Shown here piece after piece: positions 1-64,000 of a stretch of 64,000 nt of DNA. The DNA comes from Desulfobacterales bacterium (GTDB taxonomy: Bacteria > Desulfobacterota > Desulfobacteria > Desulfobacterales > JAHEIW01): the NCBI GenBank assembly GCA_030066985.1, contig JASJAN010000003.1, positions 62,001-126,000 of the forward strand. The letters run 5' to 3'. A program made the position numbers and the translations under genes. A model generated the notes under the pieces. That model had not been told where the DNA came from. It did no database searches and saw only the letters and a program-made list of their open reading frames with translations. How positions within the stretch are numbered: position 1 is the first letter of the stretch; every line of letters starts with the position of its first letter.

Positions 1-2
1 AC

Positions 3-2816
3 ACGGCCGAACCCAAGCTGCCCGAAGAGGTCAAACGCGAAGGGATCACGGTTAAAAAGCGCTCGGCCAACATTTTGCTGTTTGTTGCCCTAAGCTCGCC
101 GGATGAACGTTACGACAGCCTATTTATCCACAATTACATTACCCTACGAATTAAAGATGAGTTGCTGCGTCAGCCGGGCGTTGGTGACCTAACTGTTTTT
201 GGGGCCGAAGACTACAGCATGCGCATCTGGCTGGATCCCAACCGCCTCAAAGCACTGAACCTGACCACCCAGGATGTCATCCGCGCCATCGAGGAGCAAA
301 ACGTCCAGGTGGCCGCCGGGCAGATCGGTCAACCACCGGCGCCTACCGGCCAGGACTTCCAATTGAGTATCAACACGCTGGGGCGACTTGCCGAGCCTGA
401 AGAATTTGCCAACATCATCATCAAAACCGCCGAAGGCACCCGTGTGACGCGCGTCAAGGACGTCGGACATGTGGAACTGGGTGCTAAAAACTACAACATG
501 TTCTTTGGTCACAACGGCAAAGAAGCCGCCGGCATTTCCATCTATCCGTTGCCGGGCGCCAATGCGCTGGACACCGCCCGGGCCATTCGCAGCACCATGG
601 AACGGCTGGGGCAAGCCTTCCCCCAGGGTCTGGAATGGCGCATTCCTTTTGATACGACCCTGTTTATCGAGGAATCCATTGCCCAGGTCTATCAGACCCT
701 GATCGAGGCCGCCATTATCGTTTTTATCGTGATCTTTATTTTTCTGGGAGACTGGCGGGCGTCAATTATCCCGGGCATTGCCATCCCGGTATCGTTGATC
801 GGCACTGCCGCCGCCATGGCTGCCCTGGGTTTCTCCATCAACATGATCTCTTTGTTCGGTCTGGTGCTGGCCATCGGCATTGTGGTCGATGACGCCATCG
901 TGGTGGTTGAAAATATCAGCAAAAAAATGGAGGAGGGCCTGAGCGGTAAAGAAGCCGCTATCAAAGGCATGGCCGAAATCACCGGACCGGTGATCGCCAC
1001 CACCCTGGTGTTGATCGTTGTCTTTGTCCCCACCGCTTTTTTGCCCGGCATTTCCGGTCAGCTTTACCGGCAATTTGCCCTGACCATTGCCGTCGCCACC
1101 ATATTCAGTTCCATCAATGCCCTGACCATGAGTCCGGCCATGTGTGCTTTGCTGCTGCGGCCCCGTGAGCCGGGCAAAAAAGAAAATATTGTATTTCGTA
1201 TTTTCAACCGCGGTTATGACTGGTGCGAAAATGGTTATGCCCGCATTGTGGGCCAAATGGTCCGACGAACGGCCTTTATGGCAATGGTTTACCTTGGTTT
1301 TATTGTGGTCTCCGGCTGGAGTTTACTGTCGATCCCCACCGGCTTTTTGCCCATCGAGGACCAGGGCTATGGTATCGCCGTTTACCAGCTGCCGGATGCC
1401 GCCTCACAGGAGCGTTCGCGCGAGGTGGTCAAAAAGATGGATGCCATCATCTCAAAGACGCCCGGTGTTCAGGATTGGATCACCATCGGCGGTTTTTCGG
1501 CCCTGGATGAAACCAATGCCTCCAATGCCGGTGCGCTGTATATCGTATTCGAAGATCGTGCCCAACGCGAAGAAGAAGGCCTGACCCAGGATGTGATTCT
1601 GGCGACACTTCAGGGCCAATTTAATCAAATCCAGGAAGCCATGATCTTTACTGTCCTGCCACCGGTCATCCAGGGCTTAGGCACCAGCGGCGGATTTGAC
1701 TTTCGCCTGCAGGACCGTGGCGGTGTCGGCCCCACTCAACTGCAGCAATGGGCCCAGCAGATCATTCGTGATGGCGAAGCTCAGTCCGGGCTCATAGGCC
1801 TCTATACGCTCTTTCGGGCGGATGTGCCCCAGCTGTTTATCGATGTGGACCGCACCAAGGCCAAGACACAGAATATTCCGCTAAGCGAAGTCTTTGGCAC
1901 CCTGCAGGCCTATCTCGGCTCGGCCTATATAAACGATTTTAATAAATTCGGCCGCACCTTTCAGGTCAAGGTCCAGGCGGCACCCGAATTTCGCATTCGC
2001 AGCGAAGATATCAGCCAGCTCGAGGTGCGCAACAACAGCGGCGAGATGGTGCCCATCGGCACCCTGGTGGATGTCGAAGATACGCTGGGCCCACAGGTGG
2101 TCTTTCGCTTTAATCTCTATCCGACAGCCACCATCGGCGGCGCGCCGGCCCCAGGGTACAGCTCCTCACAGGCCCTGGCGCTGATGGAGGAAATGGCGGC
2201 CACCAAACTGCCGCCGTCCATGGGCTTTGAATGGGCCGGCATATCGTTCCAGGAAAGGCAGGTGGGCGGTGAGGCCATTCTGATCTTTGCCCTGGCATTG
2301 ACCCTGGTATTTCTGGTGCTCGCCGGCCAATATGAAAGCTGGTCCAGCCCAGCAGTTATCATCATGGCCGTTCCGGTGGCCCTTTTGGGGACGGCCCTTG
2401 CGCTGATGATGCGCGGGTTTGACAACAACCTCTATACCCAGATCGGCATCGTGCTGCTGATTGCCCTGGCCAGCAAAAACGCGATTTTAATCGTGGAATT
2501 TGCAAGGGAGCTGCGCGCCAGCGGCAAAGACATCGTTGAAGCCGCTGCTGAAGCCGCCCGCTTGCGGTTCCGACCGGTGTTGATGACCGCCTTCTCGTTC
2601 ATTTTCGGCGTGCTGCCGCTCGTCTTTGCCTCCGGGGCCGGTTCGGCCAGCCAGCAGGCTGTGGGCACCGCGGTAATGGGCGGCATGATGGCCTCCACGG
2701 CCCTGGCGGTCCTGTTCGTACCGGTCTTTTTCGTGATCTTCCAGCGCATAAGTGAATTCAAGCGTAAGCCCAAGAAAGCTTCCGGCGAGCCTGCAGTTCA
2801 AACAACCGATGTTTAA
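3..2816 (+). CDS. RND efflux permease, HAE1/AcrB-like (5' truncated by window edge)
   Basis: This is the inner-membrane proton-driven pump subunit of a tripartite multidrug exporter. The reading frame is open from base 3, so about 100 N-terminal residues lie before the window (937 residues visible, AcrB-class pumps are about 1040). Visible family marks are the TM4 aspartate pair in VVDDAIVVVENI and the TM10 lysine in LASKNAILIVEF, the proton-relay residues of AcrB-type pumps, so this copy should be active. The two large periplasmic loops are present. An internal TTG at 75 is not the true start. It is followed by a different gene type (DUF748), so its adaptor, and possibly its outer-membrane channel, must lie upstream of the window. 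Family assignment is firm and the substrate is unknown. Confidence 0.93.
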   Translation, partial: TAEPKLPEEVKREGITVKKRSANILLFVALSSPDERYDSLFIHNYITLRIKDELLRQPGVGDLTVFGAEDYSMRIWLDPNRLKALNLTTQDVIRAIEEQNVQVAAGQIGQPPAPTGQDFQLSINTLGRLAEPEEFANIIIKTAEGTRVTRVKDVGHVELGAKNYNMFFGHNGKEAAGISIYPLPGANALDTARAIRSTMERLGQAFPQGLEWRIPFDTTLFIEESIAQVYQTLIEAAIIVFIVIFIFLGDWRASIIPGIAIPVSLIGTAAAMAALGFSINMISLFGLVLAIGIVVDDAIVVVENISKKMEEGLSGKEAAIKGMAEITGPVIATTLVLIVVFVPTAFLPGISGQLYRQFALTIAVATIFSSINALTMSPAMCALLLRPREPGKKENIVFRIFNRGYDWCENGYARIVGQMVRRTAFMAMVYLGFIVVSGWSLLSIPTGFLPIEDQGYGIAVYQLPDAASQERSREVVKKMDAIISKTPGVQDWITIGGFSALDETNASNAGALYIVFEDRAQREEEGLTQDVILATLQGQFNQIQEAMIFTVLPPVIQGLGTSGGFDFRLQDRGGVGPTQLQQWAQQIIRDGEAQSGLIGLYTLFRADVPQLFIDVDRTKAKTQNIPLSEVFGTLQAYLGSAYINDFNKFGRTFQVKVQAAPEFRIRSEDISQLEVRNNSGEMVPIGTLVDVEDTLGPQVVFRFNLYPTATIGGAPAPGYSSSQALALMEEMAATKLPPSMGFEWAGISFQERQVGGEAILIFALALTLVFLVLAGQYESWSSPAVIIMAVPVALLGTALALMMRGFDNNLYTQIGIVLLIALASKNAILIVEFARELRASGKDIVEAAAEAARLRFRPVLMTAFSFIFGVLPLVFASGAGSASQQAVGTAVMGGMMASTALAVLFVPVFFVIFQRISEFKRKPKKASGEPAVQTTDV

Positions 2817-2965
2817 GCATTAAAATCCTTTAAAGTGTTAGATCAACCTGAAGATACTAGCAAACCGGCGTATATCGTTTGCTTTATTGAGCATGCTATT
2901 GACTCTTAAAGTAGTAAGGTTCCTGTGGGTTATGATGTAAAATTTGATAAAAGAAGGTTTTGGTA

Positions 2966-5770
2966 ATGCAAGACCCGTCTTCAAAAAAGCAGTCTCCAAA
3001 AAAGAAATTATTTCAGCGGGGCTGGTTCTGGATCCTGATCGGCCTCATCCTTTTGGTCGTGTTGTTTTTCTGCATGCTGCCGATAGGAATCGATTACGGA
3101 ATTGAAGCTTACCTCAAAAACCAGGGTGCGGATCAGGTCAACATAGAGGATGTGGATTTTAATCCGCTGACCGGACGTCTGACCCTTACCAACTTGTCAG
3201 TCATCATTGGTGCGCAGACCGCGCTTCAGATACCGGAAGCCACTTTTAAAATTCAGTGGACCCCCTTTGTCCGCAAGCGTTTCGTACTGGAGCGCTTTAC
3301 CATCAGCGATACCCTAATAACCGTCGAGGAGCTTGAAAACAGCAATTGGAGAATCGGCGGCATCACCTTACCGCAAAGCAAAGAAACCAGTGAGCCTTCC
3401 TCCTGGAATTTTTCGTTTCAGGAAGCAACGGTCATCAACAGCAGGGTTAAATTGATCAGCGCCCGGCTCAAGTCGCAATTGATCATCGAAAAGGCGAAAC
3501 TCTTAAAACTAACCAGCTGGTTGCAAGAGGATAATGCCCGATTGGAGCTGAGCGGAAAACTCAATGACGCTCCCATGCAACTCCAGATGGATGTTTCTCC
3601 GTTCGGCGGTGAAATGGTAGTAGCTGGCCTGATCAAATTATCGGGTTTGAACCTGAAGCCGTTTGCCCAGCTGCTGCAACCGCAAATCAACACACTCGAA
3701 GGGCGAGTTGACGTTGATCTGAAAATTGACACGCGCCATGCGAATGACAATGGCCTCAAGCACCACCAGGAGGGTCCTGTAAGGCTGCATCAAGTCCGTA
3801 CCCAAATTGGGGATATAAAATTATCAAAAGAGGATCTGACCTGGGAAGGCGGCATTCGGATTGACATCCCTCAATCACAAGAAGCACTAAAGATCAATGC
3901 AGAGGGTCGGATGGACGGGTCCATGCTAAGCTTGGCAATAGAAAATGAAAATCTCAAGGTTCAAGAGGATAATTTCAACTGGAAGGGCAAAGTCAACTAT
4001 GCGCAGGATCAAACCAACCAGGATATTAAAGCCGATGGCGAGTTCAGTGTTGAAGATGTTAAACTTGAATCACCGGCGTTCAATCTATCTGAAAATAAGC
4101 TCACCTGGAATGGGGCACTTGAATTTTCCGCAAAGACAAAAACTGATGACCAGAGGTTCATCAGCAATGGTGCCCTCGAGGGCAGCAAATTGCGCGTCGT
4201 TGTGCCGGACCACAAACTCACATTTGAACATCAGGGATTATCCTGGAAAGGCCGCCTGGATACCGGAGAAATCAATGATTATTCTGCACTCAAGGCCGAA
4301 ACTGATGTCATTCTTAAAGACTTTCAAATTCTGCACTCTGAAACCGAACAGCGGTTGCTCGATACAAACCAAATTGACCTGCAAGCCATCAAAATAGATG
4401 GCCTAAACTCGGTCACTTTGTTGGTTGTCGTTTTGAACGAGTTGGCGTTGCTGGCAGAGCGCGAATCTGCACCATCGCCAGAAGCGGATTCCACTCCGCT
4501 TCGCATCCAGGACATCAAATTCGAAAATGTCCAATTGTCGCAACAGAAAAACCTCGCCATTGAAACAGTCCAGTTGACCGGCGTCAAAGGCTTTTTGCAC
4601 AGAGACCGCGAGGGGAAATGGCCGGCCATCGACCGACTGGCATCTATTCGAAGTGATGCTTCTTCTGGTGATCAAACACGGCGCGCCAAGACGGATACCC
4701 AAACCAATAAAAAATCTGACAAATTAGATTACCGCATCGGGCAGATTAACATTGCCGGAGACAGCGGTCTGCAGTTCAAGGATGAGAGAGCCAGCCCGGC
4801 GTTCGCTATGGTTTTAAGCATAGTAGAGGCAAGTCTGGCCAACATAGACAGCAGCCGACCCCAACAACCCGTGTCGGTTAAGCTGTTGGTTTCCGACAAA
4901 AAAGACGCCCGTATTTCCCTGGATGGCACAATGCAACCGCTGGCCGAAAAACTCAGCCTGGATTGGGTCGGCAAAGTCCAAGCGTTAGAATTGCCACCCC
5001 TATCTCCGTTTGCCATCCAGAACACCGGATATCGTTTTGTTAGCGGCGAACTGCAGGCGGACGTGCCCGTAAAAATCAATCAAAACCAATTAGACGGCAA
5101 CATCGATTTAATCTTATTCAATCCCAAGGTCGAACGTGTCAAAGCTGAACCAACAACGGAAGAAAATCAGGGGAAAATTAGTGTACCGCTCGATTCGGCT
5201 TTAAAGCTGATGCGCGATAAGCAAAACAATGTTAGACTCAATATCCCCATCAGCGGCAATATCAATGATCCGGAGTTCAGCATCGCCGATGCCGTCAACA
5301 AGGTCCTGGTGAAAACTTTACAAACCTCTGCATTGTCGTATCTAAAGTTCGCTTTGGGGCCATATGGAATCGGTCTGGCGGTGGCCGAACAGGTCATTAC
5401 AGGCAACGCAAGAATCCGTCTCAATCCCATAGCGTTCGAACCGGGTAGTGATCAACTCGATGCCGCAGCCATTGATTATATCCAAAGGGTGTCCACGATT
5501 ATGCGGGAATATCCGGAGATACAGGTGAGTGTCTGTGGTGTGGCGACCGAAAGCGATCGCGCATTGGTAACAGGGCGCTCTGATGCGCAATCAACAGCAA
5601 AAAGCGATGAAGCCAATACCGCCCTGCTGACCCTCGCTGATCAGCGTTCCGCTCAGGTCCAAAATCAGCTGAATAATGCCCACGGCATCACTGCAAAACG
5701 CATCATCGACTGCAAGCCTGTCGTTGATAAAAATGCCGACGCCAGGCCCCGGGTTGATTTGGATATCTAA
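2966..5770 (+). CDS. DUF748 / AsmA-like envelope protein
   Basis: A 934-residue protein with one N-terminal membrane anchor (about residues 17-40, after a Lys-rich cytoplasmic start), followed by a very long, repetitive beta-rich periplasmic region typical of DUF748 and AsmA-like proteins, and ending in a short OmpA-like stretch (AFEPGSDQLDAAAIDYIQ). Members of this superfamily are thought to bridge inner and outer membranes and help move phospholipid. That role is family knowledge and is not shown here. ATG 2966 is preferred over the TTG six bases earlier because an AAGAAGG ribosome site sits eight bases before it. The 150-base gap to the RND gene suggests a separate transcript. It converges with the transglycosylase gene, 17 bases away. 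Confidence 0.85.
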   Translation: MQDPSSKKQSPKKKLFQRGWFWILIGLILLVVLFFCMLPIGIDYGIEAYLKNQGADQVNIEDVDFNPLTGRLTLTNLSVIIGAQTALQIPEATFKIQWTPFVRKRFVLERFTISDTLITVEELENSNWRIGGITLPQSKETSEPSSWNFSFQEATVINSRVKLISARLKSQLIIEKAKLLKLTSWLQEDNARLELSGKLNDAPMQLQMDVSPFGGEMVVAGLIKLSGLNLKPFAQLLQPQINTLEGRVDVDLKIDTRHANDNGLKHHQEGPVRLHQVRTQIGDIKLSKEDLTWEGGIRIDIPQSQEALKINAEGRMDGSMLSLAIENENLKVQEDNFNWKGKVNYAQDQTNQDIKADGEFSVEDVKLESPAFNLSENKLTWNGALEFSAKTKTDDQRFISNGALEGSKLRVVVPDHKLTFEHQGLSWKGRLDTGEINDYSALKAETDVILKDFQILHSETEQRLLDTNQIDLQAIKIDGLNSVTLLVVVLNELALLAERESAPSPEADSTPLRIQDIKFENVQLSQQKNLAIETVQLTGVKGFLHRDREGKWPAIDRLASIRSDASSGDQTRRAKTDTQTNKKSDKLDYRIGQINIAGDSGLQFKDERASPAFAMVLSIVEASLANIDSSRPQQPVSVKLLVSDKKDARISLDGTMQPLAEKLSLDWVGKVQALELPPLSPFAIQNTGYRFVSGELQADVPVKINQNQLDGNIDLILFNPKVERVKAEPTTEENQGKISVPLDSALKLMRDKQNNVRLNIPISGNINDPEFSIADAVNKVLVKTLQTSALSYLKFALGPYGIGLAVAEQVITGNARIRLNPIAFEPGSDQLDAAAIDYIQRVSTIMREYPEIQVSVCGVATESDRALVTGRSDAQSTAKSDEANTALLTLADQRSAQVQNQLNNAHGITAKRIIDCKPVVDKNADARPRVDLDI

Positions 5771-5787
5771 AACTTACGGATCTGGGC

Positions 5788-7224
5788 TCAATTCGCCCGG
5801 ATTTTCCCTTCTTTTTTTAAGCTGAATTCAATCACGAGAAAACGGTAAGCGATATAATATTTATAGATGTTGCTGACGTATTGCACCGTTTCCGCTCCGA
5901 TTTGCCGGGCCGCAATAATTTCTACGTTGCGAAACCAGATGTTGGGATTGAATCCGATTTGCTGTGCCTGTTGCCGAAACTTTAAGATCCTTCCAGGACC
6001 GGCATTGTAACTCGCAAATGTAAAAAGCATCTTATTAAGCGCATCCATGGGTTGGTTTTTAAAATAGCGATCGTGGAGAAAACGAAGGTATTTAATCCCC
6101 GCATGGATGTTATGTTCCATGACTTCGATATTGCGTATATTGACATTGGCATCGGCGGCGGTGCCGGGTAGCAATTGCATGACACCCACCGCACCGGCCG
6201 GGCTGCGTTTAGTCTGGTCGATACCCGATTCCTGATAGGCCAAAGCAGCAATCAGCAACCAGTCAAAATTGTACTGCTGAGAATAGCGCTTAAAAAAATC
6301 GACCGCTTTTTTGAAGCGCTGAAACTCTTTTTCTGCCAGCGCATTGCGGACCCAGCGGGTGTTTTGCAAATAGCGTCGGTATAAAATATTACCCATTAGG
6401 GTGCCTTTTCGATGCGCCTTCATAAATTGATTGATAACTTCATTCAAGCGAGGGCTGTTTGGCCGCATGGCCCAGGCGATCTGTCCGCCGCTTCTGAGCT
6501 TGATGTCCGGATGCAGTTTCAGATCCCGAAAGATTTGCGCCCAGAATCGGGCCTTATGACTGTCGATCACAATCATCGGAATCAGTCCCGCATTCATCAT
6601 TTCCAGAAGATCTTCATCTTCCAGGTATTCATCAGCCGGTACAATTTTGATGGGTGACTTGCCGGAGAGTTTAAAACGAGTGTTGAGCTGCAGCAGGCTT
6701 TCATAATAACTACTGGATTTTCTAACGTGGATTTCTTTGCCGGACAAATCATCGAGGGATTTAATCGTCGGTGAGTCTGGGCCGCTGATGACGATTTCAT
6801 CCACGCCGGTCAGGTGGGGAGCAGAAAAATCAACTTTTTTTATACGTGCCGGGGTGATGGTCAGATTCCCGGCGGCGATATCACCGAGCCCCTCCGCCAG
6901 CGCCTGTAGCAGCCGGTCTCGTCGGGTGGGAATAACCACCACTTTTATTTTCAAGGCCTTACGCTGCAGCTGCAAATTCACAAAGGTTTCAAATTCTTTG
7001 AGAAGATCATATGTTAAACCGCGCTGGATGGCACCATCTAGAAAGTAAAAGGTCTTGCTGGGCGGGACCAGGGCCCTGATCAGATGTCTTTCAGTCATCC
7101 CATCGAAGTCACCCGTCCATTTTTCTGTGATGCCCAGATCAGATTCAATGGCGTTGACTTCGGCAGCATTGCTTATCAAAAATGTGAAACCGATAGATAG
7201 CAGAATGAAAGTCAGTTTTCGCAT
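5788..7224 (-). CDS. MltF-like lytic transglycosylase with solute-binding domain
   Basis: A 478-residue exported protein. After a signal peptide (MRKLTFILLSIGF) comes a family-3 solute-binding-protein-like domain (about residues 50-290), then an SLT lysozyme-like domain with the catalytic Glu in ALAYQESGIDQ and the following GAVGVMQLLPGTA motif. This matches the MltF architecture: a periplasmic or outer-membrane muramidase cleaving peptidoglycan to 1,6-anhydro-muropeptides, with the N-terminal domain modulating activity. The ATG at 7224 is chosen because CAGGAG stands eight bases upstream. A TTG seven codons earlier has no such site. No lipobox Cys is visible, unlike many Mlt proteins. It is transcribed alone, convergent with the DUF748 gene. 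Confidence 0.88.
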   Translation of the reverse strand: MRKLTFILLSIGFTFLISNAAEVNAIESDLGITEKWTGDFDGMTERHLIRALVPPSKTFYFLDGAIQRGLTYDLLKEFETFVNLQLQRKALKIKVVVIPTRRDRLLQALAEGLGDIAAGNLTITPARIKKVDFSAPHLTGVDEIVISGPDSPTIKSLDDLSGKEIHVRKSSSYYESLLQLNTRFKLSGKSPIKIVPADEYLEDEDLLEMMNAGLIPMIVIDSHKARFWAQIFRDLKLHPDIKLRSGGQIAWAMRPNSPRLNEVINQFMKAHRKGTLMGNILYRRYLQNTRWVRNALAEKEFQRFKKAVDFFKRYSQQYNFDWLLIAALAYQESGIDQTKRSPAGAVGVMQLLPGTAADANVNIRNIEVMEHNIHAGIKYLRFLHDRYFKNQPMDALNKMLFTFASYNAGPGRILKFRQQAQQIGFNPNIWFRNVEIIAARQIGAETVQYVSNIYKYYIAYRFLVIEFSLKKEGKIRAN

Positions 7225-7681
7225 CTTATGGGCTCCTGCAAACAAAACTCAAAGCAGTCATTGGATCTATCTATGCGTTGATCTCCTCGCGGTGGAGAAT
7301 TCCATCTTATGGCGATTATCCTATACACACTCCAATTTATGTCAAGCTTAGGAAGATGAAACCTATGTGTTTTTCCCATTTTATACTTGCTATTTCCAGT
7401 TAAATTTATATCTTAACACTAAAAATTATCTTTTAACCCATGACAGAAAAGATGCGCCGTACGATAACAAAGACGTTGTTCGGTAAAATTCAGTATAGCC
7501 AATCCACTATCGGCTTGCATCTGACTCTACGGGCCATTTTATTCTTCAGTTTGCTGTCAGCAACCCTATCCGCAGCAGTCGAAAATTTCTGCTGGATTAA
7601 GGTCGCCAATACAAACGCCTGTATTACAACTGCCGATTGGAAAATGGAACAGCCTTGAATTAACTTCAGGAGAGGAACAGT
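7225..7681. other. Intergenic region, divergent start zone
   Basis: About 450 bases lie between the transglycosylase start and the antiporter start. The stretch is AT-rich around 7340-7440 and probably holds promoters for both directions. A 72-codon frame on the plus strand (7440-7658) has no ribosome site and no recognisable domain, so I do not call it a gene. No repeat or hairpin stands out. Confidence 0.5.
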
Positions 7682-9286
7682 ATGGATTCGCTTGCCATCA
7701 TCATTGCATTTGCTCTGGGCTTTGCCGCCCGACAGGTCGGACTGCCCCCCCTGGTCGGCTATTTGGTGGCCGGTTTTGCGATTAAAGCCAGCGGTGCGGA
7801 AGGCGGGGCTATCATCGTCGAGCTGGCCGATGTGGGAATCCTGTTATTGCTATTCAGTATCGGATTGAAGCTGAAGCTGCGCAGCCTCATGCGCCCGGAG
7901 GTATGGGCCGGTGCCTCAATTCACATGCTCATAACCGTCATCGTCTTTGGTAGCGGCATGTTTATGCTTGCAACAGCCGGTTTATCCAAATTTGCCGCGC
8001 TGGATTTCAAGCTTAGCCTGTTGATTGCCTTTGCTCTAAGTTTTTCCAGCACCGTTTTTGCGGTCAAAATTCTTGAAGAAAAAGGCGAGATGACCTCCCT
8101 GCATGGACGGGTGGCCATTGGAATCCTAATCATGCAGGATATTCTGGCGGTTATCTTTATTACCGCATCCACCGGCAAACTGCCATCGCCCTGGGCCCTT
8201 CTGGTACCGGTTGTGCTGTATGCCGCCCGACCTTTTATATTTAAAATCATGGACCGCTGCGGTCACGGTGAGCTGGTTATTCTTTTCGGCCTTTTTCTGG
8301 CCCTGGTGGCAGGTGCCGACGGTTTCGAGATAGTGGGTCTGAAACCCGATCTGGGTGCGTTGATTTTGGGAATGCTGGTGGCCGGCCATTCCAAGGCGCC
8401 AGAGATGGCCAAGGCTCTTTTCAGTCTCAAGGAAGTGTTTCTGGTGGGCTTCTTTTTAAGCATTGGATTAAAAGGGTTACCCGATATCGAAGCCATTGGC
8501 ATAGCGGCGCTGCTCGTTTTGGCAGCACCTTTTAAGGTCGCCCTTTTCTTCGTGCTCATGACCCGCTTTAATCTCCGAGCCCGCACCGCTCTGCTGGGAT
8601 CATTCAGCCTAGCCACCTACAGCGAATTTGGCCTGATTGTCGCTGCCATTGGTGAAACCAGCGGCTGGATCAGCAGCGAATGGCTGGTGATCATCGCCAT
8701 CGCCCTCTCGACAACCTTTGTGCTGGCATCACCGCTGAATGCAGCGGCCCTTGGCATTTATGGCCGCTTTGCCAATCGTTTAAAAACAGTTGAAACCAAA
8801 ACCCGTCATCCGGATGATCAGCCCATTGATCCGGGTGATGCACAGGTCGCCATCTTTGGCATGGGCCGTGTGGGTACGGGTGCTTATGATTACCTGCGGG
8901 AACATTGCGGTGATGTGATCATTGGCTGCGATTCGGACCCTGCCATCGTTAAAAGACATCAGGAAGCAGGTCGGAATGTTGTTCTGGACGATCCCACCGA
9001 TCTTGATTTCTGGGAAAGAAATATACCAATCGAAGATGAGAGAGAAGACAAAATCCAATTAGCAGTGCTGGCCATGCCCAAATTTAAGGCCAATATGCAA
9101 GCCGCCAAACTTATCACTAAGGCCGGATTTAAAGGCATTATCGCTGCCAGCGCCCGTTTTGACGATGAGGTCACAGCGTTAAAAGAAGCCGGAGTGCATG
9201 CCTTTAATTTTTTCGACGAAGCCGGCGCCGGCTTGGCTGAGACCGCTTACGAAGAACTGGAAGATCAAAGGAAAGCAGACACATAG
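7682..9286 (+). CDS. KefB/KefC-type monovalent cation:proton antiporter with TrkA-N domain
   Basis: A 534-residue inner-membrane protein with about 12 hydrophobic segments (residues 1-360) of the CPA2 Na+/H+ exchanger fold, then a cytoplasmic RCK/TrkA-N nucleotide-binding domain starting at the Rossmann motif AIFGMGRVGTGAYDYL (about residue 395). This is the plan of Kef K+/H+ antiporters, which export K+ and acidify the cytosol under NAD(H) or thiol-adduct control. It is shorter than KefC (about 620 residues), lacking part of the C-terminal regulatory extension. The start has a strong CAGGAGAGG site. Its stop codon overlaps the ribosome site of the DUF3124 gene, so the two are co-transcribed. 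Ion specificity cannot be read from sequence. Confidence 0.88.
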   Translation: MDSLAIIIAFALGFAARQVGLPPLVGYLVAGFAIKASGAEGGAIIVELADVGILLLLFSIGLKLKLRSLMRPEVWAGASIHMLITVIVFGSGMFMLATAGLSKFAALDFKLSLLIAFALSFSSTVFAVKILEEKGEMTSLHGRVAIGILIMQDILAVIFITASTGKLPSPWALLVPVVLYAARPFIFKIMDRCGHGELVILFGLFLALVAGADGFEIVGLKPDLGALILGMLVAGHSKAPEMAKALFSLKEVFLVGFFLSIGLKGLPDIEAIGIAALLVLAAPFKVALFFVLMTRFNLRARTALLGSFSLATYSEFGLIVAAIGETSGWISSEWLVIIAIALSTTFVLASPLNAAALGIYGRFANRLKTVETKTRHPDDQPIDPGDAQVAIFGMGRVGTGAYDYLREHCGDVIIGCDSDPAIVKRHQEAGRNVVLDDPTDLDFWERNIPIEDEREDKIQLAVLAMPKFKANMQAAKLITKAGFKGIIAASARFDDEVTALKEAGVHAFNFFDEAGAGLAETAYEELEDQRKADT

Positions 9287-9297
9287 GAGAATATGAA

Positions 9298-9786
9298 ATG
9301 AAATCCAGTAAATTCTTGTACAATTGGTGTTTTATCTTAAGTGCCATTCTTCTGCTGGTCGGGCTGGTCAGCGGCGCCCATGCGGATTCCCACATCGCCT
9401 TATCCACCGGGCAAACCGTTTATGTGCCCATTTATTCCCATATTTACAGCGGATTGAAAGGGCGCCCATTCGGCCTGGCTGCCACACTGAGCATCCGCAA
9501 CACCGATCCCAGGCATGCCATTACGCTGATGTCGGTCAAATACTTTGATTCGGACGGCAAGCTGGTCAAGGAATATCTGGACAAACCGTCTGAATTAAAG
9601 GTCATGGCAACCACCCGCTATATTTTGACTGAGAGCGATACCACCGGCGGCTCAGGAGCAAATTTTCTGATTAAATGGCAATCAAAGACCAAAGTCAATG
9701 CGCCGTTAATTGAAGCGGTGATGATCGGCACCCGCTCCGGCCAGGGAATTTCCTTCGTATCGCGCGGCCAGGTCATTCAAGAGTGA
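9298..9786 (+). CDS. DUF3124 family exported protein
   Basis: A 162-residue protein with an N-terminal signal peptide ending near GAHADSH, then a single domain with the hallmarks I recall for DUF3124: GQTVYVPIYSHIY, SIRNTD and VEAVMIGT-like blocks (EAVMIGTRSGQGISFVS here). The family has no known function. The start at 9298 follows TAGGAGA by seven bases, and that site includes the antiporter's stop codon, indicating translational coupling. A periplasmic protein made with a Kef-type antiporter could assist or sense the transport process, which is inference from context only. Confidence 0.8.
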   Translation: MKSSKFLYNWCFILSAILLLVGLVSGAHADSHIALSTGQTVYVPIYSHIYSGLKGRPFGLAATLSIRNTDPRHAITLMSVKYFDSDGKLVKEYLDKPSELKVMATTRYILTESDTTGGSGANFLIKWQSKTKVNAPLIEAVMIGTRSGQGISFVSRGQVIQE

Positions 9787-9920
9787 AGGAAGTCTTCACT
9801 TTTTTACGTGCAGCTGTTGACAAAGGTCCCTGATTTTTTGAATCACCTTTCTTGACAGCGCAACCCACACCAAATAGGATGACCTTTTAAAATCCAGATT
9901 GAATGGGAGAAAAAAACGAA

Positions 9921-11066
9921 ATGCATAATTATTTTCGCAAACCCGTAATTTTGATGATATTTGGTTTGGCACTGCTGTTGGCCATCGCCGCCTGCCGCCA
10001 GGAGCCGCCACCGCAGCCGGAGCGCATCCGCGCCATCAAAACCATCACCGTTTCCGAACATGCGACCGGCAGGTTGCGAACATTTTCCGGTGTTGCTGAA
10101 GCCGCCGATCGCTCCAGCATCAGTTTTGAGGTTTCCGGCAACGTCCGGGAAGTAAACGTCGAAGTGGGGGACCGCATCACCAAAGGCCAGGTATTGGCTG
10201 TCCTGGATAAAAGGACCTACAGCTTAAATGTCAGGGCTGCTGAAGCCGAGCTGGGGCGCGCCAAAGTCCAGCTGGCCGACAAGCGCAACGACCTGGATCG
10301 CTTTCAGCGTATTAACAAACAGGACCCTGGAGCGGTCAGTCAGGCTGCCCTGGATAACTCTCAAGCTGCTGTAGATGGCGCTCGTAAACAGGTTCAGTTT
10401 ACTCGATCCCAGCTCAAGCTGGCGCAAAGGGACCTGGAAAAGACCGTCCTGCGGGCGCCGTTTGACGGGGTGATCGCCACCCGCGATGTGGAACCCTTTT
10501 TTGAAGTTCGCCGGGGCCAGAAATTATTCGATATCTTTGAGAATACCGGCCTGGAGGTGGCGGTCAGTATACCGGAAGATGTCATTGAGGCTATCCAGAT
10601 GGAACAGAAAGGCAGGATCCAATTTTCCGTCATTGCCGATCGCATCTATAACGGTCGCGTGACTGAAATCAGCAAGGTGGCTGGCACTGCCAACGCGTTT
10701 CCGATTAAACTCACCGTCGAGGACCCGGATCAACGCATTCGACCCGGAATGACCGCCCGGGTAACCTTGCAGCTTTCCGGCTATGATCAAAAAACCGCCT
10801 ATCTGGTGCCTTTATCGGCCATTGCCCAACTGGGGGAAACCCTGAAGGGTTGGGTCTTTATTTACGACTCCCAGACATCGACCGTAAACAAATCACAGAT
10901 CCAGGGCGACAGCGTTCGCGGCAATGATGCCGTTATCACCGAGGGGGTAAAGGCCGGCGACATTATTGCTGTGGCCGGTGTCAGTTTTCTGGAAGACGGG
11001 CAAGAGGTTAAGCTAATGGAACAGCAAGTCAAGAAAGAAGATTTTGAGCTTAAAACGGCTGAATAA
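9921..11066 (+). CDS. RND pump periplasmic adaptor lipoprotein (HlyD/MFP family)
   Basis: A 381-residue membrane-fusion protein. The N-terminus is a lipoprotein signal with a plausible lipobox (AIAAC, Cys about residue 25). It is followed by the first lipoyl half (VGDRITKGQVLAVLDKRTY), an alpha-helical hairpin (about residues 95-165), the second lipoyl half (VLRAPFDGVIATRDV), a beta-barrel domain and a membrane-proximal domain. Adaptors of this type connect an RND permease to a TolC/NodT channel. The start at 9921 follows TGGGAGA at ten bases. An in-frame ATG at 9903 overlaps that site and is unlikely. It is followed after 171 bases by the RND permease and then by an outer-membrane channel, a complete pump operon. 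Confidence 0.92.
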   Translation: MHNYFRKPVILMIFGLALLLAIAACRQEPPPQPERIRAIKTITVSEHATGRLRTFSGVAEAADRSSISFEVSGNVREVNVEVGDRITKGQVLAVLDKRTYSLNVRAAEAELGRAKVQLADKRNDLDRFQRINKQDPGAVSQAALDNSQAAVDGARKQVQFTRSQLKLAQRDLEKTVLRAPFDGVIATRDVEPFFEVRRGQKLFDIFENTGLEVAVSIPEDVIEAIQMEQKGRIQFSVIADRIYNGRVTEISKVAGTANAFPIKLTVEDPDQRIRPGMTARVTLQLSGYDQKTAYLVPLSAIAQLGETLKGWVFIYDSQTSTVNKSQIQGDSVRGNDAVITEGVKAGDIIAVAGVSFLEDGQEVKLMEQQVKKEDFELKTAE

Positions 11067-11081
11067 TTTAAATTGATCCGC

Positions 11082-11154
11082 GTTGCGAGTTGCGAGTCGC
11101 AGGTTTTGAGCGTGCGAAATGCTCTAATCCATTACTCCAACACTCCAGTAATTC
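11082..11154. repeat. Short-period repeats: GTTGCGA heptamers then ACTCCANY octamers
   Basis: In the gap between adaptor and permease, two heptamer copies related to GTTGCGA and a third variant occur at 11082-11104. At 11124-11154 there is a run ATTACTCCAACACTCCAGT built on an 8-base unit ACTCCANY. The same octamer recurs near 18513, 21625 and 59909. Confidence 0.7.
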
Positions 11155-11237
11155 ATCACGCCAAATTGTTTGCAAAAATTGCAAGAGCAAGATTTACCAT
11201 CATCATTTTTTTAAATTAAAAAATAAGGATTCCCCAC

Positions 11238-14200
11238 ATGTCGGCCATCACCAATTTTTCGTTAGGCACCCAACGACTGACAATGGTCATCATTTTTACC
11301 ATCATCGTTGCCGGTCTGGGACAATTTTTCACCTTTCCGCGCTTAGAAGATCCGGCCATCGTCATCCGCGAGGTCGTGGTGACCGCCTTTTTCCCGGGTA
11401 TGAAACCGGCCGATCTCGAAGAGCTCGTCACGCGCAAGCTCGAAGCCCAGATGCGCACCCTGCCCGAAATTGACGACATGTGGTCGGATTCCAAGCACGG
11501 CCGGGTCATTTTGCATGCTGAAACCCGCGACGAAGTTGACGACCTTGATTTTGTCTGGCAGCGGGTTCGCAACAAGATGGCGGATATCAAACCGCATTTG
11601 CCCGAAGGTACCATCGGCCCCTTTATCAATGACGAGTTCGGGCTGGTCTCGGTTGCCGATATTGCCCTGATATCGGATGGCTTCTCAATGGCCGAAATGC
11701 GGGTCGTGGCCCGGGATATCCGTGACCGCCTGTATGAAATCCGCGGCGTGCGCAAAATCGATCTCTATGGCGTCCACCAGGAGCAAATATTCCTGGATTT
11801 TTCGACCACCCGGCTTGCGCAGTTCGGCATTACCGGTGAAGAGGTGATCGACACCCTGGTCCGCCAGAATGTGGTCTTGCCGGGCGGATCCTTTGATGCC
11901 GCCCAGCAGGATATCATCGTCGAGCCCACCGGCAATTTTCGCAGCATCGAAGACATCAAAAATGTAGAAATCACCATAACCGACACCCAGCAGACCATCC
12001 AACTCAAGGACATCGTGTCGGTTTATCGCGGTTACGAAGACCCCCCCGACGACATGGTCTATTTCAACGGTAAGCGCACCATTGTCATCAGCGTCTCGAT
12101 CACACCGGGGGTCAACGCGGTGGATTTCGGCCAGCGCCTGACCCGCAAACTGGACGATCTCGAATCGCGCCTGCCCATCGGCTACGTGCTGGATTACGCC
12201 ACCTTTCAGCCCGATCTGGTTGAAACCGCCGTAGCCGGCGGACTTAACAACGTCTACCAGACTCTGGTCATCGTTCTGGTGGTGGTCATGCTGTTTTTAG
12301 GGGTGCGCACCGGATTGATTGTGGGCTCCTTTGTGCCCATGACCATGCTGCTGGGGCTGATCAGCATGCGTTTTTTCGACATCGAGCTCGAGCGGGTATC
12401 GATTGCATCATCGATTATTGCCCTGGGAATGCTCGTGGACAACGGGATTGTCATCGCCGAAGATGTCCGTTCCCGGCTTGAACGCGGTGAGGAAAGAAAT
12501 GCGGCCTGTCGGGCCACCGGACAGACACTGTCCATTCCGCTGCTGACCTCATCGCTGACCACCATTTTTGCATTTTTACCGATGTTATTGATCGACGGTC
12601 AAACCGGCGAGTACGCCTTTTCGTTGCCGATGGTGGTCATTTTGCTGCTGTTATCCTCCTGGTTTTTGTCCATGTATATGACCCCGACCATGTGTTTCTG
12701 GTTTATGAAGGTCAAACCTTCGAAGAAAAAAGATGTGCAGTCGTCACAGGCGGCCGACATCTCAAACAATGAAGACGAAATGGCGGCCTATTCAGGCCGT
12801 TTTTACCAGATCTATCTTAAGATACTGGAAAAAATGCTGCACCTGCGGTTTATTGTGATCGTCGCTGCTGCCGGAGTCATTGTTTTGGGCGGTTTACTGG
12901 CGTCAATGCTGGTACGCGAGTTCTTCGGGCCCAGTGTGCGCAACCAGTTTCTGGTATATGTCGACCTGCCGGCCGGCTACCGGATCAATGGCACCGATAC
13001 AGTGGTTCAGCAACTGACCGGCTGGCTGGCGGATAAAGAACAAAACCCGGAGATCACCAGCACAGTTGCCTACGTGGGCATGGGCGGACCGCGTTTTTTC
13101 CTGGTGCTCTCACCTCTGGACCCCGATCCCCACGTGGCATTTGTGATCGTCAACACCGAGTCCCCCGACCCGGTTCCGGAGCTAGTCGAGCGCGTGCGGC
13201 AGTATTTTAATGATCATATCCCCGAAGCCAATGGCCGCGTCAAACAAATGTGGATGGGTTCCGAAGAGCCCGGCTTTTTGGAGATTCGCATCTACGGTCA
13301 GGATCCGGCGTATATTTTTAAAAAAGGCAACCAGCTGGCCGCCCGCTTAAAAGAAATGCCGGGCAGCCTGGATGTGCGCAATACCTGGGAGAACAAAGTC
13401 CTCAAAGCCCATGTCATCGTTGACCAGGCCCGGGCCCGCCGCGCCGGTGTGACCTCTAAAGAAACCGCACTGTCTTTGCAGTCGCACATGGATGGTGTTA
13501 GGGTTACCGATTACCGTGAGCTGGATGTGGCCATTCCGGTCATTGCCCGCTCGGAGGCTGAAGAGCGTAAGGTCATGAGTGACCTCTGGAATGTCATGAT
13601 CCGCTCACCCCGCGACGGCACCAGCATACCGCTGACCCAGATAGCAGACATCCGCGGCCAATGGGATTTTAGCCGCATCGCACGCCGTAACCAGGAGCGC
13701 TGTGTGACCATCGAGGCCAAGCATGAAATCCTCAAAGCACCCGAACTACTTGCCGCCACCATACCCTTTATCGAGGAGCTGGAATTAAACGATGACAGCT
13801 GGTGGGAAGTCGGCGGTGAGATCGAACAGCAGCAGGAGACCATGGAAAAGCTCACCCGCTGGATGCCGCATTGCTTTTTTGGTATTGTCGTCCTGCTGGT
13901 GTGGCAATTCAATTCGATTCGGCGTCCCTTGATCATTTTTATCACCATCCCGCTGGCGTTTGTGGGCGGCTTTATCGGGCTGCATGTCATGCGGGCGCCC
14001 TTTGATTTCTTTGGCATGCTAGGGCTGCTCAGCCTTGCCGGAGTGATTATGAACAATGGGATTGTGCTGATCGACAAAATCGATGCCGAAAGAGCTGAGG
14101 GCCGCGAACCTTATGATGCTGTAATCATGGCGGCCGTATCGCGTTTTCGTCCGATTATCATGACCACCATTACGACCATTCTCGGGGTGATGCCATTGAT

Positions 14201-14333
14201 CATATCCCGGGATGCACTGTTTTATTCGCTGGCCATTATCCTGGCCTTCGGGCTGGCAGCCGGAACCGTGCTGACGCTGGCGGTGGCGCCGGTCCTTTAT
14301 TCGGTGCTTTTCCGCGTTAAAGCACCAAGCTAA
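11238..14333 (+). CDS. RND efflux permease with altered TM4/TM10 relay residues
   Basis: A full-length 1031-residue RND permease with 12 predicted membrane helices in the usual 1+5 / 1+5 pattern and two large periplasmic loops. In TM4 the AcrB Asp-Asp pair appears as Asp-Asn (GMLVDNGIVIAEDV). In TM10 the conserved Lys is Asn (MNNGIVLIDKI). It therefore belongs to a divergent RND branch and not to the AcrB drug-pump core. Substrate could be metals, lipids or drugs and cannot be assigned. The adaptor gene lies upstream and the NodT-like channel downstream, so the three products should assemble as one pump. A Glu/Asp/Ser-rich cytoplasmic linker sits between the halves (about residues 495-520). 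A start at ATG 11238 is supported by an upstream AAGGA 10 bases away. Confidence 0.92.
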   Translation: MSAITNFSLGTQRLTMVIIFTIIVAGLGQFFTFPRLEDPAIVIREVVVTAFFPGMKPADLEELVTRKLEAQMRTLPEIDDMWSDSKHGRVILHAETRDEVDDLDFVWQRVRNKMADIKPHLPEGTIGPFINDEFGLVSVADIALISDGFSMAEMRVVARDIRDRLYEIRGVRKIDLYGVHQEQIFLDFSTTRLAQFGITGEEVIDTLVRQNVVLPGGSFDAAQQDIIVEPTGNFRSIEDIKNVEITITDTQQTIQLKDIVSVYRGYEDPPDDMVYFNGKRTIVISVSITPGVNAVDFGQRLTRKLDDLESRLPIGYVLDYATFQPDLVETAVAGGLNNVYQTLVIVLVVVMLFLGVRTGLIVGSFVPMTMLLGLISMRFFDIELERVSIASSIIALGMLVDNGIVIAEDVRSRLERGEERNAACRATGQTLSIPLLTSSLTTIFAFLPMLLIDGQTGEYAFSLPMVVILLLLSSWFLSMYMTPTMCFWFMKVKPSKKKDVQSSQAADISNNEDEMAAYSGRFYQIYLKILEKMLHLRFIVIVAAAGVIVLGGLLASMLVREFFGPSVRNQFLVYVDLPAGYRINGTDTVVQQLTGWLADKEQNPEITSTVAYVGMGGPRFFLVLSPLDPDPHVAFVIVNTESPDPVPELVERVRQYFNDHIPEANGRVKQMWMGSEEPGFLEIRIYGQDPAYIFKKGNQLAARLKEMPGSLDVRNTWENKVLKAHVIVDQARARRAGVTSKETALSLQSHMDGVRVTDYRELDVAIPVIARSEAEERKVMSDLWNVMIRSPRDGTSIPLTQIADIRGQWDFSRIARRNQERCVTIEAKHEILKAPELLAATIPFIEELELNDDSWWEVGGEIEQQQETMEKLTRWMPHCFFGIVVLLVWQFNSIRRPLIIFITIPLAFVGGFIGLHVMRAPFDFFGMLGLLSLAGVIMNNGIVLIDKIDAERAEGREPYDAVIMAAVSRFRPIIMTTITTILGVMPLIISRDALFYSLAIILAFGLAAGTVLTLAVAPVLYSVLFRVKAPS

Positions 14334-14591
14334 GTGCAACAGCGATTTACAAAATGCCGAAGCAATGAACCTCAGTGGAGAATAAAACGTCCAGAAACCC
14401 ATATCATCTTGTCCTCAATGGGTTGTCGAAACGAATTAATGGGGTCAAACTCACCTAAATACCGGATTCTTATTTTGGCTTGCGCATCTGCCAAATCTGT
14501 GATTTATATTTTGAATCTTTCCAGAACATCATCATTTGCCGGAATTTCACTCCTCTGGCGGCAACTCAAACTTCACGATGAGGTCATTTCT

Positions 14592-16235
14592 ATGTTATTG
14601 AAGTTGTTGTTTAAAATAGTTTTACCAGCTAAAAATGCGGCGACTGCACAACTGACCCTATGCGGTGCGCTGGCCGCCTTGCTGTGGCTGAACGGCTGCA
14701 CCATGGTGGGGCCGGATTTTGTCAAACCCGAAGCGCCGGTGCAGTCCAATTGGATCGAATCGCGCCATCCCGAGCTAAAAACCGAACCTGCCGACTACAG
14801 GGAATGGTGGACGGTATTCCATGACCCCGTCCTCAATCGCTTGGTCGAGAGCGCCTACGAACAAAATCTGACCTTGCAGATTGCCGGTCTGCGCATATTT
14901 CAGACTCGGGCCCAACTGGGCGTCTTGATCGGCAATATCTATCCCCAAACGCAGCAGGGCCGAGGCGGAGCCGACTATAATCAAATTAGCGAAAATGCCC
15001 CCAATACGCTAAACAGCGATGATAGCTTCTGGCAGTACAATGCCGGTTTCGATGTGGCCTGGGAGCTGGATATCTGGGGAAAATTCCGACGCGCGATCGA
15101 ATCCGGGGTGGCCAGTTTGGATGCATCCGTTGCGGATTATGATGATTTTCTGGTGACCTTAACTTCCGAGGTGGCCCGTGTATATGTTTTGCTGCGTACC
15201 TCTGAAGAACGACTGGAAATTGCCAGACAGAATGTGGCCATCCAGCAGCGCTCCCTGGAAATTGCCGAGATCCGCTTTCAAGCCGGTGCGGTTACCGAAC
15301 TGGACGTGAGTCAGGCCAAATCACTATTGAGAAATACCGAGGCCTCTATTCCGCGATTTGAAGCCGATATTCGCCAGTTTAAAAACGCGCTGGCCATCTT
15401 GCTGGGTAAGCTTCCGGGAGAAATTGATTATATGCTCAGTGGTGCCAAGCGGATCCCCAGGGCACCCGAGCAGGTGGTGGCCGACATCCCGGCGAATTTG
15501 TTGCGCCGGCGACCTGACATTCAATTTGCTGAGTATCAAATCGCCACCCAGACCCCATTGATCGGCGTATCCAGAGCCGATCTGTTTCCGGCTTTTGAGC
15601 TGTTCGGCTCCTTTGGAGTGCTGACCAGCAGCTCCCGCAATACCCAATCCGGCGGTCAAAGCGGCAGTGGTTTTAGTGACATGTTTGAATCCGATAGCTT
15701 TGAATTCTTCGGTGGCCCGGCATTTCGTTGGAACCTCTTTAATTACGGCCGCATTACAAACCGCGTGCGGATTGAAGATGCCATTTTACAGCAGCTGATC
15801 GTCAACTATGAAGACACGGTCATCAGAGCCCATCAGGAAGTGGAAGATTCCCTGGTGGGTTTTTTGCGCAAACAGGAGGAAGCTGCCTTTTTGCTGGGCA
15901 GTGTCCAGGCTTCCCAGCGGTCGGTGGATCTCTCATTGCTGCAGTACAAAGAGGGGCTGGTCGATTACCAGCGCGTGCTGGACACCCAGCGCTTTTTGAC
16001 AGACCAGCAGGATGTCTGGACCACCACCCGTGGTGATGTCATCTTGAACCTGATTGGCATGTATAAAGCCATGGGCGGCGGCTGGCAGATCCGTGAAGGT
16101 CAGCTGTTTGTTTCCAAGAATAATATGGATCAAATGCAGCAGCGCACCAACTGGGGCGATTTGCTTGAACCCGAAGCCGTGGTCACAACGGTCTCAGCAA
16201 AAGAGCGCCAGCAATGGCGCTGGCCTGATTGGTAG
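14592..16235 (+). CDS. NodT-family outer-membrane efflux channel lipoprotein
   Basis: A 547-residue TolC-like protein. The lipoprotein signal ends at LLWLNGCTMVGPDF, the classic NodT-family N-terminus, and two OEP repeats follow, including the motif pair LRRRPDI and the AQ-rich alpha-barrel helices. It forms the outer-membrane exit duct of the pump. The frame is open back to the permease stop (GTG 14334), but ATG 14592 has GAGG eight bases upstream and gives a proper signal peptide, so I use it. The 258 bases before it are then non-coding. It is the last gene of the adaptor-permease-channel operon. Confidence 0.92.
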   Translation: MLLKLLFKIVLPAKNAATAQLTLCGALAALLWLNGCTMVGPDFVKPEAPVQSNWIESRHPELKTEPADYREWWTVFHDPVLNRLVESAYEQNLTLQIAGLRIFQTRAQLGVLIGNIYPQTQQGRGGADYNQISENAPNTLNSDDSFWQYNAGFDVAWELDIWGKFRRAIESGVASLDASVADYDDFLVTLTSEVARVYVLLRTSEERLEIARQNVAIQQRSLEIAEIRFQAGAVTELDVSQAKSLLRNTEASIPRFEADIRQFKNALAILLGKLPGEIDYMLSGAKRIPRAPEQVVADIPANLLRRRPDIQFAEYQIATQTPLIGVSRADLFPAFELFGSFGVLTSSSRNTQSGGQSGSGFSDMFESDSFEFFGGPAFRWNLFNYGRITNRVRIEDAILQQLIVNYEDTVIRAHQEVEDSLVGFLRKQEEAAFLLGSVQASQRSVDLSLLQYKEGLVDYQRVLDTQRFLTDQQDVWTTTRGDVILNLIGMYKAMGGGWQIREGQLFVSKNNMDQMQQRTNWGDLLEPEAVVTTVSAKERQQWRWPDW

Positions 16236-16650
16236 TCGATTGACAGGGGCATTCGCTAGAACGGACAAATCAGATTCATTGGAATCAAATCATTCGTCGA
16301 ATTGGAAAGAATTCAGAGGGGGATTCAATTCATTGTTGACCGAGTGTCGCTTTAATTCCAGACCTGGCACCATATTTTTGCCTGAGGCATTGACCGCAAT
16401 AAGCCCAAAAGAGGCTGATGATCCCCTTTAGTTTTTCATACCTAGTGTGTATCTTCTTGTATAAGTCTAAATAATGTTTAGTTTTCATGCTATCAGAAAT
16501 CTCTAAGGCAGTGGTCCGCTACCTTAGTGTCTTCTATTTCTGAGCGAAACAGAATAGTTTGCAAAATCTTCTTATCTTCACCTCAATTTATATTTCAGAT
16601 CTGTGCGCGCTGAGAGGAACACTCACATCTCAGCCGAAAGGAGCGATTAA
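16236..16650. other. Intergenic region
   Basis: There are 415 bases between the efflux operon and the glycine-zipper gene. I see no convincing gene, repeat or rho-independent terminator. The AT-rich part (16430-16600) is the likely promoter zone of the downstream gene, but no clear -35/-10 pair can be fixed. Confidence 0.5.
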
Positions 16651-17151
16651 ATGAAACATTTGATTTCTTTTGCTGTACTGCTTTTTCTTTCAAGTGTTTT
16701 TACCGCCCCCATTTTGGCTCAGGATCCAATCGTATACCCTGCGCAGGGTCAGAGCCAGGATCAAATGGAACAAGATAAATTCGAATGTTATCGCTGGGCC
16801 CGGGATCAAACCGGTTTTGATCCCATGCGAACACCCACGGCCACATCAGCGCGACCCGCTAAAGAAGATGAAGTATGGGGAGCGGGCAAAACAGGCGTAG
16901 CCGGTGCGGCGGGGGGCGCTATTATCGGTGGCATTGCCGGCGGTGGAAAAGGTGCCGGCAGAGGTGCCCTCATTGGTGGCGCCGGCGGGGCGTTAATTGG
17001 CGGCATGCGGCGATCGAGTCAGCGGGATCGTGAAGATAAAAGACGCGAGCAATGGGAACGGGAGCAGGCCAATAACTACGCGCGTGCCCGTAATGAATAC
17101 AACCGGGCCTTTGCGGCTTGCATGTCAGGACGCGGGTATACCGTCAAATAA
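16651..17151 (+). CDS. Glycine-zipper exported protein
   Basis: A 166-residue protein with a cleavable signal peptide (MKHLISFAVLLFLSSVFTAP). It has a middle segment (about residues 85-120) very rich in Gly with GxxxG spacing (GGAIIGGIAGGGKGAGRG), and a charged C-terminal helix (QRDREDKRREQWEREQA). The zipper is a membrane-inserting hairpin as in YMGG-like or Rick_17kDa-like proteins of the outer membrane. Two conserved-looking Cys (in FECYRWA and AACMSGRG) could form a disulfide. The ribosome site AAAGGAG is strong. No specific function is known. It is monocistronic or loosely linked to the next secreted gene. Confidence 0.75.
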   Translation: MKHLISFAVLLFLSSVFTAPILAQDPIVYPAQGQSQDQMEQDKFECYRWARDQTGFDPMRTPTATSARPAKEDEVWGAGKTGVAGAAGGAIIGGIAGGGKGAGRGALIGGAGGALIGGMRRSSQRDREDKRREQWEREQANNYARARNEYNRAFAACMSGRGYTVK

Positions 17152-17163
17152 GAAATGTTGAAT

Positions 17164-17228
17164 ACGTTCCCCCGCTCAAGCGACGCATGCTGATCTTGCC
17201 AAGCTGATTGTGAAGCCCCGGGGAACGT
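17164..17228 (+). promoter_or_regulatory. Inverted repeat in the leader of the 17245 gene
   Basis: A perfect 9-base inverted repeat (ACGTTCCCC at 17164-17172, GGGGAACGT at 17220-17228) encloses 47 bases and ends a few bases before the AAGGAG ribosome site of the next gene. It could be an mRNA leader structure or the tail of the upstream transcript. No U-run follows it. Confidence 0.4.
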
Positions 17229-17244
17229 AAACAAGGAGATGACC

Positions 17245-17679
17245 ATGAATACATTGAAAATATGCAGCCTAACCTTCATATCCGTGTGGCTGATGTCCGT
17301 ATCGACAATGGCCGGCAATTTTGACGGTTCCAAAGAGCTCATCTGTTCGGCGATGGATATTGTTGAGTGTGAACCCGGTGGAAAATGCTTTGAAGTAACC
17401 GCCGAACAGGTCGGTATCCCCCACTTCTTTAAAATTAACTTCAAAAACAAAAAAATCAGCGCCACGCATGCGGATGGAACCAAAAAGAACACCGCTATTA
17501 AGAATTTTGAAAAGATCGACGGCAAAGTCATTATTCAGGGCGCTGAAGACGGGATCAAAGATGTCAGGGATGGCGTCGGGTGGAGCGCGGCCATCGCTGA
17601 AGACACCGGCAAAATGGTCATCACCGCATCCGGTGATGACGTGGGGTTTGTGATATTCGGTGCCTGTACGGTACCGTAA
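17245..17679 (+). CDS. Hypothetical exported protein
   Basis: A 144-residue protein with a signal peptide (MNTLKICSLTFISVWLMS, cleavage near TMAGN) and a small beta-rich domain with three Cys in the first third of the mature part (ELICSAMDIVECEPGGKC) and one near the end (FGACTVP), spacing that suits disulfides in the periplasm. I do not recognise the family. ATG 17245 is preferred to ATG 17239 because AAGGAG is six bases before it and directly abuts the other. The gene stands alone between the glycine-zipper gene and a 182-codon gene. Confidence 0.6.
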   Translation: MNTLKICSLTFISVWLMSVSTMAGNFDGSKELICSAMDIVECEPGGKCFEVTAEQVGIPHFFKINFKNKKISATHADGTKKNTAIKNFEKIDGKVIIQGAEDGIKDVRDGVGWSAAIAEDTGKMVITASGDDVGFVIFGACTVP

Positions 17680-17832
17680 ATAGATTAGATCCAATTCATC
17701 CGGGCATTGCAAACATTACAAAAAGTGGATTTTTTTGTCCATTCAGTTGAAACACAGTCTTTTGTCTGCTAAGTACAGTGTAACGCCCTTTAAAAATTAA
17801 ACAATCCACTTTTGCCCGTAAGGAAAATGTAA

Positions 17833-18381
17833 ATGACCCAGGAATTTGATCCCCGCAAGAGCTATCTGGCAGTTAAAGCCCATGAAAAAATGATCGCCTA
17901 CGTCGGCTTTAAAGTTGAAAGCGGGCAAGGCGATTCTAATCAAGAAGGGGTTATCAAAATATCGTCATTTCAGCGCCCCTATGGCGGCGGTTATTATACA
18001 CTGACATTTATCGTGGATACCAACGATGACAAACTGAAAGAAGCGTTAAAGACACGCTTTGACCAGCTCACAGAGGCCTCTTTTAAGGGCTTTCTGGGAG
18101 AAAATATGCAGAAAATTGTCAAGGTCTCCTTAGATTCTTTGGAGAAGATACCGGAATGGTATGTCGAAGAGGTCAGCGTGCATTTGAATAAAATGGATGA
18201 ACGCGTAACCGTTTTGATCGAAGACAAGTTTATTCCGGCGTTGACCGCCAGCCTGTCATTTACTTTTGATCCAGTGCAGTGGTGGCCGGCTGATAAACAG
18301 GTTAAAGCGCCTGAAGAAGCATCCTGGATCGAACAGCTGCCTTTGAAAGGGTTGTTCAAAAAGTGGTTTAAGGGGAGCTGA
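17833..18381 (+). CDS. Hypothetical cytoplasmic protein
   Basis: A 182-residue soluble protein without signal peptide or membrane segment. It begins MTQEFDPRKSYLAVKAHEK and mixes beta strands (GGYYTLTFIVDTN) with an amphipathic central helix. I do not recognise a domain. The start follows TAAGGAAA at a good distance. Its leader contains a separated inverted repeat around AAAAGTGGATT (about 17720) and AATCCACTTTT (about 17803) that may form a hairpin. Function is unknown. Confidence 0.55.
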   Translation: MTQEFDPRKSYLAVKAHEKMIAYVGFKVESGQGDSNQEGVIKISSFQRPYGGGYYTLTFIVDTNDDKLKEALKTRFDQLTEASFKGFLGENMQKIVKVSLDSLEKIPEWYVEEVSVHLNKMDERVTVLIEDKFIPALTASLSFTFDPVQWWPADKQVKAPEEASWIEQLPLKGLFKKWFKGS

Positions 18382-18444
18382 AAATAATATTTGAATTGTC
18401 TATGTTGCACCAGGGTTTAATATATTCAAAGTCAAATGCCTTCG

Positions 18445-18543
18445 GGAGTAATGGAGTATTGGAGATGGGCATTCGATATAATCGATAAATCGATTTGATC
18501 TACTTGAGACAACACTCCATTACTCCAGCACTCCAACATTCCA
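18445..18543. repeat. Inverted array of 8-bp units (ACTCCANY)
   Basis: The left arm 18445-18464 reads GGAGTAATGGAGTATTGGAG. The right arm 18513-18543 carries the complementary run CACTCCATTACTCCAGCA and continues with two more units. Both are built on an 8-base period, facing each other across about 50 bases. The same unit recurs at three other gaps in the window. Confidence 0.75.
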
Positions 18544-18558
18544 ATGAAAGGAGTCTAC

Positions 18559-18924
18559 ATGTCGCTTAAAGTCAATTCAGGCGAGACCCGGCCCGGTGTT
18601 TTCACCATATCTCCAATTGGATCCCTCGATGGCAATACGTATAAAATTTTAGAAAGCACCGTCGATGCGGCCTTAAAAGAAATGCCGGATGTCATTATTT
18701 TCGATCTGGAATTTTTGGAATACATTAACAGCATGGGTGTGCGGGTCTTACTGAAGACCAAAAAAGAGCTTGAAAAGAACAACGGCAAGATCATGTTTGC
18801 CCATTTACAACCTCAGATCAGAAAGGTTTTTGATATCTTAAACGCCTTGCCGACGTTGAAGGTGTTTGCCAGTGTTGAGGAATTGGATCAGTATCTGGAT
18901 ACCATGCAAAAGGCAGCACGCTAG
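18559..18924 (+). CDS. STAS-domain anti-sigma-factor-antagonist-like protein
   Basis: A 121-residue single STAS domain, the fold of SpoIIAA/RsbV and of the MlaB subunit. The regulatory serine position is occupied (YINSMGVRVLL), so it could be phosphorylated by a kinase and reset by a PP2C phosphatase. ATG 18559 has AAAGGAG five bases upstream and is preferred to the ATG 15 bases earlier. It lies 234 bases before the STAS-MlaE operon, from which a long palindrome separates it. A PP2C phosphatase gene lies 7 kb away on the other strand. Either an MlaB-like role or a partner-switch role is possible. Confidence 0.8.
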   Translation: MSLKVNSGETRPGVFTISPIGSLDGNTYKILESTVDAALKEMPDVIIFDLEFLEYINSMGVRVLLKTKKELEKNNGKIMFAHLQPQIRKVFDILNALPTLKVFASVEELDQYLDTMQKAAR

Positions 18925-19070
18925 AACTGATTTCAAAACCCTCATCTCTTGCACGATGGCTGTGTTGCAAGCCGCTAAGAAATGCTCACGTACTCACGTG
19001 TACGCTCCGCTTTCTGAGCGACTCGCGCCTTGCCCTCGCACAAGATCTAATGGTTTTGAATTCAGTTCTT
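18923..19070. repeat. Long imperfect palindrome with GTAC core (copy 1)
   Basis: About 148 bases in which the left half (starting at AGAACTGATTTCAAAACC) is an imperfect reverse complement of the right half (ending GGTTTTGAATTCAGTTCTT). The centre reads GCTCACGTACTCACGTGTAC. The core AAATGCTC-CGTAC and GTGTACGCTCCGC is shared with the element at 42928-43071, so these are copies of one family. It overlaps the end of the STAS gene by two bases. Confidence 0.8.
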
Positions 19071-19158
19071 GTAATTACAAAAAAACAATTAATATTTAAT
19101 GTTTGATATCAGTACCACATTCTGAAACGAACAACTCTACCCATTCACTTTCTGAGCT

Positions 19159-20313
19159 ATGGAAGCGGTGACTGAAAAGAAGAGCGAAATCTGCGAGCTG
19201 AGTTTTGATAAGCCGGCGGAGAATACGTTGCTGGTGAAGCTGAACGGCAACTGGACCATCGATCAACAACTGCCGTCAGCAAAAGATGTAGGCCAGCAGG
19301 TTAAATCGGATCCGGCGATCAAACAAATTGCATTTGATACCGCAGCGCTCTCGGACTGGGACAGTGGGTTGCTGTCTTTTCTCACCAAAATCATCACTGA
19401 AAGTTCAGCTAAAAACATCACTGTAGACCAGGGAGGCCTTTCTGAAGGCATCCAAAAATTGCTTAAACTGGCCTTTGCGGTACCAGAAAGGGAGGGCGCA
19501 CGCAAAGAAGCAGTACGTGAGCCAATATTGCAAAGAATTGGCGAATCCGCCGTTGCAGTCGGCCAGGAGGCTATCGATACGCTTACCTTTATTGGCGACA
19601 CCTTTGTGTCCTTTTTAAAGTTTTTAGTCGGCAAAGCCCGCTTTCAGCGTTCGGATCTGATGCTGACAATTCAACAAGCAGGCGCAGAGGCATTGCCCAT
19701 TGTTACCCTGATCAGTGTTCTGGTGGGTCTGATCCTGGCGTTTATTGGGGCCGTTCAACTGGCGTTGTTCGGCGCCCAGATTTTCGTGGCCGACCTGGTG
19801 GCTATCGCCATGACGCGTGTCATGGGTGCGGTCATGGTGGGGGTCATTATGGCCGGGCGCACCGGAGCGGCCTTTGCAGCCCAGATCGGGACCATGCAGG
19901 TCAATGAAGAAATCGATGCCCTCCAGACCCTGGGGATCTCTCCTATGGAATTTCTGGTCATACCCCGTATGCTGGCGTTGATTCTGATGATGCCGCTTTT
20001 ATGTGTGTATGCGGACTTGATGGGCATCCTGGGCGGATTTATTGTCGGGGTCGGCATGCTTGACATCACTGTCAGACAATACATCAACCAAACTATCAAC
20101 GCCATGAATCTATACCATTTTTTCATCGGTATTTTTCATGCGTTCGTTTTTGGAATCCTGATTGCGCTGGCCGGATGCCTGCGGGGGATTCAGTGCGGTC
20201 GCAGTGCTGCGGCTGTTGGAGATGCCACCACATCGGCGGTGGTCACCAGTATAGTGGCCATCGTTGTGGCCACCGCGATTATAACCGTGGGGTGTAATAT
20301 TATAGGCATATAG
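19159..20313 (+). CDS. mlaE: MlaE-family lipid ABC permease with N-terminal STAS domain
   Basis: A 384-residue protein. Residues 1-110 form a STAS-like domain (LVKLNGNWTIDQQLPSAKD). Residues about 125-384 are an MlaE permease with five or six membrane helices and the family block GTMQVNEEIDALQTLGISP. MlaE dimers form the channel of MCE-type phospholipid transporters between inner and outer membrane. Here the MlaB-like STAS regulator is fused to the permease. The ribosome site is weak (CTGAGCT), and upstream in-frame starts are not better. Followed by MlaF, MlaD and PqiC-like genes, it heads a four-gene operon, though 420 bases of repeat-rich sequence separate it from MlaF. Confidence 0.9.
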   Translation: MEAVTEKKSEICELSFDKPAENTLLVKLNGNWTIDQQLPSAKDVGQQVKSDPAIKQIAFDTAALSDWDSGLLSFLTKIITESSAKNITVDQGGLSEGIQKLLKLAFAVPEREGARKEAVREPILQRIGESAVAVGQEAIDTLTFIGDTFVSFLKFLVGKARFQRSDLMLTIQQAGAEALPIVTLISVLVGLILAFIGAVQLALFGAQIFVADLVAIAMTRVMGAVMVGVIMAGRTGAAFAAQIGTMQVNEEIDALQTLGISPMEFLVIPRMLALILMMPLLCVYADLMGILGGFIVGVGMLDITVRQYINQTINAMNLYHFFIGIFHAFVFGILIALAGCLRGIQCGRSAAAVGDATTSAVVTSIVAIVVATAIITVGCNIIGI

Positions 20314-20320
20314 TACCTGA

Positions 20321-20562
20321 ATCTTGCATGAAAATTAATGCGAGCTGATAGCGCATGTAATAAGCAACTCGGTAAGTTAATTGTAAACGTATAATAAAAT
20401 ACCTGTTTGATATAGTGGATGAAAATCATTTTATCGCATTAATTTTCACCCGATGGGCAAGTCGGAGGCTTCCATCTGCTACGTTATTAAGGCCGAAGCA
20501 TAGTTGACTATAGCTTCGCCCTTAAATGCCTTGCATATGAAACCCTCCGACTTGTGCAAGAT
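20321..20562. repeat. Nested inverted repeats forming a possible three-way junction
   Basis: Three perfect pairings nest: ATCTTGCA (20321-20328) with TGCAAGAT (20555-20562), TGAAAATTAATGCG (20329-20342) with CGCATTAATTTTCA (20435-20448), and CAAGTCGGAGG (20458-20468) with CCTCCGACTTG (20544-20554). The outer stem is directly contiguous with the start of the first arm and the end of the second, so the whole can be drawn as a three-way junction. The second arm continues as an imperfect palindrome around 20505. Confidence 0.7.
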
Positions 20563-20574
20563 CCAGGTCATATG

Positions 20575-20687
20575 TTTGGTATTTTGTGTTTCGTGTTTAG
20601 TGTTTGGTGTATTAAGGTTTCAGTGTTCAGGTGTCAGGTGTCAGCCCGAGCCATCCTGACACCTGAAACCTGACACCTGACACCAAG
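20575..20687. repeat. Heptamer arrays (TTNGTGT, then inverted CTGACAC)
   Basis: 20575-20610 is a run of 7-base units of the form TTNGTGT (TTCGTGT, TTAGTGT, TTGGTGT). 20615-20644 and 20655-20687 are inverted arms built on the heptamer CTGACAC (right arm CTGACACCTGAAACCTGACA and on). Together with the preceding nested palindrome they fill the gap between mlaE and mlaF. Confidence 0.75.
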
Positions 20688-20733
20688 ACTTTCTTGACAT
20701 CGGAAAATTGAAAGCTGAAAACTATAGAATTAA

Positions 20734-21504
20734 ATGATGACCAATAATGAAGAACATAAAGAACCCCACATCATCATCGATGATTTAACGATGGCTTACG
20801 GCAGCTTTGTGGTACAGCGGGATCTGAACTTTACCATTTATCGTGGTGATGTTTTTATCATTATGGGGGGCAGCGGCTGCGGCAAGAGCACCCTGATGCG
20901 CCATATGGTGGGGTTGAAATCTCCGGCCAAGGGCAAGGTTCTTTATGACGACATCAGTTTCTGGGATACCGATCCGGAGCAACGCGGGCAAATAATGAAA
21001 AATCTCGGTATTCTGTATCAGAGCGGTGCTCTGTGGAGCTCGATGACCCTGGCGGAAAACATTACCCTGCCGTTAGGTGAATATACGGATTTGAGCCCCA
21101 AACAGATGCGTGAAATTGCATCCCTCAAGCTGGCTCTGGTGGGCCTGGCCGGCTTTGAGGATTATTATCCTTCGGAAATCAGCGGCGGAATGCGCAAGCG
21201 CGCCGGGCTGGCGCGCGCCATGGCACTGGATCCGGACATCCTTTTTTTTGATGAGCCTTCAGCCGGATTGGACCCCATCAGTGCCAGCTTATTGGATGAT
21301 TTGATTTTAGAGCTGCGGGATAGCCTGGGCGCCACCATTATCGTGGTAACCCATGAACTGGCCAGTATTTTTGCCATTGGGAACAACTCCGTGTACCTGG
21401 ATCCGAATAAAAAAACCATGACTGCTGCCGGTGATCCCAACAAGCTGCTGCAAGAAACCGAGGACCCGGAGCTGCGCAGATTTTTGACACGAGGAGAAGA
21501 ATAA
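20734..21504 (+). CDS. mlaF: MlaF-family ABC transporter ATPase
   Basis: A 256-residue ABC ATPase that powers the MCE lipid transporter with the preceding MlaE. Walker A is GGSGCGKST, the signature is SGGMRKRAGLARA, Walker B is ILFFDEPSAGLDP, and the H-loop His is in VVTHELAS. The length is normal for MlaF. This contrasts with the fused second copy at 30835. No clear Shine-Dalgarno precedes the tandem ATG at 20734/20737. It is followed by MlaD after a repeat-filled gap of 173 bases. Confidence 0.92.
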   Translation: MMTNNEEHKEPHIIIDDLTMAYGSFVVQRDLNFTIYRGDVFIIMGGSGCGKSTLMRHMVGLKSPAKGKVLYDDISFWDTDPEQRGQIMKNLGILYQSGALWSSMTLAENITLPLGEYTDLSPKQMREIASLKLALVGLAGFEDYYPSEISGGMRKRAGLARAMALDPDILFFDEPSAGLDPISASLLDDLILELRDSLGATIIVVTHELASIFAIGNNSVYLDPNKKTMTAAGDPNKLLQETEDPELRRFLTRGEE

Positions 21505-21512
21505 TAAAAGCC

Positions 21513-21664
21513 GGAGTGATGGAGCTGAAACGTTACGCGTTACGTGTTGCGGGTTACGAGTTAAAACTTGAAAGAGCAATTTACAAGACAATACGCGTAT
21601 ATGAAAAACGCAACGATATGCCGAATCCAATACTCCATTACTCCAATACTCTATTACTCCAATA
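21513..21664. repeat. Inverted ACTCCANY octamers enclosing GNTACGN heptamers
   Basis: The left motif GGAGTGATGGAG (21513-21524) faces a right run of five 8-base units (CCAATACTCCATTACTCCAA and on, 21626-21664). Between them lies a heptamer run (CGTTACG, CGTTACG, TGTTGCG, GGTTACG at 21531-21558). The layout matches 18445-18543. Confidence 0.75.
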
Positions 21665-21677
21665 AAGGTATATTGAC

Positions 21678-22691
21678 ATGAGCAAACCGGCAAATAAAAC
21701 ATTAATTGGGGCTTTTGTCGTGGGAGCTATAGCATTGATCGCATCGGCGATTGTGCTTTTCGGCTCCGGCAGGTTTTTCCGAGACATTTCTATTAACGTG
21801 GCTTTCTTTGAAGGCTCGGTCAAGGGGCTCAATGTGGGATCGCCGGTAACGTTCAGGGGGGTTCAGGTCGGCCAGGTGACCGAAATCATCGCCGGATTCG
21901 ATCCGATTGGTCTCGAGGTGTATATACCGGTCATCTTTGAAATCGATGACAGAAAGTTCCTGTATCTCGGTGAGTCTGAGGCTGGATTTGAATCATATGA
22001 TGAAGAAGCATTCGCTAAGGCGCTCATCGAAAGAGGTTTTAGAGCCCAGCTGCAATTGCAGAGTCTGGTCACCGGTCAACTGTCGATCAATCTCGACTTT
22101 TTACCGAACACACCCGTCCGATTGGTCGGCATCCACGCATTCAAAGACGAGTTAGACATCGAGCCCTGGTGGGAAATTCCGACGATACCGTCGCCGTTGC
22201 AACGACTCGAGGCATCACTTGAAAAAATTTCATTCGAGGATTTGGTGGATGATATCAGAAAAGCGATGGACGGTATTGCCACACTGGCCACTTCGCCCGA
22301 CCTGCATGCCAGCATCGGTGAATTAAAACAAACGCTGATTGCGGTCAAAGAGCTGGCGCGCCATGTCGACGCCAAGGTAGACCCCTTGACCACTAGTCTT
22401 GATCAAACTCTGGTAGACGTCAGGGCTGGCATCGGCGATGCCCGCCAGCTGATGGCAACCGACATCAAAGACGCTTTAAAATCAGCAAGAACTGCCCTGG
22501 ATAATGCCAATAAAACCTTAGCCAGCGTTGAAAACCTGGCAGATGAAGGCACTCAACTGCGCCACGAAATATCCGCAGCGTTGATAGAAGTTTCGGCGGC
22601 CGCTCGCTCTGTGCGTGTTTTGGCCGATTTCATCGAACAACACCCGGATGCGGTGCTTCGCGGAAGGGTTACCCGGACGGGAGGAAACTAA
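21678..22691 (+). CDS. mlaD: MlaD-family MCE-domain protein
   Basis: A 337-residue protein with one N-terminal membrane helix (residues about 9-30), an MCE domain (SPVTFRGVQVGQVTEI), and a long C-terminal helical region (about residues 170-320) with regular Ala/Asp/Leu spacing. It is the periplasmic substrate-binding hexamer subunit of the Mla/Pqi-like system. The length and C-terminal helices resemble the tunnel-forming type more than E. coli MlaD (183 residues). The start has an AAAGG site upstream. The stop overlaps the next start as TAATG, so translation is coupled to the lipoprotein gene. Confidence 0.9.
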   Translation: MSKPANKTLIGAFVVGAIALIASAIVLFGSGRFFRDISINVAFFEGSVKGLNVGSPVTFRGVQVGQVTEIIAGFDPIGLEVYIPVIFEIDDRKFLYLGESEAGFESYDEEAFAKALIERGFRAQLQLQSLVTGQLSINLDFLPNTPVRLVGIHAFKDELDIEPWWEIPTIPSPLQRLEASLEKISFEDLVDDIRKAMDGIATLATSPDLHASIGELKQTLIAVKELARHVDAKVDPLTTSLDQTLVDVRAGIGDARQLMATDIKDALKSARTALDNANKTLASVENLADEGTQLRHEISAALIEVSAAARSVRVLADFIEQHPDAVLRGRVTRTGGN

Positions 22692-23347
22692 TGCATCGTA
22701 AAAATTTTAGACTTGCTACTGCAGCCTTACTTGCTCTCGCATTGGTTATCAGCGGCTGCCTGGGTGGTCCCAGTCCAACGCCCGCCACTCGCTTTTATGT
22801 TCTCAATTCCTTCCACAGCGAGGAAAACCCAAATCCTCCGGAGCCGATTGCGGTTTTTGGAGATGAGGTTACCAGCCCCGGCCTCGGTGTCGGCCCCATA
22901 AAGCTGTCACAGGTGTTGGATCGCCCCCAGATCATCCTGCGCACAAGCCACAATGAAATCCAGGTAGCCGATTTGGATCGCTGGGCAGCACCGCTAAATG
23001 AATTAATAACCAATGTTCTGGTGGACAATTTTTCGGCCTTGCTTTCCACCGGATCGATTCTTAAATTTCCCTGGAAGACCACCCTTCCGATTGACTATCA
23101 AATCATCTTGGAAATCACACGCTTTGATGGTATGCCGGGAGGTAATGTTGATCTTAGGGCTCGCTGGGGTATTTTAGGCAATAATGGACAAGATGTGTAT
23201 TCGAATAGTAAAACCGTCTTAACTGAACCCATCGGTAGTGACACTATCGCTGATATGGTTTCCGCCCTGAGCCGCCTGATCGGCAAACTTAGTTTTGAAA
23301 TTGCTACAGAAATCAAAAGGCTTGAAGAAACTGGGGCGCGGCAATAA
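22691..23347 (+). CDS. PqiC/YmbA-like ABC-transport auxiliary lipoprotein
   Basis: A 218-residue outer-membrane-type lipoprotein, lipobox VISGCLGG (Cys about residue 23). The mature part matches the ABC-type transport auxiliary family: TRFYVLNSF near the start, GVGPIKLSQVLDRPQI and a NEIQVADLDRWAAPL block. In the Pqi and related MCE systems such lipoproteins dock the MCE tunnel to the outer membrane. It begins inside the stop of mlaD (TAATG overlap). This makes the operon Pqi-like at its outer end while its inner-membrane part is MlaFE-like. Confidence 0.88.
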   Translation: MHRKNFRLATAALLALALVISGCLGGPSPTPATRFYVLNSFHSEENPNPPEPIAVFGDEVTSPGLGVGPIKLSQVLDRPQIILRTSHNEIQVADLDRWAAPLNELITNVLVDNFSALLSTGSILKFPWKTTLPIDYQIILEITRFDGMPGGNVDLRARWGILGNNGQDVYSNSKTVLTEPIGSDTIADMVSALSRLIGKLSFEIATEIKRLEETGARQ

Positions 23348-23350
23348 AAA

Positions 23351-23440
23351 CTTGATTTTGGACTTTGGATTTTAGATCTTAGGTTTGCCTGCCCGCCCCG
23401 CCTTGTCTGCATAGCGAGGCGGGATGTTGGATTTTGGAAC
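23351..23440. repeat. TTGGATT-type heptamer run with GC-rich hairpin
   Basis: The 7-base units TTGATTT, TGGACTT, TGGATTT, TAGATCT, TAGGTTT (23352-23386) are followed by an inverted repeat CCCGCCTTG / GAGGCGGG around a short loop (about 23395-23423) and then another GTTGGATTTTGGAAC stretch. The same unit recurs at 48291-48366. Confidence 0.65.
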
Positions 23441-23597
23441 AAGGCGAGCTTATTCGAATTTGATTTTGAAAATTGGGATTTGGGTGAATCCATTTCAGAT
23501 TCGATAAATGCCCTGGGAAACTCAGCTTAAAGCGGTACGACCATAAGCTGAATTTTTCAGGGTAAACATTTTGAGTTGCGGATTTGAAGAGGCGAAC

Positions 23598-23996
23598 ATG
23601 AAACGATTTGTGGTCTTGATCTTGATAGCTATTCTGCTGACGTCATGCACCAGCGGCAAAACCGAATTTTTCCCTCGCCAGACGTATTCTGAGGATACGG
23701 CTGAAGTAACGGTCATTCGGCAAAGACGGATGATTGGGCTCGGTTTTTCAATGAAGGTTCTTTTCAATGATGATGTCATTGCTCGCTTAAAAGCCAACCA
23801 GTATGTCACTTTTTATGTCAATCCCGGTGTGCATACGATCGGCATACCCAACTCGCAACTGACCGTAGCGTTGGAGCGCGGGCGAAAACATTTTTTTGCC
23901 ATCGAAACCGATTCATCCCAGTTTGGCTTTGAAATCGAACGCATCAGTGAGCCCAAAGCTGTAAAGTGGATGGAAACGGCCAGATCAATCAAATAA
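23598..23996 (+). CDS. Small lipoprotein, DUF2846-like
   Basis: A 132-residue lipoprotein with signal MKRFVVLILIAILLTSC (lipobox LTSC). The mature domain has an early basic strand (EVTVIRQRRMIGLGFSMKV) and the pattern NPGVHTIGI followed by a strand pair, reminiscent of the DUF2846 fold. That assignment is tentative. The start is set by GAGG before ATG 23598. An upstream in-frame ATG would put a hydrophilic tail ahead of the signal peptide. It lies 250 bases after the Mla/Pqi operon and ends directly in a strong terminator. Confidence 0.65.
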   Translation: MKRFVVLILIAILLTSCTSGKTEFFPRQTYSEDTAEVTVIRQRRMIGLGFSMKVLFNDDVIARLKANQYVTFYVNPGVHTIGIPNSQLTVALERGRKHFFAIETDSSQFGFEIERISEPKAVKWMETARSIK

Positions 23997-24034
23997 AAAG
24001 CGGGGCTTTGATAGTATCAAAACCCCGCTTTTTT
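23996..24034. terminator. Rho-independent terminator, bidirectional
   Basis: A stem AAGCGGGGCTTTGATA with its complement around a short loop, flanked by A-run and T-run, lies between convergent genes (small lipoprotein on plus, MipA protein on minus). It should serve both strands. Confidence 0.9.
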
Positions 24035-24116
24035 AGTTTAAGCTGATATTAAAGTTGTTTTCGCGCCCAAATCCCGACCAATTTGCAGCCACGGCACGGG
24101 TCAGACATCATACCGA

Positions 24117-24887
24117 CTAAAAATTATAGATGACCAGAACACCGGTAAACAATTGGGTTTCAGAGCCTTCATCCACCACCGGGCTGTCGTCATCGGCATC
24201 ACCCACCAGTTGCTTGATTTGAAGCAGACCGCGCAGGTCCCAGTTCTGGGCAAAACCCCAGTTGACGCCCAAATCGATACCCACATCTTTCATGCCCCCA
24301 TCGGCGTCGTAGGTATCCAGCCCGCTACGATTCGAATCGCGCACATCAACACCAAAATAGGTGCTCATGTAATCATCGCTGGCATAAGTGGCAAAACCGC
24401 CGATGGTCAGCGCCCATTCGCTGTTGATGATCCAGTTGTAACCACCTTTGAGGGTGCCGTAAGACCCATCATGGGCATCGCCAATATCGGCCAACCACTC
24501 TAAAAACACATACCAGTTCTGCCACTCGATACCACCAAACAACCCCAGTTCATTGGCATCGCTAACCGTTTTGAAATCGTCCACCTGGTTGTTTTCGACA
24601 TCGGATCGCTGTGCACGGTAGTTGTAAACCGGCCCCAGACGCCAGAAATCGCTGGGAATCAGATTGGCCCTTAAATTCAAGCCCAGCAATTCAACATACA
24701 TGCCGTTGTCAAATCGGGCTGAACCGGCCGGGATTGGCACAAATTCATAATCTTCCGAGCCCTCGTAATCGGGTGCGATACCGATACCACCACCGATGGA
24801 AAAATCAGCAGCCTGGGCTGCGGGGATCACCAGAAACAGCGCCAGCAGCGCACCCAGCAATCCCAAAAAAAATTTCCGAATTTTCAT
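24117..24887 (-). CDS. MipA/OmpV-family outer-membrane protein (copy A)
   Basis: A 256-residue exported beta-barrel protein. The signal peptide (MKIRKFFLGLLGALLALFLV, cleavage after AAQAAD) leads into the MipA/OmpV start GGGIGIAPDYEGSEDYEF. It ends in Phe (LVIYNF) as outer-membrane barrels do for BAM recognition. The strong site AGGAGGAG before ATG 24887 fixes the start. Family members are outer-membrane porin-like or scaffold proteins. Copy B at 27258-28037 is a close paralogue. The two flank the phosphatase/ODP pair. It has its own terminator. Confidence 0.87.
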   Translation of the reverse strand: MKIRKFFLGLLGALLALFLVIPAAQAADFSIGGGIGIAPDYEGSEDYEFVPIPAGSARFDNGMYVELLGLNLRANLIPSDFWRLGPVYNYRAQRSDVENNQVDDFKTVSDANELGLFGGIEWQNWYVFLEWLADIGDAHDGSYGTLKGGYNWIINSEWALTIGGFATYASDDYMSTYFGVDVRDSNRSGLDTYDADGGMKDVGIDLGVNWGFAQNWDLRGLLQIKQLVGDADDDSPVVDEGSETQLFTGVLVIYNF

Positions 24888-25138
24888 CTGTTCTCCTCCT
24901 TTACTCGCAGTCACAAGTCGATGGTTACCAATTTTTTCCACTAATTCAGGAATCATTCTCATTAACAAATTATCCTTTCTCATATATAACTACACCGAGA
25001 AAATCAACTAAAAGATGAGGCCGACATCAAAAATTAACAAATTTTAATAGGGAAAAAGACAATAACGCCTGGGAAAAGCAGTGCTTACGGATAGGCTTGC
25101 TGAACAGGCTGTGAACGGATAATCGTATCGCGGCTTGT

Positions 25139-26137
25139 CTATTTGAACTCCAGCCCGAGCAGGGTAATATCATCCTGCGGTTTGGTGTGGTTGCCGAAAT
25201 TCAATAATGATTGAATGGATTGTTCGATCATTCTATTGATCGATTGATCCCGCAAGGCTAGCAGTGTTTCACAGAAATGCTCGGTGCCGAAAAATTCACC
25301 ATCCGGATGCTGATATTCGATGATGCCGTCAGTATAGACAAAAAGCCGATCACCGGGCCGAAGCTGCTGGTGTCCCTCCTCAAATCTTTCGGCTTGACCG
25401 CTTAACAGGTGAAACTCTCCCATGCCGATGGCCGGGCCGCCCTTTTGCAATAGTTCAAGATGTCCATCCCGGCGCATCAAAATCGAGTGCGGATGCCCGG
25501 CATTGCTATAGGTCAAATCTCCGGTTTCGGAGTTGATAATCATATAGGTAATCGTAAAAAAATTATTAAAGCGCTCGAATGGAAACTCGTCATCAAGGGC
25601 CGTCAGGACTTCAGCCGGAGTTTGGATGTGAACGCTGGCTGCTGAATGTCCATGCTCGGGATTTAGCAGATGCCCGGAGTTGGGCTGCAGAAACTGCGCA
25701 ACCGAAACGGTGATCATCGCTGCCTGAACACCGTGACCGCTGACATCGAGCATGTACAGCGCCCAGTGGTCATTGTCCAGCTGAATCATATTAAATATAT
25801 CGCCGCCGGTGTGCTCGCAGGGCTCAAATTTCCAGGCAATCGAAAGGTTTGCGGTTGAATCGATTCGGTGGGGCAAAAGGCTTTTCTGAATCTCAGCTGC
25901 AGCCGCAAGGTCGGCATCCAGTCGCTTCTGATTGTCTAACAGCTCCTGATTCAGCTGCTTGAGCTTTTTTTCAGAGGCCGAATATTTTAAAACCAGCTCC
26001 TGCAGGAGTTGATTGTTGATTCCTGTGTCTTTTAGAGATGCCCAGTATTCCAGTACCTGTTTGATCAAAGGCCCATTGTCAGGATTCTGCAGATCTAAAT
26101 GCTCGATTTGATCTCTTAACAGATCGTCCAATTTCAT
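25139..26137 (-). CDS. PP2C (SpoIIE/RsbU-type) serine phosphatase
   Basis: A 332-residue cytoplasmic protein. An N-terminal helical region with a coiled coil (about residues 45-90, YSASEKKLKQLNQELLDNQ) leads into a PP2C_SIG domain with metal-binding aspartates in TGGDIFNM, LDVSGHGVQAAM and VYTDGIIEYQ. The linker motif DLAAAAEIQKSLLP is typical of RsbU-type signalling phosphatases that dephosphorylate STAS antagonists. It starts one base after the stop of the ODP-like gene, so the two are translationally coupled and the diiron protein is the probable input sensor. A candidate substrate is the STAS protein at 18559. Confidence 0.9.
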   Translation of the reverse strand: MKLDDLLRDQIEHLDLQNPDNGPLIKQVLEYWASLKDTGINNQLLQELVLKYSASEKKLKQLNQELLDNQKRLDADLAAAAEIQKSLLPHRIDSTANLSIAWKFEPCEHTGGDIFNMIQLDNDHWALYMLDVSGHGVQAAMITVSVAQFLQPNSGHLLNPEHGHSAASVHIQTPAEVLTALDDEFPFERFNNFFTITYMIINSETGDLTYSNAGHPHSILMRRDGHLELLQKGGPAIGMGEFHLLSGQAERFEEGHQQLRPGDRLFVYTDGIIEYQHPDGEFFGTEHFCETLLALRDQSINRMIEQSIQSLLNFGNHTKPQDDITLLGLEFK

Positions 26138-26138
26138 T

Positions 26139-27002
26139 TTATGTCAACCGATCCCTCAATTTGTCAAAATCAAAAGCATAATCGTCATCAACCAAACCGT
26201 CTATACCGACATCTTTTAAATCTATCAACTGCTCAAACACATAGCGCATTACCTCCCGATCACGGATAATACTGCCATGCTGGGGCGCAATCATCCTGAA
26301 AGGCACCTCTAAAAGTTGTTCAAGGGCATATTTCAACGCTTTGGCAGATGGCATTACGGTTTTATGAAAATTGAGAATATCCTTAATCGGGCAGACGGTC
26401 CTTTTTGCGGGGCAATTTGAAAGATTTACACAGTCCATACACTCCGGTCGCAATTGTAAAAACAGCTCCCACTCAAGTCCCAAACTGCCAAACAGGTCGC
26501 TGCTGAATAGGATTTTGCTTTGGGGGTCGAAGGTGACAAAGCTGCCGCCGGAATGTGAATAGGGCGTCTTGATAAACTGCAGGGTTCGACCGGATGAAAA
26601 GGCATATTGGTGATGAATCTGACTGATCGGCAGCAGACGGTTCGATACTGCGTAATGGCGAATAAACATCAGATTGGCCGAATCGGATATAATTTTGAGA
26701 TCATCGCGTTTGATGATGTCCTCAAAATTGGGAATACTGCCGCACAAATCCGGATCGTAATGCTGGTAGAGGAGGCCTGAGATTTGGCCGGGCGCAATGC
26801 CGGTTTGCAAAATTTTCATCATCACCGTAGCAAAGTCCGGGCGACTGCCGCCGTCAATTACTAAAGCCTCATCATGATCGACGATCAAATAGGGATTGCA
26901 ATGCAAACCCGCGGGCTCATCGTAATAACCAACCCAGAAAACACCTTCTGCGATTTCCACTGATCGTTCGAGGTCGATGCTATCTTTTTCATGCTGTAAC
27001 AT
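26139..27002 (-). CDS. ODP-type metallo-beta-lactamase-fold diiron protein
   Basis: A 287-residue protein with the lactamase-like fold of flavodiiron proteins but no flavodoxin domain. The probable metal ligands are H81, D83, D85 (QHYDPDLCGS), H150 (YSHSGGSF), D169 (SSDLFGS) and H242 (APQHGS). The usual HxExDH motif has Asp for Glu and lacks the last His (L86). This matches ODP oxygen-binding diiron sensors, which bind O2 and signal in place of reducing it. An insertion after the barrel has four clustered Cys (C188, C191, C197, C204). No good Shine-Dalgarno is visible. It is coupled to the PP2C phosphatase. The sensing role is inference from family and context. Confidence 0.8.
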   Translation of the reverse strand: MLQHEKDSIDLERSVEIAEGVFWVGYYDEPAGLHCNPYLIVDHDEALVIDGGSRPDFATVMMKILQTGIAPGQISGLLYQHYDPDLCGSIPNFEDIIKRDDLKIISDSANLMFIRHYAVSNRLLPISQIHHQYAFSSGRTLQFIKTPYSHSGGSFVTFDPQSKILFSSDLFGSLGLEWELFLQLRPECMDCVNLSNCPAKRTVCPIKDILNFHKTVMPSAKALKYALEQLLEVPFRMIAPQHGSIIRDREVMRYVFEQLIDLKDVGIDGLVDDDYAFDFDKLRDRLT

Positions 27003-27147
27003 AGATAATGAGTCTCCGATTGAATTATTCGGTCTTCTGGGACTGACTTAAAAGATCCCTCATACATCACATGTAATTTATTAATCTTCGTATTCAAGGG
27101 CAATTTGTCAAGGATGACGGCAACCGATATGTGGCATCCAATAACAA

Positions 27148-27174
27148 TGGGGCTTCTGCAAAACAGAAGCCCCA
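27148..27174 (-). terminator. Stem-loop downstream of MipA copy B
   Basis: A perfect 11-base stem (TGGGGCTTCTG with CAGAAGCCCCA) has a 5-base loop. On the minus strand it is followed by a moderately T-rich tail. It lies between the MipA copy B stop and the ODP gene start and probably separates the lipid-transport operon from the sensor/phosphatase pair. Confidence 0.6.
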
Positions 27175-27257
27175 CATGTTAAAACAGCACAAATAGGAGC
27201 AGCCATTGTCAATCAGGTGCTGCTGCCCATGGTTTTATGTCACCGAAAGCGCGAGGT

Positions 27258-28037
27258 TTAAAATGTGTAAACCACTAAGACCCCTAAAAAAAACTGATGC
27301 TGTGAGCCTTCGTCGGTTACCGGGCTGCTTTCATCGGCATCGCCGACCAGCAGGTTATAGCTTCCGAGCAACCGCCCACCCCAGTTTTCATTAAACTGGC
27401 ACAAAATGCCCAAATCAAAGCCGACATCTTTAATCCCTGAATCCGCATCATACTGGCTCAGTCCGCTACGCGCCGAATCGGCAGAGTCAACCCCGAAGTA
27501 GGTGCTCATGTAATCATCGTCGGCATAGGTGGTGGAAAGCCCGAACGATAAGGTCCAGCTATTGCTGGCCTTCCAGTTGTAACCGCCGCGCAGGGTGCCC
27601 AGCCATCCTTCGTGGGCATCACCGATGTCCGCTAGATACTCAACGAAAACAAACCAGTTGTTGTAATCAAATCCCCCAAAGCCACCGATTTCATTGGCAT
27701 CGCTGACGTTTGACAAACGGTCTACGGCATTGCTGTCCACACTGCTGCGTGAGGGGCGATAATTGTACATGGGACCCAAGCGCCAGATCTGGCTGGGAAT
27801 CAGATTGGCTTTAGCATTTAGGCCTTGTATGGTCGCAAACATGCCATTGTCGAAGGCAACCTCGGCAAAGGGGATCGGTACAAAATCGTAGTCGTCCGAG
27901 CCTTCATAGTCCGGTGCCACACCGGCACCGGCGCCGATGGAGATATCTGCTGCCGAAGCAACAGATGCCACAGCAGCCACCATCAAAAATGTGGTTAGCC
28001 CGGCCAAAAACCTCATGATCATACGTTGATGTTTCAT
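27258..28037 (-). CDS. MipA/OmpV-family outer-membrane protein (copy B)
   Basis: A 259-residue paralogue of the protein at 24117-24887, sharing the blocks GVAPDYEGSDDYDFVPIP, ANLIPSQIWRLGPMYNYR, DIGDAHEG and DDYMSTYFGVD, and a Phe C-terminus. Signal peptide cleavage is near SVASAAD. The start at 28037 is set by AAGGAGG seven bases upstream. It is the last gene of the second Mla operon, 54 bases after mlaA, so this copy is probably produced with the lipid-transport machinery. A link between MipA barrels and MlaA is known for Pseudomonas only in general terms and is not proven here. Confidence 0.87.
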   Translation of the reverse strand: MKHQRMIMRFLAGLTTFLMVAAVASVASAADISIGAGAGVAPDYEGSDDYDFVPIPFAEVAFDNGMFATIQGLNAKANLIPSQIWRLGPMYNYRPSRSSVDSNAVDRLSNVSDANEIGGFGGFDYNNWFVFVEYLADIGDAHEGWLGTLRGGYNWKASNSWTLSFGLSTTYADDDYMSTYFGVDSADSARSGLSQYDADSGIKDVGFDLGILCQFNENWGGRLLGSYNLLVGDADESSPVTDEGSQHQFFLGVLVVYTF

Positions 28038-28091
28038 CACATTTCCTCCTTCAGGCATCGCATGGTGTTTGCAGCCTCATTGGCAGTGGGG

Positions 28092-28904
28092 CTATTCGGC
28101 GATCAATTTATTACGATGCGCAATGTAAGCATCCCGCACAGCCACATAGGGATCCAGAACGGCCTCTTTCAGGGCATCGATATCGTCGATCTCAAAAGAA
28201 ATCTCATTGAATTTTTCATAGGCCAGAATGGCCAGACGGGTTTTCCAGTCCAGATCCAGCCAGCTGATCGGATCCAGGAAAAAAGAATCGATAAAGCGGG
28301 CGCTGTCGCGCAAACTGGAGGGGCCTAGAATCGGATACATGATAAAGAACCCTTCGTCAGCACCCCAAACGCCTAGTGTCTGGCCCAAATCCTCGGGGCT
28401 GGGCGGCAAATTATCGTAGTATGAAGCCGGCGTCTGAATGCCTGCAAAACCGACGGTGGAGTTGAGAAAGAAGGTGGCAAATTCCTCCAGGGCTTTGGTG
28501 CCTTTGGCCTGCAGCAAACAGTTGACGAAGCGAATGGGAAACCGGAGATTAACAAAGAAATTCTTTACCGACAGCCGAATTTCTTCCGGCATAACTACGT
28601 TATACCCTTTCGCCAGGGGCCTTATAATGGCCGTGTACATGGCGTCATTAAAAATGAAAAATTCTTGGTTCAGGCGAATAAGCGGATCGTTGACCTCCAC
28701 CACTTCATCGTCATACTCGTCATCGTATTCATCATCATATTCGTCATCTTCGTCAGAGGCTTCACCTGCGTCAGCCGGTTTTTCCTCGGCCTGCTGGGCC
28801 AAAAGAATAACCCCGGACTCGCGCTCCAAAGCATAGGAAGTATTAAAAACAGCGACGATTAGAAAGAATGCCAAGATTACTGTTGCAGCCAGTAATTTCT
28901 TCAA
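28092..28904 (-). CDS. mlaA: MlaA/VacJ-family protein with acidic linker, no lipobox
   Basis: A 270-residue protein whose residues 73-270 match MlaA: VNDPLIRLNQEFFIFND, FFVNLRFPIRFVNCLLQ, GVWGADEGFFIMYPILGP, and the RDSARFIDSF block. MlaA forms the outer-membrane lipid channel that removes mislocalised phospholipid from the outer leaflet. Two oddities stand out. The N-terminus is a plain signal peptide (LLAATVILAFFLIVAVF) with no Cys, whereas E. coli MlaA is a lipoprotein, and residues 51-67 are an acidic repeat (DEYDDEYDDEYDDE). The TTG start is supported by AAGGAG eight bases upstream, and no ATG fits. It lies between the mlaC pair and mipA. Confidence 0.87.
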   Translation of the reverse strand: MKKLLAATVILAFFLIVAVFNTSYALERESGVILLAQQAEEKPADAGEASDEDDEYDDEYDDEYDDEVVEVNDPLIRLNQEFFIFNDAMYTAIIRPLAKGYNVVMPEEIRLSVKNFFVNLRFPIRFVNCLLQAKGTKALEEFATFFLNSTVGFAGIQTPASYYDNLPPSPEDLGQTLGVWGADEGFFIMYPILGPSSLRDSARFIDSFFLDPISWLDLDWKTRLAILAYEKFNEISFEIDDIDALKEAVLDPYVAVRDAYIAHRNKLIAE

Positions 28905-29003
28905 GGGGTGCGCTCCTTTCGTCTGTTACCGGTTAAATCTGCTGTGTCCTCCTATCGAACTTTAGCGGCACAACGTATGCTGCCAGGACTAAGTGTCTGT
29001 TGT

Positions 29004-29600
29004 TTATTTGGTTTTATCTCGCAGCGTCTGCAGTAAATCTTCCGGCTTCTTTTTCGACAGGATCTGCCGGAACTGCCCGCGATAGTTTTTGACCATGCTG
29101 ATGCCTTCGATGACCACATCGTAAACCCGCCATTGGCCGCTTTTATCGGTTAGGCGGTAAAATAAAGGCACCTTTTTGTTGTCCGTCGTAATAATATAGC
29201 TTTCAACCTCCACCCGGCCCTTCTTCAGCTGGGTCTCTTTGCCGAATTCGATTTTTTCGCTGGTATACGCCAGAATACGGTCGGCATAGATGTCTTGCAG
29301 AAGCGCTTGAAAAAGACTCACAAATTCCGTTTGCTGCTCGGGAGTGAATTTTCGCCATTCCCGCCCCAGGGTGCGGCGTGACAGCTCCTGCCAATCAAAC
29401 ACCTCATCGATGACGGTGCTGATCTCTTTTATCTGGCCACCCCGATCCAGAGCTTTAAATTCCGGGGTTTTCATTTTGGTTAGCATCTTGTTGATCTGCG
29501 CTTCAACCGTGTCTTTGGCACCACCGGCCAGGGCTTGCACCGGCAGGATTAGCAAAACCGCCAGTAATATAATCGTCGGCGCGATAAGTTTCCTTTTCAT
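29004..29600 (-). CDS. mlaC: MlaC/Ttg2D-family periplasmic lipid carrier (copy 2 of tandem)
   Basis: A 198-residue exported protein (signal MKRKLIAPTIILLAVLLI, cleavage after ALAG) with the MlaC domain: FDWQELSRRTLGREWRKFTP, then DKKVPLFYRL-like and GQWRVYDVVIEGISMVKNYR blocks. MlaC shuttles phospholipid through the periplasm between MlaA and MlaFEDB. It is very similar to the immediately upstream gene, pointing to tandem duplication. The ribosome site is AGAGAGGA. Downstream, the MlaA gene starts 99 bases later. Confidence 0.9.
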   Translation of the reverse strand: MKRKLIAPTIILLAVLLILPVQALAGGAKDTVEAQINKMLTKMKTPEFKALDRGGQIKEISTVIDEVFDWQELSRRTLGREWRKFTPEQQTEFVSLFQALLQDIYADRILAYTSEKIEFGKETQLKKGRVEVESYIITTDNKKVPLFYRLTDKSGQWRVYDVVIEGISMVKNYRGQFRQILSKKKPEDLLQTLRDKTK

Positions 29601-29657
29601 CTGATATTCCTCTCTCGTGGGCGATGGGGTTACACCGGCAGTTAAACGTCTGAAGCT

Positions 29658-30269
29658 TTAGCCGGCCGGCTTTTCTTTAGCCTTTTTCCGCATGGTTTTC
29701 AGCAGATCTTCAGGCGTCTTGGTCTTGAGGATCTCCCGGAACTGCCCGCGGTAGTTTTTAATCATACTGATGCCTTCGATCACGACATCATATACCCGCC
29801 ATTGACCACTTTTATTGGTCAAACGGTAAAATAAAGGAATTTTTTTATTGTCCAGCGTGACAATGTAGCTTTCAACCTCCACCCGGCCCTTCTTGAGTTC
29901 GGTCTCTTTACCGAATTCGATTGTTTCGCTGGTATAGGCCAGGATGCGGTCGGCATAGACATTTTGCAGGATTTGCTCGAAAAGACTAATAAATTCCTTT
30001 TGCTGATCCGGTTTAAATTTTTTCCAATCCCGGCCCAGGGTCCGGCGGGACAGCTCATTGAAATCAAAAACTTCGTTGATGATTTGCTGGATCTCGGCTA
30101 TTTTCGCATCTCTCTGTAATTGCTTGAAGCTGGGTTCCTTCATGCGGGTCAGCATTTTCTTAATCTGCGCTTCGACGGTGTCTTTAGCGCCTGCGGCAAG
30201 CGCCTCAAACGGCAATAGCAGCATGATGGCCAGCAGGATAGCGGCCAGTGTAAAGTATTTTCTTTTCAT
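29658..30269 (-). CDS. mlaC: MlaC/Ttg2D-family periplasmic lipid carrier (copy 1 of tandem)
   Basis: A 203-residue MlaC paralogue: signal peptide MKRKYFTLAAILLAIMLL, then FDFNELSRRTLGRDWKKF and the WRVYDVVIEGISMIKNYRGQ block that lines the lipid pocket. It differs from its neighbour mainly in the helical N-terminal quarter and in the C-terminal tail. It follows mlaD by 104 bases. Two MlaC carriers per operon could serve different lipids or the two MCE complexes of this window. A third, more distant copy is at 55084. Confidence 0.9.
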   Translation of the reverse strand: MKRKYFTLAAILLAIMLLLPFEALAAGAKDTVEAQIKKMLTRMKEPSFKQLQRDAKIAEIQQIINEVFDFNELSRRTLGRDWKKFKPDQQKEFISLFEQILQNVYADRILAYTSETIEFGKETELKKGRVEVESYIVTLDNKKIPLFYRLTNKSGQWRVYDVVIEGISMIKNYRGQFREILKTKTPEDLLKTMRKKAKEKPAG

Positions 30270-30373
30270 TTGTTTACCCCCGATGCAAAATAATCAAAAG
30301 TCAAATTAATTTAAGATGATAGCTATGAACCTGTGACGGGGTAGGCCAAGATTTCGTCTACAATTCGGTCTGT

Positions 30374-30838
30374 TTATTCTGCTTCACCGCTGCCGACATC
30401 GCCAAAGGCATATTTGCTGACCAGATCCATCAGATCTGTGGGCGATTCGGTATCGGTGATGGTATCACCATTTTCCAATAAATCGCCGCCACCGCCGGCA
30501 TCGATGCTGACGAATTTGTCACCGATCAGGCCCTCGGTCTTGATGGAGGCAATGGCATCATCGTAGATTTGAATGCCGTTATTGATTTTGAGGGTAACCA
30601 CCGCCACCTGATTTTCCTGATCCATTTCAAAAGACTGCACCCGGCCGACCTCGAGGCCCAGCATATTTACCGGGCTGCCGACCCTGAGACCCGTCACCGA
30701 GGTGTACTTGGCATACAGGGTGTAGGCTTTTTCCCCTAAAAAACCGACATTGCCGAGTTTAACCGTCATGTAAGCGATGGCGAATAGGCCGATAACCACA
30801 AAAATTCCAACAACTGTCTCCTGGGCATACTTTTTCAT
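30374..30838 (-). CDS. mlaD: MlaD, MCE-domain subunit
   Basis: A 154-residue protein with one N-terminal membrane helix (VGIFVVIGLFAIAYMTV) and one MCE domain (SVTGLRVGSPVNMLGLEVG), the usual short MlaD form. It forms the hexameric ring on MlaE. Its start overlaps the stop of mlaF by four bases (ATGA), showing tight coupling. The C-terminal tail (SPTDLMDLVSKYAFGDVG) is short, unlike the 337-residue homologue at 21678. Confidence 0.93.
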   Translation of the reverse strand: MKKYAQETVVGIFVVIGLFAIAYMTVKLGNVGFLGEKAYTLYAKYTSVTGLRVGSPVNMLGLEVGRVQSFEMDQENQVAVVTLKINNGIQIYDDAIASIKTEGLIGDKFVSIDAGGGGDLLENGDTITDTESPTDLMDLVSKYAFGDVGSGEAE

Positions 30839-32091
30839 TGCGTCTTACCTCCGCGTTCACATTGAAAACGTGCAATTGGCGTTTGATTAAAACGCGCAAA
30901 TTCCATTACCGATTCGATTTCGATCTGAGGCTTGCCCTGGGCCAGGCCGGCTTGAATACTGAACTCAAAAAAACCTTCGCCGGGTTTTTCGCCCTTATCC
31001 AGGGTTTTGATGTCGGGCAAACCATGATCCCGAAAATCCTTTTTGAAATCCGCCATGATGCGCTCGGCCTCATCCAGGTCCGAATAGGGCAGCACGGTGG
31101 CATATTCATTAATGGTCTGCCGGCTGGAAAACCCGCCAACAGCACCAAAGTGTTTGTTAATATAGGAGCCCAGCGCCCGGATGATCTCCTGGGCAGCGTC
31201 ATGTCCCATATGCTCGATGATGGTATCCAGGTCATCCACCGCAAAGGCCGCCACAGCATACATGGCATCCGGATTGCGCTTGCTTAAATCGGTTTGGTAA
31301 CGGACCTTAAAGTGGCGCTTGGAGTACAGGCCGGTGATGTCTTCCTGCAGACTTTCAAGACTGGTCAAGATTTCTTCGCGGAAGGGGTGTTCAAACTCCT
31401 CGAATTCATCCGGCGGGCCCTGGAACACAATTTTTTTGCCATAAAGCGCCAGGATGCGGTTGGAAATAAAATAGACATCCGGTATTTCGTGGCTGATCAA
31501 AAGGGCAGTAAATTTAAACCGGCTTTGGTATTCGGCCACCATACCCAAAATGGCATTTTTGCGGATGGGATCCTGGCCGGTGGTGGGCTCATCAAAAAGA
31601 ACCAGGGACGGATCGGTGACCAGCGCCCGGGCCAAAGCGGCCCGCTTTTGCATGCCGCCCGACAGCTCTGACGGATATTTATCATAGACTTCGGTCAGTT
31701 CGGTCTGCTCGATGGCCGCCATGGCTTTTTCCGCAATTTCCTTTTTATTCATCTTGGTGGTCTGGCGCAGCGGAAGAGATACATTTTCAACGATGGTCAT
31801 CGAATCAAAAAGAGCGTTGTTTTGAAACATATAGCTGATCTGACCGATATATTCATTCCACTCTTTTTTGGTCATTTCATCGATGGGTTTACCCTTGTAC
31901 AAAATTTTACCCTCATCGGGTTTGAGCAACCCAATAATGTGCTTGAGGGTCACGCTTTTGCCGGTGCCGCTCAATCCGATCAGAGTCGTCACCTCGCCCT
32001 CATAGATTTGAAAATCGACCTTATTCAGAATGGTGCGCTCGCCGAAGCTTTTGGTGATGCCCTTAAATTCGATGATCGGTTGTTTTTCCAT
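30835..32091 (-). CDS. mlaF: MlaF lipid-transport ATPase fused to a degenerate GGDEF domain
   Basis: A 418-residue protein, about 160 longer than MlaF. Residues 1-240 are a complete ABC ATPase: Walker A GLSGTGKS (39-46), signature LSGGMQKR (143-150), Walker B VLFDEPTTGQDP, H-loop His201. Residues about 250-410 align with a GGDEF fold: DITGLYSKRHF for the usual LTGLYNRRYF, EHMGHDAAQEIIRALGSYI for DTYGHDAGDEVLRALA, RQTINEYATVLP where RYGGDEFAVLLP is expected, and FEFSIQAGLAQG near the end. The active-site GGDEF reads TINEY, so diguanylate cyclase activity should be lost. A regulatory or nucleotide-binding role is inference. It lies between mlaE (26 bases) and mlaD (4-base overlap). Confidence 0.9.
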   Translation of the reverse strand: MEKQPIIEFKGITKSFGERTILNKVDFQIYEGEVTTLIGLSGTGKSVTLKHIIGLLKPDEGKILYKGKPIDEMTKKEWNEYIGQISYMFQNNALFDSMTIVENVSLPLRQTTKMNKKEIAEKAMAAIEQTELTEVYDKYPSELSGGMQKRAALARALVTDPSLVLFDEPTTGQDPIRKNAILGMVAEYQSRFKFTALLISHEIPDVYFISNRILALYGKKIVFQGPPDEFEEFEHPFREEILTSLESLQEDITGLYSKRHFKVRYQTDLSKRNPDAMYAVAAFAVDDLDTIIEHMGHDAAQEIIRALGSYINKHFGAVGGFSSRQTINEYATVLPYSDLDEAERIMADFKKDFRDHGLPDIKTLDKGEKPGEGFFEFSIQAGLAQGKPQIEIESVMEFARFNQTPIARFQCERGGKTQ

Positions 32092-32117
32092 AATTTGCCT
32101 CTAAAAGATGAAAACGG

Positions 32118-32972
32118 TTAGGACATAATGAAAGCGGTGACGACATAATCCGAGACCAGGATCATCACGCATGAGAGCACCACCGCCGACGTGGTCGACA
32201 AGCTGACACTGCGCGCGCCGAAGCTGTCGGTGCGCATATGGGTGTAAAATCCCTGAAAGCAGCAGATGGTGACCACCAGAAGGCCAAAGACCAAAGACTT
32301 GACCAGTCCACCGGTGATGTCGTCCAGCTCGGTGCTGGAAACCACCCGGTAAAAATAGGCCCCGGAATTCACTCCCAGCAGCAGAGAGCCGCTGACCCAG
32401 CCACCGATAATCCCGATCCAATTGAAAAAGGTGGTTAAAATGGGGAAGCTGATGATCGCTGCCGCAATCCGCGGGCTGATCAAAAATCCCACCGGATCGA
32501 TGCGCATGGTGGACAGGGCATCGATCTGTTCGGAAATACGCTGGATGCCGATCTCTGCGGTCATAGCCGAACCGGCCCGCGCCGTAATCATAATGGCGGT
32601 CAGAACCGGTCCCAATTCTCTGATCAATGAAAGTGCCACAGCCGTGCCCAGCACCCCCACCGAACCGAATTTAATCAGCACAAAGTAAAGCTGCAGGCCC
32701 AGGACCATACCGGTAAAGAAGCCCACCAGCATACAGATCTGGGCGGACTTGGCCCCGATGAAGTATATCTGCTGGACAATAGCGGAAAACTGCTTGGGGT
32801 TAAAAATCAGGATAAAGGCACGGGCAAAAAAGATGGCGATGGCCCCCAGATTGCCATTGATACGCATGGCGCGGGCGCCAAACGGATGAAAAAGCCAGGT
32901 AAACGGGTTGCCGGGTTTTGATAAGGCGACCTCTTCGGACGGATTTTGATCGCTTGAATTTTCTGCAGCCAT
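32118..32972 (-). CDS. mlaE: MlaE lipid ABC permease
   Basis: A 284-residue permease with five or six membrane helices and the MlaE block TAEIGIQRISEQIDALSTMR. It lacks the N-terminal STAS domain carried by the homologue at 19159, having only a short hydrophilic lead (SSDQNPSEEVALSKPG). It is the first gene of the second Mla operon (mlaE, mlaF-GGDEF, mlaD, mlaC, mlaC, mlaA, mipA). A G-rich stretch (GGGGGGAA) precedes the start at a usable distance. No separate MlaB gene is present in this operon. Confidence 0.92.
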   Translation of the reverse strand: MAAENSSDQNPSEEVALSKPGNPFTWLFHPFGARAMRINGNLGAIAIFFARAFILIFNPKQFSAIVQQIYFIGAKSAQICMLVGFFTGMVLGLQLYFVLIKFGSVGVLGTAVALSLIRELGPVLTAIMITARAGSAMTAEIGIQRISEQIDALSTMRIDPVGFLISPRIAAAIISFPILTTFFNWIGIIGGWVSGSLLLGVNSGAYFYRVVSSTELDDITGGLVKSLVFGLLVVTICCFQGFYTHMRTDSFGARSVSLSTTSAVVLSCVMILVSDYVVTAFIMS

Positions 32973-33477
32973 ATGATTGGTTCCCCCCTAAACCGAAAGA
33001 AATGATCCGATAGCCAGAACGCTATTCAGGGTTTGTAACTTCCACCATTAATTCAAATGGTTTAAGTATTCTGACCTTTTTACCATAAAATTAAACCAGT
33101 GCAAGGATAAAATGCATTAGACAATTATTAAATCCAGCATCGCTATTAAGTATACTTACCGCTGATTTTGAACAAAAGCGCCTAATGATGACCCAAAATG
33201 ACTTAAATTCGTCATTGGCGGCGAAATGCTAAAAGATTCTATCACCAGTGGCAGCTCACCTTAAATGTCCCTGCACGCCTTAACACATTAAAAAGATGAC
33301 TTGCATATGCCGAATACCATGGAGAGATAATTGACAACGCGTCAGGAATAGTTATCAATTGATCTATATGGTTCATCAAATAATCTGGGTCCATGATCGG
33401 CTTTGAATCGCCTTTTGAGCATCCAACTGTATCCAAGACACTCTTAAGACTGTTCAGTATTCAAATGAGAGACCATC
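32973..33477. other. Intergenic region upstream of the second Mla operon
   Basis: There are 505 bases between divergent genes. It is AT-rich around 33050-33200 and probably contains the Mla promoter. A 64-codon minus-strand frame (33242-33436) has no ribosome site and no recognisable match. No repeat of the families seen elsewhere occurs here. Confidence 0.5.
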
Positions 33478-33927
33478 ATGATCATCGAAGAAAGCATTGA
33501 TATCAAAGCGCCGCTGCCGGTGGTCTGGCGCGTTTTTTCGACCATGGAAGATTGGAAAAGCTGGAATAACGTCATCGAAAATTGCAGTATCATCTCCGGC
33601 GACAGCATGGCCGAAAATACGTGTTTCACCTTCCAAATGCGGCCTTATTACCTACCGATCAAGGTCATGCCAACCATAACCAAATGCGACCCCGGCAAAG
33701 AAGTCATCTGGGAAGGACGCCGCTTTGGCGTTCAGGCCGTGCACAGCTTCATCTTTGAAGAAAAAGAGGGTGCTGTGCGCTTGACCAGCAGTGAGTCCTT
33801 TCGGGGTCCGTTGCTGTGGCTCAGCAAGCTCATCTTTATCCCCAAACGCCTCCATCGCCTCACACAACAATTAATGCTCGCCATCAAGAACCAGGCAGAG
33901 TCCTGCGGGCATGAACCCCGATCATAG
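33478..33927 (+). CDS. SRPBCC (START-like) family protein
   Basis: A 149-residue soluble protein with the polyketide-cyclase/START-like lead IEESIDIKAPLPVVWRVFST and MEDWKSWNNVIE, then FRGPLLWL and a C-terminal helix. These helix-grip proteins bind hydrophobic ligands or act as cyclases/dehydratases. No ligand is predictable. The ribosome site is weak (GAGAGACC). It is flanked by long non-coding stretches, so it is a single-gene unit. Confidence 0.75.
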   Translation: MIIEESIDIKAPLPVVWRVFSTMEDWKSWNNVIENCSIISGDSMAENTCFTFQMRPYYLPIKVMPTITKCDPGKEVIWEGRRFGVQAVHSFIFEEKEGAVRLTSSESFRGPLLWLSKLIFIPKRLHRLTQQLMLAIKNQAESCGHEPRS

Positions 33928-35596
<1,669 letters not shown>

Positions 35597-35754
35597 TAGC
35601 TCAAAGCAAAAAAATGACGTTGTTTCAGAAGTCGTATTGAAGAAAGGCATGCAGAAAGTTGAAGCGCATCTATAAAGCGCTGAACAATGTTGCTTTAAAC
35701 AAAGGGCAACGCCCGTAAGATCACTTTACTATGGGGTAAAGGAGATCAGAGGTT

Positions 35755-36216
35755 ATGATGAAAAGTATTGTATACAAATTCGAGTATTTCGTCGTTCTGA
35801 CCCTGCTTTTGATGATGATGATCGCCTTGTTGGCTTCAACTATCGAACTTGCGGTCATCCTGGTTCAACAGCTTATAGAGCCTCCAAGGTTTCTCCTGGA
35901 CGTAAAGGAGATGCTGACGGTATTCTCCTTTTTTCTCATGGTCTTGATCGGTCTGGAGTTAGTTGAAAGCATCAAAATGTACTTAGAAAAAGATGTTATT
36001 CATGTTGAGGTGGTTGTTCTGGTTGCCATAATTGCGGTAGCGAGAAAGATCATCGTTATTGACTATTACACAATATCATATGAGATACTGCTAGGCATAG
36101 CTGCGCTTATGATCACTCTTTCTGCAAGTTATTTCCTATTGAAACGAGCGACTACACATTTAGGGACCGAAGAAGATGGCAAAGATACCGATCATGCTGT
36201 GCAGGCAAACAAATAA
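35755..36216 (+). CDS. PsiE-like inner-membrane protein
   Basis: A 153-residue protein with four predicted membrane helices (about residues 10-35, 52-72, 83-100, 107-127) and the layout of the phosphate-starvation-inducible PsiE family (FLLDVKEMLTVFSFFLMVLIG, AIIAVARKIIVID). Its biochemical role is unknown. A strong AAAGGAG precedes the start by ten bases. It is inserted between ldh and the ldh C-terminal remnant. Confidence 0.75.
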   Translation: MMKSIVYKFEYFVVLTLLLMMMIALLASTIELAVILVQQLIEPPRFLLDVKEMLTVFSFFLMVLIGLELVESIKMYLEKDVIHVEVVVLVAIIAVARKIIVIDYYTISYEILLGIAALMITLSASYFLLKRATTHLGTEEDGKDTDHAVQANK

Positions 36217-36270
36217 GGAGATCTGGTCTATCATAAGCTCGGTCGTTCCAATGCGAAAAAATAACTCCCG

Positions 36271-36397
36271 GCCTGGGGCACTTAAAGCTATGGCAATTGA
36301 AACCACCAGTCAATCGATGACTTCAAATGATGAGAACCACGGATTTGAAAGAGGCGCTAAGGTATTAGAAGCTGCCGCTGCTGAACTTCAGCTCTAA
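36271..36397 (+). pseudogene. Decayed C-terminal fragment of a second lactate dehydrogenase gene
   Basis: The last 42 codons read from this stretch align without gaps to the last 42 codons of ldh at 35471-35596: ALKAMAIETTSQSMTSND against [18 protein letters not shown], and the ending AAAELQL against AAAELSF. The DNA is alignable too (for example ATTGAAACCACC in both). The rest of the gene is missing. The open frame runs back to 36176 inside the PsiE gene by chance. This is a remnant of a tandem duplication or of a former neighbour. Confidence 0.75.
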
Positions 36398-36403
36398 AGC
36401 AGA

Positions 36404-36614
36404 ATGCCAATGAAGGGCAGATGGGATCCAGCTACAATTGTGCTTTCGATCTGTTTGAGTGCAATACTCTTCTCAGCCGGCGTCTTAACTGCAGCCCAAC
36501 CGGAGTATCGAATCTGAAGAAATATTTTAACAATGAGGTCTCGCTGGCGGCATCCTGGCCGGTGCGCTGTTGCCCATTGCTATCGTGTGGTTTATTTTCT
36601 TTGTATTTCGTTGA
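36404..36614 (+). pseudogene. Possible broken small membrane-protein gene
   Basis: Two protein-like hydrophobic pieces lie in different frames. From ATG 36404, 37 codons encode a helix (ATIVLSICLSAILFSAGVLT) and stop at 36517. Downstream in another frame, 36537-36614 encodes GGILAGALLPIAIVWFIFFV and stops just before gpmI. Together they look like the two ends of one frameshifted membrane protein. No family is recognised and it could be chance. Confidence 0.3.
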
Positions 36615-36662
36615 GGGGGTAAAGCCCAGCACTAACAGCTATTGAAAGAAAAAGAGAAAAAG

Positions 36663-38324
36663 ATGCAACCACTCAAAAAGTCAAAACATTTCAATGGGCC
36701 CGAAGGGCCGGTAGTCCTGGCGATATTAGATGGCGTCGGCATTGGCACCTGTGCCGAAGGTGATGTAGTCAGCCGGGCCAACACCCCCACCCTGGACTGG
36801 CTGGCTAATAATGCCCTGTCTGCCAAACTCAAGGCCCATGGCACGGCCGTGGGCATGCCCTCGGATGCGGATATGGGCAACAGTGAGATTGGTCACAACG
36901 CCATTGGCTGCGGACGCGTTTTCGCCCAGGGCGCCAGTCTGGTGAATGAATCCATTGAAAGCCGCTCGCTGTTTGAAGGTGCTGTCTGGAAAGAGCTCAT
37001 CGAAAACGTGCTGCAGCATAAGTCCAGACTGCATTTTATCGGCCTTTTCTCAGACGGTAACGTGCACAGTCATATCGATCACCTGGAGGCCATGCTCACA
37101 GAAGCCAAGAACCAGGGTGTGAAAAAAGCCGCTGTTCATATTCTGTTGGATGGACGCGATGTGCCGCCCACCTCGGCCCTGGAATACGTCGATCGACTAG
37201 AAGGGTTCTTGTCTGCGCTGGCAAGGGACAGCGACATCGAATATGCGATCGCATCAGGTGGTGGACGCATGCAAATCACCATGGACCGCTACCAGGCCAA
37301 TTGGGGCATGGTCGAACGCGGCTGGAAAACCCATGTCCTGGGTGAGGGCCGCACATTTAGCTCTGCCCGTGAAGCCATCGAGGCATTGCGCAGCGAAAAT
37401 CCGGATGTCATCGATCAGGATCTGCCGCCATTTGTGATTGCCCGCAACAATGCACCACTGGGGCCTATTGCGGAAAATGATAGCGTTATTTTTTTTAATT
37501 TCCGGGGTGACCGGGCCATCGAGATCAGCATGGCTTTTGAAGACGATGACTTTGACAAATTTTCCCGGGGACCCAAACTCAATGTCAAATATGCCGGCAT
37601 GATGCAATATGATGGTGATGCGCTCATACCCAAAAAATACCTTGTCAATCCACCCGGTATCGATCGTACGGTTGGCGAATATCTTGCCAGAGCGGGTGTC
37701 AAACAGCTGGCCATCAGTGAAACCCAGAAATTCGGCCATGTGACCTATTTTTTTAACGGCAACCGTTCCGGCAAGTTTGACGACTCAATGGAGGAGTACA
37801 TCGAGGTGCCATCCGACATCGTTCCCTTTGAGCAAAGGCCCTGGATGAAAGCAGCCGAGATCACCGATAAAGTCGCCGAGGCTATTTTGGACAACAACTA
37901 CCGTTTTATCCGACTCAACTATGCCAACGGTGATATGGTCGGTCATACCGGTATTCCCCAGGCTGTTGAGATCGCAGTTGAGACCGTCGACTTGTGCCTG
38001 GCCCGGCTCGTCAGGGCGGTAAAAAAAGCCAATGGCATTTTAGTGGTCTCAGCAGACCACGGAAATTCAGATGATATGTATGAATGCGATTATGAAACCG
38101 GCGAAGTCATCTATGATGAAAAGACCGGAAAGCCCAAGCCGCGCACGGCGCATTCGCTCAATCCGGTGTTTGCTTACGTGTATGCGCCTGACGGCAATAT
38201 CAAAATGGCGCTATCGAAACACAAAGATCTGGGCATCAGCAGCCTGGCGGCTACCTGTCTGACGCTTTTGGGTTTTAAACCGCCGGAGGACTACACACCC
38301 AGTATTCTTGACATTTCAACATAA
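36663..38324 (+). CDS. gpmI: 2,3-bisphosphoglycerate-independent phosphoglycerate mutase
   Basis: A 553-residue enzyme interconverting 3- and 2-phosphoglycerate. Family marks are AILDGVGIG near the start, the phospho-acceptor Ser74 in DADMGNSEIGHNAIG, GRDVPPTSA, a metal-binding NYANGDMVGHTG and the C-terminal SADHGNSDDM. It is slightly longer than the typical 510-515 residues because of an insertion near residues 480-495 (YECDYETGEVIYDEKTGKPK). ATG 36663 is preferred to an upstream TTG. It is the first gene of the glycolytic cluster and 39 bases ahead of the first gap gene. Confidence 0.95.
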   Translation: MQPLKKSKHFNGPEGPVVLAILDGVGIGTCAEGDVVSRANTPTLDWLANNALSAKLKAHGTAVGMPSDADMGNSEIGHNAIGCGRVFAQGASLVNESIESRSLFEGAVWKELIENVLQHKSRLHFIGLFSDGNVHSHIDHLEAMLTEAKNQGVKKAAVHILLDGRDVPPTSALEYVDRLEGFLSALARDSDIEYAIASGGGRMQITMDRYQANWGMVERGWKTHVLGEGRTFSSAREAIEALRSENPDVIDQDLPPFVIARNNAPLGPIAENDSVIFFNFRGDRAIEISMAFEDDDFDKFSRGPKLNVKYAGMMQYDGDALIPKKYLVNPPGIDRTVGEYLARAGVKQLAISETQKFGHVTYFFNGNRSGKFDDSMEEYIEVPSDIVPFEQRPWMKAAEITDKVAEAILDNNYRFIRLNYANGDMVGHTGIPQAVEIAVETVDLCLARLVRAVKKANGILVVSADHGNSDDMYECDYETGEVIYDEKTGKPKPRTAHSLNPVFAYVYAPDGNIKMALSKHKDLGISSLAATCLTLLGFKPPEDYTPSILDIST

Positions 38325-38363
38325 CCCTCAAAACGTCTAATGTTGACAGCAGGGAGGTGACGT

Positions 38364-39383
38364 ATGGCAACAACAATCGGCCTAATGGGCTTTGGCAGAA
38401 TCGGAAGAAATCTCTTTCGGATTCTTTACCAGAGCGAAGACATTAAAATCGCCGCCATCAGCGATATAGCCGATCATAAGGCTCTGGAATACCTCTTGCG
38501 TTTCGATACGATTCTGGGGCCCTTCCCCGATGAGGTCAGTATCAAGGACAATAATCTGTATGTGGTCGGCCGTCAGATCCCCATGCTTTCTGAAGCAGAG
38601 CCTGGCGATGTGCCCTGGGGAGATCTGGGTGTGGATGTGGTCATTGAGGCCACCGCCCAGTATCGCACCCGGGAAGACTTTGAAAAGCACCTGAAGCAGG
38701 GCGCCAAACGTGTGATTCTGTGCGTGCCCCAGAAAACACCACCGGATATTACCGTAGTTATGGGGGTCAACGATGATCAGCTGAAAGCAGAACACAAAAT
38801 TGTTTCCAATGGGTCCTGTACGGCCCATTGCGCCGCACCGGTGCTTAAGATCCTTAATGATGCCTTTGGCATTCAGCGCGCTTTTCTGAGTACGGTTCAT
38901 GCCTATACCAATCAACAACGTCTGGCGGATGTGCCTTCCGAAGATAAACGCCGCGGGCGCGCGGCGGCCGAAAATATCATTCCCCAGGAAACCAATGCCG
39001 CCCAGGTGGTTACCGAGCTGATACCGGCTATGGCCGGACGATTAACCGGTGCCTCGATGAACGTTCCGGTCCCCAACGGATCGGTTGTGGACCTGGTGTG
39101 CTGGCACGAGAAAAAGGTCACGGAGGTGGCGATAAACGAGGTCATTCGAACCGCGGCCGCATCGGACAAATGGCGGGGAATTTTGAACTATGAAGATGAT
39201 CCGATTGTCTCCAGTGATATTATTCGCAGCACCTACTCCAGCACTTTTGATTCCATGGCCACCATGGTCCAGAAAGAAAATGTTTCTAAAACCCTGGCCT
39301 GGTATGATAACGGCTTTGGGTATGCCCATCGAGTGATTGATTTAATTAAAAAATTTGTAGAAATAGACAAGGAGGCCGCATAA
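38364..39383 (+). CDS. Divergent glyceraldehyde-3-phosphate dehydrogenase paralogue
   Basis: A 339-residue GAPDH-fold protein. The Rossmann motif is GLMGFGRIGRNLFR, the catalytic Cys152 and His179 (STVHAYTNQQR) are kept, and Asp34 favours NAD. Several otherwise near-invariant positions differ: SCTTNC reads SCTAHC, STGVF reads ATAQY, and the C-terminal WYDNEWGYSNRV reads WYDNGFGYAHRV, replacing the Asn that holds nicotinamide with His. It may act on another aldehyde or in the gluconeogenic direction, which is inference. The strong site GGGAGGTGA precedes it. The stop overlaps the start of the canonical gap gene (TAATG). Confidence 0.88.
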   Translation: MATTIGLMGFGRIGRNLFRILYQSEDIKIAAISDIADHKALEYLLRFDTILGPFPDEVSIKDNNLYVVGRQIPMLSEAEPGDVPWGDLGVDVVIEATAQYRTREDFEKHLKQGAKRVILCVPQKTPPDITVVMGVNDDQLKAEHKIVSNGSCTAHCAAPVLKILNDAFGIQRAFLSTVHAYTNQQRLADVPSEDKRRGRAAAENIIPQETNAAQVVTELIPAMAGRLTGASMNVPVPNGSVVDLVCWHEKKVTEVAINEVIRTAAASDKWRGILNYEDDPIVSSDIIRSTYSSTFDSMATMVQKENVSKTLAWYDNGFGYAHRVIDLIKKFVEIDKEAA

Positions 39384-40387
39384 TGACGATTCAAGTTGGC
39401 ATAAACGGTTTCGGCCGTATCGGCCGAAGTGTATTTCGAATCATCAGTGATCGCGATGACATGGAAGTCGTGGCGATCAATGACCTGTTTGACAACGAAC
39501 AGCTGGCGTACCTCCTCAAATATGACACCGTCATGGGCATTTTTGATAAGGCGGTTAGTGCGGAAGCAGACGCCATGACCGTTGATAATCAGCGCGTGGC
39601 GATGACTGAGCATCGCGATCCGACCAATATTCCCTGGAAGGATTTAGGTGCCCAATTTGTGATTGAATCCACCGGTGTGTTCCGCCATCGCGAACCACTC
39701 GAAAAACATATGGCCGCCGGGGCGCAGAAGGTGATTTTAACGGTGCCCGCAAAGGAAGAAATAGACGCCACCATCGTGCTCGGTGTCAACGATGATGAAC
39801 TCAAACCGGAGCATCGCATTGTATCCAACGCTTCCTGCACCACCAATTGTCTGGCCCCCATCGCTAAAATCCTGGATGAGACGTTTGGCATTGAAGAAGG
39901 CTACATCACCACGGTGCACGCCTACACCAATGACCAGCGCTTGGCGGATGTCCCTCATAAGGATTTTCGCCGCAGCCGGGCGGCCGGTGAAAATATCATC
40001 CCGACAACCACCGGTGCAGCCGTCGCGGTCGGCAAGGTACTGCCGCAACTGAAAGGCAAACTGGATGGATTGGCCATGCGTGTTCCGGTGCCGGACGGCT
40101 CGATTGTGGATCTGGCCGTCAGACTGGGCAAAAAAGCGTCGCGCGATGAAATAAATACCGCCGTTCGCGAAGCCGCAGCCGGCCCCATGAAGGCCGTCGT
40201 CGAATACAGTGAGGCACCTTTGGTCTCCAGCGATATCATCGGCAACACCCATTCAAGCATCTTTGATGCCCTCTCGACCAGCTCCGAGGAAGACGGCTAT
40301 GCCCGCATTGTTTCCTGGTACGACAATGAGTGGGGCTATTCGAATCGTGTGGTGGATCTGATCGGCATGCTGGCAACGTTCTCATAA
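39383..40387 (+). CDS. gap: Glyceraldehyde-3-phosphate dehydrogenase, type I
   Basis: A 334-residue canonical GAPDH. INGFGRIGRSVFR, STGVFRHRE, the catalytic SNASCTTNCLAP, HAYTNDQRLADVPH, and WYDNEWGYSNRV are all intact. It oxidises glyceraldehyde-3-phosphate to 1,3-bisphosphoglycerate with NAD. Translation is coupled to the divergent paralogue by a TAATG overlap. pgk follows after 181 bases that contain a TTCGTG repeat element. Confidence 0.96.
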   Translation: MTIQVGINGFGRIGRSVFRIISDRDDMEVVAINDLFDNEQLAYLLKYDTVMGIFDKAVSAEADAMTVDNQRVAMTEHRDPTNIPWKDLGAQFVIESTGVFRHREPLEKHMAAGAQKVILTVPAKEEIDATIVLGVNDDELKPEHRIVSNASCTTNCLAPIAKILDETFGIEEGYITTVHAYTNDQRLADVPHKDFRRSRAAGENIIPTTTGAAVAVGKVLPQLKGKLDGLAMRVPVPDGSIVDLAVRLGKKASRDEINTAVREAAAGPMKAVVEYSEAPLVSSDIIGNTHSSIFDALSTSSEEDGYARIVSWYDNEWGYSNRVVDLIGMLATFS

Positions 40388-40391
40388 AACT

Positions 40392-40540
40392 GTCTTCGTG
40401 CTTCTTTGTGTTCTTCGTGGTGATGAAAAAAGCGATGTTTTTACCACAAAGCGCACGAAGGACACGAAGCGCAATACTAAAAATTTTTTATTTAATATTT
40501 GGTGTATCTTCTGGTTTCTTTGTGCTTCTTTGCGGTGAAT
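40392..40540. repeat. Decamer-period TTCTTCGTGG element with inverted arm
   Basis: 40393-40423 is a run with 10-base period (CTTCGTGCTTCTTTGTGTTC then TTCGTGGTGA). 40441-40471 is its reverse complement (TTACCACAAAGCGCACGAAG and on). 40506-40540 is a third, direct copy. The element fills the gap between gap and pgk. Confidence 0.75.
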
Positions 40541-40568
40541 TTTATTCAAACAAACGCGGGAGATGGAG

Positions 40569-41765
40569 ATGGACAAGTTGACCATTGAGGATTTGGATCT
40601 TAGGGGCAAACGTGTTTTGATGCGGGTGGATTTCAATGTCCCCTTGGAAGACACTCGGGTGGCCAACGATAAACGCATTCGGGCCGCCCTACCCTCGATT
40701 AAATACATTACCAATAACGGCGGCAAACTGATTTTAATGTCTCATCTGGGCAGACCCAAGGGCCAGCGTGTGCCGGAGATGTCGTTGCAGCCTTGCGAAA
40801 CGGTTCTGAATGCCCTGCTAGGCAGAAAAACAAAATTTGTCGATGACTGTATCGGTCCCGAGGTCCAAGACGCGGTTGAGGCCCTCAACGAGGGCGATAT
40901 CCTTTTGCTCGAAAACCTTCGCTACTATAAACAAGAGACAGATAGCGATGCGGATTTTGCCGCCCAGTTGGCCAAGCTTGGCGATGTTTATGTCAATGAT
41001 GCCTTTGGCACCGCCCACAGGGCCCATGCATCCACTGAAGGCGTCACCCATCATATCGATCAATGCGCGGCCGGTTATTTATTGATGAAGGAACTCGATT
41101 ATCTAAGCCGCGTCCTGGAAAATCCGGACAAACCCTTTGTTGCTATTTTGGGCGGCGCCAAGATATCGGGTAAAATCGATATTATCTCCAATCTGCTGCC
41201 CCGGGTGGACCATATCATTATCGGCGGCGGGATGACCTACACCTTCTTTAAAGCCCAGGAAAAAGAAATCGGCAAATCACTGCTGGAGGAAGATAAAATT
41301 GAGCTGGCAAAGGAGCTGCTGGCCCAGGGCGGCGATAAGCTCATTCTGCCGGTTGACTGCCGGGTTTCGGATACGTTTGATTTTGATAAACGCCAGGTCG
41401 GCCCCCTGAAGGAGGTTGCCGCAGATGCTATTCCCGCCGATACTTACAGTTTGGATATAGGCCCGCAGTCAATCGAAAAATTTCGCGACATTATCAGTGC
41501 TGCCAAAACCATAGTCTGGAACGGCCCCATGGGGGTTTTTGAAATTGAAGATACTGCCAAAGGCACATTTGCCATCGCCCATGCCCTGGCAGAGGCCACC
41601 GCCAGCGGCGCCACTACGGTCATCGGCGGCGGCGATTCTGCTGCAGCCATCGATCTGGCCGGTGTGGCCGACAAGGTCTCCCATGTGTCCACCGGCGGCG
41701 GCGCGTCACTGGAATTCATGGAAGGTAAGGTTTTGCCGGGCGTGGCAGCGTTGACGGATAAATGA
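40569..41765 (+). CDS. pgk: Phosphoglycerate kinase
   Basis: A 398-residue enzyme making ATP from 1,3-bisphosphoglycerate. It has RVDFNVPLED near the N-terminus, SHLGRPKG, the GDVYVNDAFGTAHRAHAS block, and the C-terminal nucleotide site VIGGGDSAAAIDLAG with STGGGASLEFMEG. ATG 40569 lies six bases after GGGAG. The ATG at 40563 abuts that site and is less likely. It shares the direction and probably the transcript of gap and fba. Confidence 0.96.
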   Translation: MDKLTIEDLDLRGKRVLMRVDFNVPLEDTRVANDKRIRAALPSIKYITNNGGKLILMSHLGRPKGQRVPEMSLQPCETVLNALLGRKTKFVDDCIGPEVQDAVEALNEGDILLLENLRYYKQETDSDADFAAQLAKLGDVYVNDAFGTAHRAHASTEGVTHHIDQCAAGYLLMKELDYLSRVLENPDKPFVAILGGAKISGKIDIISNLLPRVDHIIIGGGMTYTFFKAQEKEIGKSLLEEDKIELAKELLAQGGDKLILPVDCRVSDTFDFDKRQVGPLKEVAADAIPADTYSLDIGPQSIEKFRDIISAAKTIVWNGPMGVFEIEDTAKGTFAIAHALAEATASGATTVIGGGDSAAAIDLAGVADKVSHVSTGGGASLEFMEGKVLPGVAALTDK

Positions 41766-41826
41766 TTTAAAATGCCTAAAATAATCTACAGATATTAAGC
41801 GGAAACAATCCAATTTTATTCTATAG

Positions 41827-41902
41827 CTCACGCAAAGCCGCCAAGATCGCAAAGATCTTTGAACTATAAATTACCAAAAGTCTCTTCGTGCCTTTGCGAG
41901 AG
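41827..41902. repeat. TTCGTG-type element with inverted arms
   Basis: The left arm CTCACGCAAAGCCGCCAAGA faces the right arm CTCTTCGTGCCTTTGCGAG, separated by about 35 bases. It is related to the elements at 40392 and 56173 and lies between pgk and fba. Confidence 0.6.
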
Positions 41903-41948
41903 AATAAAAACTTCAGATAACGGCCGACGACTGCCAGGAGGTTTACAC

Positions 41949-42929
41949 ATGACGGATATGATCAACTACAAAGACCTGGGGCTGGTGAACACCCGCGACA
42001 TGTTCAAAAAGGCCATGGAAGGCCGTTATGCCATCCCAGCCTATAACTTTAACAATATGGAGCAATTGCAGGGCATCATCATCGGGTGCGCGGAATCCAA
42101 ATCGCCGGTGATTTTACAGGTGTCCGGCAGCGCCCGCAAGTATGCCGATGCCACCTTTTTGCCGTACATGGCCACCGGGGCGGTCCAGATGGCCAAAGCG
42201 CTGGGCGCGCAAATCCCCATCGCCCTGCATCTGGATCATGGCAACTCCTTTGAATTGGCCAAAGCGTGCATTGATACCGGCTTTTCTTCGGTGATGCTCG
42301 ACGGCTCGCATCACCCTTTTGATGAAAACGCAGCGCTCACCCGACAGGTGGTTGAGTATGCCCATGAGCGCGATATTACCGTGGAAGGCGAGCTGGGGGT
42401 ACTCGCCGGGGTGGAAGATGAAGTCTCACATGAAGTTTCACATTATACCAAACCGGAAGAGGTCGAAGAATTCGTAGAAAAAACCGGCGTTGACAGCCTG
42501 GCGATTTCCATCGGCACATCCCATGGTGCGCACAAGTTTAAAGTCAAACCAGGAGAAGAAGTGCCACCGCTTCGATTTGATATTCTGGAAGAGATCGAAA
42601 AACGGGTCCCGGGTTTTCCGATTGTGTTGCATGGGGCCTCATCCGTGGAACCCGAATATGTGAAGATGATTAACAGGTTCGGCGGTAAAATGGAAGACGC
42701 TGTCGGCATTCCCGAAGAGCAGTTGCGAAAAGCGGCCGGCTCTGCGGTCTGCAAAATTAATATCGACAGCGACGGTCGACTGGCCATGACCGCGGCCATC
42801 CGCAAGGTGTTTGCCGAAAATCCGGCTGAGTTCGATCCCCGCAAATACCTGGGACCGGCAAGGGACGCGCTGATTAAAATGATCAAATATAAGAATGAAA
42901 ATGTGCTGGGTAGCGCAAACAAAGCATGA
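41949..42929 (+). CDS. fba: Class II fructose-bisphosphate aldolase
   Basis: A 326-residue zinc aldolase cleaving or forming fructose-1,6-bisphosphate. The metal and active-site blocks are AYNFNNMEQ, ALHLDHGNSFE, MLDGSHHPFDEN, EGELGVLAGVED, SIGTSHGAHKF and VLHGASSV. The frame is open 30 codons upstream, but ATG 41949 follows a perfect AGGAGG at seven bases. It continues the gap-pgk order. A long palindrome overlaps its stop. Confidence 0.95.
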   Translation: MTDMINYKDLGLVNTRDMFKKAMEGRYAIPAYNFNNMEQLQGIIIGCAESKSPVILQVSGSARKYADATFLPYMATGAVQMAKALGAQIPIALHLDHGNSFELAKACIDTGFSSVMLDGSHHPFDENAALTRQVVEYAHERDITVEGELGVLAGVEDEVSHEVSHYTKPEEVEEFVEKTGVDSLAISIGTSHGAHKFKVKPGEEVPPLRFDILEEIEKRVPGFPIVLHGASSVEPEYVKMINRFGGKMEDAVGIPEEQLRKAAGSAVCKINIDSDGRLAMTAAIRKVFAENPAEFDPRKYLGPARDALIKMIKYKNENVLGSANKA

Positions 42930-43071
42930 AACTGGACTAAAACGGTGTGCTTTGCCCGCTGGCGGTGTTATAAACCGGTCCTAAATGCTCGCGTACTATT
43001 GTGTACGCTCCGCTTTTGAACCGGCTCAAGCCTTGCCATCAAACAAAGCACGCCGTTTTAGAATCAGTTTC
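42928..43071. repeat. Long imperfect palindrome with GTAC core (copy 2)
   Basis: A 144-base element whose left half (GAAACTGGACTAAAACGGTG) mirrors its right half (ending CGCCGTTTTAGAATCAGTTT). The centre AAATGCTCGCGTACTATTGT continues into GTACGCTCCGCTTTT, nearly identical to the centre of the element at 18923-19070, while the outer arms differ in sequence but keep the pairing. Confidence 0.8.
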
Positions 43072-43132
43072 AAAATTATTTCAAAAGATATTCGATAAAG
43101 AATGTTCAGTAGAAAGCAGAAGGGAGGGGCTG

Positions 43133-44425
43133 ATGGTGATTGCAAAGACTGGAGACCATGTCAACAATGTCGGTTTTATTTCCACGCGCATTGCCGGTAC
43201 CGATGGTGTATCGCTGGAGCTTGAAAAATGGGCAGACGTATTTAAAAAGTTTGGCTGGACAAGCTATTATTTTGCCGGTGAGTTGGACCGGCCGCCGGAG
43301 CGATCCTATCTGGTTGAAGAAGCCCATTTTACCCATCCGGAAATAAGGAAAATTCATGACAACTCTTTTGGCGTCACTGTCAGGGACCGCGCGCTCTCCA
43401 AAAGAATCTATCAACTGGCCATCCATATCAAAGACCACCTGTATGAATTTGTCAAAAAATTCGACATCGATCTGATTATTCCTCAAAACGCCCTGACCAT
43501 TCCAATGAATATTCCCCTGGGAATTGCGATAACGGAATATATTGCTGAGACCAGCATCCCCACCATCGCGCATCATCATGATTTTTATTGGGAACGGGAC
43601 CGTTTTATGGTCAATTCCGTCTCGGATTATTTAAGAATGGCATTTCCGCCGGTGCTGCCCTCCATCGAGCATGTGGTCATCAATTCGGTTGCCGACTCGC
43701 AGCTGAGTTTACGCACCGGTATATCCGCTCATGTGGTCCATAATGTGATGGATTTTGACAATCCACCGCCACCGCCGGATGAGTATACATTTGATGTCCG
43801 GCAGGCTTTGGGTATTGAGGACGATGAGCTCTTGATTCTGCAGCCCACCCGGGTGGTTCAGCGCAAAGGAATCGAGCACGCCATTGAATTGGTACATAGA
43901 CTGGGCCGCAAGGCCAAACTGGTGATCTCGCATGCCTCCGGAGATGAGGGCTGGGACTATGAGAACCGGCTGAAAGATTACTCCAAGCTAATGAACGTCA
44001 ACACGATATTCGTGGACGACATCATCAATGAGGAAAGAGGGACCACACCGGACGGCCGCAAAATTTACACCCTGGAGGACATCTACCCCTATGCGGATCT
44101 GGTCACTTATCCTTCGACGTTTGAGGGTTTTGGTAACGCCTTTTTGGAAACGCTGTATTTTAAAAAACCCATTGTGGTCAACACATATTCAATTTATCTC
44201 AAAGATATCAAACCCAAGGGGTTTAAGGTGATTGAAATTGACGGATATGTGACCGATAAAGCCGTTGAGCAGACCAAGGCGGTTCTCGATAATCCGCAAC
44301 TTCGCCAGGAAATGGTCGATCATGACTATGAGCTGGCCAAAAAGTATTTTTCCTACTCGGTCCTTTATCAGGGACTCAGAAATTATATGATCGATCATGG
44401 TTGGCTGGCGCCGGATACATGCTAA
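43133..44425 (+). CDS. Family 4 glycosyltransferase
   Basis: A 430-residue GT-B fold enzyme. The N-terminal half starts with HVNNVGFISTRIAGTDGVS. The C-terminal half has ILQPTRVVQRKGIEHAIELV and the E-x7-E donor-site motif in STFEGFGNAFLETLYF. It transfers a sugar from a nucleotide-sugar donor. The next two genes, a GH13 phosphorylase and a phosphoglucomutase, suggest it makes the alpha-glucoside that the phosphorylase handles. That is inference from position. ATG 43133 follows GGGAGGGGC. The longer frame upstream runs through a palindrome and is not coding. Confidence 0.85.
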   Translation: MVIAKTGDHVNNVGFISTRIAGTDGVSLELEKWADVFKKFGWTSYYFAGELDRPPERSYLVEEAHFTHPEIRKIHDNSFGVTVRDRALSKRIYQLAIHIKDHLYEFVKKFDIDLIIPQNALTIPMNIPLGIAITEYIAETSIPTIAHHHDFYWERDRFMVNSVSDYLRMAFPPVLPSIEHVVINSVADSQLSLRTGISAHVVHNVMDFDNPPPPPDEYTFDVRQALGIEDDELLILQPTRVVQRKGIEHAIELVHRLGRKAKLVISHASGDEGWDYENRLKDYSKLMNVNTIFVDDIINEERGTTPDGRKIYTLEDIYPYADLVTYPSTFEGFGNAFLETLYFKKPIVVNTYSIYLKDIKPKGFKVIEIDGYVTDKAVEQTKAVLDNPQLRQEMVDHDYELAKKYFSYSVLYQGLRNYMIDHGWLAPDTC

Positions 44426-44462
44426 TTTTGCATGAAAATTTATGTCGTATAGAGGTGAACGC

Positions 44463-46148
44463 ATGGAAAAAGTAAAACGTCTACTGAACCAGATATACGG
44501 GGAACAGACCGGTAAGCTGGCTCTGGAGCAAATTACGCCCATCATTGAAAAGTATGCCGTTCAAAACCGCCGAAAGGATAGCTATTTTTCCCAGGAAGAT
44601 GTGGTTCTGATCACTTACGGCGACTCTCTTAAAAAGGAGGGAGAAGCTCCTCTGGCCACGTTGCATGCATTTGCGAATCAATACTTGAAGGGCGCCATTT
44701 CCAATATTCATTTTTTGCCTTTTTTTCCCTACTCTTCCGATGACGGCTTTTCGGTTATGGACTTTTTTAAAATCGACCCCGAACTGGGTACCTGGCAGGA
44801 GGTGGCAGCCATCGGTCAGGATTTTGAGCTGATGTTTGATTACGTGGTCAACCACTTCTCCTCAAAAGGGCAGTGGTTTCAAAACTACCTGGAAGGCCAA
44901 AACGGATTTGAAGAATTTGCCATTGAAATGGATCCCACCATCGATCTAACCATGGTTACCCGGCCGCGATCTTTGCCGCTTTTATCAGAGTATAAAAAGA
45001 AAGATGGTAAAACGGTACATTTATGGACCACATTCAGTGCCGACCAAATCGATTTTAATTTCAGGAGCCTGGATGTTCTTGAAAAAATGATCGATGTGTT
45101 GTTGTTTTATGCCGATCAAGGCGCCACTATCTTAAGGCTCGATGCCATTGCGTATCTATGGAAGGAAATCGGCACCAACTGCATTCACCTGTCTCAAACC
45201 CATGATATGGTCAAGTTGTTTCGGGCGGTTTTAGACCTGGTGGCGCCGGATGTGATCATTTTAACCGAAACCAACGTCCCGCATGATGAAAATATCAGCT
45301 ACTTTGGTGACGGCCGCGATGAAGCCCAGATGGTCTATAATTTTACGCTGCCGCCGCTGCTTTTTCATACCTTCGTCAGCGAAGATGCCACCATCCTTTC
45401 TGAGTGGGCCAAAGGGCTTCTTCTACGATCAAAGGATAACACGTTTTTTAATTTTACCGCCTCCCATGATGGAATTGGTGTGCGCCCGCTGGAAGGCATC
45501 CTGGAGCCGAATAAAATCGAAAACCTTGCTGAAATTGCAAAATCCAATGAGGGTCAGGTTTCCTACAAACGCAATCCTGACGGATCCGATAGCCCCTATG
45601 AACTCAACATTACCTATGTAGACGCGATTCTGGGTGACAAGGCCTCGACCGATGCCGATAAGTTTTTGGCTTCCCAATCCATTCAATATGCCCTGCCGGG
45701 CGTGCCGGCTACCTATATCCATAGTCTGCTGGGATCGCGCAACTGGGTAGAGGGTGTCAAAGAGACCGGGCGTGCCCGCACGATAAATCGCGAAAAGCTC
45801 CAGGTTGAAGAGCTTATGGCCGAGTTAAATGACCCGCAATCCTTTCGCTCCCGGGTCTTTTTTCCCTATCTGAATTTAATCAAGAAGCGCAAACAACAAA
45901 GCGCCTTTCACCCCAATGCCGATTTTGAAATCTTAGAAATTGATCCCAAAATTTTTGGGATCAAACGCAGCAGCCGGGATCAAATAATTGTTGCCCTTAC
46001 CAACATATCATCTGAATCCATTTCGATTTCCCTGCCCGCAAAAACAGCCCCAGGAACGATGGTGGATTTAATCACCGGCGATAAAATAGACAGTGCAGGC
46101 ATTCAACTAAATCCGTATCAATACCTATGGCTACAAGAAGAACAATAA
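44463..46148 (+). CDS. GH13 sugar phosphorylase (subfamily 18-like)
   Basis: A 561-residue alpha-amylase-superfamily enzyme resembling sucrose phosphorylases. The nucleophile is Asp227 (ILRLDAIAYLWKE), the acid/base is Glu269 (IILTETNVPHDEN), and the transition-state pair is His335-Asp336 (TASHDGIG). The acceptor-loop segment GSRNWVEGVKETGRARTINR differs from true sucrose phosphorylase and is closer to glucosylglycerate or related phosphorylases. The expected reaction is reversible phosphorolysis of an alpha-glucoside to glucose-1-phosphate. ATG 44463 follows GAGGTGA. It lies 37 bases after the glycosyltransferase and 15 before the phosphomutase, so the three form one unit. The exact substrate is not determined. 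Confidence 0.85.
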   Translation: MEKVKRLLNQIYGEQTGKLALEQITPIIEKYAVQNRRKDSYFSQEDVVLITYGDSLKKEGEAPLATLHAFANQYLKGAISNIHFLPFFPYSSDDGFSVMDFFKIDPELGTWQEVAAIGQDFELMFDYVVNHFSSKGQWFQNYLEGQNGFEEFAIEMDPTIDLTMVTRPRSLPLLSEYKKKDGKTVHLWTTFSADQIDFNFRSLDVLEKMIDVLLFYADQGATILRLDAIAYLWKEIGTNCIHLSQTHDMVKLFRAVLDLVAPDVIILTETNVPHDENISYFGDGRDEAQMVYNFTLPPLLFHTFVSEDATILSEWAKGLLLRSKDNTFFNFTASHDGIGVRPLEGILEPNKIENLAEIAKSNEGQVSYKRNPDGSDSPYELNITYVDAILGDKASTDADKFLASQSIQYALPGVPATYIHSLLGSRNWVEGVKETGRARTINREKLQVEELMAELNDPQSFRSRVFFPYLNLIKKRKQQSAFHPNADFEILEIDPKIFGIKRSSRDQIIVALTNISSESISISLPAKTAPGTMVDLITGDKIDSAGIQLNPYQYLWLQEEQ

Positions 46149-46163
46149 AAAGGAAGACAAACC

Positions 46164-48284
46164 ATGACAATAAACGCCCTGTTGGCAAAAGCAAAAGACG
46201 GCTTTAGTACCCTGGATATTTCTCAAAATTATGTCGATGACGCCCTCAAATGGCTGGAGATGTGGTTAAGCGATGCAATGTTTGCCGATTATGTTTCCCA
46301 GATTCAATATTTAATCGATAACGAGCGCTGGAATTTTTTGCTGGATGCGTTTTACCAGATTATTCCTTTTGGCACCGGCGGTCGCCGGGGTCTGGTCGGC
46401 ATTGGTCCCAACCGCATCAATACCTGGACCATTCAAGCCTCCGCCCAGGGCCATTCGCAGTACCTGATTAACATGTACGGTGAAGACGCCAAACAACGAG
46501 GGGTTGTGCTGACTTATGATGTAAGAAAATACGTTCAAAAGGGCATCTACGATGATTCGGCCCCCAATCCCGTAATGGATTTGGATGGCCGTAAGCTGGC
46601 AATCGCTGCCGCCGAAGTATATACGGCTAACCAGATCAAGGTGTATATGTACGACGAGACGCGCAGCACGCCCCAGCTCTCATTTACCATTCGCCATCTG
46701 AATGCCATATCCGGTGATATGTTCAGTGCCAGCCATAATCTGCCCACCGACAACGGCAAAAAGGTCTATGATCAGTATGGCGGTCAGCTGATACCACCTG
46801 ATGATCAGAACCTGGTGGATGAAGTTACCGGCAATGTCAAAAAAATCAAAACCCTATCCTTTGAAGCTGCCAAAAACAAGGGGCTCATCGAAATCGTCGG
46901 AAAAGAAATTGATGAGGCCTATTACGCGGCCGTTCGCCCGGTATCGCTTTCCAGCGAACGCAACTTAAAAATCGTTTATTCCCCTTTGCACGGAACCGGT
47001 CTGACATCGGTTTATCCGGTCCTAAAAGAGCTGGATTTTGATGTCACCCTCGATCCGGCAACCTCACATTTAAGCGGTGCTTTTGAAAACGTCACCTTCA
47101 ACATACCCAATCCGGAAGTGGTTGAATCCTTTGACCACTCGCTGCCGTTTGCTCAAGAGGTGGATGCCGACATTTTGCTCAGCACCGATCCGGATGCGGA
47201 TCGCATCGGTGTAATGGTTAAACACAAAGGCGACTGGCGGTTTTTGAGCGGTAATGAAATCGGTATTATCCTCTCGCAATATGCCATCTCAAAATACAAA
47301 GCCCAGGGGCGCCTCAACCCGGAAAATGTTATCATCAAAACCGATGTGACCACATCGTTGATTCAAAAAATTGCCGCTGAAAACGGCATCCGCTGTATCG
47401 GTGATTTGCTGGTGGGGTTTAAATATATTGGCGACCTTATGAATAAAATTGAGGCCGATGATCAAATCGATCACTTCATAATGGGTACCGAAGAGAGCCA
47501 TGGTTATCTGATGGGCAATTATGCCCGGGACAAAGATGCCGCCTGCGCTGCGATTTGGCTGGGTGAACATGCCGCTGAGCTTAAAAAACAGGACAAAACG
47601 CTTTTGGATGATCTGGCGGATATCTATGCCCGTTACGGTTACTGCCACAATTACTTAACTGAAATCAGGCTGCTGGGTGCCAAGGGCATGGAGCAAATAT
47701 TGATGATCATGAGTCATTTGCGGGACACCCAGATTGATTCGATCGGTAATTTCAAAGTTGAAAATAAAATCGACCGCCGTGACGGTGAACCGCAGCCGCA
47801 TCTGTCGCGAACCGACACATCGGCCCGTAACATGCTGGTGTACCGACTGGCCAATACCCCGGACACCAACAGCCTGCGGGTGACGGTAAGACCCTCAGGT
47901 ACCGAGCCCAAAATAAAAATGTATTTTGAGGTATTTGGCAAACCGTTTCAACGGGCAGATATCGAATCTGAAAAGCAAAAAGTGATCAAGACCCGGGAGC
48001 GACTGGAAAAAAATTTTATGCAGTATTGCTACAAATTGCTGGATGTCGATTTTCCGGAGAGAGGCTTTTTGCTCTTCTGGCAACTGCCGCTTGATGCCAA
48101 ATTAAAGTATTTTGAGATCGAAGAGGAGATCATCGGTCTAAAGCGCCTTTCAGATGAAAACCAACGCCGAGAAGAATTGTTCAAATTATTAGAATTTTTA
48201 GGTGCCAATCCAATTCAAAAAATAGACAAAGCCTTCGAAGCGAAGTATCAGTCTGGAATTATGGAATATCTTAAGTTGTCTTAA
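46164..48284 (+). CDS. Phosphoglucomutase / phosphomannomutase-type phosphohexomutase
   Basis: A 706-residue enzyme of the alpha-D-phosphohexomutase superfamily. It has the phosphoserine Ser190 in FSASHNLPTDNGK, the metal loop TDPDADRIG, the sugar-binding GTEESHGY and the phosphate-binding RPSGTEPK. The domain order is normal. About 110 extra residues follow the last domain and form a charged helical tail (FPERGFLLFWQLPLDAKLKY onward) of unknown role. It should convert the glucose-1-phosphate released by the neighbouring phosphorylase to glucose-6-phosphate. The start follows AAGGAAG. Confidence 0.9.
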   Translation: MTINALLAKAKDGFSTLDISQNYVDDALKWLEMWLSDAMFADYVSQIQYLIDNERWNFLLDAFYQIIPFGTGGRRGLVGIGPNRINTWTIQASAQGHSQYLINMYGEDAKQRGVVLTYDVRKYVQKGIYDDSAPNPVMDLDGRKLAIAAAEVYTANQIKVYMYDETRSTPQLSFTIRHLNAISGDMFSASHNLPTDNGKKVYDQYGGQLIPPDDQNLVDEVTGNVKKIKTLSFEAAKNKGLIEIVGKEIDEAYYAAVRPVSLSSERNLKIVYSPLHGTGLTSVYPVLKELDFDVTLDPATSHLSGAFENVTFNIPNPEVVESFDHSLPFAQEVDADILLSTDPDADRIGVMVKHKGDWRFLSGNEIGIILSQYAISKYKAQGRLNPENVIIKTDVTTSLIQKIAAENGIRCIGDLLVGFKYIGDLMNKIEADDQIDHFIMGTEESHGYLMGNYARDKDAACAAIWLGEHAAELKKQDKTLLDDLADIYARYGYCHNYLTEIRLLGAKGMEQILMIMSHLRDTQIDSIGNFKVENKIDRRDGEPQPHLSRTDTSARNMLVYRLANTPDTNSLRVTVRPSGTEPKIKMYFEVFGKPFQRADIESEKQKVIKTRERLEKNFMQYCYKLLDVDFPERGFLLFWQLPLDAKLKYFEIEEEIIGLKRLSDENQRREELFKLLEFLGANPIQKIDKAFEAKYQSGIMEYLKLS

Positions 48285-48290
48285 ACCAAC

Positions 48291-48366
48291 TTTGATTTTG
48301 GAATTTGGATTTTAGATTTTGGATGGTAGGTCGCAAATCCAAAATCCGAAATCTAAAATCAAAAAT
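48291..48366. repeat. Inverted TTGGATT heptamer arrays
   Basis: Left arm units TTTGATT, TTGGAAT, TTGGATT, TTAGATT, TTGGATG (48291-48325). Right arm units AATCCAA, AATCCGA, AATCTAA, AATCAAA (48336-48363). The two arms are reverse complements with an 8-10 base loop. The element lies between phosphoglucomutase and pyk, and its end runs into the pyk leader. Confidence 0.8.
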
Positions 48367-48379
48367 ATGAGGAAACCAA

Positions 48380-49810
48380 ATGCCCTTCCCTGCTAACAAA
48401 ACCAAAATTGTTTGTACTATCGGACCCGCTTCGGATTCCCCGGAGATTTTGGAGAGAATGATTCGCGCCGGCATGAATATCGCGCGGCTTAACTTTTCCC
48501 ACGGCGATTTTGAAAGCCACGCGGAAACCATTCAAAAAATTCGGGCCGCGGCCAAAGCTGCTGAAAAACAGGTGGCCATCATGGCCGATTTGCCCGGCCC
48601 CAAAATGCGTATCGGAGAACTTGAAGAGGAGCCGATTGAATTGGCACCCGATGATCTTTTTACACTGACAACCGAAGACATCATCGGCAACCAGAACCGT
48701 GTGTCTGTTAGCTTTTCACGACTGCACGAGGCGGTCAAAACCGGAGACAATTTGTTTTTAAACGATGGTTTGATCGAGATAGCGGTTATGAATGTAGCGG
48801 GCAAAGAGGTCGAATGTAAAGTTCTTGTCGGTGGTGAGCTCAGGTCCCGTAAAGGGCTTAATTTACCCGACATCGATCTGGGCATCAGCGCCTTTACGGA
48901 ACGTGATCATGAATGTTTAAAATTTGCCATGGAAAATGGTGTCGATGCCGTTAGCCAGTCTTTTGTGGAAACGGGCCAGGACATCCACGCGGTTCGCCAG
49001 GCCGCCACAGACCTCGGCCATGATCCGTTTATTATCGCCAAACTCGAGCGCATTAGCGCACGAGATCACCTCGATGATATTCTGGAAGCATCCGACGGCG
49101 TTATGATTGCCCGGGGAGACCTGGGTGTTGAAATCCCTATCGAAAGAATCGCCGTGGCCCAGAAGATGATCATGCAAAAAGCCAATCTGACCGGTAAACC
49201 CGTTATTACCGCCACCCAGATGCTGGAGTCAATGACCCATAGCCGCCGCCCTACAAGGGCCGAAGCCACCGATGTGGCCAATGCCATCCTGGACGGCACC
49301 GACTGTGTCATGTTGTCCGGCGAATCGGCCATGGGCGAATATCCAGTGGATGCAACGGCTATGCTGGCCAAGATTGCTGCAGCCACTGAGCCGCATCGCG
49401 CCTTTAACCCCATCGAAGGGCAGCTGCGATCGCGCCGTCAAGACGATAACATCCGCAAAGAGGATTTGATCGCCTTAAGTGTTGATACCGCTCTGAAACG
49501 GATCACACCACCGACGGTCCTCGTACCCACCCGCAGCGGCGCGACGGCCAGAAGGATTACGCGCTTTAGACTACCGGTCTGGATTACAGCCATTAGCCGC
49601 CTAAGAAAAACCTGTCAGAACCTGCTGTTTTCATATGGCGTTCAGCCGGTTTGTGAAGCCGAACACCCGGATGATTGGAAGCAATGGGCCCGCAACTACC
49701 TGAGCCTGGTAGGAGAAAGTGGTAACTTAATTGTTATGACCGAAGGTCCTTCTGAAAAACATCCCTACCGGAACAACCGTATGGAAATATTGGATCTGAG
49801 CGATTCATAA
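48380..49810 (+). CDS. pyk: Pyruvate kinase
   Basis: A 476-residue enzyme forming ATP and pyruvate from phosphoenolpyruvate. It has TKIVCTIGPASDSPE, ARLNFSHGDFESH, the active-site lysine region IIAKLERISARD, VMIARGDLGVEIPIE, and the signature ITATQMLESMTHSRRPTRAE. The start follows GAGGAAACC. It ends the plus-strand run of the cluster. pgl is encoded convergently 77 bases away. Confidence 0.95.
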   Translation: MPFPANKTKIVCTIGPASDSPEILERMIRAGMNIARLNFSHGDFESHAETIQKIRAAAKAAEKQVAIMADLPGPKMRIGELEEEPIELAPDDLFTLTTEDIIGNQNRVSVSFSRLHEAVKTGDNLFLNDGLIEIAVMNVAGKEVECKVLVGGELRSRKGLNLPDIDLGISAFTERDHECLKFAMENGVDAVSQSFVETGQDIHAVRQAATDLGHDPFIIAKLERISARDHLDDILEASDGVMIARGDLGVEIPIERIAVAQKMIMQKANLTGKPVITATQMLESMTHSRRPTRAEATDVANAILDGTDCVMLSGESAMGEYPVDATAMLAKIAAATEPHRAFNPIEGQLRSRRQDDNIRKEDLIALSVDTALKRITPPTVLVPTRSGATARRITRFRLPVWITAISRLRKTCQNLLFSYGVQPVCEAEHPDDWKQWARNYLSLVGESGNLIVMTEGPSEKHPYRNNRMEILDLSDS

Positions 49811-49887
49811 AACCCGCGTCTTGGGCCATCGCTGACTATTTTTTCTTGAATTGCCGAATGGTATGCAATTTTGGAAAATTTTATTTT

Positions 49888-50655
49888 TTAGGCATCTGAC
49901 TTCAGTCGACTGGCGGCTCGTTGATCCAGCAACCAGGTCAATACGCCATTCTTGGGCTGTAGGTATTGCACGGGAAATCGAATCGTATCAGAATCGTCCG
50001 CCAGCACCGCTTTGAGCGTCTCTGCTTTCTGGTCACCACTGACCAGCAGCAGAATCAGATCTGCGTTGTTAATGACCGGTAAGGTTAATGTGATGCGGAA
50101 AGAATTGAATTTTTCTACCCAATTGGCCATTACCAGACGATTTTGTTCACCAAGGGCTGGAGATCCGGGAAAGAGTGAGGCGGTGTGGCCATCCGATCCC
50201 ATCCCCAGCAGCACACAATTAAAGCGCGGCGGCTCGCTGCCGGCGATACCAAAGAACCGCCGCATGTCGCGAGCATATTCTTGAGCTGCTTTATCGGCAT
50301 CGGGGTTCTCAGCACGGATGCGGTGAATGTTGGCCGGCGGAATGGGCACCTTTGACAGCAGGGCTTCATAGGCCATACGGTAGTTGCTGTCCGGATGGTC
50401 AGCTGGCACATGGCGCTCATCACCCCAGAAAAAATGGATCTGCTGCCAGGGAACTTGTTTGCGCAGCCCGGGATCATTGGCCATTAGGGCGTATAGCTTG
50501 CGCGGTGTGGAGCCGCCCGACAAGGCGATGCTAAATACATCTTTTGTCTGCAATTGTTTCGCTATGTGCTCGATGAGTGTTTTAGCTGCTGCTCTGCTCA
50601 TGGCTTCGGCATCGTCAGCAATTTGAACTTTCCGATTTTTTGAGATCGTAACCAT
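49888..50655 (-). CDS. pgl: 6-phosphogluconolactonase
   Basis: A 255-residue enzyme hydrolysing 6-phosphogluconolactone. It has FSIALSGGSTPRKLYALM, the FFWGDERHVPADHPDSNYRM block, and GMGSDGHTASLFPGSP. The frame extends 65 codons upstream, but those would add a hydrophobic sequence foreign to the family, so ATG 50655 is used. No clear Shine-Dalgarno precedes it. It is transcribed divergently from pgi. No glucose-6-phosphate dehydrogenase gene is in the window, so its substrate source is elsewhere or absent. Confidence 0.9.
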   Translation of the reverse strand: MVTISKNRKVQIADDAEAMSRAAAKTLIEHIAKQLQTKDVFSIALSGGSTPRKLYALMANDPGLRKQVPWQQIHFFWGDERHVPADHPDSNYRMAYEALLSKVPIPPANIHRIRAENPDADKAAQEYARDMRRFFGIAGSEPPRFNCVLLGMGSDGHTASLFPGSPALGEQNRLVMANWVEKFNSFRITLTLPVINNADLILLLVSGDQKAETLKAVLADDSDTIRFPVQYLQPKNGVLTWLLDQRAASRLKSDA

Positions 50656-50759
50656 AGTTAGAACATCATGAGCAATATGATTAATGTGGTTAAATTCACA
50701 TTGAGACATAATGGTAAGAACGAAATGGCCCGTTCGCAATTTTAAGAAACTAAAACAAC

Positions 50760-50790
50760 TTGTTAAAACAAAAAGTAGTATTATTATATA
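50760..50790 (+). promoter_or_regulatory. Possible sigma-70-type promoter of pgi
   Basis: TTGTTA (50760-50765) is followed after 18-19 bases by the AT-rich TTATATA (50784-50790), about 30 bases before pgi's AGGGG ribosome site. The spacing is at the upper limit. Placement between divergent pgl and pgi supports a promoter here. Confidence 0.35.
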
Positions 50791-50818
50791 TAAATTGTTT
50801 TTTCCAGGGGATGTCAAC

Positions 50819-52474
50819 ATGCTTGCCAAAAAGAATCCGACAACAACCAAGAGCTGGCAAAACCTAAGCCGCCACTACGAAACAGTCAAAGACCTTCACA
50901 TGCGTGATCTCTTTGCCGATGATCCTCGTCGGTTTGATAAATTTTCCATCCGCTTTAACGATATCCTTGTCGATTACTCCAAAAACAGGATCACACAAGA
51001 AACGATCAAAAATTTCATAGCCCTGGCTGAAGAATGTGACCTTAAAAAGGCTATCGATAACATGTTTACCGGAGAAAAAATTAATGAAACTGAGAATCGG
51101 GCTGTGCTGCACACGGCCTTGCGCAATAGGGACGACACGCCGATTAAAGTTGACGGCCAGGATGTGATGCCGCAGGTCAATGCGGTGCTGCTGCAGATCG
51201 AAAACTTTTCCACCCGCGTCATCTCGGGCGATTGGCAGGGGTATACCGGCAAAAAAATAACCGATATCGTTAACATCGGTATTGGCGGCTCTGACCTGGG
51301 ACCGCTGATGGTCACAGAGGCCTTGCGGCCGTATGCGCAAAAAGACCTGCGGGTTCATTTTGTTTCCAACGTCGACGGCACACACATCACCGAGACCCTC
51401 AAGAGCTTGAACCCGCAAACCACCCTTTTTATGATTGCCTCCAAAACCTTTACCACCCAAGAGACCATGACCAACGCGTTTTCCGCGCGGAGCTGGTTTT
51501 TAGAAGTCGCCCAGGATCTGCAGCATGTCGCCCGTCATTTTGTGGCCATTTCAACCAACAGCGCTGCGGTAGAAAAATTCGGCATTGATCAGGATAACAT
51601 GTTTGTTTTCTGGGACTGGGTGGGCGGACGCTATTCGCTGTGGTCGGCCATCGGCTTATCGATCGCCTGTTATATCGGATACGACAACTTCACGGCTCTT
51701 TTACAGGGCGCTTATGATATGGATCAGCATTTTAAATCAGCGCCTTATGATCAAAACATCCCGGTGATTCTGGCTTTAATCGGCATCTGGTATAATAATT
51801 TTTTCGGGGCCCAGACCGAAGCCATTTTGCCCTATGACCAATACCTGCACCGATTCCCGGCTTATTTCCAGCAGGGCAATATGGAAAGCAACGGCAAATC
51901 AACCGATCGCGCGGGACAAAAAGTGGATTACCAGACCGGACCGATCATCTGGGGTGAGCCGGGGACCAATGGTCAACACGCTTTTTACCAGTTAATTCAT
52001 CAGGGCACCAAAATGATCCCCGCCGATTTTCTGGCCCCGGCCATTAGCCACAATCCCATGGGGGACCACCATCAAATTTTACTATCGAATTTCTTCGCCC
52101 AGACCGAAGCCCTTTTGAATGGCAAAACCCGGGAAAAAGTGATCGCAGAGTTGAAAGCAGAGGGGAAAACCGATAAAGAAATCAACAAACTTTTACCCCA
52201 CAAGATATTTGAAGGCAATCGACCTTCCAACTCCATTTTGATCAGAAAACTGACCCCAGGTGTGCTGGGAAGTTTAATTGCGATGTATGAGCATAAAATC
52301 TTTGTCCAGGGGGTGATCTGGAATATTTTCAGCTTTGATCAATGGGGGGTCGAGCTCGGCAAGCAGCTGGCACAAAAAATATTGCCCGAGCTGGCAGATG
52401 TTAAACCGGTGGACACCCATGACAGTTCAACCAACGGGTTGATCAACGCGTACAAGCAAATGATTCAAAAATAA
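50819..52474 (+). CDS. pgi: Glucose-6-phosphate isomerase
   Basis: A 551-residue enzyme interconverting glucose-6- and fructose-6-phosphate. It has [28 protein letters not shown], the signature blocks [20 protein letters not shown] and [19 protein letters not shown], and the C-terminal helix with [14 protein letters not shown] 50819 follows AGGGGAT. The frame is open 36 codons further up through the promoter region. With pgl, fba, gap, pgk, gpmI and pyk it completes most of the hexose-to-pyruvate path. No phosphofructokinase, triosephosphate isomerase or enolase gene is seen here. Confidence 0.96.
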
Positions 52475-52509
52475 ACCATCTAACTTAAAAAATGAAAAGG
52501 AGGACTAAA

Positions 52510-53334
52510 ATGATGATGAAAAAATGGATAATTGTGCTGGCATCATTGGCACTGTTGATTGGCTGTGCTCAGACCAATGGCAACAAGGCTAATGCCTCGG
52601 CAACACCGGTCATCGACCGTGTCCAGAAAAGCGGCACACTAACGGTGGGAATGACCGGTAATATGCCGCCTTTGAACATGACCTCTAAAGAAGGCGAGCT
52701 GATGGGCTATGAAGTCGATCTGGCGCGGGCCATGGCCAAGGCTATGGGGGTCAAAGCCGAACTAAAGACGATGCCCTTTGCCGAACTGCTGCCAGCCTTA
52801 GAGGCGGGTAAAATCGATATGATTATATCCAACATGACGATTACACCCGGGCGTAACCTCAAGGTGGCGTTTGTGGGGCCGTACTTTGTCTCCGGTAAAG
52901 CATTTATGACCAAAGTCAAGACCATCGCACTGGCCGATGAGGCTGACGATATTGACGCCAAAAACACCAAACTGGTCGCTTTGGAAGGCTCCACCAGCCA
53001 GGCCTTTGTCGAAACCGCCCTGCCGGAAGCCCAATTGTTTAAGGCCAAAGATTATGACGAGGCCGTCAAAATGGTGCTCGACGATAAAGTCCATGCCATG
53101 GTGGCGGATTATCCGATTGCGGTGGTGTCAGTATTCCGCTATCCGGGTGAGGGATTATTGTCGGTTGTGACCACTTTGACCTATGAACCGATCGGAATCG
53201 CAGTGCCGGCCGGTGACCCTCTGCTGGTCAACTGGGTTGAAAACTATCTGGATATTGCCGACAGCACCGGTCTGCTGGATGAGTTGAAAAGGAGATGGTT
53301 ACTCAATGCCGACTGGCTGAATCGGCTGCCATAA
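52510..53334 (+). CDS. Family 3 solute-binding lipoprotein (amino-acid-type)
   Basis: A 274-residue periplasmic binding protein with lipobox LLIGCAQ (Cys about residue 19). SBP_bac_3 family marks are SGTLTVGMTGNMPPLNM, GYEVDLARAMAKAMGV and GKIDMIISNMTITPGR. It would bind a small polar ligand such as an amino acid. No permease or ATPase gene is adjacent, so it is an orphan that may serve a distant transporter or a sensor. The start is set by AAAGGAGG six bases before ATG 52510. Two inverted repeats follow, the second a clear terminator. Confidence 0.85.
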   Translation: MMMKKWIIVLASLALLIGCAQTNGNKANASATPVIDRVQKSGTLTVGMTGNMPPLNMTSKEGELMGYEVDLARAMAKAMGVKAELKTMPFAELLPALEAGKIDMIISNMTITPGRNLKVAFVGPYFVSGKAFMTKVKTIALADEADDIDAKNTKLVALEGSTSQAFVETALPEAQLFKAKDYDEAVKMVLDDKVHAMVADYPIAVVSVFRYPGEGLLSVVTTLTYEPIGIAVPAGDPLLVNWVENYLDIADSTGLLDELKRRWLLNADWLNRLP

Positions 53335-53359
53335 TGCTGCATTTTGTAAAATGCAGCAT
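53334..53359. repeat. Perfect 12-bp inverted repeat with 2-base loop
   Basis: ATGCTGCATTTT and AAAATGCAGCAT are separated by GT, and the element overlaps the stop codon of the binding-protein gene by one base. It is a near-perfect palindrome. It could stabilise the 3' end of the mRNA or bind a dimeric protein. Confidence 0.7.
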
Positions 53360-53397
53360 GTATAAAGGTTAATTGTTATTCGTTATTGGTAAATAAT

Positions 53398-53449
53398 AAA
53401 ACGGGATGATCTGCCCGGTCTGCATTCGGGCAACATCATCCCGTTTTTT
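53398..53449. terminator. Rho-independent terminator, bidirectional
   Basis: An A-run plus ACGGGATGAT pairs with ATCATCCCGTTTTTT, with an inner TGCCCG/CGGGCA hairpin. It lies between the convergent binding-protein gene and MORN gene and has T-runs in both directions. Confidence 0.88.
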
Positions 53450-53463
53450 CTTACGATTAACTC

Positions 53464-53512
53464 GCTACGCCTTACACGAAACGGTTAACCCGCAACCTGA
53501 AACGCGAAACCT
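53464..53512. repeat. Heptamer run (GNAACNC type)
   Basis: Seven consecutive 7-base units (GCTACGC, CTTACAC, GAAACGG, TTAACCC, GCAACCT, GAAACGC, GAAACCT) follow the terminator, complementary in type to the GNTACGN run at 21531. No coding frame uses them. Confidence 0.65.
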
Positions 53513-53532
53513 TTGAACGCTGAGCCCTGGAC

Positions 53533-54117
53533 CTATCGATTTCCCACAAATTCACCGTATTTGAACTCACCGCTGACGGTTTTGCCATCCGGATAGGTAA
53601 GTGTCCCTTGGCCGGACCACTCACCATTTTTGAATTCTCCGCTGTATTTTCGCCCGTCCGGATAGGTCATGGTCCCCTGCCCGGTGCGTTCGCCAAATTG
53701 AAAGTCGCCTTCATACTTGCGGCCATCCGGATACCAGAGGGTGCCTTTCCCATGGCGCTGGTCGCTTTTAAATTCACCGACATAGTGACGGCCGTCCGGA
53801 AAGGTCAATTCACCCCGACCGTTTCGTTCGCGATACTTCCATTGGCCGTCATAACGGGTTCCATCCGGCTTGGTGTAGATACCTTCTACAATCTCATTTT
53901 CCTGCCAGGTGCCTTCAAGTTTGCGGCCACCGGGTAGAATGAAAACACCCTTACCATGACGCATGCCGTCCTTAAAGTGACCAATAAACTTTTGACCGGT
54001 GCTGGTCAGCAGGGTTCCCTGACCGTTAACGCAATCGCCTTCGATGCACTCATCGGCCAGAACACTAGACGCACCAAACAAACTGACAACCAGGAACATA
54101 ATCACATACGCTTTCAT
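53533..54117 (-). CDS. Exported MORN-repeat protein
   Basis: A 194-residue protein with a signal peptide (MKAYVIMFLVVSLFGASSVL, cleavage near LADE) followed by about seven MORN repeats of 23 residues with the pattern YPDGRKYEGDF...G-GT. MORN repeats build extended beta-meander surfaces that bind lipids or proteins. Here the export signal puts it in the periplasm or at the outer membrane. Two Cys near the start (ECIEGDC) may form a disulfide. ATG 54117 has AAGGA nine bases upstream. The K+ channel gene lies 74 bases upstream on the same strand. Confidence 0.85.
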   Translation of the reverse strand: MKAYVIMFLVVSLFGASSVLADECIEGDCVNGQGTLLTSTGQKFIGHFKDGMRHGKGVFILPGGRKLEGTWQENEIVEGIYTKPDGTRYDGQWKYRERNGRGELTFPDGRHYVGEFKSDQRHGKGTLWYPDGRKYEGDFQFGERTGQGTMTYPDGRKYSGEFKNGEWSGQGTLTYPDGKTVSGEFKYGEFVGNR

Positions 54118-54191
54118 TTCAAGCATTCCTTTTAGGCAAATAAAATATTTAAACTTGGGCAGATGATTATGCTATGCTGCAGGATCCAGCC

Positions 54192-54884
54192 TTATTTTGT
54201 TTGTTTTGACACATGCAGACCCACCAGCCAGGCCACCATCAACACCAGATAGATTTGACCGATCAGCGCCTCCACCGTGGCCAGTCCGGCAGCCCGATCC
54301 GTCAAGGGTGTCATATCACCATAGCCCAGGGTGGTGATAGTCACAAGGCTGAAATATAAGAAAAGGATCCGGTCGTTTTGGATCTGGCCTCCCGGCATTT
54401 CAAAAGAACCGGGCGCAAAGGTTTCAAGCAACTGATATATATTGGCCCACAACATGGCCATCAGCAAATAGACGACCACAGAAGCATAAATGACTTCCTG
54501 GGTGACTTCTTTTTGTTTAAGTATAAAGTTGACGATATGGAAAATGGCAAATCCTAAAAATAAGATGCCACATATCTGAGAAACAATTAACGGCCTAGCA
54601 GTGCTTGTAAAATAATCGGCCCACATGTCCACAAACATCGGAAAGATCAAAAAAAGCGCCAAGAGCAAATTATATTTTTTATCACTGATGGCATACATGG
54701 CGGCCACGAAGATGCCGGATACGATAAGATCGACAACAAAACGAAAACCACTGTAGTCCCCGATAAAAGGCACGCCCACCAGCATTGCGAAAATCATTAC
54801 CAGAAGTAAAAAGAAGCGCCTTTTAAAAATGAATGTTCCAAAATTGGCGGTTTTTTTTTCGACCATGTTGGTGGCTTTATTCAT
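54192..54884 (-). CDS. Ion-channel (two-pore-helix type) potassium channel protein
   Basis: A 230-residue inner-membrane protein with about six hydrophobic segments. The selectivity filter TITTLGYGDMTPL sits before the final helix, as in K+ channels. The upstream segments lack a regular Arg/Lys voltage-sensor series, so gating is unclear. It passes K+ across the inner membrane. No RCK domain follows. It may share a transcript with the MORN protein. The start has no strong ribosome site. Confidence 0.85.
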   Translation of the reverse strand: MNKATNMVEKKTANFGTFIFKRRFFLLLVMIFAMLVGVPFIGDYSGFRFVVDLIVSGIFVAAMYAISDKKYNLLLALFLIFPMFVDMWADYFTSTARPLIVSQICGILFLGFAIFHIVNFILKQKEVTQEVIYASVVVYLLMAMLWANIYQLLETFAPGSFEMPGGQIQNDRILFLYFSLVTITTLGYGDMTPLTDRAAGLATVEALIGQIYLVLMVAWLVGLHVSKQTK

Positions 54885-55083
54885 TTCAGTGAACGTGAAA
54901 ATGGTGGCAATTTGCCTGGTTTCTAAACCTGATAATCTTGAAAATATGCCACCAAGGCCCTAAGACACAAAGCAAAACTTTTGTTCAAGTTTATCTTGCT
55001 GATTGGTGTCTAGATAACGAACCATACCGCTTGTCAACTTAATGGCTTTCAGAGAAGATCATATTCATTTTGCAAACCGCAAG

Positions 55084-55722
55084 TCAACCTTTGGGGGCTT
55101 GTGGGTACTCAACCGGTTTCTTTTCCGAATCTATTTTTCTGATCCTCTGGCGCATACGCTCGATGACCTGGTCCGGTGTTTCTTTGCGAAGCAGTGAGTT
55201 GAATTGGGCCCGATAGTTGCGCACCGCGCTAACACCCAAAAACTGAATGTCATACACCCGCCACTGTCCTTTGCGTTTGATCATCAAAAGATCTATCGGA
55301 ATTTTTTGACCCTTCCAGACGACTCTGATATGAACCAGCGCCCGCGTGGGAGTTTTGAACTCCTGACTCTCAAAAATAAGTCTTTCATCTTTATATTTTT
55401 CCTGTAATTTTCCCATATAAAATTTACCTAAAAATTCGGTAAAAACCTCGATAAAAGTCTTTCTTTGGGAGGGCGTAAAATTTTTCCAGTTTGAGGCCAG
55501 CACCCTTCGGGAAAATTCGTGGAAATCAAAGAGTCGCTCTAAAATCAGACGTAATTTCTGCTGTTGGGCTTCTTTTAATTCCTGATCCGTAAATTTAGGA
55601 CCCTGCAGAACTTGCAGGCCTTCCTGGACACCTTTTCGCAGGGCCTCAATCGGCTCGTCGCCATAGGCCATGGATGGGCTGGCTGCCAGAACGAGAAAGC
55701 ATAGGATTAAGAGTGTGCGCAT
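55084..55722 (-). CDS. MlaC/Ttg2D-family periplasmic protein (orphan)
   Basis: A 212-residue exported MlaC paralogue (signal MRTLLILCFLVLAASPSMAY) with FDFHEFSRRVLASNWKNFTP and GQWRVYDIQFLGVSAVRNYR. It is more divergent than the tandem pair at 29004-30269. It carries a C-terminal extension (RKIDSEKKPVEYPQAPKG). The start is fixed by AAAGGAC seven bases upstream. It lies far from both Mla operons, so its partner complex is unknown. Confidence 0.85.
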   Translation of the reverse strand: MRTLLILCFLVLAASPSMAYGDEPIEALRKGVQEGLQVLQGPKFTDQELKEAQQQKLRLILERLFDFHEFSRRVLASNWKNFTPSQRKTFIEVFTEFLGKFYMGKLQEKYKDERLIFESQEFKTPTRALVHIRVVWKGQKIPIDLLMIKRKGQWRVYDIQFLGVSAVRNYRAQFNSLLRKETPDQVIERMRQRIRKIDSEKKPVEYPQAPKG

Positions 55723-55882
55723 GAACAAGTCCTTTATCAAACCGAGCAAGGCGGATGCCTTTGCATATTAACGGTAGCTGTGGATTTCAGATGAGGATAT
55801 CCTATTGCATATATCCGGCAAATGATTAATCTAATAATGGTACCCCTAAGGGGTTTTGTAAACGCTTAAGAGGAATAAATTT

Positions 55883-56029
55883 ATGAGCAAAAAAATGTCA
55901 AAAAGTGAGAGCATTTGTCTTGAGAGATGCTATTTTTTTGCTGAAAATTGCCGCCAAAAAGAGGACGGCACCTGGGACTGTAAAACAGAGCCCTCCTATT
56001 GCGAATCGCACTGTCGAGACAAATCATAA
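55883..56029 (+). CDS. Small cysteine-rich protein, 48 residues
   Basis: A short gene from ATG 55883 with AGAGGAA eight bases upstream and a strong terminator about 90 bases after its stop. The product is hydrophilic, has no signal peptide, and has six Cys at residues 12, 16, 23, 33, 40 and 44, i.e. spacings of 3, 6, 9, 6 and 3 residues, which is mirror-symmetric. It starts MSKKMSKSES and ends CESHCRDKS. I do not recognise the family. The spacing fits metal or Fe-S binding or two disulfide-linked helices, which is inference. It lies alone on the plus strand between two minus-strand genes. Confidence 0.65.
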   Translation: MSKKMSKSESICLERCYFFAENCRQKEDGTWDCKTEPSYCESHCRDKS

Positions 56030-56119
56030 ACATCTGAATACCGTTACTGCCTGGCGTCTGTTAAACCAGTCGGTCAGGTAAGAGAAATTTTAAAATTTCT
56101 CCTTAACCATCATAGCAAA

Positions 56120-56155
56120 AGGCCGTTTGAGCAATCAAACGGCCTCTGTGTTTTA
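56120..56155 (+). terminator. Rho-independent terminator
   Basis: An 11-base perfect stem (AGGCCGTTTGA with TCAAACGGCCT) with loop GCAA is followed by a T-rich tail (CTGTGTTTTA). It ends the transcript of the small cysteine-rich gene and, read the other way, may end that of PFOR. Confidence 0.85.
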
Positions 56156-56172
56156 TATTCGATACATTTTAG

Positions 56173-56240
56173 TTTTACCACGAAGCTCACAAAGGGCAAT
56201 AATGATTCTTCGTGCCTCTTCGTGTTCTTCGTGGTGAAAA
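56173..56240. repeat. Decamer-period TTCTTCGTGG element with inverted arm
   Basis: The left arm TTTTACCACGAAGCTCACAA faces a right run with 10-base period (TTCGTGCCTCTTCGTGTTCT then TCGTGGTGAAAA). It is the same family as 40392-40540 and lies just downstream of the PFOR gene. Confidence 0.75.
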
Positions 56241-56267
56241 TTTCAAACAGCCCTACCCCGCGAACTT

Positions 56268-59828
<3,561 letters not shown>

Positions 59829-59908
59829 TTACTCCTTTGATTCAAGATCTTAGTAATTTATTAAGATTATTTCATTATTTAAATGCGTAAATTAAAGATC
59901 TACTGACC

Positions 59909-59942
59909 AGCACTCCAATACTCCAGTACTCCATCACTCCTG
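59909..59942. repeat. ACTCCANY octamer array
   Basis: Four 8-base units in a row (ACTCCAAT, ACTCCAGT, ACTCCATC, ACTCC) lie between the fumarase stop and the PFOR start. The unit is the same as at 11124, 18513 and 21625, and here there is no inverted arm. Confidence 0.8.
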
Positions 59943-59984
59943 ATGGTAGAATCATAACTTTTTAATAATTCTAATTTATTATAA

Positions 59985-61595
59985 TTAACCCAGAAGTTTT
60001 TCAAAGAAATCATTCCCCTTATCATCGACGATAATAAAGGCCGGAAAGTCCTTTACGGTTATCATAAAAATGGCTTCCATGCCAAGTTCTTCATATGCCA
60101 CGGTTTCAACGCTGGTGATGCATTCTTTGCCGAGTCGGGCTGCCGGCCCTCCTATAGAACCTAAGTAAAACCCGCCGTATTTCTGACAGGCTTCGGTCAC
60201 CCCTTTAGAGCGGTTGCCTTTGGCCAGCATGATCATCGAAGCGCCCTGGGCCTGAAAAATCGGCACATACGGATCCATGCGACCGGCGGTGGTTGGCCCG
60301 AAAGATCCGGATGCATAGCCCGGTGGCGTTTTGGCCGGCCCGGCGTAATAGATCATATGATTTTTAAAATAGTCCGGTAACGGTTCACCGCCATCCAGGC
60401 GCTCTTTTAATTTGGCATGGGCAATATCCCGGGCGACCACAATTTTGCCGGTCAGCAACAACGGGGTGGCCACCGGATATTGGCTCAGCTGTGCCCGGAT
60501 TTGATCCATGGACTGGTTTAAATCTACTCGCACCGCATCGGCATCGTCAACATCGACCTGGGGCAGGTACTGAGCTGGATGGGTTTCCAGCTGTTCCACA
60601 AAAATCCCTTTTGATGAGATCTTGGCTTTGATATTGCGGTCCGCACTGCAGCTGACTCCGACACCGATGGGACAGGAGGCCCCGTGCCGCGGCAACCGAA
60701 TCACCCGCGTGTCCAGGCAAAAATATTTACCACCAAATTGAGCGCCGATACCCAGTTCGCGGGAAGTCTCCAGCAGGCGGGCTTCCAGCTCCAGGTCCCG
60801 AAATGCATGACCCGTCGCACTGCCTTTGGTCGGCAAACCGTCCAGATACCGGGCGGTGGCCAGTTTGACCGTTTTGAGGTTGAGTTCGGCAGATGTCCCG
60901 CCGATGACAAAAGCCAAATGGTAAGGCGGGCAGGCCGCCGTCCCCAGAGATTTCATCTTGTCCGTCATGAATTTCAACAGTCCATCCGGGGTCAGAACGG
61001 CTTTGGTCTCTTGATACAAATAGGTTTTATTGGCCGACCCACCGCCTTTGGCCATAAACAAAAAATGATATTCATCGCCCGGCACTGCGTAAAGCTCAAT
61101 TTGGGCCGGCAAATTGGTGCTGGTGTTTTGTTCGTCGTACAGGTTCAAGGGCGCATTCTGGGAATAGCGCAGGTTGCCGTTGGTGTATGCGTTGAATATT
61201 CCTTTTGAAATGGCTTCCTCATCGCTGTAACCGGTCCAGACACCCTGACCTTTTTTCCCGATGACGATGGCCGTGCCGGTATCCTGACACATGGGAAACT
61301 CGCCTTCGGCGGCAATCACCGCATTTTTTAGCAGCTCCAGCGCCACGCGTTTATCATTGGCGGAACCTTGCGGATCATCAAAAATGGCGGCCAGCTGTTT
61401 CAAGTGTGCCGCACGCAGATAATGTGATACGTCGTGAAAGGCTTGCTCGGCCAACAGCGTCAGCCCTTGCGGTGCCACCTGCAGGAGCCGTTTACCATCA
61501 ACCTCCAGCAAAGATACATGCTCCTGCGTCAGAAGGCGATATTCAGTGGTATCAGCTTCCAGCGGAAATATTTCCTGATAGGTAAAATCAACCAT
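59985..61595 (-). CDS. fumA: Fumarate hydratase, class I (iron-sulfur)
   Basis: A 536-residue single-chain class I fumarase, interconverting fumarate and malate with a catalytic 4Fe-4S cluster. The N-terminal alpha domain has [18 protein letters not shown] and [10 protein letters not shown]. Cys-bearing blocks such as [12 protein letters not shown] and [19 protein letters not shown] are present. The C-terminal beta domain has [20 protein letters not shown] and [15 protein letters not shown]. It is labile to oxygen, as expected for an anaerobe. The start follows CAGGAG nine bases upstream. It lies between the Tmc-like genes and PFOR in the same orientation. Confidence 0.94.
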
Positions 61596-61917
61596 CCGGG
61601 CATGCTCCTGTTAACTTGCGGGATTTTGAGCCTATGTGAAACGGTCTCACAAACAGCGGGTACTATCCAAGGGTCTGCTCAGGCAGATAGGATGCTTTTA
61701 AGAAAATTTTTTGTTGAAACGGTTTATTTAACAACAGGCGCGGAATGTGTCAAGGCGTTTCATAAAGAGAGGATGCGCCTGTTAAGAAGGCTAAATGGCA
61801 GTCAAAATTAACGCGTCTAAAGTATATTTCCCTTTTGGTGTTTGGGTCTTGCCAATGCGCGGAGAGAGCCCCGTCCATAATCCAATTCAAAATACAAAAC
61901 ACCAAACACTAAATACC
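61596..61917. other. Intergenic region with heptamer repeats
   Basis: About 320 bases lie between the fumarase start and the Tmc-like gene stop. 61833-61847 (TTTTGGTGTTTGGGT) and 61889-61917 (ATACAAAACACCAAACACTA and on) are inverted heptamer runs of the ACACNAA/TTNGTGT type, as at 20575. The rest is unremarkable and should contain the fumarase promoter. Confidence 0.6.
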
Positions 61918-63303
61918 CTATTCTTCTTGGGGCTTAAGATGTTCGGGAACCTCCAGCATATTGATGAGCAGAGGTTTTAAAAAGGACCAGCGGATACCGA
62001 TTTTATAGACTTCCTCCAGATCCCGGATAGCATCCCAACAGTTGTGGCAGGGGGCAATGACCAGTTTGGCCCCGGTTCCCAGTATCTGATCCCGTTTGAC
62101 CTTCATGCCGATATTGCGCTGTTCGCGGTAGCGGCCGATACCATTTAAACCACCGCCGCCGCCGCAGCAGAAATTGTGCTCGCGGTTGGGGGTCATTTCG
62201 CGGAAATCTTCGGCAATATAACTCATGATTTCACGGGCCACGTCGGCCAGTCCCCCGTTGCGGATATAATTGCAGGAATCCTGGTAAGTTACCGGTTCCT
62301 TGATCTTTTTGGCCGGATCGATTTTCAGTTTTCCGGTTCGCAGCGCTTCGGCCACCCATTCAACATAATGCAGGCTGTCAATCGGTGTTTTGCCGGTTTT
62401 AAGCCCGGCCCAATAAGGCCCTTCGATAACGGTGGCACGGTAGGCATGGCCGCATTCGGTGACCACCATGCTTTTGGGTTTTAAGCGGTCCATGGCATCA
62501 TAGACCGATTCGACCTGCAATTTGGCCGCTTCCCAGTCACCGGCAAACATGGCCAGACTAGTCTCCTCCCAACCTTCGCTTGGCACCGTCCAGTTCTCGC
62601 CGGCCACATGGAACAGGATGGCGGCTTCGGCGATATCTTCCGGATAATGTTTGGGTTCCCGGGCATTGACGGTATAAATGATATCCGCATTTTCTTTATC
62701 CACCGGAATTTCGAGCCCCGGCCAATCTTCCTCGTATTCTTCGGCCATCCATTCACAGGTATCGACCCAGTCTTCGGTGGTAATATCCATCTGGGCGCGA
62801 AAAATGCGGTGCATGCCGGATCCGATCTTCATTTCCCAGGGAACAAAGCCCTGCCCGTAGAGCAGGCCGCGCAAGTAACTGAACATAATGCCGGTGTCAA
62901 TCCCGAAGGGACAATAAACGCCGCAGCGGGTGCAACAGGTACACTTTGAGTAGGCCCAGTCCATGCATTTTTGCATAAAGGCATTGTCGACATCCCCTTT
63001 GCGGGCAATCAATTTACCTAAGGTTTCCTGAATCTTATAAGAGGGCACTTGTTTTGGATCGCGGCCGTTGGCCAAATAGTAAAAGCAGCTTTCGGCACAC
63101 AGACCGCAATGTGAGCAAATTTCCAGCCATGTTTTGGTGCGGGATTTCAATGTTTTTTGAATTGTGCCCCACAGGGCTTTGCGGTCAATATCCAGATCAT
63201 TCATCTGCTGATAGTATTCTTTGCCGCTTTTATCGGCCAACAGGGCCTGCAACTGTTCTTTGGTATCCACAGTCTTTTTGTTACAAAGTGTTCCTTCTGG
63301 CAT
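61918..63303 (-). CDS. tmcB: HdrD/DsrK-related iron-sulfur protein, TmcB-like
   Basis: A 461-residue cytoplasmic electron-transfer subunit. Two 4Fe-4S binding motifs occur near the N-terminus ([12 protein letters not shown]63-C73, and [16 protein letters not shown]121-C131), the second with an extra Cys. The C-terminal CCG domain (C344, FCCGGGGG at 379, CHNC at 419-422) is of the type that holds the special catalytic cluster in heterodisulfide reductase HdrD and DsrK. It matches TmcB of transmembrane redox complexes in sulfate reducers better than DsrK because of its length. The partner is the membrane protein immediately upstream. The neighbouring fumarase and PFOR fit a redox-metabolism locus. 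The exact electron partner is unknown. Confidence 0.8.
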
Positions 63304-63444
63304 TGTTCTGAATCCTCATAAGGATGCTGTTTAGATGGTTTTGTTTGTCAATTGTTTATGCGCTCAAATATAGCAACAAATTTGGTATAATGGAATCTTA
63401 TTATTTTATCGCTGACGCTTTCATTTATGCAGCCGACAGACTGC

Positions 63445-63999
63445 CTACCACGCTATGCCCTTGCTTTTCATGCCGCCGCGTTTGATGCCGTAATCCATGC
63501 CCAGCTGGGCCCGGGTCATGAAAAAAAGCAGAAAGTGCGACAATTTGGTCAGCGGTACGGCAATCAAGAGTACATGCCCGCTAATAATATGGGCTATCAG
63601 CCAAAAATAGTAGTCCGGCGCCCGGTGATAGGCCAAAAAACCGGTCAAAAAGGGTGATACGGCGATCAGCAGCAACAGATAATCATACCAGTTGGTGATG
63701 ATGCGCACCTCGGGCAGCGCAATGCGGCGCAAAATCAAAAAAATAACCGACACAATAACGATAACCGTCATGGCGTCCGCCACGGCTTCAGGCAGCGTCG
63801 GCAGGCGGATACCCAGCTTTTCATATAACAGGATGTTATGCCCCAGCAAGAAAATCGGTGTAATCAGGATGCCAAAGTGCATCAGAAAAACCCAGAGGGT
63901 AAACCAGGGATTCTTGCGCCAGCTGCGGGTCCCATATGGAAAAATCCAGAACAATATGGAACGTATGGCGCCTTTGACACCGTAGGAAACATTTTCGCC
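63445..63999 (-). CDS. tmcC: Membrane cytochrome b-like subunit, TmcC/DsrM-like (5' end outside window)
   Basis: This is the C-terminal 184 residues of an inner-membrane protein. The frame is open to the window edge. Hydrophobic segments are FTLWVFLMHFGILITPIFLL, MTVIVIVSVIFLILRR, DYLLLLIAVSPFLTGFL and a long last helix with histidines (IAHIISGHVLL, LTKLSHFLLF) that could ligate haem b as in NarI/DsrM proteins. It would pass electrons between the quinone pool and the HdrD-like TmcB subunit downstream. The TTG at 63954 is internal. In classical tmc operons the order is A-B-C-D, whereas here the membrane subunit precedes the HdrD-like one, more like dsrMK. Confidence 0.75.
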   Translation of the reverse strand, partial: GENVSYGVKGAIRSILFWIFPYGTRSWRKNPWFTLWVFLMHFGILITPIFLLGHNILLYEKLGIRLPTLPEAVADAMTVIVIVSVIFLILRRIALPEVRIITNWYDYLLLLIAVSPFLTGFLAYHRAPDYYFWLIAHIISGHVLLIAVPLTKLSHFLLFFMTRAQLGMDYGIKRGGMKSKGIAW

Positions 64000-64000
64000 A

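Follow-up and report, generated by a model that had tools for sequence, protein, structure and literature searches.

A Cys4-type ODP protein and its PP2C phosphatase partner look like a sensor-and-plug pair in a Desulfobacterales bacterium

Introduction

A 64,000-nucleotide stretch of DNA from a Desulfobacterales bacterium (contig JASJAN010000003.1), here called the window, has a locus that raises the question of how a single free ODP sensor might address different enzymes. In this locus, the gene for an ODP-family protein is followed at once by the gene for a PP2C-type phosphatase. That ODP genes share operons with various signalling genes, and that ODPs also occur fused to signalling domains, has already been described in general terms (PMC7319448, which cites Muok et al. 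2019; PMC6978683). An earlier note, made from the sequence alone, had proposed that the two proteins form an oxygen-controlled partner switch acting on a STAS protein encoded nearby.

In our reading, the ODP and the phosphatase probably make up a bipartite sensing module, consisting of an ODP with a four-cysteine insert (Cys4) and a docking segment on its partner. By their sequences, they have the look of a sensor and a plug wired by bacteria to different outputs. This reading is drawn from the confinement of the segment, in the genomes sampled, to neighbors of Cys4 ODPs and from its occurrence on three kinds of enzyme: phosphatase, kinase and cyclase.

The ODP protein and the adjoining phosphatase

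The first gene of the pair (26139-27002, minus strand) encodes a metallo-beta-lactamase-fold protein of 287 amino acids, a putative Fe/O2 sensor that lacks a flavodoxin domain. It matches the ODP family in a Pfam profile search (PF19583, E 4.6e-54), and its nearest solved relatives are the ODPs of Thermotoga maritima and Treponema denticola (6qrq, 1.5e-21; 6qnm, 7.6e-16). An AlphaFold model built from ten input sequences (pLDDT 81) returned 6qwo, 6qrq and 6r9n as the first Foldseek matches (1.4e-18). The ligand set listed in the earlier note, H81, D83, D85, H150, D169 and H242, is correct, with these residues kept in 38 to 41 of 41 aligned homologs that are coupled to a partner of the kind described below. 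Within motif 2 of the diiron site, H81-x-D83-P-D85-L-C87 (26742-26762, minus strand), each position is conserved in 39 to 41 of the 41. The same note had remarked that one canonical histidine is lacking. The motif-2 histidine is indeed absent, but judging from the alignments this is an ODP trait and no defect, as the glutamine of the PQHG motif (Q241) is kept in 39 of 41 coupled homologs, and in the T. maritima ODP the glutamine of motif 5 stands in for that histidine (PMC7785958). Going by the family, O2 or iron is somewhat favored as the signal that the protein reads.

The second gene (25139-26137, minus strand) encodes a PP2C/SpoIIE-type serine phosphatase of 332 amino acids that matches PF07228 (E 4.2e-41) and has the catalytic motifs GGD, DVSGHG, TDG..E and DD all intact. 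The junction reads ACA TAA A ATG AAA, so that a single base separates the ODP stop codon from the phosphatase start codon, just as the earlier note had stated. Like RsbU and RsbP, the phosphatase has a SpoIIE/PPM domain with the metal-binding Asp motifs; at its N-terminus, Pfam and PDB profile searches found no match to an RsbU_N or PAS domain. A long helix, predicted at residues 42-87, may join the N-terminal segment to the PP2C domain as a coiled-coil linker (25868-25948, minus strand), a role suggested by analogy to RsbU. The arrangement of helices is a weak prediction, since the model was built from four sequences and has a mean pLDDT of only 39.5. A Pfam match of the phosphatase to TMEM131L (0.0069, below the cut-off) was judged to be due to chance. 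Searches for RNA structure at the junction and for Rfam families found nothing.

A four-cysteine insert sets apart the coupled ODPs

The window ODP contains an insert with the pattern C188-x2-C191-x5-C197-x6-C204-P (26391-26441, minus strand), which is a possible zinc or Fe-S site. All four cysteines are invariant in the 41 aligned segment-coupled ODPs (41/41). The solved ODPs, as aligned, have no such insert, nor do the ODPs whose chain also contains a PP2C, GGDEF or receiver domain. In a tree of ODP sequences the coupled type is likewise set apart from the fused ODPs (support 97/98), with some of the inner branches left open. Two kinase-coupled ODPs from one genus (L174 and L175) have most of the iron ligands replaced and retain both Cys4 and the partner, which indicates that Cys4 is not a mere accessory of the diiron site and that diiron sensing is not universal within the module.

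Natural fusions of ODP-PP2C, ODP-GGDEF and ODP-REC type were found, and in one distant relative (G020) the ODP and PP2C domains occur in a single chain. The fused proteins carry neither Cys4 nor the partner segment, and so they support the link between ODP and PP2C but not the docking segment. Two loci (L070 and L071, in G127 and G231) encode an ODP-receiver fusion of ~400 amino acids beside a histidine kinase gene, and these also have no Cys4 and no partner segment. At another locus (L171/L191, G510:C29), the gene of a Cys4-type ODP next to a cyclase partner is itself split into two frames, and one in-frame TAG is reported; this ODP gene may be inactive, or the assembly may be wrong.

A shared N-terminal segment found only with Cys4 ODPs in the genomes sampled

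Every partner with complete flanks, whether phosphatase, kinase or cyclase, has one ~63-residue helical segment in common at its N-terminus, the proposed docking segment. It follows the pattern LL.ELV.KY...EKKL..LN and runs on into the enzyme's own dimerization helix. In the window phosphatase it is encoded at 25949-26137 (minus strand), includes the 'LLQELVLKYSASEKKL' face, and is recognized by a segment-only profile (A6) with an E value of 5.3e-24. Searched against Pfam and the PDB, the segment profile had no credible relative, and weak matches to clathrin, TFIIE and S100 proteins were judged to be chance. There are 23 SpoIIE matches in the window's genome, and the segment is absent from all the other SpoIIE proteins that were retrieved from it. 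A search of the accessible literature, which did not reach the main ODP paper, found no description of either the segment or Cys4.

Two profiles, one of the segment and one of the ODP, were run against a class sample (389 genomes) and a phylum sample (395 genomes). In the phylum sample, the segment and the Cys4-type ODP each picked out the same 12 genomes (12/12). In the class sample, the segment was found in 28 genomes and the ODP in 28, with 27 common to both, where the ODP count leaves out four genomes that have only a fused, Cys4-less ODP. The two exceptions (G114 and G303) sit at contig starts, and in G303 the end of an ODP is present there. Across nearly 800 genomes, the segment was thus found only beside Cys4 ODPs or at contig ends. 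The hypergeometric probability of this co-occurrence is ~4e-23 for the phylum and <1e-36 for the class (on slightly conservative counts), values that overstate independence because related genomes are treated as independent. Beyond the phylum, the breadth of the association is represented by two Nitrospinota loci.

Three unrelated enzyme classes stand behind this one segment. The partners of Cys4 ODPs comprise 19 PP2C phosphatases, 8 histidine kinases and 16 class III cyclases. HisKA kinases were found beside the ODP in the two Nitrospinota genomes and in several genomes of the window's phylum, while the gene for the class III cyclase is placed upstream of the ODP gene. The type of effector changes at least four times on the ODP tree, with the cyclase-coupled ODPs forming one clade (97/91), and one genome (G044) has two pairs, an ODP-cyclase and an ODP-PP2C.

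The conservation of the gene pair across genomes was a point raised in the earlier note, and the pair is kept well beyond the genus. The same two genes lie side by side in close relatives within the order and are retained across families. In a genome of the same genus (G001) the whole neighborhood is preserved, including the Mla-type operons, and once other families within the order are compared, the surrounding genes differ and the ODP-PP2C pair alone remains. The persistence of the pair while its neighbors change implies that selection holds the pair and not the neighborhood. The pair is also absent from many genomes of the order, including one relative of the same genus (G002) and one of the same family (G005). 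The coupling of an ODP sensor to a PP2C output, as the note had proposed, is well supported by the conserved pair, the ODP-specific segment and the single-chain ODP-PP2C protein.

Proposed mechanism and alternatives

By analogy to its family, the ODP would bind iron and O2 at the diiron site and change its conformation. The Cys4-type ODP may then bind the N-terminal segment of its partner, to which the genetic linkage is itself observed. The anatomy of the partners, together with RsbU and RsbP, suggests that the helix of the segment would continue into the partner's dimerization helix, which would be the PP2C linker, the HisKA helix or the cyclase transducer depending on the enzyme. Binding of the ODP would in this way set the dimer state of the partner and switch its activity. 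For the phosphatase, the expected outcome is dephosphorylation of a STAS antagonist encoded elsewhere, which would alter an RsbW-type partner switch. We infer the binding of the segment, the signal that is passed on and its sign. In a more speculative form of this scheme, which we hold to be possible though doubtful, the ODP would be a dual-site metal sensor, where the diiron site reads O2 or iron, the Cys4 site (zinc or Fe-S) docks onto the exclusive segment or reads redox state for it, and phosphatase, kinase and cyclase outputs have been swapped behind that segment.

The earlier note had put the target of the phosphatase in the window, with the ODP controlling a local O2-dependent partner switch whose substrate is the STAS protein encoded at 18544-18924 (plus strand). 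That protein is real, is like an anti-sigma antagonist (TIGR00377, 4e-15), has an intact regulatory serine in its YINSMG motif, and is conserved with the pair in G001. However, 6 kb separate the gene from the pair, it is encoded on the opposite strand beside an Mla-type operon, and its linkage to the pair is lost beyond the genus. The window's genome has about ten STAS proteins and at least four RsbW-like kinases, and several of these genes form pairs at their own loci: STAS-RsbW pairs occur on three contigs (C11, C33 and C66), and contig C4 has a STAS-SpoIIE pair. Neither a cognate STAS antagonist nor an RsbW kinase linked to the window phosphatase was found. A STAS protein does adjoin the pair in one relative (G080), where a SpoIIAA-like gene is located 26 bp downstream of ODP-PP2C; it was the sole relative found with this arrangement, and no RsbW gene was seen at its locus. 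With this gene order, a STAS protein remains the likeliest class of target, and partner switching through STAS is plausible in general. As the substrate of the window phosphatase, the 18544 protein is very unlikely, and the local switch built on it is given little credence.

The signal might instead be read or coupled by the Cys4 site, as zinc or as an Fe-S cluster, with the diiron site being secondary. Its invariance, its association with the docking segment and absence from fused ODPs, and its retention together with the partner where L174 and L175 lose their iron ligands would all fit such a role, but the diiron ligands and the PQHG glutamine typical of the T. maritima ODP are kept in 39 of 41 coupled proteins, and the divergent L174 and L175 may simply have lost sensing. 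We consider this account rather unlikely. Least probable of all, and hardly to be credited, is a flavodiiron-like role for the ODP as an enzyme that reduces O2 or NO, with the phosphatase a chance operon neighbor. The fold is the same as that of flavodiiron proteins, but there is no flavodoxin domain, the ligand pattern is that of ODPs, and a separate FDP-like protein is encoded in the window's genome. The one-to-one occurrence of ODP and segment in both genome samples and the two Nitrospinota genomes, as well as ODP fusions to signalling domains, also speaks against a chance neighbor.

Comparison with known systems

The ODP of the proposed module shares with those of T. denticola and T. maritima (Muok et al. 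2019; 6qrq, 6qwo and 6r9n) the fold, the Pfam family and a ligand pattern in which glutamine takes the place of the motif-2 histidine, and it is likewise a putative auxiliary soluble sensor encoded beside its signalling partner. The partner of the T. denticola ODP is a chemoreceptor, whereas those of the window-type ODPs are a PP2C, a HisKA kinase or a class III cyclase with a common N-terminal segment. The Cys4 insert is found in the window-type ODPs and in neither of the other two.

A similar architecture has been described for RsbQ and the RsbP-type PAS domain (PMC3183031), which are encoded by adjacent genes and have a phosphatase, a kinase or a diguanylate cyclase as output. In both cases a free protein with an enzyme fold is encoded beside a partner that has a fixed N-terminal region and a PPM phosphatase, histidine kinase or cyclase output. 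The RsbQ systems combine an alpha/beta hydrolase, a PAS domain and a GGDEF cyclase, while here a metallo-beta-lactamase-fold ODP is combined with a short helical segment and a class III cyclase. The window pair is therefore not of the RsbQ-PAS type, having an ODP instead of the hydrolase and a partner with no PAS domain. RsbT and RsbU offer a further likeness. Binding of RsbT orders the coiled-coil linker of RsbU, leading to dimerization and activation of the phosphatase, and the authors propose that sensor domains can be exchanged among phosphatases, kinases and cyclases (PMC12143880). There a protein acts on the N-terminal helical region and linker of a PP2C, and the N-domain is also present on kinases and cyclases. 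The window segment differs in having no RsbU_N match, and its binder would be a putative metal sensor and not RsbT.

What the present pair contributes to the question of how one free sensor could address different enzymes is one short segment, occurring one-to-one with an ODP type defined by sequence and carried by three unrelated enzymes. If the segment is a docking site, the idea of exchangeable modules derived from RsbQ-PAS and RsbT-RsbU becomes testable with a metal sensor, and sequence alone would allow a likely input to be assigned to these bacteria's phosphatases, kinases and cyclases.

Genomic neighborhood

The window pair is flanked on the same strand by two genes for MipA-like outer membrane proteins (PF06629) at 24117-24983 and 27258-28058, and at least one such gene is retained beside the pair in G001. 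On either side of the pair is an Mla-type lipid transport locus, one per strand (18544-23347, plus strand; 28092-32972, minus strand), and the second contains the MlaC-like genes 29004-29600 and 29658-30269 in tandem. This Mla arrangement was found to be kept in the same genus alone.

Among the relatives, small open reading frames that appear ferritin-like by eye lie near four ODP-cyclase loci (L006, L008, L009 and L012); they had no Pfam or credible PDB match. At a further locus (L019:2287-3252), a hemerythrin-domain protein (Pfam, 1.4e-16) is encoded directly downstream of the ODP. In Syntrophorhabdaceae-like genomes, a cluster of REC-PP2C, STAS and RsbW-like genes is located a few kb upstream of the ODP-cyclase pair (L006:1145-3241, and also L008 and L012).
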